Below are positions 1 to 64,000 of a stretch of 64,000 nucleotides of DNA, piece after piece. Origin of the DNA: Pelagomonas calceolata. Lineage: Eukaryota; Sar; Pelagophyceae; Pelagomonadales; Pelagomonadaceae. Every line of letters starts with the position of its first letter. The stretch's first letter is position 1. The DNA is taken from the NCBI GenBank assembly GCA_918797485.1, contig CAKKNE010000006.1, positions 2,666,001-2,730,000 of the forward strand, given 5' to 3'. Both the position numbers and the translations under genes were made by a program. Below the pieces are notes generated by a model that was not told the DNA's origin, ran no database searches, and saw nothing but the letters and a program-made list of their open reading frames with translations.

Positions 1-72
1 GCCGCGTCGACGCCGTCGCGGCAACGTGGGCTCACGAAGACGACATAAAATACATAGGACGCCGCCCCGAAC
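1..72 (-). other. Partial intron of the ACC gene at the window edge
   Basis: On the minus strand the carboxyltransferase frame is conserved up to DDDYEG and then diverges after a GT at 72-71. The remaining bases hold GACGGCGTCGACGCGG, the core motif of the other introns here. The acceptor lies outside the window. Confidence 0.6.
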
Positions 73-3000
73 CCTCGTAGTCGTCATCAACCCCGAGATG
101 AGTAACACCATTGGGAACCATGATCTGCTGCCCGCCGAGTTGATCTTGCGACGTGTACACGGCCTTGCCCAACAGCTTGTTCAGGGCCTGGAAGCCTGTT
201 AAGATCATAGGCCCGGTCTTCATCTGGATGACCCGCTGGCCTAAACGATTCAGGTACGCGCCGATGCCCACAGAGCGTCCAGACACGTAGGACAACGTGA
301 AGGTCTCCTCATAAGCTCGCGACGTCTCGCCGGCGATCGTGCCCGACCCGCGAAGGTTCTCGACCCCGATGCCGTCCGGCACCTGATCATCAGAACCAAT
401 GATGGCCTCGATCTCGTGGTGGCCGTTGCGATTCTTCGGCTTCACGTCAACACTTCCGGAAGGGAGCTTCTCGAGGTCCTCAGGAGTGACATACAAGTAC
501 TCCAAACCCTTGGAGGGGTCGTTGCTGACCCACTTGACGCCGACGAGCGGTTTCAACGCTTCCACGAGCCCGATGCGGGCGCCGGAGTTCGACGACAGGT
601 ACACTCTGGGGACACCGCGAGCAGCGGCAAACCGCGTGACCTTGGCGAAGAAGTCGTCCTCCGCAACACCGAAGGAGCCGGACTGGTACGTCACATCATT
701 CGCGACGATGACGACCTCGCGGCCCTCCGGGTACTCCGGGGTTCTAAAAGTGCACGAGAAGCCGACCATGCCCACGTCGTTGGTACCTACCGGTCTGCTA
801 CCTTTGGTGGAGACGCCGTACTCCGCGTCGTCGTCGAACAAAAGTTCTTCGGCTACTACTACGGAGTCAGACGAGGGAATGTCAATCGGTTCACCTCCGA
901 ACGCCACGACTTGATCATTTCTATCCCTCCAGGCTTGTAATTGAGCAGTAGCCAACAAACCGACGAAATCATAGGCATACGTCGTGCCAATACGTCTGGC
1001 GGTAGCTCGCTTCTTGGAGACGGCGTCGGCAGCCGGGTAGGGCTCGACGACGCAGTTGTTGCCTTCGACGTCGCAGTACGACAGCGTGACACCCGTGACC
1101 GGGTCGACGCGCTCGATATACGTCCTCAGACTAAGCCAGGGCCCCTCCGCACTGGTAGCGACGCCGCGCACGGGGATGACGCCCCCAGCCGTCTTGAACG
1201 CGAACTTGACCTCTATTTCATCCACCCTAGCCGCTAGTAAGCGCGTCGCTCGCGCGGCTAAATACCCCCCAAGGGTCTTCTGGAACTCCTGATCTAGTTC
1301 TTTGGCACTTTCAAATTCAACCGGCGGGATGACGTTCACGTAGACGCGGCCGGACGCCGTCGGTTTGACGCGAGCGTCGAGGAGAGCCATATCTAGCGCG
1401 TCCAAGGCCTTGTCGAGTAAGCGAGCGCAGCCCCCTTCGAAGAAATCCCTCGAGTGCGTCAAGCGACGCACGAAGACCGACTGGGCCGCGAACTTCGGGT
1501 TCTTGGCTCTCCCAGCTCTATCGTCGCCCACGTACACTCTCAGGTCCCTATTCACGGTAGGCAGGGGCATGGTCAAAAAGTTCCGCTCCACGGCGCCCAA
1601 CTCCAGTAAGTGGTAAAACGTCGGCCGCATGCCACGTCTGAGCGGGTCCTCGCGGTACGGCCCCGGCTGCGCGCCAAATTCAATGCACGTCGGATTCACG
1701 AAGGTAAAGTAGCGCGGGTAGTACGGCGCGTCCGTGGCCACGAAATTTACCGAACGCAGGCGCGCGGCCTCGACGGCGTTCTGGACGCCGGCCAAGGCCT
1801 GTTCTAGCGTAGCTACGAGTGCCTTATCATCGGTCGTCGCTTCGTTCGACTTTAAGAGGAGATGGATCGTGTTCACGGGCGTCTCGTCGGAAGGATCAGC
1901 CACCCACGAACTATGCGTCTGCAGGCCACTGCGTAACTCATCCCCAAACCCTTCGACCGTGGCGCTCAACCCAGCCACGGCACTCGCAGCATCATCAAAT
2001 AACACCAGCTTGCCGAAGCGCAGCGGCGCCTTCGCCGCGTCGTCGTTGCGGAACTTGTACCACCACGACGCCTCGAGGTGCTCATCTTTTTTGGTGATCG
2101 AGATGTCGAGGATGTCATGCGCCGAGTACATCCTACGGACATATACTTCTGCCGCCTTTACACCAACAGTAGGGTCGTCAAACAGCTCCGTCAACAGATC
2201 GACGCCGCGCGTGTAACTTCCGAGCTGCGGGTTCGAGGCAAAAGTACTCAAGTCAGACGCCTTGGAGATGTCGTTCTTCAATGAGGCGAGTCTCGCATCG
2301 AAGGGGGGGACATTTTGTCTGAGTCTCGCCATTCCAGCGGCTAATGAAACAGTAGCGTAGCCCGGGCCGGCCGCCTCCAAAGCTGCTACTCGGTCCAAGT
2401 CCCTCTCGAGTCTCGCTCTTTCTTCGTCGGTAGCTCTGCCAGACAGCGCTTGGACGCGAGGCACGGCAGCAACCAGCGCCCTCGCCAAGGCGCTTCTCGC
2501 CTTGAGCTTGCCGTGAGCCAACAAGACGTCGGCCGCATCTTTTTTAGAAGAAGCCTTGATCAGTTCTCTGGTAGCCGCATCTTCATCGGCGCGCCCGACG
2601 AACTTCTCCTCCACCGCTAGGAACCGATCCAACAAATCAGCAACCGCATCCGCGGCGACCCCAGCCGCGCCGCCGGCCCACTGCGCCGCCAGATCTCTCA
2701 AAGATTGAACCGCGGGCTCGTTCTCGTATGCAGCTAACTCGGACTCGAGCCCGGCGACGTCGATGGAAGCCGCTACTTTGGCCAGCGCCGCGTCGAGCTC
2801 GGCCGGCATCTTCTGCCCAATCGCGCCCGCGACCTCTCTTACTTGCAGTCTGAACACGTCCGGGTCCGCAATGGCCTCGACGAGCCGACCGACGGCATCC
2901 ACAGCATCCTCGCCGAGCGCGTCGTAGCCGTCCATCGCCGTCGACAGTTGGTCGAAGATCGATCTGTACGTGAGTAGGGCGTCCTGCTTGACGGCAGAAG

Positions 3001-6000
3001 CTTCTTCCAAGCCCAACGAATCGCCCTGGAAGGGCGTGATGCTACGAGCCTTGCTCGGGTCGTCTAATTCTAAGCCAGCGAGCAAATCCCCGGCCTCGAT
3101 CACACTTCCGGCGGCCATCTTCGGGGACACCGTGCCGGCGTCGGCGGCCTTGAGCCTGCGTTGATTGATACCCGTGAGTGAGGTAATCATGCGGCCGCGT
3201 CGAAGGCGTCGAGGCGATCTCGGCACCGCGGCCATGTTTTCAGCTCAAACTCGGACACGATCGCCGAGAGATACACTCGACCGCGTAGAGCAAGCAACAG
3301 TTCACACAGACCACAAATTGAAGGGCGATTGAAGATTTCTACACAGCAAACAAACGGCATGATCATCTTCATCGCTTCAACTTCCGCGAACGTCTCGCCC
3401 TTCTCGACCGATTCACCGTCTTCTTTCAGCCATCTCACGATCTTGCCCGTGACGTCGCTCCTGATCTCGGAAGGATCAAAGGCCGCGGGCACGAAGACGG
3501 TCGCGCCGTCGACGATGATCCTCAGTCCTAATGGTTCTTCTTGCCCCGTCAACTGGTGGGAGATGCCACCGTAACTCGCAAGTAGAGTACCGTCGGGCTG
3601 CTCGCGCACCGAAGCCGCGAGGGCCGGCCCGCCGTTCGTCACGAGGTCGAAGGACGCGTCGCCCGTGCGCTTGACGGTCACCGTGTACTTGACGTCACTC
3701 ACGACGATATCCAAGTCGAACGTGTCTAACGCATCGAGACCCGCCGTCGAGAACTGGCCGCGCTCCAATGCACTCTCAAATTCCGACCGCGCGGCCTTGC
3801 AGGCCTCGTGGGCCCGGAACAAGGCGGCGGACGCGACGACGACGCTGTCGTCGACGTGCGTGTTGATGGACTTGGCGGCGAGGATGCCGTCGAGCCAAGA
3901 GGTGTCGATGTTGTTGCTCTTGAAGTCGTCCGTCTCCAGTAACTGCACGAGGTACTCGACCGGGTTGCGGATCTCGCCGCGCACCTTCAGCTCCTTCAGA
4001 GCTAACACTAACGCCTTTCTCGCCGCTTCCCGATCCTCACCGGTCGCGAAGAGGTGGCCGAACTGCGAATCCGCAAATTCGTGGACCCCACCGTTCGCGC
4101 CCACCGAGAAATAACCCCAGACCGCCGGCGTCGACTGGAAGGACACGCGCTCGACCTTGCCGGACGTGGGCTTGAAGCTTTCATCAGGGTTCTCGGCCGT
4201 GATGCGCGCCGCGAGGACGTGCTTCTGGATGGGCCTGCGTTGTGTTTATGTGGTTACGGGCGTGCGCGTGGGGCGGTGTGTTCGCCGCGATGGCGTGGAA
4301 GTCGCAGCGTCCAGTGAAGCTCATACGCCATCCACCTTTGCGTCGATGGCGTGCCACGGCTCTCGCGAGACGCGTGGACCCTCTCGGGCCCACGGAGTGA
4401 TGGTCTCATGAAGACGCCGTCGCCGCGTGAAGAAACGAGACGCCGCATACGGTACCGGTACTTCGTGTTCGGGTCGTCGAGATCCAAGGTCGTCGTCGTG
4501 TCACTCTCGTCGATGCCGTACAACCTCCGCACCTCCGGCATGTTCGGCAGCGGGATGCCCATGGCCACTTGTAATTGGGTAGCGGGCAGATTCACGCCCG
4601 TCACGCCCTCCGTGCAGGGGTGCTCGACCTGCAGCCGCGGGTTCAGCTCCAAGAAAAAATAGTCGTCGTTGGCCGCATTATATAAATACTCGACGGTCCC
4701 CGCGCCCACGTAGCCGATGTTCTGCACTAATTGTTTGGCCTTCAACTCCATGTCCGCGAAGACGTCCGGTCTAGCGATACCTCCGGAAGGTTTGGTCGGC
4801 GGCGCCTCCTCGAAGATCTTCTGGAAGCGGCGCTGCGTCGAGCAGTCGCGCCCGTTCAGCGCGACGGCGTTGCCGTGCTCGTCGCCGACGACCTGGACCT
4901 CCAAGTGGCGCGCGCCGGTCATGAGCTGCATGACGAAGATCGGGGAACCTGCGTGGACGTAGCGTGACGCCGTCGCCGCGAGACGCGCACGTGATCGTGG
5001 TCGCGGCGATGGCATCTTCACGAGACCATCACGTCGCCTCCACGCCATCGACGCGGCGCGGCGTCGATGCCATGCGCCATCGACGCGGCGCGACGATCGC
5101 GTGTGTGAAAGGACGCCGCACGGTACCCGGCTGCTCGTTCTCGACCTGGGGAAACGCCGCCGACAATTCTTCCGCGTTCTTGCACATGCGGATGCCCTTG
5201 CCGCCGCCGCCCTCGCTCGCCTTGAGCATGACGGGGTACTGGACGCGCTCGGCCGCGGCTAACGCTTCTTCGGCCGAATGCACACACCCGGCCTCGAACG
5301 TCTCGCGAGGGATCGTCCCGTCCTCCTGCAAGTTCGCCTGGAGCGGCCCGTCGTCGCCGGGGTTGCCGAACGACCCACTCCAGGGGATCGACGGCACCTT
5401 CGCCGTCTGGGCTAGGATGTTCGCCGCAATTTTGTCTCCCAATACAGACATGACCGGCGCCGGCGGGCCCATGAAGGCGATGCCCTTCTCCTTTAAAGCG
5501 CGGGGCAGCTTCGGGTTCTCGGAGGCGTGGCCCCAGCCCGGCCAGACGGCGTCCACACCTAATCGCGACGCCGTGTCCACAATGAGCTTGACGTTGGCAT
5601 AATTATTGGTGTTCGAGCCGCCCGGGACTTCTACATATTCATCGGCTAATCTCACAAATTCCGCGTTGGCGTTCAAGTCCTCCGGCGTGGCCATGACGAT
5701 GAATTCTAAAGCGCGCTCGTCGCCTAACTCCAAGTAAGCCCATCTTCTCATGGACATGATGGACTTGGTCGCGGCCATGCCGTTGTTGGCGATGAGGACC
5801 TGTGTGCGGGGGTGCGTGAGTGGGGCAATTTGTTTTCGCAGCGGTTTCGGTTTCACGCAGCGCTCGCGGCGCTCGTAGCGCGCTCGCCGTCGAAGTTTCG
5901 CGGACGCCGCGCGGCGCACCCTTCTGATCACGCGCGTGCCGCCCTTCGCGGCGACGTACTCCGCCAGGCGGTCCTGCTTCGTCTCGGCGGCTACCGGCGC

Positions 6001-6159
6001 GGGATCCGCGACGGCCGCCTTGAGCTTCGTGAGCCAGTTGCGCACGCCCTTCTGCTGTGGCGCTACTAGCGCATTCTTGTGCGGCGCCCGCGGCGCCAGC
6101 GGGCCCGTGAACGCATGCGCGGTTGCAAGCAAAGCCAAGGCTATGCTAAGCCGCGCCAT
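73..6159 (-). CDS. ACC1: Plastid multidomain acetyl-CoA carboxylase, partial
   Basis: Carboxylates acetyl-CoA to malonyl-CoA, the committed step of fatty-acid synthesis. Inferred exons: 5920-6159, 5127-5799, 4444-4948, 3356-4234, 73-3155; every junction keeps frame, giving about 1793 residues. The N-terminus is a signal peptide ending ATAHAF followed by a basic, Ser/Ala-rich stretch, the stramenopile bipartite plastid presequence. Biotin carboxylase starts near residue 80 ([24 protein letters not shown]-grasp loop [12 protein letters not shown] near 280). The biotin site VEAMKM lies near 760, then a long central domain, then carboxyltransferase motifs near 1620 ([21 protein letters not shown]). 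The coding sequence stops after [10 protein letters not shown], inside the carboxyltransferase domain; a donor at 72 leads off the left edge, so roughly the last 250-300 residues are missing. The ATG at 6159 is chosen because it begins the signal peptide. Confidence 0.93.
3156..3355 (-). other. ACC intron (200 nt), decayed introner-like
   Basis: GT at 3355, AG at 3156. Splicing joins VEAMKMIMP to [12 protein letters not shown], as in other ACCases. Minus-strand 3334-3346 (CTGTGTAGAAATC) matches the inverted repeat of the introner at 10040, and TCTCGGCGAT and GGCCGCG blocks are also shared, so this looks like an old, decayed copy of that element. The acceptor is CAACGCAG. Confidence 0.75.
4235..4443 (-). 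other. ACC intron (209 nt), probable GC-AG
   Basis: The best in-frame junction uses a GC donor at 4443 and AG at 4235, giving [18 protein letters not shown], which fits the biotin carboxylase family. The GT donors checked nearby shift the frame, or delete conserved residues by using an internal acceptor. The intron contains GCGTCGATGGCG in opposite sense and ends ACACAACGCAG. Confidence 0.65.
4949..5126 (-). other. ACC intron (178 nt)
   Basis: GT at 5126, AG at 4949; joins PQVENEQPG to [11 protein letters not shown]. It carries two copies of the GCGTCGATGGC core, arranged as an inverted pair (5045-5095). The first 8 nt of the intron and of the next exon agree at 5 of 8 positions, possibly a worn target duplication. 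Confidence 0.8.
5800..5919 (-). other. ACC intron 1 (120 nt)
   Basis: GT at 5919, AG at 5800; phase 0; joins GGTRVIRR to [10 protein letters not shown]. The acceptor is CACACAG, the same as in the introner elements. It separates the plastid presequence exon from the first enzymatic domain. Confidence 0.8.
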
Positions 6160-6661
6160 CTTCACTCGCTAGTGCTGTGCTGCACACCTACACGCCTCGC
6201 ACGGCTGCGAGGGTGCACCTAGTGCCCCAACGAACTCCTATCTCTGCTCCGCGACCGCTTTGCAGTTGAGCAGAGCGCGTCGTACGTCGCACTGCGACCT
6301 TATCCAATAGTGCCACCGTGCTCGCGCCCCCTCGTAAGACACGCCGATACGTCTATAGTTTCTTGCATTCGTCCCACTGGACGCATGCACAGGTCCAATG
6401 GGCATCCAGGCGCGCAATGGCCCGTTTTGCGACCTGCCAGGCGCGCGCTCGCCGCTGAAACGAACCGTGTCCGCTCACAGGAGTCCCTCCCGTGCCGCCT
6501 GACGCGTGCTCGACGCGGTGCCTCGTCTCGCGGCTGGCTCTCAGCATTGCAGCTCAGAGTCGGCGTCAAATACGCGCGCGCTGGGCACCGCAATCGCTAT
6601 CGAGCGCTGCCGCAGATCGCTACTTATATAAAAGATCGTGATTGGATAGAAAAACGCAACG
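6160..6661. promoter_or_regulatory. Divergent promoter region, ACC / BKACE
   Basis: 502 bp between two start codons. A TATA-like TATATAAAAG lies at 6625-6634, about 30 bp before the rightward ATG, implying a very short 5' leader. A perfect 7-bp stem (CCTCGCA/TGCGAGG) is at 6195-6212. The CTAG promoter motif seen elsewhere is at best vestigial near 6169. No gene is supported here. Confidence 0.5.
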
Positions 6662-7985
6662 ATGATCCTTCCTAGCAAGACCTTGCTGCTAGCTGCGGCA
6701 GCCAGCGCCCTCTACGTCCGGCCACGCCGCCGGATGAGACACGTTACAACGATGAAGTGGGGCGAGCACATCGACCAGGTGAAAGGAGATAATACGTTCT
6801 TAAGGAACAAGGACGGCCGACCGGCACAACTCCAACGAGACTACGGCAAATTAATAATAACACTAGCGACGACGGGCAACATCAACACGCGGGAAAACAA
6901 CAAGGACCTCCCGTGCTCACCAAAGGAGATGGCCGACCAGATGCACGAGTGCATCAAGCTCGGGGTGTCTATCTTACATATACATTCGAGGAATGAGTTG
7001 TTAAAGCCGACGATGCGCGTTGATAAATTCAGAGAAACATGCAGATTGGTGAAGGAACGGGATCCCGACGTGATCATACAAATAAGCACGGGCGGCCGGG
7101 CCCCGCCGACGGCCTTCGAAGGTGTGGATGTGGGGGATTGGAGGATGGACCCCCTCAACTTATTACCGGAGATGGGCTCGTACACGCCCGGCTCCGTCAA
7201 CCTCGGTCCCATCGTCTACCAGAACGACGCGAAGCTCACGAGGGACATGGCCCAAAAATACAAGGACCTGAAGATCAAGCCGCAGGTCGAAGTGTTTGAC
7301 ACGAACATGATCTCGAACGTTTGTTGACAGTGTCCGGACACGCGCTGATGGCGTCGAGGGTCGCGTCGATGGCGTATGAGCCGTCGCGAGGCTCGCACGA
7401 ACACCTACCGGCACGCCGTCGAGGAGGCGCTGGAGAGAGACGCCACGCGCGCGCGGCACCAAGCGCCGTACGCAGGCCTACAACCTCGTCAAGGCGGGCC
7501 TCCTCGAAAAGCCGCTCGAGTTCGGCTTCGTGATGGGCGCGCCGAACGCGCAGGAGTGCACCTTGAGGCAGCTCGGCCATTTGCTGTCCATGCTCGAGCC
7601 GGGCGACACGTGGACGTCGGTCGGCGTCGGCAAGTTCGAGATGCCCCTCGCGTATGCCGCGATAGCCCATGGGGGGCATGTGAGGGTCGGTCTCGAGGAC
7701 ACGAACAAATTGCCGAACGGCGAGATTGCGACGAACTATGAACTCGTGGAGCACGTCGTGGAAATGGCCAAGAGTATGGGCCGCGAGATCGCGACGCCGG
7801 CGGAAGCGCGGGAGATCCTGCAGATGGATCCTGGGCACATTGATCGGATCAACGCGCAGCTGGATCCGTCTGTCGATTTGTCGTCGCTGGTGTCGAACAC
7901 GGCGCCCTACGAGGGGCTGGAGGCGATTCCGGGGTCCTTGGAAATGAAGCCGACGCCCGGGCACCCGGACTACCCCTCGGCGTAA
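6662..7985 (+). CDS. BKACE-family beta-keto acid cleavage enzyme (DUF849)
   Basis: Exons 6662-7318 and 7476-7985, 388 residues. The family (type member Kce of lysine fermentation) condenses a beta-keto acid with acetyl-CoA using a bound metal. Seen here: the HIHSRNE metal-binding strand (family H-x-H), STGGRAPPT, GSVNLGP, EVFDTNM, GVGKFEMPLA, GGHVRVGLED with the family Glu, and the C-terminal ATPAEAREIL. Splicing gives MISNAYNLVKAGLLEKPL. The first ~25 residues are hydrophobic then Arg-rich, perhaps a signal or organelle presequence. The family is mostly bacterial, so transfer from bacteria is plausible. The substrate cannot be told from sequence alone. Confidence 0.85.
7319..7475 (+). other. 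BKACE intron (157 nt), GTTTG type
   Basis: GT at 7319, AG at 7475, phase 0. Starts GTTTGTTGACAGTGTCCGG, resembling the start of the TFIIH p62 intron, and holds GTCGCGTCGATGGCGT followed by ATGAGC and a CACGAACACCTACC block, both also present in that intron. Confidence 0.85.
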
Positions 7986-8133
7986 CTAGCTTTAGTACAT
8001 TTAACACACATGCTACTCTACCCGCCTCGTCGATGGCGTGCAGGTGGCGCAGAAGCCAGGCGCCGCGCACCAGCCGCGGGCTCGCCATCGATGCGACCGA
8101 CCGCGGGCTCGCCGCCGAGGTGATCGGAACACG

Positions 8134-8772
8134 CTACGATACGCGCTCGAAGACGCGTAGTACGTCCCCGGAGGAGCGCGCTATCCTCAAAGCGCCGTCG
8201 ACGTATGTGTTGTCGAAGACGCCCGCCTCACCGGTTATGCCGGGGAGCGGCAGCGCCGCGATCGTCTGGGGCGCTTCGCCGACGCGCGTGCCGTCGACCT
8301 CGACGCCGTCGAGCGCCGCGAGAATACGCATTCCTTCAAGTGTCGCGGTGTGCCTCAGGACGAGCGAGCTTCGGGTATTGGGCGCGAGCAGCGTCCAGGC
8401 CGACCGCCACCCATCGTCGTCGCGACGTATCGTTATCACGTTGTCGAGGCGCAGTTCGCTGTTTTCGCGTCGGATGTCCTGGTAGACGTCCACGCGGCCC
8501 AGCGTCGGGTCCCGCCGCATCGCTCGGAGCAGGCCGGCGCCCCGCGCCTGCGTCGTCGCCAGCAGCTCCCACCGGCCGCAGAGCAGGTCGGCGTCGCGCG
8601 GCCATTCCATCGCTTCGACGGCGTCGACGCGGCGCTCCAGTGCGTAGGTGTCAGCTATCGACGTGATCCACGTCGGCGCGGCGCGCGCGTGCGCCAGTAG
8701 CGTGCGGACCGGGTCTGTGGCATCGGTACATACAAGCAGCAAGATGCCAAACTGGCACGTTTGCCGTCCCAT
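8134..8772 (-). CDS. PAP/fibrillin-family plastid lipid-associated protein
   Basis: 212 residues, single exon. Plastid fibrillins bind lipids or quinones in plastoglobules and thylakoids. Seen: LCGRWELLATT near residue 63, matching the family L-x-G-x-W opening strand, and the C-terminal FDNTYVDGALRIARSSGDVLRVFERV, a good match to the closing strands. The N-terminus has a short hydrophobic run (FGILLLVC) that could be part of a targeting sequence. A copy of the CTAG promoter motif lies about 210 bp upstream. The 3' end faces the BKACE gene; the 150 bp between contains CGTCGATGGCGT. Confidence 0.75.
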   Translation of the reverse strand: MGRQTCQFGILLLVCTDATDPVRTLLAHARAAPTWITSIADTYALERRVDAVEAMEWPRDADLLCGRWELLATTQARGAGLLRAMRRDPTLGRVDVYQDIRRENSELRLDNVITIRRDDDGWRSAWTLLAPNTRSSLVLRHTATLEGMRILAALDGVEVDGTRVGEAPQTIAALPLPGITGEAGVFDNTYVDGALRIARSSGDVLRVFERVS

Positions 8773-8980
8773 CGTGGACGATTTCTACGCGTGGCACGGC
8801 CTGCTCTCAGGCTGGCGTCTGGGCTCTCAGCTGTCAAAATGCTCTGTAGGCCTTTGTCTTCACGCACACTTCATGAGCGCTAGCGCGGCTGCACGCATGA
8901 ATCCAAGTTATGCGTGCAATCACGATACAGGCTCAGGCGGCACAGATTGGCTGGGTTAGCTTGAGCTCATGAGGTCTTGC

Positions 8981-9005
8981 TTGCTAGTGTCTCACAGCCG
9001 CTAGC
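8981..9005 (+). promoter_or_regulatory. CTAG promoter motif, copy a
   Basis: TTGCTAGTGTCTCAC followed by AGCCGCTAGC. It lies upstream of the leftward fibrillin gene (209 bp from its ATG). Confidence 0.5.
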
Positions 9006-9047
9006 TAGAACGCGACGGTTTCGCTCATCGAATCGGAAGAACGGTTG

Positions 9048-10498
9048 TTACGAAGCCGCGTTGCGCTCAAACAACGACTCCTGGCGCGGCTGGCAGACGC
9101 GATGCGTCGCGACGGCTAGGAAGGCGCAGAACGCCTCGATGCCCGCGAATCCCTCGCAGAACGGCGCCGTCAGCAGACGGTAGCCGACCGCGATCACGCC
9201 GGCGAGCGGAACCCGCGACGAAATGAGGACGTTCGCGTCGCTCATCCCGACGAAGGCACCCATGGTCACGGCCTGCGTCACGTCGTAGACCCACTCGCCC
9301 TTGGTGTTGAGGATGGCTAGGACTAGCAACGTGATGAGCAGCGCCGACATCGCGCCGGCCGTCGCGCTCGGGTGGCCCGTGGCGATCTTCGTCATACGTG
9401 TTAAAACGGCGGCCGCCACGGAGGAGGCCAGGTATCGTAACACCAGACCGATGCGGACCATGCTGTGCCAATGGTCTAACCCCGCCGAGAAGCGTTTCCA
9501 GGGCAAGATGCCCGCGGGGATCATTATAACGACGACCACAATGTTCGTCGCGATAAACGCGACCGTACCGTACCGTCCGCCGTTCCCCTCGGCGATCTTC
9601 CAGTGGCGCGCCGCCAGCCAGAGCGCCGAGGCGAAGATCGCCACGAGCGCCAGCCAGCCGAAGTCCGGAACGACCTCGGGATGGCGGTGCGACGACATGC
9701 CTGTGATCGCTCCGACGGTGGTGGCTTCTACCATGTTCGGCTGATAGAGCGACGCGAGGGTGACGGTGATTGCCCACGCGAGCTGCGGCTCCACCTTCGG
9801 CCCGAAGTGGGCGATCGAGTAGGAGAAATACGCCGAGAGGATGACTCCCAAGCATTCTATAACATAAGGCAGCATCTCCGCCCAGGTCTTCTTAATATCA
9901 AAAACCGAGTTCGGCGCGTCGAGGACGGACCGCTCGTTTTGCAAAGCGCGCGGATTCCACTCCTCGAGCCCGCACGGGTCCTTCTTTTGCATCCACGCCG
10001 GCCGGCGCAGCCAGAACCGCTTCTTCGGCTCGTCGCCGCCTGTGTGGAAATCAATCAGTGTGTCGGGTGCACCCGATAATTCTTCACTAAGTCTTTCTCG
10101 GCGATGACGTGGCCGCGCTGGCTCCGCCGAGCGGTGAGGAACCGGCATCGCCACGCCATCGAGCAGGTGTCGCGTCGATAGCGTGGAGGTCGACGCGGCG
10201 ATTCACGAACCGCGCCGTAAATTTGATTTCTACACAGGTCGCCGCCGTGCTTCGCCTCGCCCTGGTCGGCAAAGGCGCGCCAGTCAATGCGCGTAAGATC
10301 ACGGTGAATATCGCCCATATCCCGCGCCGAGCCCTCTCTTGTATTTCGTGTCGAGCCCTCGCGCATCGAGCCGCGGCCGTCGCCGATGTGGCGCGTCGAC
10401 GCCTCGCGGGGCGTCTGGAACGCCACCGACGAGCGGCGGCGGTCGGGCGGCGGCGCCGTCTCGGTGCCGTCGCGCGCGAAGCCGAGCATAGCCAGCAT
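9048..10498 (-). CDS. Multipass membrane protein of unknown family
   Basis: Exons 10246-10498 and 9048-10039, 414 residues from the ATG at 10498; the open frame extends a little further upstream without another ATG, so the start is uncertain. The first ~80 residues are Arg/Ser/Glu-rich with repeated RxGSxR units. About eight hydrophobic segments follow (for example VIECLGVILSAYFSYSIA, WLALVAIFASALWLAA, ALLITLLVLAIL). The layout resembles aromatic-acid exporter or FUSC-like proteins, but I see no diagnostic motif. The single intron is introner copy A; removing it with one target copy restores KHGGDEPKKRFW. Confidence 0.6.
10040..10237. mobile_element. Introner element copy A (198 bp) forming an intron
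   Basis: Short non-autonomous DNA-transposon-like unit. Left end CTGTGTGGAAATCAAT, right end ATTTGATTTCTACACAG, near-perfect inverted repeats. It is flanked by a perfect 8-bp duplication GTCGCCGC (10032-10039 and 10238-10245). A central hairpin lies at 10152-10185. On the minus-strand gene the intron is 10040-10245: acceptor CACACAG from the repeat, donor GC from the duplicated target. An alternative GT donor inside the repeat (CTGT|GTAGAA) would add four codons in frame. Confidence 0.9.
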
Positions 10499-10738
10499 GG
10501 TGGATAGGAAGAGCACCAAGATTGCTCGGTTACGGTGCCACCTAGGACTTCAAACTTCTCGGCCACCTGCTGTGGCTATACGACTATTCCTCAGACGCGT
10601 GCGCCACTCCCCATCAATTATCTACGGCCGTGGAGCGCCTACAAAGTACCGAGCCGAGCCGATCCTTTTCTCAACGGGAACCGACAACCCCTTCGAGCGA
10701 GGCGTGCCTGACAACAACGTGTAACAACCACAAGAATA

Positions 10739-12033
10739 TTAGTCGATCAAATCCAGCAGCGCCCCGCGCGCGTCGACGCGCTCCACGGCGGCCGCCGCCC
10801 GACTGATCGTGAGGCGCGCCGGCCCTTCCGCGAAGTAGTCCGAAGACGCGCCCGCGCTGATGACGAGAGCCGTCAGCGCCCAGAGCGCGTGGAGCCGGTA
10901 CTCGCGCCAGGCGTCCTCGTAGGACAGGCGCTGGCCTTTGGCAGCGAGGCGCCGCAAGTATGCTTCGACGTAGGCCCGCTCGTTCCTCGCCAGGTCCGCG
11001 CTGTCGCACGACAAGATGAGATGATAGGCCACATCGCGCATGGGGTGCTCGGCCGCGACGCACTGCATGTCATAAAAGCCCGCGGACCCGTCCTTCTTGT
11101 GGAAGAAGACGTTTCCCAAATGGGCATCGCCGTGACATAGCACTAGCAGGCCGGAGGACCAGTGGGCCCGCACGGCGTCGTAGTGATCGAGGTAGAGCTG
11201 GTAGGTCGCGATCTGCGCGGACGTCAAATGTTACAGAATGTCACAGCGCCCCCACGCCATCGACGCGACAGGTAGACTTTCACGCCGGTCGCGACGACGT
11301 CGGCCGACAGCAGGTCCGGCCAGCGCTTCGTGATCGTGCGCAGCGTCGAGTCCGCGATCAATCGCAGGAACGGCGGCCGCGTCTCGTCCGTCCAGATTCC
11401 CCGCGGCGGCCAGCCCCAGCAGGACGCATGTAACGTAGCGAGCGCCTCAAGCACGGCCTCGACCGTCTTGTCGGCGTGCGGCGTGTCGATAACTGGAAAC
11501 GTCACGCCTCGCGCGCCGACGTCCTCCAGGCACAGCACGAAGCGGCCCCGCCTCATCTCCGCCGCATAGGCCTTCGCAAATAAATGTGAAGGCGCCTTGA
11601 TGCGCGTGTTGTAGAACCGGACTTCGTTCGCGTAGACTCCAAAAATGTCAAGAAAGAGCGACTCGAAGAGCGTCGCGGCGGGCAGCTTGCAGAAGAGGCG
11701 CGTCCCGTTGACGACAAGCCAGCACCTACTCGTGCCGGCGCCGCCCGCTCCTAGCTCATTGGCGTCGCTGAGTTGTTGCCTTTGGCTGTCGCCGAGTGAT
11801 ACCGTTTTGACTGTCGTACCGAGCAGTTGTGCTAGCGTGTTTGGTCGCATGAGTTCGACACGTGTCATGTTTGGTCGCATGAGTTCGGCACGTGTCAGAG
11901 GGATGCGCCGCTCGCTGGCGTAGAGGCAGCGCAGCACGCGGTCGTAGACGCGCTGCAGTAATGCTTGTGCGATGGCACAGGTGAGCCAGAGGGCTTCTTT
12001 TGCGTAGGTTTTGAGGAGCTGTGCGGACGGCAT
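10739..12033 (-). CDS. CHK/aminoglycoside-phosphotransferase-like kinase
   Basis: Exons 11278-12033 and 10739-11212, 409 residues. Small-molecule kinase fold: CKLP and EVRFYN in the N-lobe, then LVLCHGDAHLGNVFF (Brenner motif H-G-D-x-x-x-x-N), FYDMQC (the DxD-type metal site) and PMRDVAYHL. This pattern is typical of the CHK-like (EcKinase/DUF1679) branch of choline-kinase-like enzymes; the substrate is unknown. The N-terminal ~45 residues contain hydrophobic helices. A short direct repeat, TR(A/V)ELMRPN(M/T), occurs around residues 46-66, from a 30-bp DNA repeat near 11835-11900. Confidence 0.75.
11213..11277 (-). other. Minimal intron (65 nt) in the CHK-like kinase
   Basis: GT at 11277, AG at 11213, phase 0, giving ATGVKIATYQ. 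Contains GTCGCGTCGATGGCGT close to the donor and ends CCGCGCAG. Confidence 0.75.
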
Positions 12034-12393
12034 CGCTTCGTATGCAGGTTGTGGGAAGTGGTGCTTGTGGTGCTTGCCTTATGCTGCAGCGATGCAGCGA
12101 AGGTGTCGGCAAAGCCTTCGCGAAGGTTGACAGAGCAGTTCTGTGAGTGTTATTGTCACGCACGACTCGTGTACACAATAGACTAGGACGTGGGTTTGCC
12201 GGCATTCCTAGTGTCTTACATACCGCTAGCGCGCTCCGGCTTTGCTCCGTTTTGTCCTCGTGCTCGCCAGCGGAGCACCTGCCGCGAGCTCGACTGGCGC
12301 GGGGCGCCCCTCGCACGCAGCGGCTCCCTGAGATTTCAAGCGCGCGCGATCACACGCCGTTTTGAGGCGGTTACGGCAGCACTGCGCCCGAGG
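12034..12393. promoter_or_regulatory. Divergent promoter with CTAG motif, copy b
   Basis: 360 bp between the kinase and RING starts. The motif is at 12205-12230 (CTAGTGTCTTAC then ATACCGCTAGC), 172 bp from the left ATG and 164 bp from the right ATG. No gene is supported. Confidence 0.55.
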
Positions 12394-13449
12394 ATGGCGT
12401 CGTCGTCCTATTTCGACGAGCAGGAGCCGAGTGAACCCTTCCACTGCACGATCTGCATGACCGAGCTCCCGCGCTGGCCCGCCGACGCGTGCATTTTGCA
12501 GCCCTGCGGCCACCACTTCCATTTAGAATGTGCGACGCGCTGGATGGACCGCGAGTCGTCGTGCCCGAACTGTAAACGGGAAGTGACGACCATCGCGAAG
12601 AGTGGAAGGTCTAAGAGGAGGCGGTCGGAGATTGCCGTCGAGCCGAAGAGGCAGTCCGTCGCCGAGCAGGACCTGGAGCTGCCCGACGCGGAGACGCAGC
12701 TCGATTCGATGCCGTCGGAAGGGTACCAGCGGGACGGTTTTGTGGTCGGCGACGATGATATTGAGTTCTACTCGTCGGAGGAGGAGCGGGCGCGCGTGGT
12801 ACGACCTAGAAGAGGCCGCGCGGCGGCGGCGCGGGCCAACGCGTTAATAGAGGAGGAGCAGATGAGAGCCGAGGCGTTGCTGCGGCGGTCGGGCCGGCTC
12901 GGGCGGCTCCGGCGCCACGCGCAGGCTGATTCGCAGCCGCCCAGCGACTCCAGTAGTGATGATGAGGCGGAGATCGCGGTGCCGCTGCCTCCCTTATCAC
13001 GCGGGCGGCTGCGGCGGAACATTCAGCCCGAGTCGCAGTCGCAGGAGCCGGCGGCGCCCGAATCGTCGCCGGACGACGACGACTGGGACGAGTCGCAGGG
13101 CGAGGCTGAGGCGCCGCCGCAGTCGCAGTCGCAGGAGGAGTCGTGGGACGAGGAGGAGGACGAGGCCGCGGCGTCGCCGGCGCCGCGGTCGCCGTCGCCC
13201 GAGCCGTCGCCCGAGCCGTCGCCGTCACCGCCGCCGCGACGACGCCGCCGCGCCAACAACAACGCGCCAGCGCCGTCGCCGCCGACGCAACCCGCGCCTG
13301 TCGACGAGGAGTCGCCGACGCCGTGGATGCGTGTGCGCCGGCCGCCGCGACCACGACGCGCCGTCACGCAGTCGCAGACCCCGGCCTCACCTGCGTCGCC
13401 GAAGCCACGGTTCGGGCAGTACGTCTATGTGCCGAGTCCGGAGGTTTAG
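12394..13449 (+). CDS. RING-H2 zinc-finger protein, putative E3 ubiquitin ligase
   Basis: 351 residues from the ATG at 12394. The N-terminal RING-H2 (residues ~15-58) has the pattern C-x2-C, C-x-H-x3-H, C-x10-C-x2-C: CTICMTELP, LQPCGHHFHLEC, CPNC. The remainder is low-complexity: Arg/Ser blocks, acidic stretches and Ser-Pro/Glu-Pro repeats, likely disordered and nuclear. An upstream in-frame open stretch begins at 12190 but runs through the promoter motif, so the later ATG is preferred. The last 14 codons are duplicated just downstream of the stop. Confidence 0.8.
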   Translation: MASSSYFDEQEPSEPFHCTICMTELPRWPADACILQPCGHHFHLECATRWMDRESSCPNCKREVTTIAKSGRSKRRRSEIAVEPKRQSVAEQDLELPDAETQLDSMPSEGYQRDGFVVGDDDIEFYSSEEERARVVRPRRGRAAAARANALIEEEQMRAEALLRRSGRLGRLRRHAQADSQPPSDSSSDDEAEIAVPLPPLSRGRLRRNIQPESQSQEPAAPESSPDDDDWDESQGEAEAPPQSQSQEESWDEEEDEAAASPAPRSPSPEPSPEPSPSPPPRRRRRANNNAPAPSPPTQPAPVDEESPTPWMRVRRPPRPRRAVTQSQTPASPASPKPRFGQYVYVPSPEV

Positions 13450-13515
13450 TAGTAATACCGTCATGTAGTGCCGAAGCCTCGGTTCGGGCAGTACGTCTAT
13501 GTGCCGCGTCCGGAG
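13398..13515 (+). repeat. 46-bp direct repeat of the RING gene 3' end
   Basis: 13398-13443 (coding for PKPRFGQYVYVPSPE) is repeated at 13470-13515 with two differences I can see. The second copy lies after the stop and still encodes PKPRFGQYVYVP. It is a local duplication 72 bp apart. Confidence 0.85.
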
Positions 13516-13934
13516 AGGTTTGCTAGTGTCTTACAACGCTAGTTATCTGGCTTAGTCGGCCCAACCTGAAATCGCACGCTCCGAGTCGCACAGCTACTTC
13601 AGAACTCGCCACGACCGCCCAGTGTACCCTCAGACCGCACTGACCGGAAGTCGTAATGGCGCGACGCGAATATTCCGCCGGTTTAACGCTCTCTGCAGCG
13701 CCGGGCCGAAAGATGGCACTCGCGGCGACAGCGCGTCCCCGCGAGAGCTGGCCGCCAGCGCGGTCGTCGGCGCGGCCTCGGGGCGGCGCTCGCGCTAACT
13801 ATCGCGCGTGAAAGGCGCATCGCGGGGATTCGCTCGAGTCGACGTTCGCCGCACAGGCACTCACCACACTTGAGCTCACCGTAGAGCTCCTCATTCCCAC
13901 GCTCACCACCACCATCACCACCACCACAACAACA
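13516..13934. promoter_or_regulatory. Intergenic region with CTAG motif copy c and CAC tract
   Basis: Motif TTGCTAGTGTCTTAC then AACGCTAG at 13520-13542, directly after the repeated RING tail. A purine-poor CAC/CCA microsatellite at about 13905-13932 leads into the ATG at 13935. No gene is seen. Confidence 0.45.
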
Positions 13935-14339
13935 ATGTCTCCTTCCAAGCTCCTCATTGCCCTCCTCGCCACTACGACAACGGCCTACCAAGCGGGACCT
14001 GGCGCCGTCTTAAATTACTTTCCTGTCCGCCGCTCCGCGGAGCCCCTGCCGCCCGGCGTCGTCGCACCGCCCAAGGCCCTCCGCGGCCAAGCTCCGCGCA
14101 AGCTCATGCAGGCGACGTCCAGCCCGGGACTCCTCGGCGAGCACGACATGGAGTGCACCGACGCGGGAACGTACGCGTCGATTGTGTGTCATTACTGCAT
14201 CGACGTGCCCAAATTAGTCTGCGAGTCGATCTGCGCGTCGGGCCTCGACCAGACACCTTCCAACTGCAACTGGTCGCCCTGGTGGGCCTGGCACGGCATC
14301 TCGGGGGGCGGCGAGGGCTGGTGCTGCGGCGGCTACTGA
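13935..14339 (+). CDS. Small secreted Cys-rich protein, unknown
   Basis: 134 residues. A signal peptide (KLLIALLATTTTAYQ) is followed by a proline-rich spacer and a compact cysteine domain from about residue 70: C-TDAGTY, C-HYCIDVP, C-ESIC, C-NWSPWW and a WCCGGY tail. Eight cysteines suggest disulfide bonding in the secretory route or at the cell surface. I do not recognise the family. Confidence 0.65.
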   Translation: MSPSKLLIALLATTTTAYQAGPGAVLNYFPVRRSAEPLPPGVVAPPKALRGQAPRKLMQATSSPGLLGEHDMECTDAGTYASIVCHYCIDVPKLVCESICASGLDQTPSNCNWSPWWAWHGISGGGEGWCCGGY

Positions 14340-14395
14340 ACACATCCACGCATCCCTCCCCGCGTAAAACAATCCCACAAATAGAATAAGCGGAC

Positions 14396-16813
14396 TTAGT
14401 CGTACGACAGGCGCCGCAGGCAGTTCGCCAGCATGCGCAGCCCGTGCCGCGGGTTCGTCAGGATCGACTCCGGGTGGAACTGGACGGCGGCGATCGGTAG
14501 CGTTTTGTGTTCAACGCCCATGACCACGCTCCCTTCTCCTCCACTTTCTGTGGTCGCCACCACCTCTAGCTCATCAGGCACGTCGACGCCGTGCAGCGAG
14601 TGGTAGCGAGCCACATCAAATTCGTCGGGCAGCCCCTCGAAGACCGTCGAGCCACTCTTCTGTGAAACTTGGGCCGGCTTGCCGTGAACTGGGACATTGA
14701 GCTGGCCCAAGGTACCACCAAAGTGCTCGACGATGCCTTGTAGTCCTAAACAAACCCCAAAGACCGGCGTTCTTGAAGCGCTACATGCATCTAACGTCCC
14801 CGAGACGTCAAAATCAGAAGGACACCCGGGACCCGGCGACAACACGACTAACGCCCAGGGGCCGTCCTCTTTAATTGCGTTGAGAGCCGCAGGCCCACAC
14901 CGCGAGACCTCGACATCAGCACCGGTCTGCCGCAGGTAATTCGCCAAAGTGTGAACAAATGAGTCCTCGTGATCGACCAACAGAACTCGCTTGCCAATTC
15001 CCGCTTCTTCGGGATCAAAGCCCTCCACGACAGGTTCAACTGGAGCAGGACTCTCACCGGCCGCCGTCGATCGCAGCGCGCCGAGCATCGCGCTCGCCTT
15101 GAGCTCGGTTTCTGCTTCCTCCGCTACTGGATCGGAATCGTAGAGCAAAGTGGCACCGGCTCGCACGGACGCGACGCCGTCGGCGTAGTGGATCGTTCTT
15201 AGGGTCAGGCCCGTGTTTAAACTCCCATCAAAGGCGACGTGGCCGACGGCGCCGCCGTACCAGGCTCGCGCGGACCGCTCGTGCTTCTCGATGAAGCGCG
15301 CGGCCCAGGCCTTCGGCGCGCCCGTCACGGTCACGGCCCACGTGTGGCACAGAAAGGCATCTAGCGCGTCGAAGCCCTCCCTCAAATACCCTTCCACATG
15401 ATCGACGGTGTGGATGAGTTTCGAGTACATCTCTATTTGTCTGCGACCAATAACTTTGACCGAGCCAGGAGCGCAAATCCGCGACTTGTCGTTCCTGTCC
15501 ACATCGGTGCACATCGTGAGCTCCGACTCGTCTTTTTTGGAGCCTAGTAACGTGCGGACTTGCACCGCGTCCTCCAACGCATCAGCGCCGCGCTCAATCG
15601 TGCCCGATATCGGACAGGTCTCGACCCTCATTTTACCTTCAATCCTTTCGACGCGCACGAACATCTCCGGGGAGGCGCCGACGAGGTACTCGCCCTTGCC
15701 ATAGCCACTGATCCACGGCACTGACGAGTCGTCTTCGCCCCGTAAGTTCATCAGAAACCCGTAGGGCGACGGGTTGCGCTTTCGCAGTGTTCGGAACACA
15801 GCAGAAGGCTTCGCTTCTGCGGGAACGGACCACTGCTGCGACAGGACCACTTCAAACAAATTCCCACATGCGAATTCTTGCTTCGATCTTTCGGTGAGAG
15901 AAGCGTAGCCCCCCGGCTCGACGTCGCGATCTTGGACAGGCGTGCCCTCCTCATGTTTACGAGTCGTGCCGCTCCGAGCCATATCCACGGTAGACACCGT
16001 CTCTTCCTCCCCGGCCACGCACCACGTAAAGTCGTACTGTATCGTCCAGGCCTGCTGCTCCCGCGTGTCCACCACTAAAATCTCGTCGGGGATAAATAAG
16101 GCCACGTCCCGCTGCTGCTCCTTTCTGGACAGGGAAGGATTAATAGGTTCGAACTGGAACATCAGGTCATATCCGAGGGCGCCATATAACCCCAGCTGCG
16201 GGTCGTCGGGGTGGTAGAGCGTCTGGACGACGTTGCGGACCACAGACATCAGAGAAGGTTCCTTTGATCTTTCTTCTTCCCTCCTTATCTGGGAAGGGTC
16301 GCTGTCACGAATTCTCCCGACTAGTCGCGCGTAGTTGTCCTCCTCCTCGAGGGAAGCCACAGCATCGTCATCTCTCAGGTGCCCCTCGAGCATCTGCAGG
16401 ATTTTTCTCCCTCGATCATTCAATGCTGATAATGCGAAATCGCGAGCTCTGCCAGACAGCAGGACGGGCGGGTCACTAAACCCGACGGTCCACCTCGCAT
16501 ATCTACCAGGAAATTCGTAGGACGAGTGCATCAGCACGCCTCTCCGGTCGTCCAAGGCATCAACTAATGCCTCAGTGGCTCCATGAGCGTCCTCGACCGT
16601 GAACGACTGGCGCGTCACTCCGACGCCGCCCGCGGTCACGTAGGTCCCGTTCGGCGGCTGGAAGCGCGGCGCGCCGAGGCTCAGGACGGACTCCAAGGGG
16701 TTCTTCGGGTACTGGATCGTGCTATATTGTTGAGTGGGGCCTCGCACGTGTTTGGTGGGCGGCGCGAAGCCGACGACGCAGACGCATGCTGCTAGCAGCT
16801 GTGCGGCGCTCAT
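14396..16813 (-). CDS. TRPEG: Fused anthranilate synthase TrpE-TrpG, probably plastid
   Basis: 805 residues, one exon. Converts chorismate and glutamine to anthranilate, the first step of tryptophan synthesis. Signal-like N-terminus (AAQLLAACVCVVGFAPP) with a GFAP motif fits plastid import. The TrpE part (to ~590) shows LVGASPEMFVRVE, CPISGTIERG, LTMCTDVDRNDKSRIC, TVTGAPK and WYGGAVG. The TrpG part (~610-805) shows VLLVDHEDSFVHTLANYLR, SPGPGCPSD, the nucleophile loop VFGVCLGLQG and the AAVQFHPESI catalytic His/Glu. So both active sites look complete. The single-chain E-G order resembles bacterial fused enzymes rather than separate plant subunits. Start chosen at the signal peptide, not the longer open frame. 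Confidence 0.93.
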   Translation of the reverse strand: MSAAQLLAACVCVVGFAPPTKHVRGPTQQYSTIQYPKNPLESVLSLGAPRFQPPNGTYVTAGGVGVTRQSFTVEDAHGATEALVDALDDRRGVLMHSSYEFPGRYARWTVGFSDPPVLLSGRARDFALSALNDRGRKILQMLEGHLRDDDAVASLEEEDNYARLVGRIRDSDPSQIRREEERSKEPSLMSVVRNVVQTLYHPDDPQLGLYGALGYDLMFQFEPINPSLSRKEQQRDVALFIPDEILVVDTREQQAWTIQYDFTWCVAGEEETVSTVDMARSGTTRKHEEGTPVQDRDVEPGGYASLTERSKQEFACGNLFEVVLSQQWSVPAEAKPSAVFRTLRKRNPSPYGFLMNLRGEDDSSVPWISGYGKGEYLVGASPEMFVRVERIEGKMRVETCPISGTIERGADALEDAVQVRTLLGSKKDESELTMCTDVDRNDKSRICAPGSVKVIGRRQIEMYSKLIHTVDHVEGYLREGFDALDAFLCHTWAVTVTGAPKAWAARFIEKHERSARAWYGGAVGHVAFDGSLNTGLTLRTIHYADGVASVRAGATLLYDSDPVAEEAETELKASAMLGALRSTAAGESPAPVEPVVEGFDPEEAGIGKRVLLVDHEDSFVHTLANYLRQTGADVEVSRCGPAALNAIKEDGPWALVVLSPGPGCPSDFDVSGTLDACSASRTPVFGVCLGLQGIVEHFGGTLGQLNVPVHGKPAQVSQKSGSTVFEGLPDEFDVARYHSLHGVDVPDELEVVATTESGGEGSVVMGVEHKTLPIAAVQFHPESILTNPRHGLRMLANCLRRLSYD

Positions 16814-17180
16814 CCCTGCAGCACGACGACGACGCGTAGACAGCGAACGTAGGCGCGGCTCTCTGGCGGGCCTTCGCTGGCGAGACGGCGCCAACAGCGG
16901 CGGAGTGCAGTCGCGGCGAGCAGCAATGCAGTCCACGCTGCGGTGCAACCAGCCGACGGTGTTCAGGCCCTGGCTACACCGCTCGCTCGCGCAGCTTGTG
17001 ACGGTGAGAACTGGTCGATTGGCACCTGCAGCGCCCAGCTTCGCTCGCAAGTGCTACGGCAAACACGATTAGCTAGCGTGCAGTAAGGCACTTAGGAACA
17101 AGGCTGCCCACGCGTAAAGCCAAGTAACGCTGCCCAACATCAATAATCATTAAAAAACAATCGCAATGCATCGATAACTC
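16814..17180. promoter_or_regulatory. Divergent promoter with degenerate CTAG motif, copy d
   Basis: A reverse-oriented, degenerate motif at 17072-17095 (GCTAGCGTGCAGTAAGGCAC) lies 86 bp before the rightward ATG. Nothing else is recognised. Confidence 0.35.
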
Positions 17181-18329
17181 ATGGCTGCGGCCCAGCATAA
17201 GCCGGGCGCCGGCACTTCGTGTATCTGCTGCGCGCTGCTGGTCGTGGGCCTGCTCTGCGCGCTCCAAGAACCGCCGCCGCCGCCGACGCCGACACGGTCG
17301 CCGCGGCCGCCACGGCCGCTGCGGACCTTCGACGACGTGAAGCTCGACTCGGTCGAGGAGGTCCATGCGCCGCCTCCCAAGACACCGTTGGAAGCACCGA
17401 CCACGAGCCAAGCGCCGGCGCCGCGCATGACGCGCCGCCCGCCGGGGCTGCCGAACCGCACGAAGGTCGCCTTGCTCCAGCAAGCGCGAAGCAAGCAGAC
17501 GAATGGAGCCGTGACGCTGGTGGTCGCCGGCCAGGCGCACCTCGAGTTACTGATGAATTGGTTAGTGGCCTACGAGCGGCACAGCAGCAACTGGGTCGTC
17601 GGCTGTTTGGATTCAATGATTGCAGAGGTCCTGCGCCAGAAAGGCGTCGACTGCGTTCTGGTACCGAACCAGGGCGGCCCCCTGATGCCCGGTTTGAGGT
17701 TGCGGGAGATGGCGCGCCGCCGGGGAGGTGATATGAGGCCGCGCGCGTCCGTCTGGGAGTCGCGCATGCGCCTGGTCCTCTGTTTGTTGCGGGCGTCCTA
17801 TAATGTTACGATTGCGGACACCGATGCCGTGTTTCTTAGTGATGCGTCGCCGTGGCTCTCAGGATATGATCTGGTCGCGTCGCGGGGCAACTTCCCGGAA
17901 TGGACCGCGGAGCGCTGGGGCGCCTCGTTGTGCCTGGGCCTCGCGCGGTTCAACCCGGGCGCGCACGTCGCAGCCCTGACGAAGCATCTCGTGGAACGGA
18001 CGCAATCCCTTAGAGACGACCAGCGCGCCGTGAACCACGTCCTCCACGAGGCCGACATAGCCTGGGCGCCGGAGACGTCGAACGGAAAGCTGCTCTTCGC
18101 GACGTCAACAACGACGGCGACCGGCGTTACGCGTCTCGTGAAGGTCGGTCTCTTGCCTCACGTGAAGTTTGTTAGAGACTGCTCTCACGGGACGCGCGGC
18201 GCGGTCGTCGTGCACTGCGTCTCGCGTTCTGTGGACGCCAAGCACGACGCGCTGGAAAAGGCGGGCGCGTGGGTTCTGCGCGACGACTGGCGCGACGTCG
18301 CCGATTTGAGGCATATGGGAGTCACGTAG
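17181..18329 (+). CDS. Golgi nucleotide-sugar glycosyltransferase, GT77-like
   Basis: 382 residues. Type II membrane topology: short cytosolic N-terminus, one anchor (CICCALLVVGLLCAL), then a proline-rich stem to ~90. The catalytic domain shows RLVLCLLRASYNVTIADTDAVFLSD, where DTD is the metal-binding DxD motif; then a short conserved WLSGYDLVASR and DDQRAVNHVL. This arrangement fits the nucleotide-diphospho-sugar transferase family of extensin arabinosyl- and rhamnogalacturonan-II xylosyltransferases. The acceptor is unknown. The stop is 28 bp from the stop of the convergent myosin. Confidence 0.75.
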   Translation: MAAAQHKPGAGTSCICCALLVVGLLCALQEPPPPPTPTRSPRPPRPLRTFDDVKLDSVEEVHAPPPKTPLEAPTTSQAPAPRMTRRPPGLPNRTKVALLQQARSKQTNGAVTLVVAGQAHLELLMNWLVAYERHSSNWVVGCLDSMIAEVLRQKGVDCVLVPNQGGPLMPGLRLREMARRRGGDMRPRASVWESRMRLVLCLLRASYNVTIADTDAVFLSDASPWLSGYDLVASRGNFPEWTAERWGASLCLGLARFNPGAHVAALTKHLVERTQSLRDDQRAVNHVLHEADIAWAPETSNGKLLFATSTTTATGVTRLVKVGLLPHVKFVRDCSHGTRGAVVVHCVSRSVDAKHDALEKAGAWVLRDDWRDVADLRHMGVT

Positions 18330-18357
18330 TTATATACTTAGGACATCTCACCACCTC

Positions 18358-21300
18358 CTAGCAGGGAGGGCACTTGAGGTCCGGCCCAATATGGTCGGCC
18401 TTGAGCTTGCCGCACTTGCAGGACCCGAAGACGGCAGCCATGATGTCGATCTTGAAGGTCCCGGCCTCGCCGTCGCCGGGGCCGGCGCGTTTCTTGAACT
18501 TGAGCTTCGTCGCCGGCGCCCTGCGTAGTGAACGTGTGAGGGTGTGTTCGTGGCCCAGACGCCATCGACGCGCCGCGCGTGGAAGGGACAGGACACCGGG
18601 ATCAAACTGGGCCACGACAGGAGCCTGGCGCACGGGCGCCGACGCCGCGACGGGCGCCGGCGTGTTGTCGGTCAGGTCGGACACCTCCGAGCGCACCTCA
18701 GCAGACGCGGGCTCCGGCTCGGGCTGAGGCGCCGGCGCCGCCGCCACGATCGAGTCCGGGTCGCCATCCCAGGCTTCGAATTCGCTGGAAGGCTCCGGCT
18801 CCGGTTCTGGCTCTCTTGCAGAGGGCACGGCCAGCATGCGCGGCACCGGCGGAGGCTTGGGAGGCTTGGGGGCCGGGGCCTCCGGCGCCTCCACATAAGC
18901 CATCAACTGCGGCACTTCCTGGGCCGCCTTCCACTCGTCGGCGACGTCGGCACAATAGACCAATAACTCCGCGTTCGTCTCGCCGGAAGCATGGGCCTGC
19001 TTGTACTCCGTCCACGTCGACGGGCCCCGCTGCTCGCCGTCGGTATGCTGCCAGTAGAACTCGCCCTCCAGTACCTCTTGCGGCACGGTAATGGCCTTCT
19101 TCATGGGCGGCGGCGCGGCCTTCTTCTTCGGAATCGGGGGCGGCGCCTGCACGACAGGCGCCGCGGCCGCGCGCGGCTGCACGACGGGCGCCGCGACGCG
19201 CGCCTGGGGCTTGACCGGCGCCGCGCGCGGCACGGGAACCGGAGCAGTCTGCCGACGCGTCTTCGCCGTCCTTCTAGTGGGTATAATAGCCCCGGCGGCC
19301 CGCGCGCGCGCCTCGCGTTCCGCCTGCTTTCGAGCTTTTTTCTCCCTTAGTAAGCGGCGCCGCTCCTCCTGGCGCGCGGCGTCTCTTTGAGCGTCGCGTT
19401 CTTTCCTCAACTCCCTTTCGGCAGCTCTCCTTCGGTCGCGCTCGGCTCGTCTCGCGTCGGCCCGATCACGGCGCGCCTGGGCCTGTTGATCTGAGACGCC
19501 ATCGGGAGCGTTCAATACGAGTGCATCACCTTCTACCATTGTAGAAGGTGGCATATGCTCGACGCCGCCCGGAGCCCCGAATTTCAACAAAGCCCCAGGC
19601 GTCCGCGACAGTTGCGCAGCTTTCCGGAGAGGCACGTCGTCCCGAGCTACTAAGCGAGTAGAAGAGTTCTCCCTCAGGATGACCCCGGCGAGCTCCGACC
19701 GCCTTTCGCAGTAGAATACAAGGTCTTCAAGAGGATCGGTGGGTTCCAGCCCGTACAAATCATCTCGCACGCGCTCGGGCGTGAACCACCCGTCATCGGG
19801 AAAGGTCTGGCGCTGTTCGCACGCTTCCGCACTGTAGATCTTACCGGACGCTCGACAATGATGTCTTCTCGCCCCAAAGACCCCAAATTTTTTACCGGTC
19901 ACAGGACATTCCTTGACGTCCTTGTTCGCCTCCCAGTGTCCACTTGTAATCAATGCCTTCGTCACGGCCTTCGGTACTTGCGTTATGGGTCCGGTCCCTA
20001 TAACTAGTATGCCGTCGGCCTTGGTCGAGACTAACAAAGCATCTATCTGATCCAGTCGTACGCGTCGCTTCAGCACATAGCGTCGCATGGAAGCCGGACC
20101 CTGGTCCTGCAGGACGTAGAGCCAGTCGCGCGTCACTCCCACCAATCGCTTCTCGAAGACGGCCTCCTTACCTTTCTCACCACCAGACACTAATTGGGCC
20201 ACGGTCTGCTCGTCACTAAAAACAATTCTAGAGGTATCCTTGGCGCGCTTCTTGGCATCTAACAGACCCTTCCTCGCGTCATCGCTTTGTAAGTACTCGC
20301 CCTCGTACGGTCGGTCGACGGAAGACGCCCTTCTACGCTTCCCGATAGCTGAAAACCGTCGAGCGACGTCCCGCGATAACAGAACTGATTCTCTCAAATC
20401 AGTAGATCGCCGACCGGCCTTGGCGATCTTGGCCGCGTACGAAGCGAATTTCTCGTCGCGAACTTTTTCTAGCTGAGCGTAGACCTCGGGCTGCTTGACG
20501 AAGAGCTTGTGGCGGCCGAACTGCGTCTCGCTGCCGTCCGCCAAGCTGCTGAGAACGCCGCCGAGCTTCGAGGCCGCCTTCACGATTTCTCGGGCGCCAT
20601 TTGCATCAGTGCCGGTCCATTCTCGAGGATACGTCGCTCTGCTCAGAGTCTTGAACCTCTCCAGGAAGCGATGATATTCGGTGCGATACGCGAAGCCCGC
20701 CCGTCGCACTCGCACGTTCTCCGGCAGTCCTAGATACTTACATTGGTGCGACACGCGCTCGTCGTCGCAGAACAAAGCTCGCTTCTCGTCGTTCGTTTTC
20801 ACGCACCTCACGTAGTGGGGCTCGCACTGCATCAGGGCCGCCACGAGCTCCGAACACTGGTCCCGGATCTTCCGACCCGCGGTCGGGCCACTCCCGCCCC
20901 TTTTCCCGGGTCTTGACTGCCGCTCGTTTCGCTCCCGCTGGTCCTCGGCGTACAACGCCGTCAGCGAGCTATCGGAAGACGACACGAGGATCTCGAACAA
21001 GTCATTCCGCAGTTCGTCGCGATTCGACTCGGCGAAGCCGTGCGTGTCGTACGAGACGTCCCCCGCATAATGCTGCACGACGAAGCCCGTTTTCGAGGGT
21101 CGGAAATGCCGGTGTTGTTGCTGGGAAGCGGCCACATCAGATCTGAATGTGGCATCAATTTGAGGACCAGGTCTGGAGTGCATGCGCTTGCAGCAGTCGT
21201 CCAGAACAAGTAGGATACCGGGAGGCCGTTTCGCCTCAATGAGTTCACAAACGACTTTGTTGTTGAAGTATTTCACTTCTTTCCACTCGATGCCCTCGCG

Positions 21301-22829
21301 CACGTATTCCTCCTGCTCCGCTTTCAGAGTTAGTGCGATGAAGATCTGCTGCAGTTTTTCGTTGACGAAATTTATGGACAGCTGCTCAAACCCATTACGG
21401 TCGAAAATCTCGAAGCCGTAGATGTCCAGGACGCCGATCGACAGCAGCTCCTCGTCGTCCTCGCCCTGCACGCCTGGATCTAATGCTACATTGACCTGCG
21501 TGCGATCGTGACGACGCCATCGACGCGTTCATAGAGATACGCTGGGCCCGCGCCTGCTCGACGAGCTCGTCAAATAGTTTGGAATAAATGGACTTGACGA
21601 GCGCGTCGCGCGCGAGCGACGCCTGCGTCGGGTTCAGGGGCACCTGGTACGTCTCCGTCTTGCCGCCGGGCGCCATGGTCTCCAGCGTTCGGGACGCTAG
21701 CGCGTCTTTCAGAGCTGTCGGATCGAGGTGGAGCAGGGAGCAGGCCGCCTCGAGCGGCGCGGACTCTCGGATTTGGGAGCCTTCCGCGTCGCCCACCGCT
21801 AGTGGACTGAAAGATAGTAATCCCAGAGCTAAGCAAGCTGCCACTACTCGTAGAGACAGGTCCGCCGTCGCGTCGTCGAGGCCGACGTCGGCCATGGCCT
21901 TGGCGGTGTCGTTAAATTCCTTCTGATCGTCGATGCCTTGTACGGACGTACACGACGCTAATGAGGGATACGCTTCTGCTGAATCTAACAAGCACAACCG
22001 TGACCGTTCATCGGTAGGCGCGCCCTGGACTAATTGATAGAACACGTGGAAATTTCTTTCGCCTTGGCCGGGTTTCACGGTCCGCGACTTCTCGAGCAGG
22101 TAGTTCGTCACGACGCCGCCCTTCGGCGTGCCGAAGCGGTCGAAGAGCAGCTCGAAGTACTTGCCGAAACCTGTGTGGAAATCAACCAGTGTGTCGGGTG
22201 CATTTCTCGGCGATGACGCGGCCGTCCTGGCTCGGTCGAGCGGTGAGGAACCGGCACCGCCACGCCATCGAGCAGGCGTCGCGTCGATTCAGCACGAACA
22301 AAATTTGATTTCCACACAGGTCGAAGCGTGAGGAATTATTATTTCTCAACGTCTTCGCATTGCCAAAGGCCTCGAGCAGCGGGTTCGACTCGAGGAAGAC
22401 CTTCTTGACCCTTTCTACTTCGGCACTGTTACCTTGAGAACAAAGAGCGAAGTAGCCCTGGATGTGCTTCGAGGCCTCCGTCTTGCCGGCGCCGCTCTCG
22501 CCGCTGATGATGACGCACTGGCTGTCCTCTTCTTCCGTCATGGCCCTGAAGGCGGCTTCGGCCACCGCAAACACGTGGGGGGGCACGTCTAGCCTCGACT
22601 GTCTCATGTACCGTTTGGCGTCTTCGGAGGAGTAGATTTGCAGCCACGTGAAGGGATTCGCCGCTACGAGGACGTTGCCTATATAAGTATAGATGCACTC
22701 GGCTTCTAACCGCTCTTTGAGGTTGTCTCTAATTCCTTGCGGCGTTGGTTTGGTGAGTAGCGTCATGTCGTCGAGGCCGGGCCGCTTCTTGTCGAGGCCG
22801 GAGCGCTTCGGCGGGGGGCGGGGCGCCAT
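18358..22829 (-). CDS. Myosin heavy chain with TH1, degenerate FYVE and GYF-like tail
   Basis: Inferred exons 22328-22829, 21563-22170, 18590-21495 and 18358-18520, all in frame, 1392 residues. Motor: P-loop GESGAGKT, switch I NNNSSRF (split by introner B), switch II DIYGFE, actin-side MQCEPHYVRCVKTN. No clear IQ motif is seen after the motor. A TH1-like basic region follows (SSVDRPYEGEYL to DGILVIGTG), then a FYVE-like segment with RRHHCR but lacking several zinc cysteines (CPVTG, CRASG), an Arg/Glu/Ala coiled coil, a proline-rich linker, a GYF-like domain (FYWQHTDGEQRGP) and a CKCGKL-CPPC end. Likely moves on actin and binds membranes. Junctions of the last two introns are less certain than the first. 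Confidence 0.88.
18521..18589 (-). other. Minimal intron (69 nt), myosin 3' end
   Basis: GT at 18589, AG at 18521; keeps frame (DPGVL to APATKLKFKK). Contains GCGTCGATGGCGT and ends CTACGCAG. Other nearby GT sites break the frame. Confidence 0.6.
21496..21562 (-). other. Minimal intron (67 nt) in the myosin motor
   Basis: GT at 21562, AG at 21496, phase 0, giving KLFDELVNVALDPG before the switch II region. It holds GCGTCGATGGCGTC and a CACGCAG acceptor. Alternative in-frame junctions (donor 21540, acceptors 21486 or 21474) cannot be excluded. Confidence 0.6.
22171..22319. mobile_element. Introner element copy B (149 bp) in myosin switch I
   Basis: Same ends as copy A: CTGTGTGGAAATCAAC on the left, TTGATTTCCACACAG on the right. 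The flanking 8-mers GCCGAAAC (22163-22170) and GTCGAAGC (22320-22327) match at 6 of 8, a worn duplication. The internal sequence is shorter than in copies A and C and has lost one arm of the central hairpin. Removing 22171-22327 (GC donor, AG acceptor) rebuilds the conserved SSRFGKYFE exactly. Confidence 0.88.
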
Positions 22830-23421
22830 CCTGGTGAGTGGTGCGCGCCTCGCGTCGCGTCGGCGGCGCTTGCTTAGTGTTGCGCGGCACGTCGGCGGCG
22901 TTGCTTAGTGCTGTGCGGCGCTTCGGTGGCGTCGTTTAGCGCTGTGCGTCGCGTCGGCGGCGTTAGCTTAGCGCTGCGCGTGGTGGGCCCCTCAAGGCTC
23001 GTGGAAATAGTTTCACGTGGACTGAAAGGCGAGGAGCGCTGGCTCTGCCAGCAGTAGTTTGCAGCGCAGGCGTGCCGTGTCCACGGCTGGATGCGTACTG
23101 CAGTGTTCGCAACGCAGCTGTACGCCGTGAGGAGACTGCCCGGCGCCGAGTTATGTGAAGACAGCTAGCGCCAGTAAGATACTAGCAAGCCGGGACGGGG
23201 ACCCGCGTAACTAGCCTGAGCCTGAGCCGCGATAGCCCCCGACACAGTATGCGTTATAAAGACGCGGCACGCGCCCGCCGCCGACGAATCGCGGCGTCTC
23301 CCGCCCAAACTAGTCTCAGCACCGTCACAGAATTACCACGTCGGCGCGTCCAACTCTACACCTCCTTGATGGTAACCGCGCGGGCGACGTCGGAGAGAAC
23401 TACTAGACTTAAGCACGCTCC
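22830..23421. repeat. Gene-free region with ~32-bp imperfect tandem repeat
   Basis: Directly upstream of the myosin ATG, 22856-22982 holds about four diverged units built on CGTCGGCGGCGTTGCTTAGTG. Further up, a reverse CTAG promoter motif (copy e) lies at 23164-23189. No coding sequence is supported in the 592 bp. Confidence 0.6.
23164..23189 (-). promoter_or_regulatory. CTAG promoter motif, copy e
   Basis: GCTAGCGCCAGTAAGATACT followed by AGCAAG, the reverse orientation of the motif, 335 bp from the myosin ATG. Confidence 0.5.
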
Positions 23422-24309
23422 TCACGTCAGACTAAACGGGATCGCGTCATCAAAGGGAATCGGCTCGCCGCCCCAGTCGCCGACGAAGACCTGGAGCCGT
23501 GTCAGGGCCACCTCGCCCGCGCCACCTTCGAACATGGAGTTCCCACCGGACGGCATGCGCTGGTAGTACGGCCCGAGCTTGCAGCGCGCCCGCCTCGGAC
23601 TCTTCGAGAAGAGGGGAATCGTCAAACCCTCGGGGCCGAAATACGGGCCCGTCTCCGGCTTGTCCACGACTCCCATACCAGCACCCCCAACTTTGGGCAG
23701 CTTGTCGAAGCCGCCATCACGTCTCCACGCGAACAGAAAGTTCGACAGGCCGGCGCGGTTCTCTCCTAATCCAACCCAGCCTTTGGAATTATATCCACCA
23801 AATTTCTGGCCGTCCGTCGAGGTGGCGAGGACCACACCGGGGCCTCGCCGGTCCACGGCGTCGTGGAACGCTTGCGGCGTCCAGCCGTCCTGGTTCGAGT
23901 CGTAGACCTCGTACATCGGGAGTTTCGCGAGCATCGTTTGTAATAAGACAGGTCTAACCCACGCCTTCAAATCAGCGTCATCACCAGCTACTGCTGGATT
24001 GGAATTACCAGACGTCTCCGCCGTGTACTGGTCGGGCTGCGTATCTACAGACATGCGCGTCAAACCCATGGGCGCATCTTCCACCTCCCCAAAAAAGAAG
24101 CCGAAGAGCTTCTCGGCGACGTCTCTGTCGTCTTTTTCTGGCTCTGGCGGTGGCGGGTTTTGCTTGCTCTCGTCGTTCTCGGAGACCACAAACTTGTCCA
24201 TCATGTCGTCGAAGAAGCCATTCAGTTTTACGGTGCGCCGCGACGGCGTCGCGGGTGCGAGCAATGCCGCAGCTGTGCTGCAGAGCAGTGCAGGCAGCGC
24301 CAAGCGCAT
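23422..24309 (-). CDS. Plastid or secreted TLDc-like protein
   Basis: 295 residues from the ATG at 24309. N-terminus MRLALPALLCSTAAALLAPATPSRR reads as signal peptide plus short transit region. After an acidic/proline linker, residues ~145-280 resemble a TLDc fold: GPGVVLATSTDGQKFGGYNS, NFLFAW, GMGVVD, GPYFG, IPLF and a final LTRLQVFVGD. TLDc domains are linked to oxidative-stress protection and vacuolar-ATPase regulation in other eukaryotes, but a plastid version would have a different partner. The family call is moderate; a role is not inferred. Confidence 0.6.
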   Translation of the reverse strand: MRLALPALLCSTAAALLAPATPSRRTVKLNGFFDDMMDKFVVSENDESKQNPPPPEPEKDDRDVAEKLFGFFFGEVEDAPMGLTRMSVDTQPDQYTAETSGNSNPAVAGDDADLKAWVRPVLLQTMLAKLPMYEVYDSNQDGWTPQAFHDAVDRRGPGVVLATSTDGQKFGGYNSKGWVGLGENRAGLSNFLFAWRRDGGFDKLPKVGGAGMGVVDKPETGPYFGPEGLTIPLFSKSPRRARCKLGPYYQRMPSGGNSMFEGGAGEVALTRLQVFVGDWGGEPIPFDDAIPFSLT

Positions 24310-24635
24310 TTTTGCTGCGTGTGCTGAAAGAGGCACGTGCGATGATTGTGCAGATGCTCTACCACCACGTATAAGGACGCCTAGCAATAGAAATCGCTCG
24401 GTGAATCCAGCTTTGCTGCCTTTGATTAGCTAGCGGCCTGTAAGACACTAGCAAGCACAAATCTCCCCCAGTCCTTCCTCCTACACGTGCAAACGTCGGC
24501 GGACGACCGCTCGCCGAGCGTTCCCTTACGAGAGCGACACCTAGAGCCCTCACCTAGAGCCCTCACAAACAAGGCCACTGCATTGGAGCCGAGTTTGCGG
24601 CCAAACGGCTGCCCTTCAAGCCGCAAAACGCAGCA
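24310..24635. promoter_or_regulatory. Divergent promoter with CTAG motif, copy f
   Basis: Reverse motif at 24429-24454 (GCTAGCGGCCTGTAAGACAC then TAGCAA), continuing GCACAAATC exactly as in copy k at 61.9 kb. It is 120 bp from the left ATG and 182 bp from the right ATG. Confidence 0.6.
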
Positions 24636-25499
24636 ATGACCGCCCCAAAGACCGAGCCGACGTCAGCGGTCTACCGCCGCTGCGCCGCGGCCGTCGAGAA
24701 GGCCATCAATGCCATCCAGGAGAACCCAGCCCTCTACAGGGGCCGCACAGCAAGGAACAAGCTCGTCGAGCTCGCCGCCGCGGCGAAGCAACTCGATAGA
24801 CTGCTCGACGGCAACGGGAGCGACGACGAGGATCATTTTGGGGAGGCCTTCGCCGCGGCGGGCCTCGACATGAAAGCCGCGGACGTCGACGCGCTCGCGG
24901 CCTGCGCGGCGGCGGCCGATTGCGACGGTGGGGACGGCGCCGACGAGGTCGCCGAGGACACGGCGCCCGAGGCGACGCCGGAGACCGGCAAGGCCAAGCG
25001 CGCCGCCCCGACGAAGACCCAGAAGAACCGCCGGAACCGCCTGAAGAAGAAGGAGAAGAAGCGGGCGGCGCGCGCCGCCGCGGAGGAGGCGGATCTCCCG
25101 CCCTGCCGCGAGATCGACACGCCGCCGGAGGTCCTCGCGGCTCTGGAGGCCGCCGACCGCGCGGCGACGCCCGAGCCCACCCTGCCCGCGGACCCGTCGC
25201 TGTTCAAGCCCACCGCGTCCGCGGACCCCGCGCCGTCCAAGCCCGGTGGCACGTCGTCCTGGGGTCGCGGCTTCCTCGCGATAGGTACAGTCGCGAAGAC
25301 GGCGCCGCCGGACCTCGCGGCGAAGGAGAAGGCGCCGGACCTGCGCGACCCCTTCGCCTACATCGCGTCGACGTGCGACGACGACCTGACGGCGCCGGCG
25401 CTGCACGACGCGCCCTCGCCGAATTTCGACGGTCTGGTGATTGAGGAGGTGACGCGGGAGGAGCTCGAGGGCCTCGAGTTACTCGAGTCGACGCGATAA
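24636..25499 (+). CDS. Unknown acidic/basic protein
   Basis: 287 residues, no recognised domain. An N-terminal helical part (residues 10-65) resembles short helical bundles. A strongly basic run, KTQKNRRNRLKKKEKKRAAR, near 128-147 could be a nuclear or nucleolar signal. The rest is Ala/Asp/Pro-rich and probably disordered, ending in an acidic EEVTREELEGLELLE helix. Its stop is 21 bp from the stop of the convergent gene. Confidence 0.6.
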   Translation: MTAPKTEPTSAVYRRCAAAVEKAINAIQENPALYRGRTARNKLVELAAAAKQLDRLLDGNGSDDEDHFGEAFAAAGLDMKAADVDALAACAAAADCDGGDGADEVAEDTAPEATPETGKAKRAAPTKTQKNRRNRLKKKEKKRAARAAAEEADLPPCREIDTPPEVLAALEAADRAATPEPTLPADPSLFKPTASADPAPSKPGGTSSWGRGFLAIGTVAKTAPPDLAAKEKAPDLRDPFAYIASTCDDDLTAPALHDAPSPNFDGLVIEEVTREELEGLELLESTR

Positions 25500-25520
25500 A
25501 CCACGTAACAACAAAGTTCC

Positions 25521-26936
25521 TTACACGTCAATGGATGGCGCGCGGGTCCTGTTTCCCGGGGACGAACCGTGGCCACTCAGAGCAGAGGTGACCGAAGACT
25601 CGGTCTTGACGCGCGGCGGGCTGATGACTGTGGTATGCACGTCCACCGCAGATAAGAAGTGCTTCGACCGGTGGTTCCGAGCTAGTGCGGCTTGGAGAGG
25701 CGTCTGAGAGGTAGAACCTTCGGTCGAGCGCCCCCGGTCCATCGAAACACCACACCCGTCGGTCAGACAAGACATCGACGGGAACGGCGTCCGCGACCGC
25801 TGGCGAGGCAAAGCGTCGGCAACCGGTGGTCCTGAGGAACCGAGAAATAAGTTCTTGACCCGATCGACCACCGTCGGTTCCTCGCTCTGCGACTCTAAAT
25901 CAGAAGAGGACACCTCGACGCCAAAGAGCAACTCCTCTTCATCACCAGACGACTGTTCCGGCGAACCTCGAGCGGGCAATTCGACGGACGACGCCCCGGC
26001 TAACTGGAGTAGCTCATCAGGACCCTCCGCGTGGAATAAGACTTCTCGTAGAACGGCTTCATAAGCAGCATGTCGAGAGGCAATATACGGATAGTCCTCC
26101 ACGCAAGGGAGCCACCGCCGTTCGCACTCCGCGACCGTCCACGCTGCTCTGGTCTGGGGGGCGGCAAAGGAGCCTCTGTTGGCAAACCTTCGCGCGTGCG
26201 TCGCGAAGTCATTGTGACTTCGCCACGACCTCCTGCATCTGTCGCCGACCGACACCATGAGCAGGTATTCGGCTCGCCGCCATCCTGTCAAAGCGTTGCG
26301 CACGACCCTTATTGAGCCTAACGAACATCCTACTATCACGCCGTTCACTCTAGTGCGTCTATCGACGAACTCTCTACTAAACACTCGAGGGCACAACCGA
26401 GGCGTCAAAGCAGTTTCCAGAAAGGTCCAGGCATCCACCTTCCGCTTCTCAAAGGGCGTCACGCACCAGAGCTGCTGCGGCAGGCTGCGACCGGGCCGTC
26501 TTCGACGATGAGACGCATCTCGCGTCCGCGCCGGCCGCGGCCGATAACCACCCTCGTCATCAGACGACGACGACGGCGCCGGCGCGGGCGCGGGCGACGC
26601 CTGGCGCCGCGGCTGCCTTTCCGACGACGGCGGCCCGACGCGCACGTCATCTCCAGTCGTAAAATAGCACCTTCGGCGGCCTTGCGTCTCGGAAGCTCCC
26701 GCGCGCATCCAGGCCGCGACACCCATCTCGCACGAATCATAAAGCCAGGAGTTCAGTTCTGCTAAACCAGCTGTACTCGATGAGGTACTCGTGCCTCTCG
26801 TCGCGGCCGTGTCGCTCGAGTTGCCCTGGTCGTCGGATGAAGAAGAGCTCATTTGTGGTGAATCGTCATCACTTTCATCGGGTGAGGCGTGCCAGCCCCA
26901 GTCGTCGCTCGGGACGCGCTCCACGGGCGCTGCCAT
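25521..26936 (-). CDS. PX-like domain protein, low-complexity flanks
   Basis: 471 residues. The first ~150 are Ser/Asp/Arg-rich and disordered. The middle (about 190-310) resembles a PX phosphoinositide-binding fold: a strand region VNGVIVGCSL, YLLMVSV, the loop SWRSHNDFATHARRFANRG (PX-like R-x-x-D-F), and a helical end RHAAYEAVLREVLFH. The basic pocket residues are not clear, so the PX call is tentative. The C-terminal ~120 residues are Ser/Pro/Thr-rich. Confidence 0.5.
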   Translation of the reverse strand: MAAPVERVPSDDWGWHASPDESDDDSPQMSSSSSDDQGNSSDTAATRGTSTSSSTAGLAELNSWLYDSCEMGVAAWMRAGASETQGRRRCYFTTGDDVRVGPPSSERQPRRQASPAPAPAPSSSSDDEGGYRPRPARTRDASHRRRRPGRSLPQQLWCVTPFEKRKVDAWTFLETALTPRLCPRVFSREFVDRRTRVNGVIVGCSLGSIRVVRNALTGWRRAEYLLMVSVGDRCRRSWRSHNDFATHARRFANRGSFAAPQTRAAWTVAECERRWLPCVEDYPYIASRHAAYEAVLREVLFHAEGPDELLQLAGASSVELPARGSPEQSSGDEEELLFGVEVSSSDLESQSEEPTVVDRVKNLFLGSSGPPVADALPRQRSRTPFPSMSCLTDGCGVSMDRGRSTEGSTSQTPLQAALARNHRSKHFLSAVDVHTTVISPPRVKTESSVTSALSGHGSSPGNRTRAPSIDV

Positions 26937-27666
26937 GGCGCTCGTCGTCGGCGCGGAGCCGCGCGTCACCCCTAGTCGACGCGACGCTTCGCGTGCGCCC
27001 TCCTGGAGGGGTTTCGCAGCTCCGAGGCCGCCTGGAGACGCGCGGCGGCTGTTGCTCGCGCTAAACGAGGACCTCCCTCAGCTCGACGTCACACCCTATC
27101 TCCAAACGAACGCGTCTTTCGTCGCTCGTACTTAGGGTGCAGCTTGAAGACCTAAATCAAGCTACAACAAGCCTGCATTTTTCCAGATTGCTGCAGGTGT
27201 AATGGCAAGCGCACCGGCAGTGCGTTCAGATGTGTCGAGCTGTGCTTGCGTCGATGGGGGGTCGACATTTTCGAGCTACGCGAGAGTTAAATGTCCAGGA
27301 AGACGCGTCGCGAGGTGGTTGAGCTGGGCCCCGCTTGGACCGGTCCGATTTAAGCGCATTAACCAACCACAGAGGACAAATTTGCTGCACAACCATCACC
27401 CTGGGACGCCTAGCGCTCTCCTCGCGGCCTGAGCGTGTCCCCGCCTTCCTCTAGAGCACAGATCGTGCGGCCAAGCTAGAGCTATAGAGGCACTAGCAAG
27501 CTGGGGGGGCGGGGCGCATAAGCTCTACACGGCGCGCGCGGCGTCTCGCTGCAAGTGAAGGCGTCTCATTCACGCTATCGAAGCGACCCATCGCCGCCAG
27601 CCAAAATTCGACTGAGAACGGCTCCTACAACAAACAGAGCCTCTCTGCGCAGAGCAGCCAGCAAAC
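26937..27666. promoter_or_regulatory. Divergent intergenic region with degenerate CTAG motif, copy g
   Basis: 730 bp without a supported gene. A degenerate reverse motif (GCTAGAGCTATAGAGGCACT then AGCAAG) lies at 27475-27500, 167 bp before the TFIIH p62 ATG. Open frames antisense to the PX-like gene look like composition artefacts. Confidence 0.4.
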
Positions 27667-29589
27667 ATGGCCGCCGCCAAGCCAGCCGACGATAGCGACC
27701 TCCTCTACCGCTTCCGCGCCGCCCACAAGAAGCGCGACGGCTGGTGTAGAATTACGGCAAGAGGCATCGAATGGCAATCCGATCGCGAAAACAAAGCGCT
27801 AGATGTGCCCTACGCTGAGCTCGCGAGCCACGAGGTGAGCCCCGAGGACCACCCGAAAGCACTGTTACGCTTGAGTCGCAGCGAGGGCAAGGCTCTGGTA
27901 TTAACAATTCTGGAAGCGACACCGGATCGGGCCTATGCGACGTTGTGTGACGCGAAACTCGCGATCACCGCATGTATCAGAAGACGAAGACGTAGGGGAG
28001 AACAACAACCAGTACCGGAACGCAAGAAGCAGCCCACGGCGAAACGCGCGGAAGTCATGCGACGGGCGAAGTTACTACAAACGGACGAAGCCCTGCAGAA
28101 GCGCCACAAAGAACTTGTTCAGAGTGGCGCGGTCGACGAGGAGGCGTTCTGGGCCGCCGCGACGGGTCGACGAGCGCCGGCCGCCGAGAAAGTTATTAAA
28201 GCCCCATCCAATGAACTGCTCGTCGACGCGCCGCGCGAAGGCGAGTCGACGGGACGGACCGTCACTTTCTCCCTCTCGCCGGAGAAGATCGCCTTCGTGT
28301 TCTCGATGTATCCCGCGGTGCGCCGGGCGCACGCGGCGCACGTGCCCAAGGTTTGCTTCGGTGTCCGAACCGTTTCGTCGCGCGTCGACGGCGTTGCCCG
28401 TGTCGCGTCGATGGCGTTATGAGCTGTACACACCTACCCCGCTGGTGGGCCGTCGCCGCGACCCCACGACTCCTCACGCCATCGAGCAGCCGCAGAGGGC
28501 ACACACCCACGCCGTCACCGCGCCAAGTCGCGCGTGGACGGCGTGGAGGCTGCCGGTCTCGCGGTCGCGTCGACGCCCGGCCGGAGCCGCGCGCGCGGAC
28601 CGATCGAGCAGTACGCCATCGAGCAGCCGCAGAGGCGCGGACACACACGCGCCGTTGCCCCCCCCGCGTCGATGGCGTCCGCGCTGTACCAAACGCTCAC
28701 GCCGCGACGCTCCCACGAACACACACCTACCCCGCCGGCGCGCCATCGACGCGACAGAACGGACACCAATCAAACAACGCAGGACATGTCCGAGGCCCAG
28801 TTTTGGGTCAAGTACTTCCAATCGAGATATTTTTGGCGCGACAAGGGGCGGGCGGTGCTCGAGAAGGGCCAGGCCAAGGCCGACGTTGCTGATGATTTAT
28901 TTGCCCGACATGAAGAACCGGGCGACGACGCGTTGCAGGTCGCGCCCGAGGTGCGGAAGGCCGTGGATTTGTCGCGGACGGACGCGGATCGATTTATATC
29001 TTCTTCCCAAGAGGATGTTGTGGATCCCGCGGCGCCGGCTGCTACCAGGGTATTGCGGAAGTTTAATAGGCATGCGGCGTTAGTTCTTGGTGCTGACCCG
29101 CCGTCCATACCCTCTGATGAATTACCGGTCAAGAGTGACCACGTGGCGCTAGACTTGAAGCACCACGACTCCAAGAAGGCCTCCAAGAAGCGGAGTGTCG
29201 CCGCTGCTTTTGCGATTGAGGATGAGGACCTGGACCGACCTGTTGGTGTCCAGTGGTCTGAGGTCGACGTGGAGCAGGCGCTCACCAACAAAGCGGGCAT
29301 CGACGCTCTCATATCGCTAGATAGGAACGTCGCGTCCGTCCAACCGCCGCCGCCCAAAAGCACTAAGGAGCAAGTCGAAAAAGTGGCCGGGGACGTCCGA
29401 TTGTTAGTGCGGGCCTTGCGCTTCACTCAGGGCACGGCGAAGCGCCAAGCCATCCTGAAGAAGCTGCGGCAACTACAGGCGTTCATCGATCAAAGGGTGG
29501 CGGCTTTTACATCAAAACCGAAGCACGCGCATCTGGCCGCGTTCTTCAAGCCGGTGTCGGACCAGGTCGCGCGGGCGCTGCGCAAGTAA
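27667..29589 (+). CDS. GTF2H1: TFIIH core subunit p62/Tfb1 (GTF2H1)
   Basis: Exons 27667-28350 and 28783-29589, 496 residues. Structural subunit of TFIIH, acting in RNA polymerase II initiation and nucleotide-excision repair. The N-terminal PH-like domain (to ~100) includes GWCRITARGIEW and ALLRLS. The BSD region contains VFSMYPAVRRAHAAHVP, and after the intron DMSEAQFWVKYFQSRYF, a classic BSD2 match. C-terminal helices (DVRLLVRALRFTQG) fit the p62 end. The length is close to the human ~548 residues. Confidence 0.88.
28351..28782 (+). other. Long repeat-bearing intron (432 nt) of the p62 gene
   Basis: GT at 28351, AG at 28782, phase 0. Start GTTTGCTTCGGTGTCCG and end CGGACACCAATCAAAC (then AACGCAG) are inverted repeats of each other. 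Inside are two copies of ACGCCATCGAGCAGCCGCAG (28476 and 28613), two ACACACCTACCCCGC blocks and three GTCGATGGCGT-type cores, as if several introner units were nested or duplicated. Confidence 0.85.
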
Positions 29590-29907
29590 CTAGGTGTGTG
29601 TCTTTCTTTGTTTGATGCGTGGGGTGTGTACTAAGAAGTTACTGCCTCTTTTTATAGATGTCCGCCGCGTTGTCCTTGATCTCCAGGAGGGGAACGGTCG
29701 GCGAGCAGTAGACCAGGTTCGCTTCAACAATATACGTGTGAAGCCACATGTAGAAGCGGTGCCGGTCCTGGTACAGCGTCTTCCAATCATGAAATCCCCC
29801 GGGACTCGCCGACGTGAGCCACATACCTAGGTAGTTAGCCTAGCTTTATGTTAATATGGTCTGGTATGGTATGGTAGTATATGTACTTGTATCACATACG
29901 GACAAAT
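29590..29907 (-). other. Intergenic stretch with small ORF 29639-29824
   Basis: 318 bp between two stops. A minus-strand frame of 61 codons (29639-29824) has protein-like composition, rich in Trp, Tyr and His: MWLTSASPGGFHDWKTLYQ and YMWLHTYIVEANLVYC. It is AT-richer than its neighbours. It could be a tiny gene or a leftover 3' exon; I do not recognise it. Confidence 0.35.
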
Positions 29908-32308
29908 TTAGGCACCTTGACGCCGCCGCTCCTGGAACCGTACCCGTTTCGACGGCGTCGTCGTCGATCGCACAGGCGACGCGGTCCCGCCGATCACGGC
30001 CGACGACGCGCGCAGGCAGTCGTCCTCGATGTTGACGAATCGTTGTGCGGTCTCCAGGCCGCCCTCGCCCAAGAGAGCTTCCACGGACTTTGTTCGCCGC
30101 GCGTGCCAGACTCGGAGGCCTTTCTCTAATGCTTCCTGGGGCGTGTTTGTCCCATGGACCTCCCGCGGTACCACTAACGCTCGATCGACTGCCGACAACT
30201 CGACCGTCCGGCACGTCTGCACGACGTCCCGGAGCAGCTGCACGCACTCCGCGTGTTCTTGTGCTGGCGCAACCAGTAAGTAGTACAGGATCGAGGGCCG
30301 GTCCCGGGCGCTCACGAGCGAATGCAGCGCCGTCGATTTTTTCTCGTCCGCCAGGAACCTTTGTAAACGTACGAGGAACCCGAACACCACGGTCCGCTCT
30401 CGATCTTCGAGCATCGCGACGAAATCAATGATGCCCTTCTCCCGCGACCACTTCCGCCAGAACCGGGCACCCGGGGAGGCGCTGAACGACGACGTGAACG
30501 ATGCATCAGAAATCAAGTACTCGATACGGCGTGCCACTTGCACATACCTCTCCAGGTCGTCGTTCGTTCTCTCTGGATCGTGGCACGCGAGGTAAAACGC
30601 TCTTGCGTTCAACGCGTCTGAGGCAGCTTGGAGCGCCCCAATGTCGCGCAGTACATCCGCGGGCAAGTCTTCGTAGTCGCCATCCGTCAGGACATCTCTC
30701 GCCGCGTGCCGGGCCCGGTTCTCCAGCCGTCGCTCGAAGCGGTCGACCTTTTGCGCCGCCGACTCGATGGCAGTCGCGAGATCGTCGTACGAGTTGTTCT
30801 TCTTCTTGGGCAGGAGCGGACCCGGCGGCTCGTGCTTGTCCCGGCGCTGCTCGATGTCCGTGGTATGGCGCTCGCGACACCGCTCCGCAAGGAAACGAGG
30901 GGTAGCTTTCCTTGATTGTCGGTCCACGTACTCCGCATAAGCCAAGGAGCAGGACGCCGTCAGCAGGACGCCGAGAATAACCAAGCCATCTACAGCCCGC
31001 ACCGTCGCGTACCGCGAGTTGTCTTCGATGCCAAGGACGCCTAGCGCGCATGCTGCCACGGCCGCGTAGCAGCCGAGCGACTCGAGCGCATTGAGCCTCC
31101 ACCCCAGGTATGGTCTAAAGGTATTTTGGCAGTAGGACGCGGCCGCCAGGATCAGGATCGATAAGCAGAGCTGGATCGCAGGGCCCTCGACTAACGCAGC
31201 CACTGCAACCAGCAGCAGCCACCGCAACCTCTTCACGTTGCGCCACGCGTGGCGACCCGGGCGCAGGTCCCGAAATGACCTGCGTCGGTGGCGTCTCGGT
31301 GGCGCCGCCTCGACGGCGTCTAATTCAAGGACACGGCGCGCGTCACCAGCCAAACAACGCCTGCACGTGCGGCGCGTGCACGCCGCCCCGCAGCTCGTAT
31401 TCCCGGCGCACAGTGATCTCTAGGATGATCGGGACCGGGACCACGAACACGAGCAAGCAAATGACACCCAACACATAGTTCTGGACGCGGCATTTCTCCG
31501 AGGGCGAGGATGCCACGTACCCGTCGGCGTCGCACCGAAAGGCACAAAGCGCCTTGTACGCGAGCAACGGCCACTGCACATCCACCAAATGAAAGATCTT
31601 GCCCAACCTCGTAAACACCTCGGGGCCGAAGTCGCCCTTGTAGAAGTCTGTGATGCCAGGGCGGTATGTTGAATCTTTCCGCAACTGCGTCAGGATCCTC
31701 GCGCAGATCGGCGCGAAGACGACGACCGCGCCCACGACCACCACGCCGAGCTGCAAGAGCAATTGCCGCGCAAAGCCGAAGCTCGCCACGCACGTCGGCT
31801 TAAACAACCCCACGTCGAACAATGCGATATCTCCGAGCAGGGCCGCGAGGCGCGCCGGTGCTTGGAGGTTCCCCTGGCCGAAGTCCCGATCGTACGTGAT
31901 TTTCCGCAGGAGCGCGACAGTCTGCACGGCGTGGAAGCATATTTGCAGGGACGGGTGCTTCGGGAGCACCAGCTGATTTAAGAGCACGAAGGCGAGCACT
32001 ACGAGTAGTAAACCAGATGTCGCGACCAGGGCCCGTCCACCGTTACTCGACGGGCAGGCATACGGCCCGAAGCGCGACACCTCGTAGTAATCAGATGAGA
32101 CGCGTGCGCACAGCCGGCCCGAGTAGCCCCGCGCGCACCGGAAGTTCGCGCGGCAGCGGTGCGGCACGCACTTGTGGAAATGCAGTTCATTCGGGTCGGC
32201 CCAGTAGTCGTCGAGATTCGCCACGGTGCCGTTGTCGCATATCGCGCCGGTGGGGCAGTGGCAGGTCGCCGCCGCGGTGCCGAGCAGCAGTGCTGCGCGC
32301 TTCAGCAT
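29908..32308 (-). CDS. TRP-like multipass membrane protein with Cys-rich ectodomain
   Basis: Exons 31347-32308 and 29908-31279, 777 residues. Signal peptide (RAALLLGTAAATC), then a small Cys-rich, EGF-like luminal module (CPTGAICDNGT, CARGYSGRLCARV). From ~85 several membrane segments follow: LVATSGLLLVVLAFVLLNQL, LLQLGVVVVGAVVVFAPICA, YVLGVICLLVFVVPVPIIL and, after the intron, WLLLVAVAALVEGPAIQL, then an Ala/Leu pair and a long cytosolic helical tail. This layout matches the expanded stramenopile family of Cys-rich/TRP-like proteins. Ion conduction is not shown by any motif I can point to. Confidence 0.65.
31280..31346 (-). other. Minimal intron (67 nt) in the TRP-like gene
   Basis: GT at 31346, AG at 31280, phase 2; joins VQALFG-W to SFRDLRPGRH. 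Contains GACGCCGTCGAGGCGG and ends CGACGCAG. Without it the gene would look frameshifted. Confidence 0.85.
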
Positions 32309-32822
32309 TGTTTTGTGACTGATTGCGCGTCGACGGCGTGCCCCAGCTGTGTGGACTGCAGCACTAGACTGTTGCTGGTTTAATCGATGCACGACGGCGC
32401 GCCGACGGCCTGCTGGGAGCTATTCGCGTCTATGCCGCAGCCATCGGCAGCCCTGCGCGCCTAGACGGGTGCCGGGCAGCAATCAAATGGCATCGCAGGC
32501 TCCCATTCTCGCGCCGAGGCGCCGGCGAGCCGCAGGAAAATGCACCACGTCTCTCTTTCCACGTCTTCGTTGCAGGGGGCCTCAGGCGCAGAAACGTCGG
32601 AGCGATCCCGCGTTTTGCAAAACCCGAACAGCCTTAAGACATCGCGGGGGCGCACAGCTTATTAGGCAGCACACACGGCCCAGTTTTGCAACTGGTGCAG
32701 CAGGCTAGCCTTCTAGACTTAATACTGATCGCCGCCGCCGTAATTTTTGCAAGAACTAGGCGCGCCGGGCAAGCAGCAGGCCCGTAAACCAATTTTGCCT
32801 GAATTCGCAAAGCGCAGCAAAG
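32309..32822. other. Divergent intergenic region, TRP-like / CCT gamma
   Basis: 514 bp. GCGCGTCGACGGCGTG, the intron core in variant form, lies at 32326-32341. The CTAG motif is not convincingly present. No gene is seen. Confidence 0.4.
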
Positions 32823-34421
32823 ATGCTCGTCCTCAACCAGAACACCCAGAGAGACACGGGCCGCAGCGCACAGCTCGCGAACATCGGCGCGGCCCAGGCG
32901 GTAGCGGGCATCGTACGATCCACCCTCGGCCCTCGAGCGATGCTCAAGATGCTCTTGGACCCCATGGGCGGCATCGTCATCACGAACGACGCCAACGCTA
33001 TCTTGAGGGAGGTCGACGTGAGCCACCCGGCGGCCAAGCAGATGATTGAGTTGTCGAGAGCCCAAGACGAGGAGGTCGGGGACGGCACTACATCAGTGAT
33101 AGTACTCACCGGAGAGATGCTCCAGGTCGCCGAACCGTTACTACAACGGAACATCCACCCGACGATGATCTGCCGAGGCTACGCGAGAGCCTTAGATGCG
33201 GCCTTAGGAGCCTTTGCCTCGATCAGCAAAACTGTCGACCTCAAGGACAACGACGCCCTCCTAGCACTCGTACAAAGTTGCATAGGCACCAAATTCAGCA
33301 GCAGGTGGGGCGACCGCGTCATCGAGATGGCGGTGCAGGCTACACTGAGAGTCGTGCAAGAACGAGGTAGCAGTACGGGAGAAGGTACCGTAAAAGAAGT
33401 AGACATAAAACGCTACGCGAAAGTGGAAAAGGTCCCCGGCGGCGAACCTGCTGATAGCCGTGTCTTACGAGGCGTCATGTTCAACAAGGACGTGACGCAC
33501 CCGCGCATGCGGCGGAAGATCGTGAGACCTCGCGTTTTATTACTAGATTGTCCGTTAGAATACAAGAAGGGCGACTCGAACGCCAACGTCGAGATCACGA
33601 AGGAGGAGGACTGGAACACTCTCCTCAGAATCGAGGAGGAGTACATCGAGCACGTCTGCGCGCAGATTGTGGCAGCTCGGCCGGACGTGGTCATTACCGA
33701 GAAGGGTGTGAGTGACTTGGCGCAGCACTACCTCATGAAGGCGAACATCACGGCCTTCCGGCGGCTGCGGAAGACGGACAACAACCGCGTGGCTCGCGCG
33801 ACGGGCGCGACGATCTGTTCTAGAACTGATGAAATCCAGGAGTCCGACGTCGGGACGCAGTGCGGGCTCTTCGAGGTGCGGAAGTTGGGCGATGAGTACT
33901 TCGCGTTTCTGGAGGAGTGCGACGACCCCAAGGCTTGTACCTTACTGTTGCGGGGTGGCTCCAAGGATGTTTTGATGGAGGTGGAACGGAACCTGCAGGA
34001 CGCGATGCAGGTCATCCGCAACGTCGTGCTGGAGCCGCGGCTCTTGCCGGGCGGTGGGGCCGCGGAGATGGCTGTTTCCAGGGCGCTGCGTGCGGCGGCC
34101 GACGCGGCTACTGGGGTTGATTCTTACCCGCTGCGGGCGGTGGCGGACGCGATGGAGGTGATTCCCCGCATTTTAGCGACGAACTGCGGCGCCAAGGTCG
34201 TGCGCGTGCTCACCGAACTAAGAGCCAAGCAGCAGACCGAGGGCCCGACCTGGGGTATTGATGGGACGACGGGCAAGGTCGCCGACATGAACGCCAAGGA
34301 CGGTCCTAGGATCTGGGAGCCGTACGCCGTCAAGGTACAGACTGTCAAGACCGCAATTGAAGCCGCGAGCCTCATCTTGCGCGTCGACGACATCGTCTCG
34401 GGCATCAAGGGCCAGAAGTAG
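32823..34421 (+). CDS. CCT3: T-complex protein 1 subunit gamma (CCT3)
   Basis: 532 residues, intronless, full length for the family. A subunit of the cytosolic TRiC/CCT chaperonin that folds actin and tubulin. Seen: STLGPRAMLKMLLDPMGGIVITNDG-type apical start (here NDANAILRE), nucleotide motif DEEVGDGTTSVIVLTGE, GTKFSSRWGD, VMFNKDVTHPRMRR, LLDCPLEYKKGDSNANVEI and GATICSRTDEI, and the C-terminal LPGGGAAEMAVSRAL and WGIDGTTGKVADM. The LEYKKGDSNA and THPRMRR strings place it in the gamma class. Confidence 0.97.
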   Translation: MLVLNQNTQRDTGRSAQLANIGAAQAVAGIVRSTLGPRAMLKMLLDPMGGIVITNDANAILREVDVSHPAAKQMIELSRAQDEEVGDGTTSVIVLTGEMLQVAEPLLQRNIHPTMICRGYARALDAALGAFASISKTVDLKDNDALLALVQSCIGTKFSSRWGDRVIEMAVQATLRVVQERGSSTGEGTVKEVDIKRYAKVEKVPGGEPADSRVLRGVMFNKDVTHPRMRRKIVRPRVLLLDCPLEYKKGDSNANVEITKEEDWNTLLRIEEEYIEHVCAQIVAARPDVVITEKGVSDLAQHYLMKANITAFRRLRKTDNNRVARATGATICSRTDEIQESDVGTQCGLFEVRKLGDEYFAFLEECDDPKACTLLLRGGSKDVLMEVERNLQDAMQVIRNVVLEPRLLPGGGAAEMAVSRALRAAADAATGVDSYPLRAVADAMEVIPRILATNCGAKVVRVLTELRAKQQTEGPTWGIDGTTGKVADMNAKDGPRIWEPYAVKVQTVKTAIEAASLILRVDDIVSGIKGQK

Positions 34422-34673
34422 TTTTTCCGACCACCCACGTATAATATTGCGTCTCTCGTTTTATTATTGCGTCGACGGCGTCGCCTCGCCGGCGTGCGTA
34501 ACACGACGATATAGTACTTACGACAATCAAGCACAAAACTGGGAGGGGGGCGGGACGTGAGCCAGTGTTGGCGACGGTCGCGCCGGGGAAGGGACGAGAG
34601 GGCATAGACGTGAGCCGTTGAGGCGACGGTCCTGCCGGGGAAAAGGGGACGAGGGCGTAGAGCAATCGCTTGC

Positions 34674-36152
34674 TCATACGCGGGCACCGCGCAAGCGGCG
34701 GGACGGCTCGGCGCGCTTGACGAGGAACAGGCCCTCCTCGATGCTAGAGACGGCAAGCAGCCCCGACTTGAAATACGGATAGACCGACCAGGCGCCCGCG
34801 AAGTCGCTGCTGTCGTCGTCCGGATACGTGTCGAAGCGGCCCACTTCCTTAAAGTCGGCCGTGGCGTAGTCCTTGACGCGGAGTATTTGGAGGCCGGCGC
34901 GGTAGTTCGCTTCGTAGATGTAGTCGTCCTTTTTGTGCTTGGCGACGTAGAGGTTGTGGTCCGTGGCCGTCGTGCTGCCCATAAATTCAACAATTTGTCC
35001 GGGGTTCTCGAGGTCTTCGACGTTCATCACGAGCGTCCGGGTCTTGTCGACCCTGCCGTATTGTTCATCAAATTCGTCGCCGAAGACTAGGTACTTCTGG
35101 TCGGACGACAGCCATCCTTGGTGTGTGAAAGACACGGCATCGTAGTCCAACCTCTTGAGTATGACGATATCGGATTTGTCAGATACATCTAGGATGGCGA
35201 CATGATCTTGGTTGAGGCAAAAGCAGATCTCGGCGCCTCGGTACCGCTTGTCCGGTCCCTCGTAGATCACACACTGCGCGTCGTGCACGGTCGAAGCGCC
35301 CGAGAAACAGGCCGCGAACTTCGGCTTCCGCGGGTTCGAGACGTCGACGGCATGGAGGCCCCCGACGCAGCCGTTGTTCGCCCCGAGGATGTATACGAAG
35401 TTGCTATCTTCGTTGACGGCGAGATTATGCGTCATTCCCACCGGGTACTCGTCCGTGCCGAAATAAGTCTCATCGGGGGTGAGTTCCTGCATGCCGTCTT
35501 TTTTAGGGTCGATGGTCAGCAGGCGCTTCAGATCAAAGATCTGCATACCGTGGTCCGGCGCGGCGTCGGCGACCATGTATGCATAGTCTCCTAACACCTT
35601 GACGTCATGCCAGATGCTGGACCTGTCGTCCGTCGAGGGCACGAATGCTAGGACCACAGGCGTAGAATCAGTGACCTCGACGAAGAAGTGGCCCTCCGAG
35701 ACGCCCCAGATGACGAACTCGCGCTTTTTGTGGGTCCAGCCCCAGAGGTCGTTCGCCGCCGCCGGGGCCTCGCCAGTGTTGGTCGTGAACGCGCTGAGCG
35801 GGAGATGGGCGACGAGATCGACATTCTCGCACGGGAATCCCGCGGCGGTGCCGCCCGAGCACCGTGCGGGTCCTTGGGCGGAGGTCGACATCGCGGCGAC
35901 ATTGTTCTCGCGCTGTACTGACGAATGCGCGAGGCCGTAGAGCATGCCGCACTTGCAGCCACTCGTGCCGTGCGCCCGAGCATAGGCCTCGGCGGTCAAC
36001 GACGTGGAGGTGGCATTTGGAAACGGGCCCCAGCCCGCCGCCTCGCAGCTCTCGTCGGTGTACTCTGTCTTCATTAGCTCGTAGAGTTTCGCCTCCTCGG
36101 CACCGGCGACGTGCGCGAGCACGCTTAGTAAGGCGAAAGCAAGATGAGGCAT
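34674..36152 (-). CDS. Secreted choice-of-anchor-B family beta-propeller protein
   Basis: 492 residues, single exon, signal peptide MPHLAFALLSVLAHVAGAEE. The mature protein shows the family string of motifs: WGWTHKKREFVIWG, FVEVTDSTPVVLAF, IWHDVKVLGDYAYMV, HGMQIFDL, THNLAVNEDSNFVY, GGLHAVDVSNP, HDAQCVIYEGPD, GAEICFCLNQD, THQGWLSSDQKYLVFGDE, DHNLYV, NYRAGLQILRV and FAGAWSVYPYFKSG. It is otherwise best known from marine bacteria, so transfer is possible. Likely extracellular or in the cell wall. No sorting anchor is seen at the C-terminus, which ends in a basic tail. Confidence 0.85.
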   Translation of the reverse strand: MPHLAFALLSVLAHVAGAEEAKLYELMKTEYTDESCEAAGWGPFPNATSTSLTAEAYARAHGTSGCKCGMLYGLAHSSVQRENNVAAMSTSAQGPARCSGGTAAGFPCENVDLVAHLPLSAFTTNTGEAPAAANDLWGWTHKKREFVIWGVSEGHFFVEVTDSTPVVLAFVPSTDDRSSIWHDVKVLGDYAYMVADAAPDHGMQIFDLKRLLTIDPKKDGMQELTPDETYFGTDEYPVGMTHNLAVNEDSNFVYILGANNGCVGGLHAVDVSNPRKPKFAACFSGASTVHDAQCVIYEGPDKRYRGAEICFCLNQDHVAILDVSDKSDIVILKRLDYDAVSFTHQGWLSSDQKYLVFGDEFDEQYGRVDKTRTLVMNVEDLENPGQIVEFMGSTTATDHNLYVAKHKKDDYIYEANYRAGLQILRVKDYATADFKEVGRFDTYPDDDSSDFAGAWSVYPYFKSGLLAVSSIEEGLFLVKRAEPSRRLRGARV

Positions 36153-36366
36153 GATGATGACAATGATAGCAAACGTGCGCGACTTATTCAGGACAATGGT
36201 CGCTTAAAGGACTCGAGGTTGAATCTCTGTGGCGGTACGAACAGTCCAAATACGACGAATGAGGTTGCAGAGGCAAGTGGGCCTACGTAGGCCTGCCTAT
36301 TTTCAGCTGCCAAAGAGCCTGCCGGGCGCACATCGGGTTCTCAAGCAGCCTAGACAAAATACCATA

Positions 36367-39082
36367 TTACTCCTCCTCAGGCAGAGGACAAAACTCGGGA
36401 GTCGACGCTATAGCAGAAGCCAATCCCGAGGAAACGACCGGCGGCGCCCGCGCCGCGTACGTCACCAACCCAGCCGCAGCAACAGCTTCGCCGAGCGACC
36501 GGTCCAGGCCCGCGCGACACAACTCAATGAGTGTTTCGCAGGCGCGCCGCGAGACCACGTACGCCGACAGCGAAGGGACGGACGCGCGGACGACGCGGCC
36601 TTCGCCCTTCTCATCCACCCTATACCGCTCCGGAACGCACAGGTAGAGCAGATCATATTCTTCCGGAACCTCGCTCAGCAGCAGCGCCACGGCGTCGGCG
36701 AGGTCGGGAGGCGCCTCGACGCCGTCTTCTAGAACTAACAGATGATCTGTGGTACAGAGGCGCCACGCCTGACAGTGCGACGCCGCGCGCGCGACCTCGC
36801 CGCGCCGCGGCTTCAACAAGGCGAGACCCTCTTTCGAAGCGCGCGCGGCCCACGCGTCATAATCGATAGCGACGTCGGGGTGCTCGCGCAAATGCCTCTC
36901 CAAATCACCTTCGACCAGACCATCGACCGCCGGCTGCACAACAAGTCTAGGAAGAATAGCCGACAGCTGCTGGACGTTCGCCACGCGTCTTGATTCTCTG
37001 CGTAACGACAGGACGACGCCGCCGACGACGCCGTCCGCGCGTTTTACTGTTACTTTTTCTTTACCGGCCTTCAGGCTTCGCGCCAGCTCCTTGAGTGGGG
37101 CGACCTCACTGCCGGCGAGCCTTCCTTCCAGCACATCTAGGAGCTCCCCCTGAGACACGGCAGAAACACAACCAATTGTAGTTGGCGCCCTACACTCGCG
37201 CCCGGCCTTGACGCGCGCCCAGAAGCCGCCGCCCAGTTCCGCCGTCCGCTGCGCGACGAGGGCGTCCTCCTCCGCACGACTCTTCAGCACCACAATGGCC
37301 GACTCCGACGGCGGCAGCAGTTTGAGCGTCGCCGACGTTTCTAGTAATTTCGGCCCCGACTCCTCAAAAATCTCCCTAAGCCAGTCCCGCTTCTTGTACA
37401 AAGTGCGCCAGACCCTCAAGAGAGTTTTTTGCCTCCTCTCTAGAATAGCGACACGTTCCTCGCGCTTCATGAGCGGCGGCGCCCCGACGCCTCTAAATGA
37501 GTCCACATCCACACCTGACTTGCGCGCCCGCAGCACAACGTCCAGGTCGTCTCTTTCTAACTCGTCCACACATTCCGCTAACAATAAACCGGTCCTCAAC
37601 AAAAACACGGGCACCAGCAGCGCCGCCTCCTTGCGAGTAGGTGGCTGATCGCAATGCTTGAAATACGCCCGCAGCGCCACGGGGAACGCTTGCGTACCGG
37701 CATCTAATCCACGCTTCGAGAAGTCCCAGACAAACAGGTGGTACAGGTCCCACAGTCTACAATGTTCGCGGCCGCCCTCGCAATTATCGACGCGCACCCT
37801 CCTTGTTTTAACGTGCTGGCGGCATGAGGATGGCGTGAAGTTTGCATGGACCCACTGCGGTGCCAGGTCCCTCAAGATGAGCGGGACGTTGGTTTCGACC
37901 TGTGTGGAAATCAAAATTTTACGGCGCGTTCTCGTCGCGTCGACCTGCACGCCATCGACGCGACGCCTGCTCGATGGCGTGGCGATGCCGTTCCCTCACC
38001 GCTCGACGGAGCCAGCGCGGCCACGTCATCGCCGAGAAATGACTTAGTGAAGAATCGTCGGTGCACCCGACGCACTGGTTGGTTTCCACACAGGTTTCGA
38101 CGAGCTTCGCGTATTCCGCGCCGATATCAGACGCCGCGAGCTTGGCACAGGCAAAATCACAATCCTTCCGCAATTGTTCAGCGAAGGGCCGCGGCCGCAG
38201 CTCCATGGACGCGCACGCGATGGAATGGAGCGCGTACGTCCTCGCACAGCGATGCATTAAACCAAGGCACCGACCGACGACGGACGGGTCTCCCGAGGGC
38301 TTCCCGGCGAAGCGCGGCCGGCAGACCCACCGCCTCCCATACAACGCCGCGACGACCTTCGATTCCCGTCTGACGGGTACGAAGCCACCCACTAGTAAAT
38401 CTTCGGGCAGGAACCCCTGCAACCGATTCCAGGCACTAGCTGAGCTTTCCGCGTATCTGCCATCATCCCCACAATCTTTGATCGTATGTATGTCAATCTT
38501 TTTTGTGGCAATGTGTTCACAAGCGCCTTCAGACGTGCCTTCATCCCTCAAAACGCGCCGACACGCATCCACAACGGACGCTTCCCTAGGCACGGCGAAC
38601 AACTCGAGAACCCGCTGGGCCCGGTCTTGCACGTTCTTCTCGTGCCTTTCCCTTAGCTCTTCCCGCGTCGTCCGCGTCAATATGCGCGGCACATATTCTA
38701 TGAGCGCCGTATTCGTTTTTGGCGTTCCAAAAAACTCTGGAGACGACGAAAACCGCACCCAGAGCGTCCGCTCGTGACCCAGGTCTTCCGATAATAATGA
38801 ATCGAGGTCGAGCTGCGATCGCGACGCGTCGCCCCAGAGTGCAGCGTCGCGGCGCGCATGGGGTGCCGATGGCCTAGCGCGTTCATAGGCGTCGAAGAAC
38901 GTGTCCAACAAACTCCGCAAGGACTTCCGGCCGAGCCACCTCGACGGGAGCGTGCATCGTAAGGCGAAGCGGTGCTCTTTGTCCGTCTCCTCGAGGCGGA
39001 CGAAGACCTCGACGCCTTTTGGTTTTTTTGCCGTCGTGGCCATGTCTTTTGGGTCGCGCGGTTCGGGCGGCGCGGCGGTCAT
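36367..39082 (-). CDS. GT25-like glycosyltransferase with large N-terminal region
   Basis: Exons 38102-39082 and 36367-37899, 837 residues, joined through introner C to read AEYAKLVETNVPLILRDL. The C-terminal ~130 residues resemble glycosyltransferase family 25 (collagen galactosyltransferase/LPS type): SHCQAWRLCTTDHLLVLEDG, where LEDG stands in for the usual LEDD, then YDLLYLCVPERY and SLSAYVVSRRACETL. The N-terminal ~330 residues and the central helical region are unrecognised; NVPLILRDLAPQWV recalls the start of cupin_8/JmjC domains but the iron-binding triad is not visible. No signal peptide or anchor is obvious. Confidence 0.55.
37900..38093. mobile_element. Introner element copy C (194 bp) forming an intron
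   Basis: Ends CTGTGTGGAAATCAAA and GGTTTCCACACAG; perfect 8-bp duplication GTTTCGAC at 37892-37899 and 38094-38101. Internally it is nearly the reverse complement of copy A over its whole length, so it sits in the opposite orientation. The central hairpin CACGCCATCGA-12 nt-TCGATGGCGTG (37948-37981) is perfect. On the gene strand the donor is the target-derived GTCGAAAC and the acceptor CACACAG; phase 0. Confidence 0.93.
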
Positions 39083-39439
39083 GCGTCTTTTTTGTGATCA
39101 AGCCAGCACAAAACGCTGTAGAACTTTTTATTGCGGGCGCCTCACCCGCTCCTGCTTGGCGCACAGCAAGAACTGATGGCGGAGGCTGTCCTCGCTGCGC
39201 CGCACGACAAATAACTGCTGTGACGGCCAGCTAGACGCCTCAAAACATGTCCACTGCGGAGAGCAAAACCCGAATTGATTGAGTGCAGATGCTGCGATTC
39301 TGTGGGTCGAAGCGAGTCTTCGCAACCTTACGTACGACCACCGCAGCCGTGGCTGGGAAACAGCAAAACCCGCGCACGAGGCAAAAAAATTCAGACAGAG
39401 CCCAAAGAGCTGCCCATCTCACGCCATCGTGCAAAGGCG
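39083..39439. other. Divergent intergenic region, no clear elements
   Basis: 357 bp between two starts. No CTAG motif copy, TATA box or intron core was recognised. The open frame of the right gene extends up to 39275 but without a better ATG. Confidence 0.35.
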
Positions 39440-41659
39440 ATGGGCTCGAAGCGCCACCTGGCAGAACCCGGCCGAAGACGCCTAATTGTTAGACTGGTGC
39501 TGGGGCTGGCATTGATCTATGGCCTGAGGCAGCACCTCAGCCTGCGCACCGTCGCACACGAACGACTGGTCGCATTGCAGGCGATGAGTAGCACCACAAC
39601 ACCGCTGCAAACACCATCCACCAAGCATTTGTTCGAGCCGCGCGCCGCCCAGCCTCCCAAAGGACCATCAGCCGCGACGCGGCGCTTGATAGTCGCGGAG
39701 ACGGACACGCTCGTCGCACGTTCCATGAAAGTAGCGTGGCCGCCATCGCAAGTCTACGATGGTGTCCTGTGGCGCCGGGCGCCGCGTTTAGCCCAGCCGC
39801 CTGTTGGGGTAGGAGATCGCAAGGACCCGCGCGCGGCCGTGAGGCGCCTCGACGTCTCGCAGATCGCCTTCCGGGCGTCGCGGAGACGCGTGCGCGACGC
39901 CGAGTTCTTCGGCAACGACCGGACGGCGGCGGCTTTTGTGACGAAAAGATTGGCAGAGATCATCGACAGTGGTGGCGCGCGGAAGAGCTGTTTGCTAGGC
40001 GACGACCGGACGAGGCAAATACAAACGTTGCAGAAGGCGTCTTCCCAGAGAGGCAATTCAAGAATCGCCATAGGTGTGGTCTCGTACGATCACTTGAGGG
40101 ATTTTCCGGGGCTCGACAGCCTGAAGGCAATCTCATTATCAGCAGCAAGGGACGGGGGCTTCCCCGAGGGCTTATTTGCGTTCGCTTCCGTAGATGCGGC
40201 GACGCAAGCCGCGTTATGTGCGGTCGGATTGCCCTCGATAGCAACTTCTGATAAAGTCAACGACGAGGGACTGGCCATCATCACAAGAGCATTTAGGGAC
40301 GCGTCGTTACGATCCGCCGCGAGGAATGGACGGAGGTTACGATCCGCCGACTTGACGGACGCCGACGCCTTCGAAGCTTTGTTGGAAGGTTCTACCCTGG
40401 AGGAAGTTCCCGAGGCCGAGACGGACGACATAAGTGAAGTCAAAACGGTAGAAGTGGCGAAGCCGTCCCTGGTGACGGGAGCGCCGCTCGATGCAGACGC
40501 CAAGTCTCAACACAGCGCGCGGTTCCAGGCGTGCGCGGATTTAGCGTTCGCTGGCGTCGACTGCGTGGCATTTGATGCTTCGAGTGTCTACTTCGCACCG
40601 TCTATTGACGGCAATTCCGCCCGCGAGGCTTTGCAGGGGGCGGTCGCGAGGAAGCCACCTAGGAAGCCGGCAAACCCCGAGATCCTGCACGCCGTTTTTC
40701 AGGATGAAATCAGAAAACCTTGTTTACCCTTTGTCGTCTCAAAGGCCACAAACTCCACGGCCTGGGCCCTGCATCGGTTGGCCGGGTTGGCTCGCATCGC
40801 CCCCACGCGGGAGCATCTCCAAAGAGCCGTCGCCGCGACGCTAGGGCTTGGTTCTTCAGACAGGGGACGATTGGAGGGTGATGAAGTGGTGTGTGGCGCT
40901 AGGCCCCACTTCGGCGGCGTAAATGTTCAGTCGGAGAGACTCGCGGCCGTCGTACTAAATGAAGTACCATCTAAGGACGAGCCGGGCTCGCTGAAACGGA
41001 TGAGGATGGCCATGGGCCGGCGTTTATTGGCGTTGGAGCTTGGATTGATTACACCTACACAAGTGCCGGACGAGGGCTCGTTATCTGTCGACGCCGGGGC
41101 GGGGCGGGCTTCTACGGTTGTGGTTGATGCTCAATGTACTCTGAAGGCAGTTAGATTAATCATAGCACATGCAATCGCTGCATGCCTGGAGACGAACCGC
41201 CAACTGCAACTACCTTCTCTCGTAATAGGGGAAAGGCGCTTCTTCCTCTGGAGTTATCTCGATCTCAAGAGTGCGGAAGATCTAGGGTTGAAATGGCGGC
41301 CGACGCAATCACTGAACGGAGGAGGCAACGCCTCCGTAATCTCGGTAGATGAAAAAACATTGCGCCTCGCGACGGACGATGTGCGAGATCAGCCCGTCGT
41401 GGCGTTCGCGCTACCTCCGAAATCTACGGCGGGTCGCGCGGCGCTCGACCTCGTGCAGTTGCATCGGCCTCATACTCTACGCCTGCACTTGCCTTTCTTG
41501 TCGCAGCCGCGTCTAGTGAAGAAGCACGCAGACCAATTGGCGCGCGCGGTCCTCGCGGAATTAAGGTGGTGCCCGGCGCATCTGCGGGCCGAGCACGACG
41601 CGCGCGTGGCGACGGCCGCGGCGTCGTGCTGGGGGCGGGGCGTGGCCGTTTCGGCCTGA
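39440..41659 (+). CDS. Type II membrane protein, unknown
   Basis: 739 residues from the ATG at 39440. A short basic N-terminus (SKRHLAEPGRRR) is followed by one membrane segment, LIVRLVLGLALIYGL, then a luminal Ser/Thr/Pro stem. This topology suggests the Golgi or ER. The luminal part has alternating strand/helix character (RIAIGVVSYDHL, ADLAFAGVDCVAFDASSVYF), the latter reminiscent of the acceptor strand in nucleotide-sugar transferases, but no DxD motif stands out. The family is not recognised. Confidence 0.6.
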   Translation: MGSKRHLAEPGRRRLIVRLVLGLALIYGLRQHLSLRTVAHERLVALQAMSSTTTPLQTPSTKHLFEPRAAQPPKGPSAATRRLIVAETDTLVARSMKVAWPPSQVYDGVLWRRAPRLAQPPVGVGDRKDPRAAVRRLDVSQIAFRASRRRVRDAEFFGNDRTAAAFVTKRLAEIIDSGGARKSCLLGDDRTRQIQTLQKASSQRGNSRIAIGVVSYDHLRDFPGLDSLKAISLSAARDGGFPEGLFAFASVDAATQAALCAVGLPSIATSDKVNDEGLAIITRAFRDASLRSAARNGRRLRSADLTDADAFEALLEGSTLEEVPEAETDDISEVKTVEVAKPSLVTGAPLDADAKSQHSARFQACADLAFAGVDCVAFDASSVYFAPSIDGNSAREALQGAVARKPPRKPANPEILHAVFQDEIRKPCLPFVVSKATNSTAWALHRLAGLARIAPTREHLQRAVAATLGLGSSDRGRLEGDEVVCGARPHFGGVNVQSERLAAVVLNEVPSKDEPGSLKRMRMAMGRRLLALELGLITPTQVPDEGSLSVDAGAGRASTVVVDAQCTLKAVRLIIAHAIAACLETNRQLQLPSLVIGERRFFLWSYLDLKSAEDLGLKWRPTQSLNGGGNASVISVDEKTLRLATDDVRDQPVVAFALPPKSTAGRAALDLVQLHRPHTLRLHLPFLSQPRLVKKHADQLARAVLAELRWCPAHLRAEHDARVATAAASCWGRGVAVSA

Positions 41660-41798
41660 TCCGATCTCCCGTCCGCCGCCGCGGCGTCGCCGCGGGTAGT
41701 TTAAATGTATGTTATGATCAGGTAACGGGGCGGTTCCAGCGCGCCCGCGCCGCCGCGGCCCGCGCCGCCGCGCCCGTGTTCGCGGTGCAGACCTCGCC

Positions 41799-42173
41799 GT
41801 GGAGCTCCGTGAGCATGAACATGGAGACACCGTCCGAGCGGTCAACAATTACGCGCATTCCCTTCTTAAGCTACGGCGCTTCGAAGAAGCCAAGGCACTG
41901 TTGCGCAAAACGATGCCCGTGGCGCGACGCGTTCTCGGCGAGAATAACGAGACCACGCTCAGGATGAGGACGATTTACGCGGCGGCGCTCCACAGGGACG
42001 ACGCTGCTACGCTCGACGATCTCCGCGAGGCCGTGACGACGCTCGAGGACACCGAACGGACAGCGCGGCGCGTGCTCGGCGGCGCTCATCCGGACACAGG
42101 GTGGATTGAGAGGGCCCTACAAAACGCCCGAGCCATGCTCCGCGCCCGTGAGACGCCGCCGGGGAGCGCATAA
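41799..42173 (+). CDS. Short TPR (kinesin-light-chain type) protein or 3' fragment
   Basis: About 124 residues. Two or three TPR_10/12 units: TVRAVNNYAHSLLKLRRFEE, AKALLRKTMPVARRVLGENN, TTLRMRTIYAAAL and RRVLGGAHPDTGW. The frame is open upstream into an Arg/Ala-rich stretch and the apparent first codon is GTG; the first real ATG is missing in this frame, so this is probably the last exon or the relic of a longer gene. Its stop is 14 bp from the stop of the next gene. Confidence 0.45.
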   Translation: MELREHEHGDTVRAVNNYAHSLLKLRRFEEAKALLRKTMPVARRVLGENNETTLRMRTIYAAALHRDDAATLDDLREAVTTLEDTERTARRVLGGAHPDTGWIERALQNARAMLRARETPPGSA

Positions 42174-42186
42174 ATAACTACTAAAA

Positions 42187-42849
42187 TTATTTTCTGGGCC
42201 ATAAGCCGGCGCCGCCACAGACTTCCCCGTAAAACTCCGTCAGCAACTCAGCATAACTCTGCGGCCGGTACTGCCGGTTGACGAGCTGGTCGGTCCTGGG
42301 AAACCCATACAACGACGCGATATCGAAGTCGATCAGGGTCAACCGTTTGGTCTCCGCGTCGATGAGCGTGTTCTTCGCGGCGGAAAGCATCACGCGCGAA
42401 TCGAGGTGCTCGACGCGCGCCTCGGCCATGACGGCTGACGCGCAATGAGCGAACCGCCGAACCGCGCCGATCGACAGCTGGCAGAGTTGCCGATTGTGGT
42501 GCTGACCGTCCGTGAGCGGCTCGCCGTCCCAGGACTGCACGAAGGCCCGCTTGGGGTCGTTCCGTTCCAGGAGACGCGGGAAGTAGCGGTCGCGGCACTT
42601 GCGCGTCGTGTAGCTGCTCGCGTTCCGCTTTTCGTTGAGCACCTTCAGGATCGACACCTCGAGTGCGAAAGCTTTCGTCGGCCCGAGCCCCGAGAACTGA
42701 TTCTTTTTGCACGCTTCGGGACTCCGCGCCGTGATCGCGAAGGATTTGCTCACGGTTTTGGCGCCGTCCTCATCGGTCGCGTAACTGATCCGTATGCATG
42801 AGTTCGCGCGCGCCGCCTGTAGGACCGCGAGCAGGGTCAATGCCCACAT
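42187..42849 (-). CDS. Secreted protein-kinase-like protein
   Basis: 220 residues, with signal peptide MWALTLLAVLQAARA. The mature part has a kinase-like order: KAFALEVSILKVLN (helix C with a Glu), FPRLLE, a hinge-like FVQSWDGEPL, HLDSRVMLSAAKNTLID (catalytic-loop position, D-x-R and N) and LTLIDFDIASLYG (DFD in place of DFG). No glycine-rich loop is obvious, so it may be a divergent secretory-pathway kinase or a pseudokinase. Substrate unknown. Confidence 0.55.
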   Translation of the reverse strand: MWALTLLAVLQAARANSCIRISYATDEDGAKTVSKSFAITARSPEACKKNQFSGLGPTKAFALEVSILKVLNEKRNASSYTTRKCRDRYFPRLLERNDPKRAFVQSWDGEPLTDGQHHNRQLCQLSIGAVRRFAHCASAVMAEARVEHLDSRVMLSAAKNTLIDAETKRLTLIDFDIASLYGFPRTDQLVNRQYRPQSYAELLTEFYGEVCGGAGLWPRK

Positions 42850-43174
42850 CTACTCTCAGGGCTAATTCCAAACGACCTCGCCGCGGCTCACGTGACGGCG
42901 CGTGCGATTGAGGGTCACGGCGGACTGATTCGTGATGTCTGCACGCGCAACGCGCGCACGGGAAAGCAAAGACGAGCCTGCTTGCTAGTGTCTTACCGAC
43001 CTCTAGCCCGAAACAATACAGAGACACGCAAGCGGCCCTGCCTGCACCTGCGAGCCTCAGACGCTGCCAGGCGACTGGCAGGAGACTCCTAGTACGCCAT
43101 CGACGCGCTGCTGCAACCGACGAGCCCGCGAGAAAGCGCTCCTGCAGCCAGCACAAAGCATCTCACAAAAAGCG
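42850..43174. promoter_or_regulatory. Divergent promoter with CTAG motif, copy h
   Basis: TTGCTAGTGTCTTAC then CGACCTCTAGC at 42982-43007, 133 bp from the left ATG and 168 bp from the right ATG. A TACGCCATCGACGCG core lies at 43092-43106, in the probable leader of the transporter gene. Confidence 0.55.
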
Positions 43175-44635
43175 ATGAGAGAGCACCTCTCCCACAATGT
43201 GGTGCTAAACTTAATCATCGCTGCCTGCTGTGGCTTAGCAGACAGCATCTGGACGGGGACCATAGGAGTCGCCTTTATCAGCGATGTGTGGCATACGAAC
43301 AAGCGCGTGGGCATCGCGACGGCGCTGACGGGACTGGCAGCGCTCGCGTCGGCCTTACCGGCCGGCTGGGCCGCCGATAGGTATGGAAGAGCGAAGGTCT
43401 GTCGCGTGGGCTCGCTGGCCATCCTCGTCGCGGCGCCGGCCTACGCCTACGCGACGCTCCGCGCCACCGAAGGTAGAGACAAAGAGCTCAGTTATATCCT
43501 TATCTGCATAGCTTCTGCGTTTTTCGGCCTGTCGAGCGGCATCATCAACGGGCCGGCGCAGGCGCTCCTGGCGGACTCCGTGTCCACTGGCGCGCGGTCC
43601 AAGGTCTACACGTGGCTGTTTGCGTGCTACATCGTCCCGTCCGTCCTGGGTCCGGCGATTAGTGTTGGGTATTTCGAGGCGCACGGCGACGAGTGGCGCC
43701 TACCCTTACTTAGGGATTTAACGCTACTCGGCATGGCGCTGGAAGTGCCCGTCGCGGTCCTGTGCTGCTGCTTCCGCGACGACAAGGCGCTCGGGTCGTC
43801 TTCTGATGCCATCCAGGACCAGGAGCGCGCCGCGGCGTCGGCGAGCGCTCCGGGCGACGACGGCGACGGCGACGCGGGCCGACCCAAGGCTTCGGACGCC
43901 GAGGACGCCCAGAACGACGCCGAGGCACCGCCGGACGATCAATGCGACGAGCGCGACGACGCCGTGGACCCGCGCATCAAAATGATCCCCTACGTCGTCT
44001 TCTGCACGGACCTGGTCGTGGCCCTGGGCAGCGGCTGTACGATCAAATTCTTTCCGTTGTGGTTCAAGGACGACCTAAACATGTCGCCCGCTGCCGTCCA
44101 GGGTATTTATTGTGGTGTCCCGTTGTCGATGGCGCTGGCCTCGGGCTTCTGCACGGCGCTGAGCCGGCGCGTCGGCCGCGTCGAGGCCGTGCTGTCCGTG
44201 AGGAGTACTGCATTGGTCTGCTTCGTTGGAATGTTGGTCTGCTTCTATCGAGTTAAGAATGAGTGGCGCCTGAGAGGCGTCGTGGCGCTGTACATCCTGC
44301 GGACGGCGCTCATGAACTGCACCTACCCCGTCGAGGAGTCGATTCTGATGGACTACGTCCCGAAGAACACGCGCGCGCGCTGGAAGTCGCTCGAGTCGGT
44401 GTCCCAGTTCGGCTGGTGCGGCTCCGCGCTGGCCGGTGGCTTATTAGCGGACCGGTACGGTTATGCGCGGACCTTCGCGATCACTATTTGTCTCCAAGCT
44501 TCTGGCGTGTTATGCTACTCGCGCCTGCTCGGCGTCGTCGCGCGCGAGAAGGCGCCTGAAGAGCCTTCCACGGAGGAGCCGCTCCGGGAGCCGCTCCTCA
44601 GCGAGGAGGAGAAGGCCGACGCAGAGGCCCCGTGA
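43175..44635 (+). CDS. Major facilitator superfamily transporter
   Basis: 486 residues, about 12 membrane segments in two halves. The N-half carries the MFS loop 2-3 signature GWAADRYGRAKVCRVGS (G-x3-D-R-x-G-R-x3), and the C-half a second copy, GGLLADRYGYART. An acidic, probably cytosolic loop of ~75 residues (205-280) separates the halves, and the C-terminus is acidic with EEPLREPLLSEEE, a possible dileucine-type sorting signal. ILMDYVPKNTRARWKS matches the family linked to bacterial drug/H+ and uncharacterised algal transporters. Substrate unknown. Confidence 0.85.
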   Translation: MREHLSHNVVLNLIIAACCGLADSIWTGTIGVAFISDVWHTNKRVGIATALTGLAALASALPAGWAADRYGRAKVCRVGSLAILVAAPAYAYATLRATEGRDKELSYILICIASAFFGLSSGIINGPAQALLADSVSTGARSKVYTWLFACYIVPSVLGPAISVGYFEAHGDEWRLPLLRDLTLLGMALEVPVAVLCCCFRDDKALGSSSDAIQDQERAAASASAPGDDGDGDAGRPKASDAEDAQNDAEAPPDDQCDERDDAVDPRIKMIPYVVFCTDLVVALGSGCTIKFFPLWFKDDLNMSPAAVQGIYCGVPLSMALASGFCTALSRRVGRVEAVLSVRSTALVCFVGMLVCFYRVKNEWRLRGVVALYILRTALMNCTYPVEESILMDYVPKNTRARWKSLESVSQFGWCGSALAGGLLADRYGYARTFAITICLQASGVLCYSRLLGVVAREKAPEEPSTEEPLREPLLSEEEKADAEAP

Positions 44636-44693
44636 ACGCGAACCGCGGCCCGCGACGCCGTCGCCGCGACAATAACTAGTGTGTGATTTTTAA

Positions 44694-45539
44694 TTAAGCA
44701 GGAGCCTTAAACCCCGGCGGCGCCTCCCACGTACTTTGCCCGGTCATCGCGTTGTAGTAGTAGAGCCGCCCCTCGGGGTCCCGCGCGCACGCCCACTGCG
44801 CGTCCGCGAATTTGTAGGGGTCGACCATCTGCTCGGCGACGACTTCCCTCCCGACCGGCTGCCTTGCTAGTGCCGCGCGTGAGGGATCCAAGGGCGACGA
44901 CAGATTCGCCAGCATCCTAGCTTGGTGCGGCGCTAAAGTTGCCGCGGCCTTCGCCCGGCAGGCCTCCTCGAGGTCCCACGTCCCACTCTGTAAACCGCTC
45001 TCGAGAAAACTCAAAACCATTTCCCGCGCCACTTGCAACGTCATCGGGTCTTCCGACGCGATCTCGACGAAGCACGGATCGACATCTTGCTGCACCCGGC
45101 ACTGGGCCCCACTCCGCTCGATGACGGACTTGATGCGCTCGCCGTTCCGCCCGATGACTCGTCCCAATGCGGATCGAGGAATTATGATCTGCTGCGGGCT
45201 CTTCGCGAGTTCCAGCGACGACTCGACCAATGCAGCAGCACTCTCGACGGCGTCGCGCGTCGCGCCCTCGATGAGAACGCGAGCACCAGATCTGATGCGC
45301 CGCCGCCCGGGGTCCTGCGCGCACCGCACGCGCGCGCCCGTGGACGCTTCGATCTCCCGCAGCCGCTGGCCGTTGTGGCCCACCACCAGCGCCAACGCGC
45401 CGGGCGCGCAGTCGAACTGGCGCTTGAAGTCGCTCGCCGCGTTCTTCTGGCGCTCCAATTGCTGCGCGGCCGCGCCCGCCGCCTGGAGCTCGGCGACGAG
45501 GGACTTCATGTCCTCGGGCGTCGTCGTGAAGTCGGCCAT
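44694..45539 (-). CDS. KH-domain RNA-binding protein with C-terminal WW domain
   Basis: 281 residues. Two KH-type modules: residues ~45-105 (LALVVGHNGQRLREIEASTG, a G-x-N-G variant of the GXXG loop) and ~118-190 (ALGRVIGRNGERIKSVIERS, canonical IGRNGE). A WW domain closes the protein (~250-278: WACARDPEGRLYYYNAMTGQ then STWEAPP). This combination fits splicing or mRNA-processing factors that bind RNA through KH and proline-rich partners through WW. Confidence 0.85.
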   Translation of the reverse strand: MADFTTTPEDMKSLVAELQAAGAAAQQLERQKNAASDFKRQFDCAPGALALVVGHNGQRLREIEASTGARVRCAQDPGRRRIRSGARVLIEGATRDAVESAAALVESSLELAKSPQQIIIPRSALGRVIGRNGERIKSVIERSGAQCRVQQDVDPCFVEIASEDPMTLQVAREMVLSFLESGLQSGTWDLEEACRAKAAATLAPHQARMLANLSSPLDPSRAALARQPVGREVVAEQMVDPYKFADAQWACARDPEGRLYYYNAMTGQSTWEAPPGFKAPA

Positions 45540-45985
45540 TGTTTTGCGAGCGTGGCGGTTGTTTTGCGGGCGTGTCCGTGCCCGCGGCGCAGTCGTTCTC
45601 GCTGCGCAGCCAAAATCACAATAATGTGGCGGGGAGCCAATGGGCTGTCCGCGGGGCGCAGATCTCCGCGGCGCTTGTGGTGTCGCGAGGGGTGCCAGGG
45701 TCTGCGCGCAGCAGCACTTATCGATGCGTAGTCGCCCGCGCGGGACGAAAAAGCTGGGCGTCGGCTATTTCTAGTGTCTTACATGCCGCTAGCTTTGCCC
45801 AGATTTGGACAGAGCGTCGCGTAATTGGCGTCCACGCGACATCCGAGCTCTGCTCAAGTTGTACATAGCGTATTTCGAAGCCCCTGGGCCGAGCCGCAGG
45901 CTTTGCCGGAACCCGATTTGGACCAGAGGTTGGTCAAATCGAGATAAACAGGAGTAGCAGCCTTTTGACTCGCAGCTCGGCGAAG
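45540..45985. promoter_or_regulatory. Divergent promoter with CTAG motif, copy i
   Basis: 446 bp; CTAGTGTCTTAC then ATGCCGCTAGC at 45768-45793, 229 bp from the left ATG and 193 bp from the right ATG. No gene is seen. Confidence 0.55.
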
Positions 45986-47491
45986 ATGTCCATCGCCGAC
46001 GCCGCCGGCGCCCTACGCCGCCGCAGACCACCGGTCGTGCGCATCAACCTCGAACCAAATGAAGACGCCTCGGACAGCGCCCAGTCGTCGCCGCGCGCGG
46101 CCTCCGACAGTTCGGGAGCGGGCCCAACAACAAACTCGCCGCGGAGCGAGAGCGAGAGCTCGCACGGCTCGCGGTCGGCGCAGTCGTCGCCGCGCGCGCC
46201 GTCGGCCGCCGGGTCGTCGCCGCGGTCGTTCTCGGAGCTGCGGGTCGACATCCCGCGGGGCCGCGCGTCGCCGTCGCCGCTAGAAAGCTTTCTGAGGTCC
46301 GTCGTGGAGGCGCCGGCGACCCAAAGACCGCAAGAGATAGAAGAGGAGGACGAGGAGGACGACGACGCGCTGGCCGTCGCTTCACTAAGAAGAGTAGCGC
46401 GCCACTTACGAGGTGGTATGTCGCGCGAGGACTGCGCCGACGAACTGGAGCGGCTGGCGGCGAATCTAGCCAGGACGCCGCTAGCGAGAGCAGCTCGAGC
46501 GCGCCGGAAGGCCAGCAAGATGATGATCAACGGCCTGAGAAGAGTCGGGAAGCGCGACAAGGTCGTGTTCGATGGCGTCTACACGGACGAGGACAGCGCC
46601 CGCGACGTCGTGAAGTGGGGGCCCTGGTCGCCCACATTGCGACGCATCTCCTCCTCCGATAATGTGATAGCGACGCCCACGTCGGAAAGGCCACCGAGGA
46701 ACTGGGCCGTGCACCCGAACAGTGCCTTCAAAAGACGGTGGGACTACCTGACGTCGCTATTGGCGGTTTGTGTGGTCTTCAAGCCCGAGCTCCGAGCATT
46801 GGCGGCGTTGCTATTGGGTCTCGAAGCTCCCAAGAAGGAAGTTATGAATATGTGGGCCCTGGCCTTCAATAGAGCGGTGAACTTGTGGTTCCTCGTGGAC
46901 GTGTGCCTGAACTTCGTGACCGGTTACGTCGATAGGAAGACGGGGGTCCTTGTGATGTCCAAAAGGAGAATAGCTCAGAGGTATCTGAGGACGTACTTTG
47001 TGCTAGACATCTGGTGTGCTCTGCCTTTTGACAGATTGGTCTTGCCGGCGCTGGTCGAGGTCGCGCCGCCCCAGAAGCCACTGAAATGCGCTCCGGGGTC
47101 CTCAGATATGCTTCTGGTGGACTGCTTGCCGCGGCGGCGGCCGTTGCGAGCTTTTAGGCGAGCTTTGGGCTACGTGCCGCGCGTGTTGTCCTTCGCCAAA
47201 GGACGGGGTAGATTACGCCAGGTCTTGGTTGGAGCTCCTACCATAGTAGGCCACGTGCGGCGCTTCTTCCGGCTGCTACGGGCGTCGCGCGTCCGGCTCG
47301 TGAAGTGGCGCGCGCTGGCCGTTCTAGGGCGGCGCTACCGCAAGAACGCCAAGGCCTACTTCAACCGGCTGCCGTCGCCGTCGTTCTTACGAAGCCCGAA
47401 GGCCGTCTACCGACGGCTGACGCGGACGCCGGATCATGTGCCGTCGCCCGAAAGGCCACAGATGCGTCGGAGCGTGACAAACCCTACGTGA
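45986..47491 (+). CDS. EAG/CNG-like voltage-sensor protein lacking a pore
   Basis: 501 residues. The first ~215 are Ser/Pro/Arg-rich with an acidic EEEDEEDDD run. From ~235 the sequence follows the start of EAG/cyclic-nucleotide-gated channels: NSAFKRRWDYLTSLLAVCVV (S1), NLWFLVDVCLNFVTGYVDR (S2), RYLRTYFVLDIWCALPFD (S3) and an Arg-rich RRFFRLLRASRVRLVKW (S4-like). It then ends within ~70 basic residues: no S5-P-S6, no GFG/GYG filter, no cyclic-nucleotide domain. Either a free-standing voltage-sensor protein or a gene whose 3' half lies in unrecognised exons; the next gene follows 103 bp on, leaving no room for these. Confidence 0.65.
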   Translation: MSIADAAGALRRRRPPVVRINLEPNEDASDSAQSSPRAASDSSGAGPTTNSPRSESESSHGSRSAQSSPRAPSAAGSSPRSFSELRVDIPRGRASPSPLESFLRSVVEAPATQRPQEIEEEDEEDDDALAVASLRRVARHLRGGMSREDCADELERLAANLARTPLARAARARRKASKMMINGLRRVGKRDKVVFDGVYTDEDSARDVVKWGPWSPTLRRISSSDNVIATPTSERPPRNWAVHPNSAFKRRWDYLTSLLAVCVVFKPELRALAALLLGLEAPKKEVMNMWALAFNRAVNLWFLVDVCLNFVTGYVDRKTGVLVMSKRRIAQRYLRTYFVLDIWCALPFDRLVLPALVEVAPPQKPLKCAPGSSDMLLVDCLPRRRPLRAFRRALGYVPRVLSFAKGRGRLRQVLVGAPTIVGHVRRFFRLLRASRVRLVKWRALAVLGRRYRKNAKAYFNRLPSPSFLRSPKAVYRRLTRTPDHVPSPERPQMRRSVTNPT

Positions 47492-47593
47492 CCCTACCAC
47501 TAAAACATTTACCACTAACTAGGACGTCGCGGCGCCGACGGCGCCACCCCGTACGCCATCGCCGCGACGGGCTCCAGTAAAAATCACCACAAG

Positions 47594-48412
47594 TTATGCC
47601 GCCACAGCGAACTGGGCCACGTACTCTGCCTCGATGTCGTGCAACGTCGGCGCGCAGAGCACGAGGCAATGTAAAGGCGCGCCGAAGTCGACGGACCGCA
47701 GCTCCGCCAGCGTCCCGGCGACGATGCGCTCGTCGGCCTGGCCTAATCTAGCCAAGCCGACGGCCCTAGCATCAGGACCGCAGACGCCCTGCCCGTGCTC
47801 GGCCTCGGCACTTAATAATTGCTCGACCGCCTGGTTGATCGTCATAAATCGAGGAGGTAAGTACCTTGTGCGACCGGTCTCGGCCAAATGCGCATAGTCC
47901 GGCTCCTTCACCTTGATGTCCAGCAAGCACAGCGTGTGCAGGTTCCCCGATCGATTAAAAGCGATCTTCTCGTACCAACTCGTCGGTCGCCACTGCTCCG
48001 TCCAGAACGGCAGCGACACGCACTGCCCGTACGAGTACAGCTGCAGCCCGCACTTGCCGACGGCGCCCATGACCGACGCGTTCTGGATCACTTCTACCTT
48101 TACGTCGAGCTTTTTTGCTCGTAAGGCTATATCAGTATGTGTAGTAGCACAAAGGACGTCGCCCACGACCAGCAAAGCCACATTCCCGTCCTTGCTCCGC
48201 TCCAGCATCTCGTCGCAGCCGGACTCGACGACTTCACGGCTCGCAACTTTGACCTCTCGCCCGTAGAACGCCTCCAATCTCTCCACGCCGACGCATAATA
48301 CCGAAGTATAAGCTTCAAGCCAGACCTGGTCGCATTTCTTCACCGCTTCTAAGCCTCGTACGGTGATGTCGCGCTCGTCGCCCAGTCCTAGGCCGACGAG
48401 GTAGAAGACCAT
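47594..48412 (-). CDS. DPH5: Diphthine (methyl ester) synthase
   Basis: 272 residues. SAM-dependent methyltransferase of the diphthamide pathway that modifies a histidine of eEF2. Tetrapyrrole-methylase fold: [20 protein letters not shown] at the start, [27 protein letters not shown] (the family GDPL loop reads GDVL), [43 protein letters not shown]-type segment and the C-terminal [22 protein letters not shown]. Start at 48412 is fixed by the conserved N-terminus. The 5' part is duplicated upstream. Confidence 0.95.
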
Positions 48413-48721
48413 GGCGATGGCTGCAGTGCTGCAGCGCTGCGTCTGAGCGTCTCCTGCGGCTGTCCGCGACCTGTGGTGATAGTTGCTGAGCCACCTGGAA
48501 CGCCTCCAATCTCTCCACGCCGACGCATAATACCGAAGTATAAGCTTCAAGCCAGACCTGGTCGCATTTCTTCACCGCTTCTAAGCCTCGTACGGTGATG
48601 TCGCGCTCGTCGCCCAGTCCTAGGCCGACGAGGTAGAAGACCATGGCGATGGCTGCAGTGCTGCAGCGCTGCGTCTGAGCGTCTCCTGCGGCTGTCCGCG
48701 ACCTGTGGTGATAGTTGCTGA
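48266..48721. repeat. 224-bp direct duplication of the DPH5 5' end
   Basis: 48266-48489 and 48498-48721 are identical by eye, separated by 8 bp. The unit carries the first ~49 codons of DPH5 and ~75 bp of leader. The outer copy has its own ATG (48644) but reads off into non-homologous sequence, so it is a truncated 5' copy. Identity suggests a very recent event or an assembly artefact. Confidence 0.9.
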
Positions 48722-48968
48722 CTCCTTGGCCAGTGCTTTGCCGCAGTATCGCGTATATCGCTGGCTGCAGAGCTAGCTCTCAGAGGTAGCCGGGTTTTAG
48801 CAAAAGTCGGCAGCCCGAGCGCGCGAGTCTTGCACGGCTCGACAGCGCACGCTACGGTTCGTCTGTGCTGTCCTACTTGAGCCAGGGCAGTCCTTTTGCG
48901 CTCCGCGCACATTTGGCCTGTGCCGCACACACCAGCTGCCAAAGGCACGAATAAATGCAGTAGAACCG
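48722..48968. other. Promoter region upstream of the J-domain gene
   Basis: 247 bp beyond the DPH5 duplication. No CTAG motif or TATA box is evident; GAGCTAGCTCTCAG near 48770 is only a short palindrome. Confidence 0.3.
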
Positions 48969-49535
48969 ATGGCGCAAGCACCAACACGTGTGGATTCCTT
49001 CGCCGACGGCGGCACCCAGGGCGACACCGAGCCCGGCGCGCCCACCTCGCCGGGCCCCGGCCGGAGTTGGGCCGACGTCTTCGGCACGGCTGCGAAGCCG
49101 TCGTCGTCGTCGCCACCCATGCCACCGATGCCCTGGGAGGAGGCCGCCGCGGCGCCGGCGCCGTCCTGGACGGCACCCATCGAGCGCTTCCTCGCGAGCG
49201 CCGCGGCGAGCCTTTCGGCCGCGACGCAACCGCCGCCGCCGCATCCCAAACCTCGGCTGCCACGGTCCGTCGACTTTACGAGCGCACCCTCGCACTACAC
49301 GACGCTGGGAGTCGCGCCGACGGCGCCCCAGGCGGAAATTCGGGCGGCCTACCGGCGGCTCGCGCTCGAACACCATCCGGACCGGCGCGGCGCACGAGGT
49401 GAAGAAAGGATGGCCCGCGTCAACGCCGCCTACGCGGTCCTCGACTCGCCGCGCGCGCGGCGGTCGTACGACTACGACCTGCGGTTCGGGCGCTTCGACG
49501 GCGCGCGGCGGCGAGGCGCGGAGGCGGCGGACTGA
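48969..49535 (+). CDS. J-domain (DnaJ/Hsp40) protein
   Basis: 188 residues. The first ~110 are Pro/Ala/Ser-rich and probably disordered. The J domain is C-terminal (~112-175): HYTTLGVAPTAPQAEIRAAY, RRLALEHHPDRRG with the essential HPD, ARVNAAYAVLDSPRARRSYD. It stimulates an Hsp70 partner; no zinc-finger or client-binding domain is present, so it is a class C protein. The last codons begin a 32-bp tandem duplication. Confidence 0.88.
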   Translation: MAQAPTRVDSFADGGTQGDTEPGAPTSPGPGRSWADVFGTAAKPSSSSPPMPPMPWEEAAAAPAPSWTAPIERFLASAAASLSAATQPPPPHPKPRLPRSVDFTSAPSHYTTLGVAPTAPQAEIRAAYRRLALEHHPDRRGARGEERMARVNAAYAVLDSPRARRSYDYDLRFGRFDGARRRGAEAAD

Positions 49536-49581
49536 TGTCCTCCGCAGTCGCGGAGGCGGCGGATTGATGTCTTCCGCAGTC
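49518..49581 (+). repeat. 32-bp tandem duplication at the J-protein stop
   Basis: 49518-49549 and 49550-49581 (GCGGAGGCGGCGGACTGATG and onwards) are adjacent copies differing at two positions. The first contains the stop codon; the second is 3' untranslated. Each unit also contains a GACTGATGTCCTCCGCAGTC near-palindrome. Confidence 0.85.
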
Positions 49582-50055
49582 GCCGGGCCAGTGCTTGGCG
49601 CCAGCGTGCGTTTTTGTGTGGTGTAATTGATACTAGAAAACATAGCATACCCAAAAGTTGGTCGGAACTCGCGCGCCGTAGCCGAGGCACTGTGGACACG
49701 AGTGAGATGAGTTGAACGAGTGATGCTAGGGGTCCGAACAATCGGCCATTCGATTTTGCCTGCTCATTTTTGCAGCGGCCAGCCCCTGGATCTGAGCCCA
49801 CAGCTCCGGCTATACCGAACCTTACTTTGTCGCGACGCTGCGCATTGCCGCATAATTCCATCTTCTTGCCACAGCCCAAATCTCAGCAGCTCTAGACGCT
49901 CCGGCATCGACTTAGACCAAATCCAGAGTCGGTTTCACGCCACCGTCGAGCTGTGATACAGTAGAGCGCCCCACCATGGCGCTCTAGCGGCCCCCGATGA
50001 CCCCGCCCAGCAGTCTTTCGGCCCCTGCCGTCGCCACATCATTCAGAACGTTCCA
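49582..50055. other. Gene-free intergenic stretch
   Basis: About 470 bp between two rightward genes, somewhat AT-richer than its surroundings. No element or coding sequence was recognised. Confidence 0.35.
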
Positions 50056-50550
50056 ATGGAGCAACGGGACCGCGCCAACTCGCTCAGCTCCGACGACGAC
50101 GTCGCCGCGGAGCTCTCGCAGCGCGCCGCTATAATAGCAAGAAAGGTCTGGTTCCTGCGCCACGCGCAATCATGCAGGGACCCGAGCCGCTGCCCCCTCG
50201 CGCCGTGCAAGCAAGCGTTCTTGCTCCTGGCCCACATGCGCGCCTGCGGCGCCTTCCAGGATCCCGAGCGGGGCTGCCGGGCGCCGGCCTGCCGCCGGGC
50301 CGCGCGATTGTTACATCATCCTCGCAACTGCCGGCGGGCCTCGTGCGAGGTCTGCGCGAAGGCGCGCGCCGCGGGGCCCACGGGCGCCGGGCTCGTCGTG
50401 CCCAAGGACCTCGTGCAGGCGGCCGATGTGTGCCCGCCGTGCACGCCGCCCCGCGCCCGGCCGCAGCACCTCGCGGCCGTCGTCGAGGAGGAGTCCTCGC
50501 CGCTCAAAATCACGCCGCCGTCGCCGCCGTCCATCAACCAGGAGGCCTAG
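50056..50550 (+). CDS. TAZ-type zinc-finger protein
   Basis: 164 residues. Residues ~30-105 match a TAZ domain as in CBP/p300 and plant BT proteins: HAQSCRDPSRCPLAPC, KQAFLLLAHMRAC, GCRAPACRRAARLLHHPRNC and CEVC. The repeated H-x3-C-x4-C-x4-C-like spacing gives the three zinc clusters. The C-terminal 60 residues are proline-rich. There is no acetyltransferase or BTB domain, so it is a stand-alone TAZ protein, presumably a transcription adaptor. Confidence 0.8.
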   Translation: MEQRDRANSLSSDDDVAAELSQRAAIIARKVWFLRHAQSCRDPSRCPLAPCKQAFLLLAHMRACGAFQDPERGCRAPACRRAARLLHHPRNCRRASCEVCAKARAAGPTGAGLVVPKDLVQAADVCPPCTPPRARPQHLAAVVEEESSPLKITPPSPPSINQEA

Positions 50551-50720
50551 GCGGAAAGAAGCCAACACCCCCCTCGCTCGCGGCGCGCCGCTCGAGCCGA
50601 AAAAACAAAACCAAACATCAAATCTCCCTCCGAGAAAATGCTCCTGCGACGGAGCCCGAAAATTCTGAAATAAATACCTTGTACTATACTCGGCGATGGC
50701 GTGGGGGGGGGCACTCCACA

Positions 50721-52826
50721 TCACATTGCATTCAGTACGTTCTTGTAAAACTTGGCGTGAGGATGGTCGGGGCCGTACGCGCCCTCGAAAATCTTCACCG
50801 CGCGCGTTACGTATTCTCGCTTCTTGGCGGCGTCGCCTAGTTCGCCGTAGGCCATACCGAGGCTGCCCAGTATCAATGCCACTTCCGGGTGGTCGCAGCC
50901 GTACGTCCGCTCGTTGATCGCAAGCGCGCGCTCCAGCACGTCTCTACTCTTCGCGTGGTCGCCTAAGTCGCCGTACGCGTTCCCGAGGTTCGTCAGCGTC
51001 CCGGCCACGCTCGTGTGGTCGCGGCCGTAAGTCCGCTCGAAGATCGCGAGCGCGCGCTCCAGCACGTCACGCGCCTTCGCGTATTCGCCTGAGGCGCCGT
51101 ACGCGTTCCCGAGGTTATCCAGCGTGATGGCCACTTCCGGGTGGTCGCGGCCGTACGCCCGCTCCTTGATCGCGAGTGCGCGCTCCAGCATGTCTCGCGA
51201 CTTCGCGTGGTCGCCTAGGTTGCCGTACGCGTTCCCGAGGTTCGTCAGTGTCTGGGCCACTTTCGCGTGGTCGCGGCCGTACGCCCGCTCCTTGATCGCG
51301 AGCGCGCGCTCCAGCATGTCTCGCCTCTTCGCCTGGTCGCCTAATCTACCGTAAACGACCCCGAGGTTCCCCAGCGTGACGGCCACGTCCGGGTGGTCGC
51401 GGCCGTACGTCCGCTCAAAGATCGGGAGCGCGCGCTCCAGCATGTCGCGCGTCTTGGCGTAGTCGCCTAAGTAGCCGTACGCACTCCCGAGGTTCGTCAG
51501 CACGACGGCAACCCTCGTGTGATCGCTACCGTACTCACGCTCTTCGATCGCGAGCGCCCGCTCCAGTATGTCTCGCTGTTTGGCGTAGTCGCCGAGGCCC
51601 ATGTACGTATTCCCGAGATCAGTCAACAAGCCGGCCACGTTCGTACTATCTCTACCGTGCTCGCGCTCGTAGATCGGGAGCGCGCGCTCCAAGACCTCGA
51701 GCTTCTTGGCATTGTCGCCAAGGTCCCCGTACGCGAGCCCAAGATCCCACAGCGCCACGCCCACCGCCTTGCTCTCCGCACCGAACGCTCGCTCCTGCTT
51801 CGCTAACATAGCTTCCCGGACCTTCACGACGCCTGCGGACTCCTGAATCGACTCGAGCAACTCGCAGAGGCCGTCAAGCAAACTCGCGTCCGCGTCGTAC
51901 CCGAGCACGTGGTCCACCAACTCCTCCACACCGTTAACCTCGTCGACGGGCAGCTTGCACAGCATCTCGAGCCGCTGCGCGACAGCATCTGAATTGCCCA
52001 AGAAAAACGACCGAAAGTACTCGTAGACCGTGTGGCTCCGGTGTAGCGCCTCCGACTCTTTGATCGGCATGAGATGAATTTGTAGCTCGCACATGTGCGT
52101 CACGTTCTCGACTTTCACGGCGACGTTCATCAAGATGTCCTGGTAGCCGTTGAAGAGCGGCGGCGCGAACCGGTTCTTCGTCCGCACGATATCAACGCGG
52201 TCGTCGGCTTCGAGCGATGCGTAGAGCTGCACGATGGCGTCCTCCGTCTGACAGAGGGCCGCGCCGCGCGTAATGTCGAAGAGCCAACTGTAGCACGGCG
52301 CCGTCTTGTCCTTGTACTCGTCGCGCGCCTTGGCGCCGGCACGGTCGCGGCCCTTCAGCGGCGCGAACATCAGCTTCACACCGCTTTCAGGGCACGCGGC
52401 CGTCATGATCTCCTCGAACTGCACGCGCGCCAGCGCGGCGACCTCGTACAGCGCGTCGAGCGACGCGGCCGGCTCGCCGTCGAGGCCGCATTGGCGACAC
52501 TCGTCTCCTAAATTCTTGCCCACCCACGGGATCTTCTTCACATCACCCTTGATGTGCACGATCGCGATCTCGTCGATCTGCTCCCGCGCGGCCTTGAACG
52601 CCTTCAGGTTGTGAAACATGCATTTCCGCGGGTCGAGCGCGCGCTCGTCGTGCTCCTTGGCGTAGGCCTCTAACTTGGGCCACGGCACCGTGCGCGTTCC
52701 GTCCGCGCCCTCGGTCGCGGCGGCATCAAACGCTTTCTTCTTTTCCGCGTCGTACAGCACGCCGATTTCATTTTTGATGGCCACTTCGGACAGTGGTGCG
52801 CCCTCCGTCGACACACCTGCACCCAT
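50721..52826 (-). CDS. TPR protein with N-terminal RelA/SpoT-like region
   Basis: 701 residues. MGAGVS is a good N-myristoylation start. Residues ~175-285 resemble the RelA/SpoT nucleotidyltransferase fold: CYSWLFDITRGAALC, DIVRTKNRFAPPLFNGYQDI, MNVAVKVENVTHMCELQIHL, although the catalytic set was not verified. From ~345 about eight near-identical 42-residue TPR_12 (kinesin-light-chain-like) units follow, with the recurring ERTYGRDHPDVA and LGDHAKSRDMLERAL. The high similarity of units points to recent array expansion or gene conversion. Such N-domain/TPR proteins are an expanded family in some algae; function unknown. Confidence 0.75.
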   Translation of the reverse strand: MGAGVSTEGAPLSEVAIKNEIGVLYDAEKKKAFDAAATEGADGTRTVPWPKLEAYAKEHDERALDPRKCMFHNLKAFKAAREQIDEIAIVHIKGDVKKIPWVGKNLGDECRQCGLDGEPAASLDALYEVAALARVQFEEIMTAACPESGVKLMFAPLKGRDRAGAKARDEYKDKTAPCYSWLFDITRGAALCQTEDAIVQLYASLEADDRVDIVRTKNRFAPPLFNGYQDILMNVAVKVENVTHMCELQIHLMPIKESEALHRSHTVYEYFRSFFLGNSDAVAQRLEMLCKLPVDEVNGVEELVDHVLGYDADASLLDGLCELLESIQESAGVVKVREAMLAKQERAFGAESKAVGVALWDLGLAYGDLGDNAKKLEVLERALPIYEREHGRDSTNVAGLLTDLGNTYMGLGDYAKQRDILERALAIEEREYGSDHTRVAVVLTNLGSAYGYLGDYAKTRDMLERALPIFERTYGRDHPDVAVTLGNLGVVYGRLGDQAKRRDMLERALAIKERAYGRDHAKVAQTLTNLGNAYGNLGDHAKSRDMLERALAIKERAYGRDHPEVAITLDNLGNAYGASGEYAKARDVLERALAIFERTYGRDHTSVAGTLTNLGNAYGDLGDHAKSRDVLERALAINERTYGCDHPEVALILGSLGMAYGELGDAAKKREYVTRAVKIFEGAYGPDHPHAKFYKNVLNAM
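50870..51680 (-). repeat. 126-bp tandem coding repeats (TPR array)
   Basis: Six to seven units of 42 codons are very similar at the DNA level, each containing variants of GGTCGCGGCCGTACGTCCGCTC on the plus strand. This is a likely site of unequal exchange and of assembly collapse. Confidence 0.75.
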
Positions 52827-53259
52827 GCTATCGCGGTAGTTCTTACTCTATCTATTATGTGGTATCTAGTTGCTCCGGGCTTTTAGCTGCCCCCAAATGC
52901 CAAACCGCTGCGCGCGATGGCGTAACTGATGTGTGATGCGGCTGCACCAACGGTAGGACAATCGATGCGTGCACTCACGTCACGTTTGGAACACAAAAAG
53001 AAGTAGACTACCGAGGCCGAGTTTGGGCCCCGCACCAACGCGCCGCGTGAGTAGATACGTGGATGTGACGTCTGAGCGCGTCGAAGAGCCAAGGAGGTGT
53101 AGCTGCCCCGCCAGCACGCCGTCGCCGCGACCCGCGCGTCGACGGCGCAGCTCCCCTTTTTAGCTACAGCTGGTCCCACCCCCAGCTGGCAAAGAGGTAG
53201 TCCCGCTATCATATGATGAGCATTACCCGGAGCGAACGGAACGCAGTTGAGAGTGTCTT
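52827..53259. other. Gene-free region with core inverted repeat
   Basis: 433 bp between the TPR gene start and the kinase stop. 53115-53147 contains CGCCGTCG and CGACGGCG arms around CCGCGACCCGCGCGT, the intron-core hairpin in variant form, outside any recognised gene. Confidence 0.4.
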
Positions 53260-54956
53260 CTAATTCGGGCCCTTCGAGCTGTCGTCCGTCGACGCGCGGC
53301 TCACCGTCGACCGGTGCGAGAACTTGCGGAAGAGCTTCCGCATGGAGTCGCCCTTCGTGTAGGCGAGCGGCTTCTCCGGGACTTCCTGGGCCGCGACGCG
53401 CCGCGGCACGTAGGTCCGGTCCTCGTCGTTCCGCAGTCGAGGCACGAAGGGCGGCCGGAGCTCGCACCTCTCGAGCTTCGCCCAGTCGTAGTCCTTGTAC
53501 AGGCCCATGTTGCCCACGTCCCGCAAGGTGCACAGGCGCGTCGCCGGGCGCTTCTGGAGGAGCGCCCGCAGCACCTCGAGCGTGTCCTTGCGCCAGCCGG
53601 GGTCGTATCTAGGCTTGGACTTGACGATGCGCCTGCGTGGAAGGCGCGGTGACGGCGTCTGGCATCGACGCGACGCCGTCGACGCGACGCCATCGACGCG
53701 ACGGCGCGGCAAGGGACGCCGCACGGTCACCAGAGCATCTTGTCCTCCTCGGCCGCGTCGAAGGGCAGTCTACCCTTGAGCATCGTGAAGAAGAGGACCC
53801 CGAGGGCCCACCAGTCGACGGCGAAGTCGTAGGGCTGGGCCTGTGTGTTACGTATGGTGAGAACGGTCGCGACCGACGCGGTCGCCACATGCGAGTCTCA
53901 TGAACTCAGAGGGAGGCTTAGAAACAGGTCCCCACTTCCATAAGGAGTCGATCGACGATGAAATTCTCCGGACATCACAGTTCTTTGGCACCGTGAAGAG
54001 ACACTGCATCAAACGAGTAACATCTCGGGCGCCATATACGCGGGAGTCCCAACGATGGACTTCGTCTGCGTCAATAATGGAGCGGGCGGCTCGGTCTGGA
54101 CGGGCCGGAGCCCCATGGCGACCCGCGTCTTGTCTGGTAGTCTCTCGGGCACGTCCTGGTTGCCCGCGCGACAATCCTTGAGCGGTCGAGGTGCCAAGCG
54201 TTTGGAAGCGCCGAAGTCAGAAACGGCCACGTGGCCCGAGGCGTGGACCAAGACGTTTTCGAGTTTGAGATCTCTGTGGACAATACCATGAGAATGTAAA
54301 TGGGCAATCGCTTGCGCAATCTCAGCAACGTAAAACGCGGCCCGATGCTCGTCGAAGCCCCGCCCGTCCTCCTTCAATGATATGTTCACGTGCGTGTGCA
54401 GCGAGCCACCAGGACAATAAGCTACTACGAGTACCAACTTGTCCCTCTCCTGGAACGAGTGGTACAATCTCAGTAACAAAGGGTGGTCGAACTCGCCCAA
54501 TATATTGCGCTCCAGCATGGTCGCTCGCACGAACGAAGCGCCAGCCGATTTCAGGTGGGCCTTGGGGATGATTTTAGCGGCATAGACCTCTCCATTCGCC
54601 CCGTGGCCGGCTCTGGCGCGCACCAACACGACTTTGGAGAACCCACCCTCGCCGACCATGCCTAGTACATCATACGACGCTGAAGATTGGGGGTCCTTCA
54701 GCACGCCCCGTTCCTCCTCGTCCGGCTTTGGCTCCACGACGTCACTGACACCGCCGCAGCATCCACTTCTCTTCGGCGGCGGCGGCGCCGGCTTCTCGTC
54801 CTTCACGAGGTCCTTCTTCGAGTTGTTGTAACTGGACTTCTTCGCCGTCTGCGTGATCAAATTCACGAGGGCCTGGTCCTCGGCGCTGTTCGAGGGGTCG
54901 CTGCCGCGCCGCGGCGAGCCGTCCTCGGACTCGTAGGACTTGGTCTTCCGGTCCAT
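53260..54956 (-). CDS. AGC-family serine/threonine protein kinase
   Basis: Exons 54015-54956, 53731-53840 and 53260-53632, 474 residues. Kinase motifs: glycine loop [16 protein letters not shown] (Lys), [25 protein letters not shown], then after the first intron [20 protein letters not shown] and after the second [14 protein letters not shown]. The tail [20 protein letters not shown] is the AGC C-terminal extension. The DFG-to-APE segment is about 60 residues, roughly 30 longer than usual, with a Pro/Lys insertion. N-terminal ~70 residues are basic and Ser-rich. The ATG at 54956 is used because the open frame above it lacks one. Confidence 0.9.
53633..53730 (-). other. Kinase intron 2 (98 nt) with three core motifs
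   Basis: GT at 53730, AG at 53633, phase 2 (ML-W-RIVKSK). Positions ~53661-53706 are three consecutive near-copies of the (A/C)GCC(A/G)TCGACGCGAC motif, a tiny tandem array occupying half the intron. Confidence 0.85.
53841..54014 (-). other. Kinase intron 1 (174 nt)
   Basis: GT at 54014, AG at 53841, phase 0, joining APEMLL to [11 protein letters not shown]. It starts GTTTGATGCAGTGTC, like the BKACE and p62 introns, and ends ACACACAG. Confidence 0.85.
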
Positions 54957-55358
54957 CTGCTGCTGTGGCCCCTTCGCGGCGCGCGGTCGGCACTGCAATG
55001 CCAAGATGAGCTCACAGCCTGCCTGTTAACTCTGCCAAGGCGCCGCGGCGCTGCAGCGTCGGCGTCGCAGCGCGCAGTTATGAACGGGTGGACGCGCCGT
55101 GCAAACGCCGTGCGAGAAACTCGCTTTGCCCGGTCGGCGCTCTGTGTTTGGCAAAGCACAGCAGCAAGCAAAGCTCGACGTGATAGGCCGCCGCCGTCGC
55201 GCTTCAGACAGACCGTTCCGGAACTCTCCTCGACCGGTATCGTCCACCGTCGACGCATCTCCCACGTGGAAGCAGGGGGGAAACGAAAACGAGGCGCCGC
55301 GCGGGACGACGAGAGCGACGCCGCCGACACCGAAAAAATAAACAACAAACAAAAAAAC
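54957..55358. other. Intergenic region, kinase start / methyltransferase stop
   Basis: 402 bp. An A-rich patch (AAAAAATAAACAACAAACAAAA, about 55335) lies just beyond the methyltransferase stop on its downstream side and may be part of its 3' end signal. No gene is supported. Confidence 0.35.
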
Positions 55359-57094
55359 TTAAACACGAAGCGCGTCCAGCTGCGCCGCCGTCGCCCAGGT
55401 CGCCGCCTCGCCGCGCGACGCCCGCGCCGCCGGCGCCGCGGCCTCCTTTACAACTGGTGGCGCCATCGCCACGGCCCGCGCGTCCTCGGCGAGCCGCAAC
55501 ACGAGCACGCGCAGGGCCTCGTTGTAGTCCGCCACGAAGCCCGTGTCGACCAAGCCCGAGAACCGCCGGTCGTCCTTCGCACAAAATCCCGCGACGGACT
55601 CCTCCACGAGGACGACACCCACCCTCTGGCACTCCTCCAAGACACGGCAGCGCGCGCAGGAGATCTCCGCGCACCAGCCCTTCTTCGCGCGGAACTTCGG
55701 CTTCGTGCACGGGGCGCACGCGAGGCACGCCCGCGCACCTCGTCCAAAACTCAGCGCCGAGAGCAGCCGTCGCTTCACTTCACCCGCCAGATCGTCCAGT
55801 AAATCCAGGCGCTGCGTCGCCTCGGCGCTCACGATCAACTCGATTTCTTGACTAAGTCGCGAGGCGCGGCCCAGGTCGCCCGCGTCGACGTCGTCCGCGT
55901 GCCCCCAGCGCACGCGCCGCACCGTCGCATTTAGATGGGGGTGGCGCGCCGCGTTCCACGCCGACAGGGCGACGCGGTCGTCCGTTAGTGTGACGTGCTT
56001 CGCGCCTCTCGCTCCGCAGATCAAACCCACGAATCCCGTCCCTGACCCTAGCTCGAAGACGCGGCACGCCCTCAAGTCAAAGCTTGTAGAGAGCCAGTCC
56101 GCCAGGACGACACAACCAACACTCACGAAGCCGCCGTCGGCACCGTGGGCCGCATCCTGCACTATATCCAGACGAGGTTCGTACCACGTGAACAGCCTAC
56201 TAGGCCTCGTCACGTCGACGTCGCCCTCCAAAGCCCCCCCGCGGAAGCACAAAACGCCGGCATCACAGGCCTCGCGCGAGAGGGCGACCTCCTTGACCTG
56301 CGGGCGCGTGGCGTCGCGGACGTCGTCGACTGCGTGAACGGCGTCGAGGAGAACGCCGTCGATGAGAGACGTCGTCGCGTCGATGGCGATACGGGGACGC
56401 CGGCGCGCACGTTAAAATGGCACGCGTGGAGCGCTTCCGCGAACCGCCTTTGCCGGTGGCTCCGCTCGTCGTTGGCGACGTAGAAGATTGTTTTTGAGGG
56501 GGTGCAGCACCGTTTCAGAGTTGTCAGTAAGGGCGCCGCGAGGCTTTCCCTATACACGCCGTCGCAGCACAACACAACATCGAACGGTTTGGCGTCGAGC
56601 CAGCGCTTCGCGTCCCAACTACGAGAAACGCCGGGCAGGCACGCGCCTAGGTACTCCGTTACGAGTCCTTCTATTTGATGATCAGCGAAGAGCGGATGAC
56701 ACACGCCTGAGCGCCAGTCCAGGGCCTTCACGACGCAGTTTTGGGAGACGTCGTTCTGCCGGATGCCCCGTCTCAGTCGAGGCAAGGCCTCGGGCAGGTC
56801 GCTCAGGACCACATGCGCCGCGCCGGCCGCCGCGCACACCAGCCCGGGCAGCCCCCCGCCCGCGCCGAGCTCCAGGACCCGCTTGCCGCGGACCGCGCCA
56901 CCAAAAACGCCTTTGGGCGCCAACGCCTGCGCGAGCGCGGCGGCACCGGGCCAGACCTCGTCGCCGAATTCGGTTGTGGTGTCGGCTTGGCGGCCCTCGA
57001 CCCTTATGATCTTGTCGTTTACGTCTACTCCACCGCCTCCCGAGCCCCACAGCTCCTCGAAGTCGATGTCTTCGTCGTCGGCGAAGGTCGCCAT
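55359..57094 (-). CDS. Tandem double METTL21/FAM86-like lysine methyltransferase
   Basis: Exons 56411-57094 and 55359-56297, 540 residues. Two class I methyltransferase domains of the METTL21/23 (MTase16) family. The first: EFGDEVWPGAAALAQAL, RVLELGAGGGLPGLVCAAAG, DLPEAL and FDVVLCCDGVY (DxxY-like). The second: RLFTWYEP, CRVFELGSGTGFVGLICGARG, TLTDD and ELIVSAEATQ. The linking intron gives HFNVKEVALSRE, completing the last strand of domain 1. The second domain has a CAEISCARC-type Cys cluster. Two separate genes are an alternative, but no start codon fits domain 2 well. Confidence 0.7.
56298..56410 (-). other. Methyltransferase intron (113 nt)
   Basis: GT at 56410, AG at 56298, phase 0. Contains CGCCATCGACGCGACGACGT and GACGGCGTT cores; acceptor GCCCGCAG. 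Confidence 0.65.
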
Positions 57095-57466
57095 TTATTA
57101 TGGCTCTCAGCGCTCGCGCAGACGCGGCAGTGAGGAGCACCCAGCGTGCAGCGGTGTCTCCCAGCCTTCTGAAGCCCCAACAGCGAGTGGTACCGCAGCA
57201 GGCGGGCAGCAGCTATCCAGTGGGTAGTCTCGCGTGTGCGCCAAGACGCCGTGCTGCAGCTTACGGCGTTTTTTTGGCTTCGCTTGGCCTAAAACTAGTA
57301 TGTCAATCACACGCTAGCTAACTCGATCGCGGCCACGCGAAATCGAGACGCGGAGCGCCCCAGGGAAGCTCTGCACGTGGTTGGCGCATCTCTTCTAGCA
57401 GCACGCCGTCGCCGTGCAGCGCTCTCACCTCGCAAGCACCCAGCCGCTGGACCCCACTCATCAAGC
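57095..57466. promoter_or_regulatory. Divergent promoter with degenerate CTAG motif, copy j
   Basis: ACTAGTATGTCAATCACACG then CTAGC at 57294-57318, 200 bp from the left ATG and 149 bp from the right ATG. CACGCCGTCGCCGTGC at 57402-57417 is a variant intron core. Confidence 0.35.
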
Positions 57467-58030
57467 ATGGCCGAGGTCCCGCCGCCGAAGCGCGACGCCG
57501 CCGCCGCTGCGAGCGAAGAGCCCGAGACGAATAAAAAGCAGAAGACCGAGGGCGGCACCGGCCTCAAGCGCGCCGACGGCACGCCGTGGGAGCCTATTAC
57601 CGGCACCTTGGTCCCGATCGTGGGCGGCAAGGAGGGCCTCAAGCAGGAGTGGACGATGATCGAGCTCCAGGGCGACCTCGTCAAGAAGACGGAGACCTGG
57701 GACAACCAAAAGCTCGGGGATTTGGAGGTGCGCGACGGCACGCCCTTCCTGACGATCGGGATTCATGAATTGGAGGGCGAGTTCGTGACCCTCAAAAAGC
57801 CCTTCGTGGTCTTGGACCCGCAGCAGGAGGAGGACGAGACGGTGACGACGTGTCGAGGCGTCGAGTGCCGGTCGAAGTTCACGGTGGCCGGCGTCATCCG
57901 GCGGAAGGTGCTTTTTAAATTGAGACCGCGCGTGCTCGTCGCGCGGGCCGCGGGGCCCGCGGAGGTCGTGCCGGCGGACGCGGCGACGGCGACGGCGTCG
58001 GAGCTGACGCCGAAGGACGTCGTGTCGTAA
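57467..58030 (+). CDS. CTF8: Chromosome transmission fidelity protein 8 (Ctf8)
   Basis: 187 residues. Ctf8 joins Dcc1 and Ctf18 in the alternative clamp loader that acts on PCNA and in sister-chromatid cohesion. Match: EWTMIELQGDLVKK, KLGDLEV, TPFLTIGIHELEGEFVTLKK, PFVVLD, then FTVAGVIRRKVLFKLRPRVL, which is the conserved C-terminal strand pair. The N-terminal 30 residues are a Lys/Ala-rich tail with a possible nuclear signal (NKKQK). Confidence 0.88.
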   Translation: MAEVPPPKRDAAAAASEEPETNKKQKTEGGTGLKRADGTPWEPITGTLVPIVGGKEGLKQEWTMIELQGDLVKKTETWDNQKLGDLEVRDGTPFLTIGIHELEGEFVTLKKPFVVLDPQQEEDETVTTCRGVECRSKFTVAGVIRRKVLFKLRPRVLVARAAGPAEVVPADAATATASELTPKDVVS

Positions 58031-58317
58031 GTTTTTACGGTGAATATCCCCCCGGGGGGGCGTCGGCTCCGCGGCTTGGTGCTCCAAGTCGTGGCGCCCG
58101 GACGCGTCCGCTACCGGCTACCCCGCCACCGACGCGCTTCCAATGCATCTTCCAATGCGCGTCCGGACGTGCGTCCGGCCTGCTCCCCTCCTCGCCGTCG
58201 CCGCTTCCGGGCGAACAACCGGGCAGGCATGTGTAGCTCTAAACAAAGCAAGGACAGGCAATAGAGACTTAGGAGGGGTCGGGAGACACATACAAAAACA
58301 AGGGGCCTTGGACAACT
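58031..58317. other. Short convergent intergenic region
   Basis: 287 bp between the Ctf8 and LHC stops. It contains CCCCCCGGGGGGG (about 58049) and GACGCGTCCG; no gene or core motif is seen. Confidence 0.4.
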
Positions 58318-58977
58318 TCAGACGTGGAAGAAGTGCGCCCAGAAGGGCTCGAAGAAGCCCGACGAGTGCACGGCGACCGGCGTGCCGAGGAGGTACTCCT
58401 CCGCCGCGTAGCCGACGACGGCGAGCATGGCGATGCGGCCGTGTTTGACTTCCGCCTCGTCCATGCGCTTGCGGCGGGCCCGCTCGACGGGGTACATGCC
58501 GAGCGGGTCGAACTGGAGGTTGCCCGGCTCCAAGGGCTCGGCGCGGTCCTCGAGGCGCAGCTTGAGGCCGTAGAGTTCGATCGCCGCTCCAAACCCGAGC
58601 GCGGCGCCCCAGAAGGCCGGGCTGATGCGGTCGAGGCCGCCGTTCAGTACCGATGGGGCTTCGAGCTTCGACGTGAGCGCCGAATCTATGCCGAACGTGT
58701 CCGCGAGCGCCTTGTCCCAGAGCTCCGAGGCGGGCCACCCGATCGCCGCGAGCATCGCGAGGCGGCCGTGCTTGAGCTCGGCCTCACGGTAGTACTTTAA
58801 GAGAGCCGGCGACGCGCTGCCCAGCCTTAATGGATCGAAGTCGGCGTTGCCCGGCAGCTCCTGGAGGTAGGCCGGCGCGCTCAGCCACGGCAGGGCTTGC
58901 GACTTGCGCGGGAGCGTGAGGACGGCGGCCGTTGCTGGTAGGATGCTCGCGACGGCGAGGAGGCGGGCGGCAACCAT
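58318..58977 (-). CDS. Light-harvesting chlorophyll a/c-binding protein (FCP/LHC)
   Basis: 219 residues from the ATG at 58977. Thylakoid antenna protein binding chlorophyll and fucoxanthin-type carotenoids. Presequence MVAARLLAVASILPATAAVL, then ELPGNADFDPLRLG, helix 1 YYREAELKHGRLAMLAAIGW with the chlorophyll ligands Glu and His, helix 2 (FWGAALGFGAAIELYGLKLR), and helix 3 DEAEVKHGRIAMLAVVGYAA. A short canonical end follows. This gene is the clearest sign of a red-lineage photosynthetic host. Confidence 0.95.
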   Translation of the reverse strand: MVAARLLAVASILPATAAVLTLPRKSQALPWLSAPAYLQELPGNADFDPLRLGSASPALLKYYREAELKHGRLAMLAAIGWPASELWDKALADTFGIDSALTSKLEAPSVLNGGLDRISPAFWGAALGFGAAIELYGLKLRLEDRAEPLEPGNLQFDPLGMYPVERARRKRMDEAEVKHGRIAMLAVVGYAAEEYLLGTPVAVHSSGFFEPFWAHFFHV

Positions 58978-59416
58978 GCTGCTGGCTGCAAATTTGCTGA
59001 GACAACAACGAGTTGAGCTGCCGGATGTTGCAGCCGTGTCGTGTAGACTTAGTAGGCGTCGTGTCGCGTCGATGGCGTCACGGTTTTGTGCCTCGCGAAC
59101 GCGTTTTATTGCACTGTCGCGCTGACTCACAAACAAACGAAGCGTGACTGCTAAGTGCGGGTGCGGGGCTCGGACGGGTCCCGCCGTTCTGTGACTCGTC
59201 GTTCAAGGCTCTTTGCCGAGCCCGCGCCGCCGTAAAAACCCGTGCCATCGAGAGCAAAAACACGGAGAGCCGTGTTTAGCTTATACGCACAACGTAGCGT
59301 GACAAAGGCATAACAGTAAGCAGCTGAGTAGCAACGAGCAGCAATGCGGCTGAGTAGCACCATTACAAGCTAAGCAGCGGTGCTCACTATGCGTGGGCAC
59401 TGAAGCACTGGAGAGC
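58978..59416. other. Divergent intergenic region, LHC / macro domain
   Basis: 439 bp. 59058-59080 carries GTCGCGTCGATGGCGTCACG, an intron-core copy in the likely LHC leader, so a spliced 5' untranslated exon is possible. The CTAG motif is not found. Confidence 0.4.
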
Positions 59417-60139
59417 ATGCGCTGGACGCGCAAGCTCGGACCGCTGCGAGTCGTGGTCGAACGGACCACCTGCGTCGTCCGCGCATCGACGACAAAGGAC
59501 GTGCTCGTCAACGCGGCCAACGAATCCCTGGCCGGCGCGCAGCTGCCGTACTTCCCGCGCGGCGGCCCGTGCCCTCCACCGCTCCCGGAAGGGCTCGGTA
59601 ATAATGCGAACTCGTGGGGCGCCCTCGAGACAGGCCCGGGCTTCGTTTTTCGAGAACACGCCGTCGACGGCGTCGTGTCAAGCTTGGGCGGAAAAGCGCT
59701 GCGGGACCTCTGCGCCCGTGCGCGGCCCGACGGTTTCGCCGCGGGCTCGGCCGTCGCCACCGCCGCCCCGGGCCTCCCGTTCGAGACTCTCGTGCACGCG
59801 GTGGCGCCGTTCTGGGAGTCCCCGTCGTGGCGCGCGGACCTGCTCCGCGCCTACGCGGCGGCTTTTGCGCTCTCGGCTGGCCGGGATGTTGCGACGCCGC
59901 TGCTCGGCGCCGGCGCGCGGGGAGCGCCCGTCGCCGACGCGGCCGCCGCCGCCGCGGACGCGGTCGCCGCCGCGGCGTCGGCACCGCGCCCGCCACGGAG
60001 CGTGTCCTTCGGCGTCGTCGACGACGTGGCCTTCGACGCGCTCGTAACTGTGGTTTGTACTATTATAGAACACGAACGGTTTTTACACCGGAAGGGGAAG
60101 GGATGTCGGCCCGCGCTTTTCGCGGCGCTCCTTGACTAA
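59417..60139 (+). CDS. Macro-domain (ADP-ribose-binding) protein
   Basis: 240 residues. Macro fold: CVVRASTTKDVLVNAANESL (strand and the NAANE loop), VDGVVSSLGGKALRDLC, LVHAVAPFW, VATPLLGAGARGAPVADAAA (phosphate loop G-A-G-x-G-x-P) and VSFGVVDDVAFDAL. An insertion of ~35 residues, proline/glycine-rich, sits between NAANE and VDG, where family members have a short GGGGVDGA-type loop. Binds or hydrolyses ADP-ribose derivatives. The C-terminus adds a basic helix. The ATG at 59417 is preferred over an upstream non-ATG extension. Confidence 0.8.
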   Translation: MRWTRKLGPLRVVVERTTCVVRASTTKDVLVNAANESLAGAQLPYFPRGGPCPPPLPEGLGNNANSWGALETGPGFVFREHAVDGVVSSLGGKALRDLCARARPDGFAAGSAVATAAPGLPFETLVHAVAPFWESPSWRADLLRAYAAAFALSAGRDVATPLLGAGARGAPVADAAAAAADAVAAAASAPRPPRSVSFGVVDDVAFDALVTVVCTIIEHERFLHRKGKGCRPALFAALLD

Positions 60140-60193
60140 CTTGAAGTTGTTGTACTAGATAATTACTGGGCGAGGGCGGGGAACTATACCGTC

Positions 60194-61561
60194 TCACGCA
60201 GCATATCCCGCCGGTTTCCCCTTCTCGGACTTCTCCCCGTGTAACAGCTTCTTCGCGAGCGCGCCCATCGGCTTGATCGTCGTCAATTCGACGCCCTCTA
60301 TTTTGGTGAGGGGGTCGGCGACGATCGTCGGCCGGCCCCGCCACTTCGGCCAGTCCTTGGGCGGCGCCGTGGCGCCTAACACGTGCGAGTCGTATCGGGT
60401 ACCGAGGCGCACGTTGGCCAGATCAGCCGGCGGCGCATTCGACCACTTTACGTTCTGGGCCGTGCGCCGCTCGAGCGTCGCGTCGTCGATGATCGGGAAG
60501 TCTGGTAAAGTTACCGACATCTTCGCCGCAGAGGCGGCGCCTTGCGCCGCGAAGCCTGTGGCCGCATCTCTTATTGTAGTGGCGAGCGCCGCACAGGCCG
60601 CACCATTAGTCCGCGCGGCGTGTTTCGCTAATCTAGTTCGTTCGACCACGGCCGAGGCGACTATCTCCGGCGGCAGCTCTGCTATCTTCGCCTCCAACGA
60701 AGATACCGCACGCAGAACTGTGGCCTCATTTGTGCCACCATTCGCGAGCTCCACTCCAGCTTCTCGCAATGCAATAACAAGATGGTTGACGTTCCCTGAT
60801 ATTTGATCTTTACCCTTCTTCAGACAATCCGACGACGCGCCGGCCATGAGCAAAGCGAGCACCAGCAACGACCGCTGGCCGACGACGCCCTTTTTGTCGG
60901 AGTCCGGCAGCGCGTCGAAGGCCGCATGTTCTAAATGTAAGGTCGTCTCGAGCACGGCGCGCTCCCCGTCGAGCTTCTGCTGAACTACCATCTCTTTTTG
61001 TTTCTTTTCCAGCTTCGTCCGCAACTTCTCTGGTATTTTGCCTATGGCTCCGGATTGTTGTGGTAGGTTCCACTTGGTACAAAAGTCCCTACACTCCGTC
61101 TTCGTGAGGCCGTTCCCTACTAATGCTTCCAGCGCCGGCAGCGCCTCCAACGTGTCCTCGATGTGTTTCTTCTTCGGAGCATTATCCTTGGCTAACGCGG
61201 CCACCGCCTCGGCGACCTTGGCGTCGACGGTGTCGCCGTTCGAGAGCCAGCCCCGGGCGGCCCGGGCCTCGTCCGCATCAACTTGTGCCTCCTCTTCGGC
61301 CTCGTCTTCAGCGCCGACGGGCTTTCCTTCTTCTACTACTAATTCCATGGGCCGCGCGTCGCCGCGCGTCATCTCCACGTCGTTCTTCTCGGGCTTCTCG
61401 CGCGGGGCGACGTCCTTGGGCGGCGGCTCCTGGTCCGCCGCGCCGGACGGCAGCGGCGTGTCGCCGAGCCGCTGTTTTTTCCACGGCTGGGACGCGGCCG
61501 TCTCAGACGCGCGCTTCGCGTTGTTGCTCGTCGGCGAGAGCGGGGGCCTCATCTCGGCCAT
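60194..61561 (-). CDS. Unknown nuclear-type coiled-coil protein
   Basis: 455 residues. The N-terminal ~110 are acidic/proline-rich with SQPWKKQRLGDTP, a plausible nuclear signal. A middle region, LTKTECRDFCTKWNLPQQSG, resembles a short helical DNA- or protein-binding module (SAP-like), followed by KLRTKLEKKQKEMVVQQKLD coiled coil and an Ala-rich helical domain. The C-terminal 100 residues contain WPKWRGRPTIVADPLTKIEG and KLLHGEKSEKGKPAGYA. No family recognised. Confidence 0.6.
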   Translation of the reverse strand: MAEMRPPLSPTSNNAKRASETAASQPWKKQRLGDTPLPSGAADQEPPPKDVAPREKPEKNDVEMTRGDARPMELVVEEGKPVGAEDEAEEEAQVDADEARAARGWLSNGDTVDAKVAEAVAALAKDNAPKKKHIEDTLEALPALEALVGNGLTKTECRDFCTKWNLPQQSGAIGKIPEKLRTKLEKKQKEMVVQQKLDGERAVLETTLHLEHAAFDALPDSDKKGVVGQRSLLVLALLMAGASSDCLKKGKDQISGNVNHLVIALREAGVELANGGTNEATVLRAVSSLEAKIAELPPEIVASAVVERTRLAKHAARTNGAACAALATTIRDAATGFAAQGAASAAKMSVTLPDFPIIDDATLERRTAQNVKWSNAPPADLANVRLGTRYDSHVLGATAPPKDWPKWRGRPTIVADPLTKIEGVELTTIKPMGALAKKLLHGEKSEKGKPAGYAA

Positions 61562-62064
61562 GGCTTCTCGGCGCGCGCCCGTATCGGCGCGTTTGGCTCA
61601 CAACGGATTTGAGCGCAGCGCGGTTGTTGGGCGGCGCGGCGCGTAATTTAGGGCTGACGAACCCTTGGCTGCTGGTGAGTAGTATATTTCGACAGCGCGC
61701 GGGAGCGCTGCTTGAGCTCTTGCAGCTGCGGAGACGCGCTCTGCCTGTGCGCCCTGCACCAGGACAAGCTCATTGGTGCGCCGTGCGCCCAAAATGCGGT
61801 CCCATGCATCGATGCCGGCGGTCTGCTCAGGCCCAGAGAGGCGTCATAAGAACAGTTTAGGAAATCCCGCGCCCTAGCGGCCGGTAAGACACTAGCAAGC
61901 ACAAATCAGCTGCGGCAAAATCGCAAGCAAACGCGGCGCGTGAGGCTTATCACAGCCAGGGACGGCCCACAGCGGTACCCTGAGACAGCTGGCGCTGCGC
62001 GCTGGGCAAGAGCGTAATCGTAAAAGGCCGCGGCAAGCCGCGCGCACGCCTAACGACAGCAGAC
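61562..62064. promoter_or_regulatory. Divergent promoter with CTAG motif, copy k
   Basis: 503 bp. CTAGCGGCCGGTAAGACACT then AGCAA at 61874-61898, extended to GCACAAATC as in copy f. It is 313 bp from the left ATG and 167 bp from the right ATG. Confidence 0.6.
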
Positions 62065-63419
62065 ATGGCATTTGAACGCGCCGTCGACGCGGCGACGATG
62101 GCCGGCATGGCGCTACCGGAGAAGGAAGAAGACATTATCACGCCGCCGGAGGACACAAGGGCCTGGCAGGGCACCGAACATGGTAATTTCAACGGCATGG
62201 ACGCGGCGCGCGCGGCGAAGGACGAAGACGACAGCGTCGCTATGCGCCGCGTCAAGAAAGCGGCATCGCTGGCGCAGGCGGCCCTACACGCGCTGGTGCT
62301 CTTCGTGCTGCACGCGCCGATCAAGTGTTTAGGAGTGAGCGCCCAGGTCGAGTGGGGCAATGCGAACCGCTCCTTCGCGCTGCTGTCGCAAGGGTCGCTC
62401 CTGCGGAACATGGCGTGCGTCGCTCTGAGTCGAGTAGCATATGTTCCGTGCGAGGCGCTCCATCGGCTGATCTGGTTTCTCTGCGAAGGCATGCAGAGCG
62501 TGAAGGGACTTAGGGGAGCCATGACCAGAGGAGCAGCGGTGCACATGGCGCTGTCCGTGGCGCTGCTCTTCGGCGACGAGATCTTCGAGGGCAATTCCGA
62601 CGCGCTCTTCATCGTTGAGTCTATTAAAAACGTGCTCGGTGTCACGGCCTTGTGTGGCTACGCCGCCAGAAATTGTTCTTATCATTCTGGCGAGGTGGCT
62701 ATCCGAGTCAGAAATTTCAACGTCCCGCGTCGACGCGATCGGTTCGATGGCGTGGTACGTACGAGCAAGATCTCTCGATAACGCAGGCCCTGCAAGCGCT
62801 CGCGGAGTTCTGGAAAAGGATGGACGCGGACTCATCGAAGGAGGCCGTCGTTTCTATCCTTGGATCCTCGTTCACGCTGTTCAAGAACGCCGCCGTCCCG
62901 ATGCTGATGATCTCGCAGTGCGGCTGGTGCCCGGAAACCGGCTGGCCCGTGTTCGCCGCTACGGCCTGCTTCGTCGGGTATACGGAGATCACGATGTCGG
63001 GCATGGCGCGGTACGCCGTGTCGGAGCTCCACCGGTTCCTCGCTTATTGCAAGATTGTTCATTGCGGCCAGTCGGGCCAGAGACCGGAGGGCGTCGGCGT
63101 GATGCAGTTTCTCTTAGATCTCGCCGGTCGCCTGCCAAACTCGTGCGAGGACATGTTATTCGGCATCCACGGTCACTCGAACGTCGTCATGGGCTCGACC
63201 GTTTGTATGGTGCCGCTCCTGGGCGCGTCCGACGAGCGGGAGTTCCTCATGGGCGCGGGCGTCGGCGTCTTCGGGATCCTGCCCCTCCTGGACCGCAAGG
63301 TCTTCCGCGCCATCTTCGACCTCCTCAAGCGCGCCCCGATCGTCACGGGCGACCACGGCATCATAGATGCGCTCTTCGGCCAGGAGCAGAAGTGGGTGCC
63401 CGGGCCCCTCTGGAAGTGA
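62065..63419 (+). CDS. Multipass membrane protein, unknown
   Basis: Exons 62065-62721 and 62787-63419, 429 residues. The first ~65 residues are hydrophilic. Hydrophobic segments follow: LAQAALHALVLFVLHAPIKC, AAVHMALSVALLF, then after the intron a Cys-bearing FTLFKNAAVPMLMISQC, VFAATACFVGYTEITMSG and VGVFGILPLLDRKVF. The spliced junction reads VRNFNALQALAEFWKRM. No transporter or channel signature was recognised; the Cys pairs (QCGWC, CKIVHC) suggest disulfides or metal. Confidence 0.6.
62722..62786 (+). other. Minimal intron (65 nt)
   Basis: GT at 62722, AG at 62786, phase 0. Contains CGCGTCGACGCGATCG and GATGGCGTGG, the two halves of the core, and ends TAACGCAG. The intron start and next exon start agree at 5 of 8 bases. 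Confidence 0.8.
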
Positions 63420-63576
63420 GGCGTGTCGTTTCCTTCTTTATGCTTGTGTAGTGTGGAGGAGGGGCATAAGCTTGTTAATAACAAATACGTCTCAAGCAGC
63501 CTCTGCCCACTCCCTTGCCCTGGTCAAGTCCCTGGTCATGCAAAGCAGCGCGGCCGCGAAGGAAAAAGACACACTC

Positions 63577-64000
63577 TTACACAGGCCGCTCACCACCACC
63601 ACCGCAGGGCCAGGGCAGCCGCCGCCGCAGCGTCGCCGATAAGGCGCGGTTCGGCGCGCAGTAAAGCTCGTCGAGCGCGGCGCGCGTCGCCGCGAGCATC
63701 GGCGCGTAGCGGCCGCCGCGGCTGGGCATCAAAGCGTACAATCTCTCCACGGCGGCGACGCGCGCCGACCGGCCATAATCAAAAGGCTCCAGTCCCGCAA
63801 AACGCTCGACGCGCGCGACCGCCTCGAGCGTCGCCTCGCGACTGCTCACGAAGTCCTCAAACACTAAAGCCAAAAGTTGAGACCGGGGGAAGCGGTCGAA
63901 CCAGGGCGCGAGCTGGCAGTCGTAGAAGCCCCGCGGTAACACGTTCGAGTCGCCGCTGCCGGAGCCGCGCGCCCACGCACACTTATCTAGATCTTTTTTT
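63577..64000 (-). CDS. Sulfotransferase, C-terminal part
   Basis: About 140 residues, open to the right edge with no start in the window. Heparan-sulfate-type sulfotransferase end: RGFYDCQLAPWFDRFPRSQL, ALVFEDF, a VERFAGLEPFDY segment and the closing DELYCAPNRALSATLRRRLP. PAPS-dependent sulfation of a sugar or protein in the Golgi is expected for the family; the 5' PAPS loop would lie outside. The first visible residues, KCAWARGSGSDSN, are in the same frame. Confidence 0.75.
   Translation of the reverse strand, partial: KKDLDKCAWARGSGSGDSNVLPRGFYDCQLAPWFDRFPRSQLLALVFEDFVSSREATLEAVARVERFAGLEPFDYGRSARVAAVERLYALMPSRGGRYAPMLAATRAALDELYCAPNRALSATLRRRLPWPCGGGGERPV

Follow-up and report, generated by a model that had tools for sequence, protein, structure and literature searches.

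Within a minus-strand gene of the 64,000-nucleotide stretch of Pelagomonas calceolata DNA analysed here (the window), we found a 198-bp element with terminal inverted repeats (TIRs) that, judged from its sequence, is probably removed as an intron with a donor taken from the duplicated landing site. We consider it likely that the element is a non-autonomous, MITE-like DNA transposon of the introner kind in an algal nuclear genome, and that the GC of its target duplication is used as the 5′ splice site. According to the proposed mechanism, a transposase supplied from elsewhere would insert the element and generate an 8-bp target duplication. As the sequence CACACAG faces outwards at both ends, the element would provide a 3′ splice site whichever strand is transcribed. 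The 5′ splice site would be formed by the two bases with which the upstream duplication begins, GC in the first copy (A). The spliceosome would then excise one duplication copy together with the element, and the original reading frame would be restored exactly. The coordinates of the three copies found in the window, A to C, and of their surroundings are compiled in Table 1.

Table 1. Element copies, target duplications, predicted introns and host exons in the window
Feature	Position (strand)	Remark
Copy A	10040..10237 (-)	198-bp TIR element
TIRs of copy A	10040-10054 + 10223-10237	
Target duplication of copy A, downstream copy with respect to the minus-strand gene, exonic	10032..10039	exact direct repeat
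Target duplication of copy A, upstream copy	10238..10245 (-)	minus strand GCGGCGAC; bases 1-2 are the predicted GC donor
Predicted 206-nt GC-AG intron A	10040..10245 (-)	removal restores the frame; flanks both rank first of six as coding
Internal GT, 12 nt into intron A	10232..10233 (-)	possible alternative in-frame donor, from the sequence
Upstream exon, host gene of copy A	10246..10498 (-)	first in-frame ATG at 10498; weak coding score (+1.2)
Downstream exon, host gene of copy A	9048..10039 (-)	stop codon at end; hydrophobic protein
Copy B	22171..22319 (-)	149 bp, internally shortened, in myosin gene
Duplication of copy B, exonic copy	22163..22170 (-)	minus strand GTTTCGGC
Duplication of copy B, intronic copy, GC donor	22320..22327 (-)	minus strand GCTTCGAC; matches its partner at 6/8 positions
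Predicted 157-nt GC-AG intron B	22171..22327 (-)	in the switch I motif of the myosin motor
Myosin intron 2, 58 nt, probably GC-AG (CAG/GCGCGG)	21496..21553 (-)	not a copy of the element
Copy C	37900..38093 (-)	194 bp; orientation within the host gene reversed compared with A and B
Duplication of copy C, exonic copy	37892..37899 (-)	minus strand GTCGAAAC
Duplication of copy C, intronic copy, GT donor	38094..38101 (-)	minus strand GTCGAAAC; perfect 8-bp pair
Predicted 202-nt GT-AG intron C	37900..38101 (-)	open frame through the junction; best-of-six coding on both sides

The 15-nt ends of copy A, CTGTGTGGAAATCAA (from 10040) and TTGATTTCTACACAG (to 10237), are complementary at 14 of 15 positions. 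A preliminary description of the segment 10032-10245 had reported inverted ends, which are indeed present and longer than claimed, and a perfect 8-bp duplication, which we recovered at both flanks as the direct repeat GTCGCCGC (10032-10039 and 10238-10245); counting the adjoining C common to both copies would make it 9 nt. A strict scan of the window required inverted ends of 15 nt, no more than one mismatch between them, and an exact 8-bp duplication at their flanks, with the copy starts 68-600 bases apart. It gave two matches, which fit copies A and C, and none in 100 windows simulated with a first-order Markov model. Thus, the combination of TIRs and exact duplication lies far above chance, and the notion of the 8-bp repeat as a chance repeat was dropped. 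A looser scan (10-nt ends with at most two mismatches, duplication with at most one) yielded 54 pairs, the other 52 of which look like chance matches of GC-rich sequence; the GC content of the window ranges from 59.5 to 66.1% by bin. The TIR core on its own was not above chance, with 13 occurrences at up to three mismatches versus 10.6 expected. Seven of the 13 had at most one mismatch, namely the six ends of copies A-C and one site at 3334-3346.

Removal of 10245..10040 from the minus strand produces EAKHGGDEPKKRFWLRRP, without a stop across the junction and with flanking frames that rank best of six as coding, which agrees with the exact, in-frame removal proposed earlier. Retention of the intron leads to a stop inside the element. 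The coding scores come from a codon model trained on 1908 codons; these were drawn from four further gene pieces of the window, exon 1 of the copy B host (a myosin) among them. Upstream of copy A, the predicted frame ranked first with a weak score of +1.2 (next -14.1), the one downstream ranked first with +44.7 (next -3.8), and all frames within copy A scored at or below zero, i.e., a coding-like frame was absent from the element. The host protein looks membrane-bound, judged by eye from its hydrophobicity; searches for Pfam matches, PDB matches and viral relatives each came back empty. The low upstream score, together with a downstream frame that runs without a stop into the element as far as 10202 and has a Met there, would suit an unspliced MITE in a split or 5′-truncated host gene, in which translation of the downstream frame would begin at an ATG within the element. 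We regard this reading as very improbable, because removal brings the flanking frames together exactly and the duplication boundary provides a GY-AG pair, and because the same holds for copies B and C, in B even within a conserved motif.

The preliminary description had proposed a search for further copies with 8-bp duplications and a tabulation of their donors. Two such copies are present in the window, C with a perfect 8-bp pair and B with a 6/8 match, and the donors borne by the duplications are GC in A, GC in B and GT in C. The three copies reside in three different minus-strand genes, and the likeness between these loci is confined to the element plus the duplication. An interior 31-mer pattern occurs in all three copies, with none expected from shuffles. 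In an alignment of 201 columns, copies A and C share 88.6% identity, and copy B matches A in blocks (91.9% over 86 and 96.9% over 32). The TIRs measure approximately 15 nt, and the family end sequence is CTGTGTGGAAATC. Relative to the host gene, A and B share one orientation and C is reversed; excision restores the minus-strand host frame in all three cases. At the flanks of copy C, the predicted frame was the best of six in the codon model (+20.0 and +22.5), and a Pfam search with its host protein gave no match. On these features of the sequence, the family would be classified as a non-autonomous TIR transposon that is an introner by anatomy.

A minus-strand gene at 3148-3351, which we take to be biotin-carboxyl-carrier-like from its motif EAMKM, has an intron with CTGTGTAGAAATC in its 5′ part, one mismatch away from the element end. 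Beyond this, a 22-nt stretch of the intron weakly resembles the element (86%), but a duplication and a 3′ TIR are both lacking. It is perhaps a decayed relative of the element.

All three predicted introns end with TTTCCACACAG, the element's own end, as the acceptor. On the donor side, each of them offers two in-frame choices, the GY of the duplication and an internal GT at position +12 (CTGT/GTAGAA in A, CTGT/GTGGAA in B and C; the slash marks the putative splice position). The latter keeps the frame, since 8 + 4 = 12 nt, as the preliminary description had stated. The host of copy B is a myosin motor (Pfam Myosin_head), and exact excision of the element gives NNNSSRFGKY. The best PDB myosin carries NNNSSRFGKY as well, and the second NDNSSRFGKY. 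We scored four myosin translations with Pfam, in which the donor of intron 1 was combined with the in-frame GY donors of intron 2. The duplication donor gave 704.4, 712.8 and 706.7 bits with the three intron 2 donors, and the internal GT gave 703.6 bits with the best of these. Thus, the duplication GC is the better fit for myosin intron 1. Use of the internal GT would place four extra residues within NNNSSRFGKY at a cost of 9.2 bits, a modest share of 712.8; the interruption of this motif speaks against the internal GT as the main donor in copy B. The highest score belongs to the GC donor of intron 2, and a best-fit GC in a myosin intron that is not an introner suggests that such donors are commonplace in this genome. 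Moreover, the intronic duplication copy of B would encode RFD and the exonic copy encodes RFG, which is consistent with an intronic copy that is no longer translated. The two copies of this duplication differ as GC/GT, and either direction of change is compatible with the data. Those of copy A are identical, so that a GC donor since insertion is the simplest reading.

Simple U1 pairing gave the opposite preference: the internal GT scored higher than the duplication donor in all three copies (4.5/3.0 in A, 4.0/3.0 in B and 4.0/3.5 in C), and every donor was weak. Co-option of the donor from the duplication, as claimed earlier, would fit the anatomy of all three copies and is favoured in B by the myosin motif, and it runs against the U1 pairing. 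If the internal GT were the main donor, each insertion would add four residues, as in family 4 of Aureococcus sp. The GT is in frame throughout, and an identical 8 + 4 = 12 nt architecture appears in the legend to Fig. 2F of PMC9860276. In view of the interrupted myosin motif, and of the predicted TIR stem that encloses the GT (and also the acceptor AG), we nevertheless consider this improbable. Activity of both donors, with GC used mostly and the internal GT as an alternative, would result in protein forms that differ by four residues. This is somewhat less improbable, both donors being in frame in each copy, yet the longer myosin form would probably be damaged. We continue to favour the duplication GC as the predominant donor.

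Introners of Micromonas pusilla and Aureococcus, reportedly described by Huff, Zilberman and Roy in 2016, are said to be short non-autonomous transposons that bring one splice site of their own and borrow the second from the target that they duplicate. Their study is referred to in PMC9481584, PMC7789003 and PMC10228655. The present copies resemble those of M. pusilla and Aureococcus anophagefferens in their anatomy: they are short non-autonomous TIR elements with a putatively co-opted splice site, exact predicted removal, introns of approximately 200 nt and insertion in both orientations. Insertion in both orientations is likewise mentioned in the excerpt of PMC10228655 that relays Huff et al. 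As excerpted, PMC9860276 states that introners carry the acceptor and obtain the donor from the duplication, and that 'GY/AG' splice-site nucleotides are often found in the duplications. According to the Fig. 2F legend of this 2022 paper, 12 bp are added by an introner of Aureococcus sp.; the duplication accounts for 8 of these and the element itself for 4. Measured against the 8-bp length in that legend, the TIRs of our copies are accompanied, as in Aureococcus-type introners, by a duplication that is exact in copies A and C and 6/8 in B. Family 4 of Aureococcus sp. (TARA_AOS_82_MAG_00129), as described in PMC9860276, has in common with our copies a duplication of 8 bp and a potential donor located 4 bp within the element. 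In family 4 this internal donor is reportedly the one in use, whereas the duplication donor fits better here, at least in B, and the family 4 example (positions 3289-3365, <80 bp) is shorter than copy A.

Copies A-C would be a clear instance of the published introner mechanism, and both the GC donor and the 12-nt alternative were already known. The novelty that the preliminary description had assigned to the GC donor does not hold, given that GC-AG introns account for 39.6% of all introns in A. anophagefferens and 22.2% in M. pusilla according to the excerpt of PMC3033335 (2011), where their origin is called an enigma and the U1 5′ ends of both species are described as ordinary. Nor is the built-in fallback donor a new architecture, in light of the 12-bp introner in the legend cited above. 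The splice motifs of A. anophagefferens introners are termed canonical in the excerpt of PMC7789003, which is in tension with the 39.6% unless GC was counted as canonical there. The same excerpt covers the introners of Amoebophrya, which resemble our copies in their pairable inverted repeats, direct repeats at the borders and non-canonical splice sites. They differ in having very diverse splice sites and direct repeats of 3-5 nt, compared to GY-AG and 8 nt in the present copies. For P. calceolata, PMC9481584 reports a genome GC content of 63.6% and an intron length peak at ~210 bp, likened by its authors to the introners of A. anophagefferens; our predicted introns measure 206, 157 and 202 nt. 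A survey of titles and abstract openings found no paper on GC donors of introners or on a palindromic target, which is no proof that these are unpublished.

We also looked for relatives of the element outside the window. An interior 19-mer proved too short, matching 8 viral and at least 119 prokaryote loci, and neither the TIR core nor the extended interior pattern occurred among the 127 viral and prokaryote matches listed. Patterns of 28 and 30 nt detected no viral contig. An 18-mer of the element end found one (L128), in which only 16 end-like nucleotides match, and this was dismissed as chance. A virus as carrier of the element was dropped after these searches of viral contigs. A comparison of the element with phage DNA gave no match, and an Rfam search of the window gave nothing. 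Duplications of 8 bp are made by transposons of the hAT, P and Merlin superfamilies. Among 11 window proteins scanned with Pfam no transposase was found; the enzyme would act in trans.

Several other features of the window were recorded. The single minus-strand frame at 14399-16717 joins Anth_synt_I_N, chorismate-binding and glutamine amidotransferase domains, i.e., parts of anthranilate synthase in one chain. A perfect direct repeat of 224 bp is located at 48266-48489 and 48498-48721, and a minus-strand gene for a TPR-repeat protein at 50733-52793 contains long internal DNA repeats around 50800-51734. A dispersed short repeat of ~30-34 nt, 94-97% alike, occurs at 24427-24463, 61874-61907 and 8978-9007.

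The target sites of all three copies conform to GYNNNNRC, as do all six duplication copies. Such a target offers a GY donor on both strands; together with the outward CACACAG at both ends, this accounts for the restored frame in either orientation. Selection for a working donor accounts for the GY of the sense side alone. In the window, RC follows GY at a distance of six bases with a frequency of 0.186, which gives a probability of ~0.006 for three of three by chance, a post hoc value from three sites only. The three predicted introns fold better than their dinucleotide shuffles, with z values of -3.84 (A), -3.75 (B) and -3.03 (C), and of 200 shuffles, 0, 0 and 1, respectively, folded equally well. 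In the predicted fold, the TIRs form a basal stem in which the internal GT is paired, and the 8-nt duplication copy remains unpaired. This stem also pairs the acceptor AG, which is why we treat a masking of the internal GT as no more than a conjecture. We tentatively suggest, while thinking it rather doubtful, that the transposase prefers a palindromic GYNNNNRC target, that the element serves as a strand-indifferent intron, and that TIR pairing masks the better-scoring internal GT and frees the GY of the duplication, whereby the weak GC would be chosen.

As a mechanistic discovery, these copies hardly go beyond the publications of 2016 and 2022. Their significance would lie in showing that GC-AG introns can arise directly from introners: a single family is inserted at two duplications with GC and one with GT, and one of the insertions lies in a near-invariant protein motif, from which the choice of donor can be read. 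A preference for GYNNNNRC, if it holds genome-wide, would tie the specificity of the transposase to the large proportion of introns of the GC-AG type noted in Aureococcus and Micromonas pusilla. If true, a palindromic target combined with masking of the internal GT would explain the abundance of GC-AG introns in such algae, the enigma of 2011.
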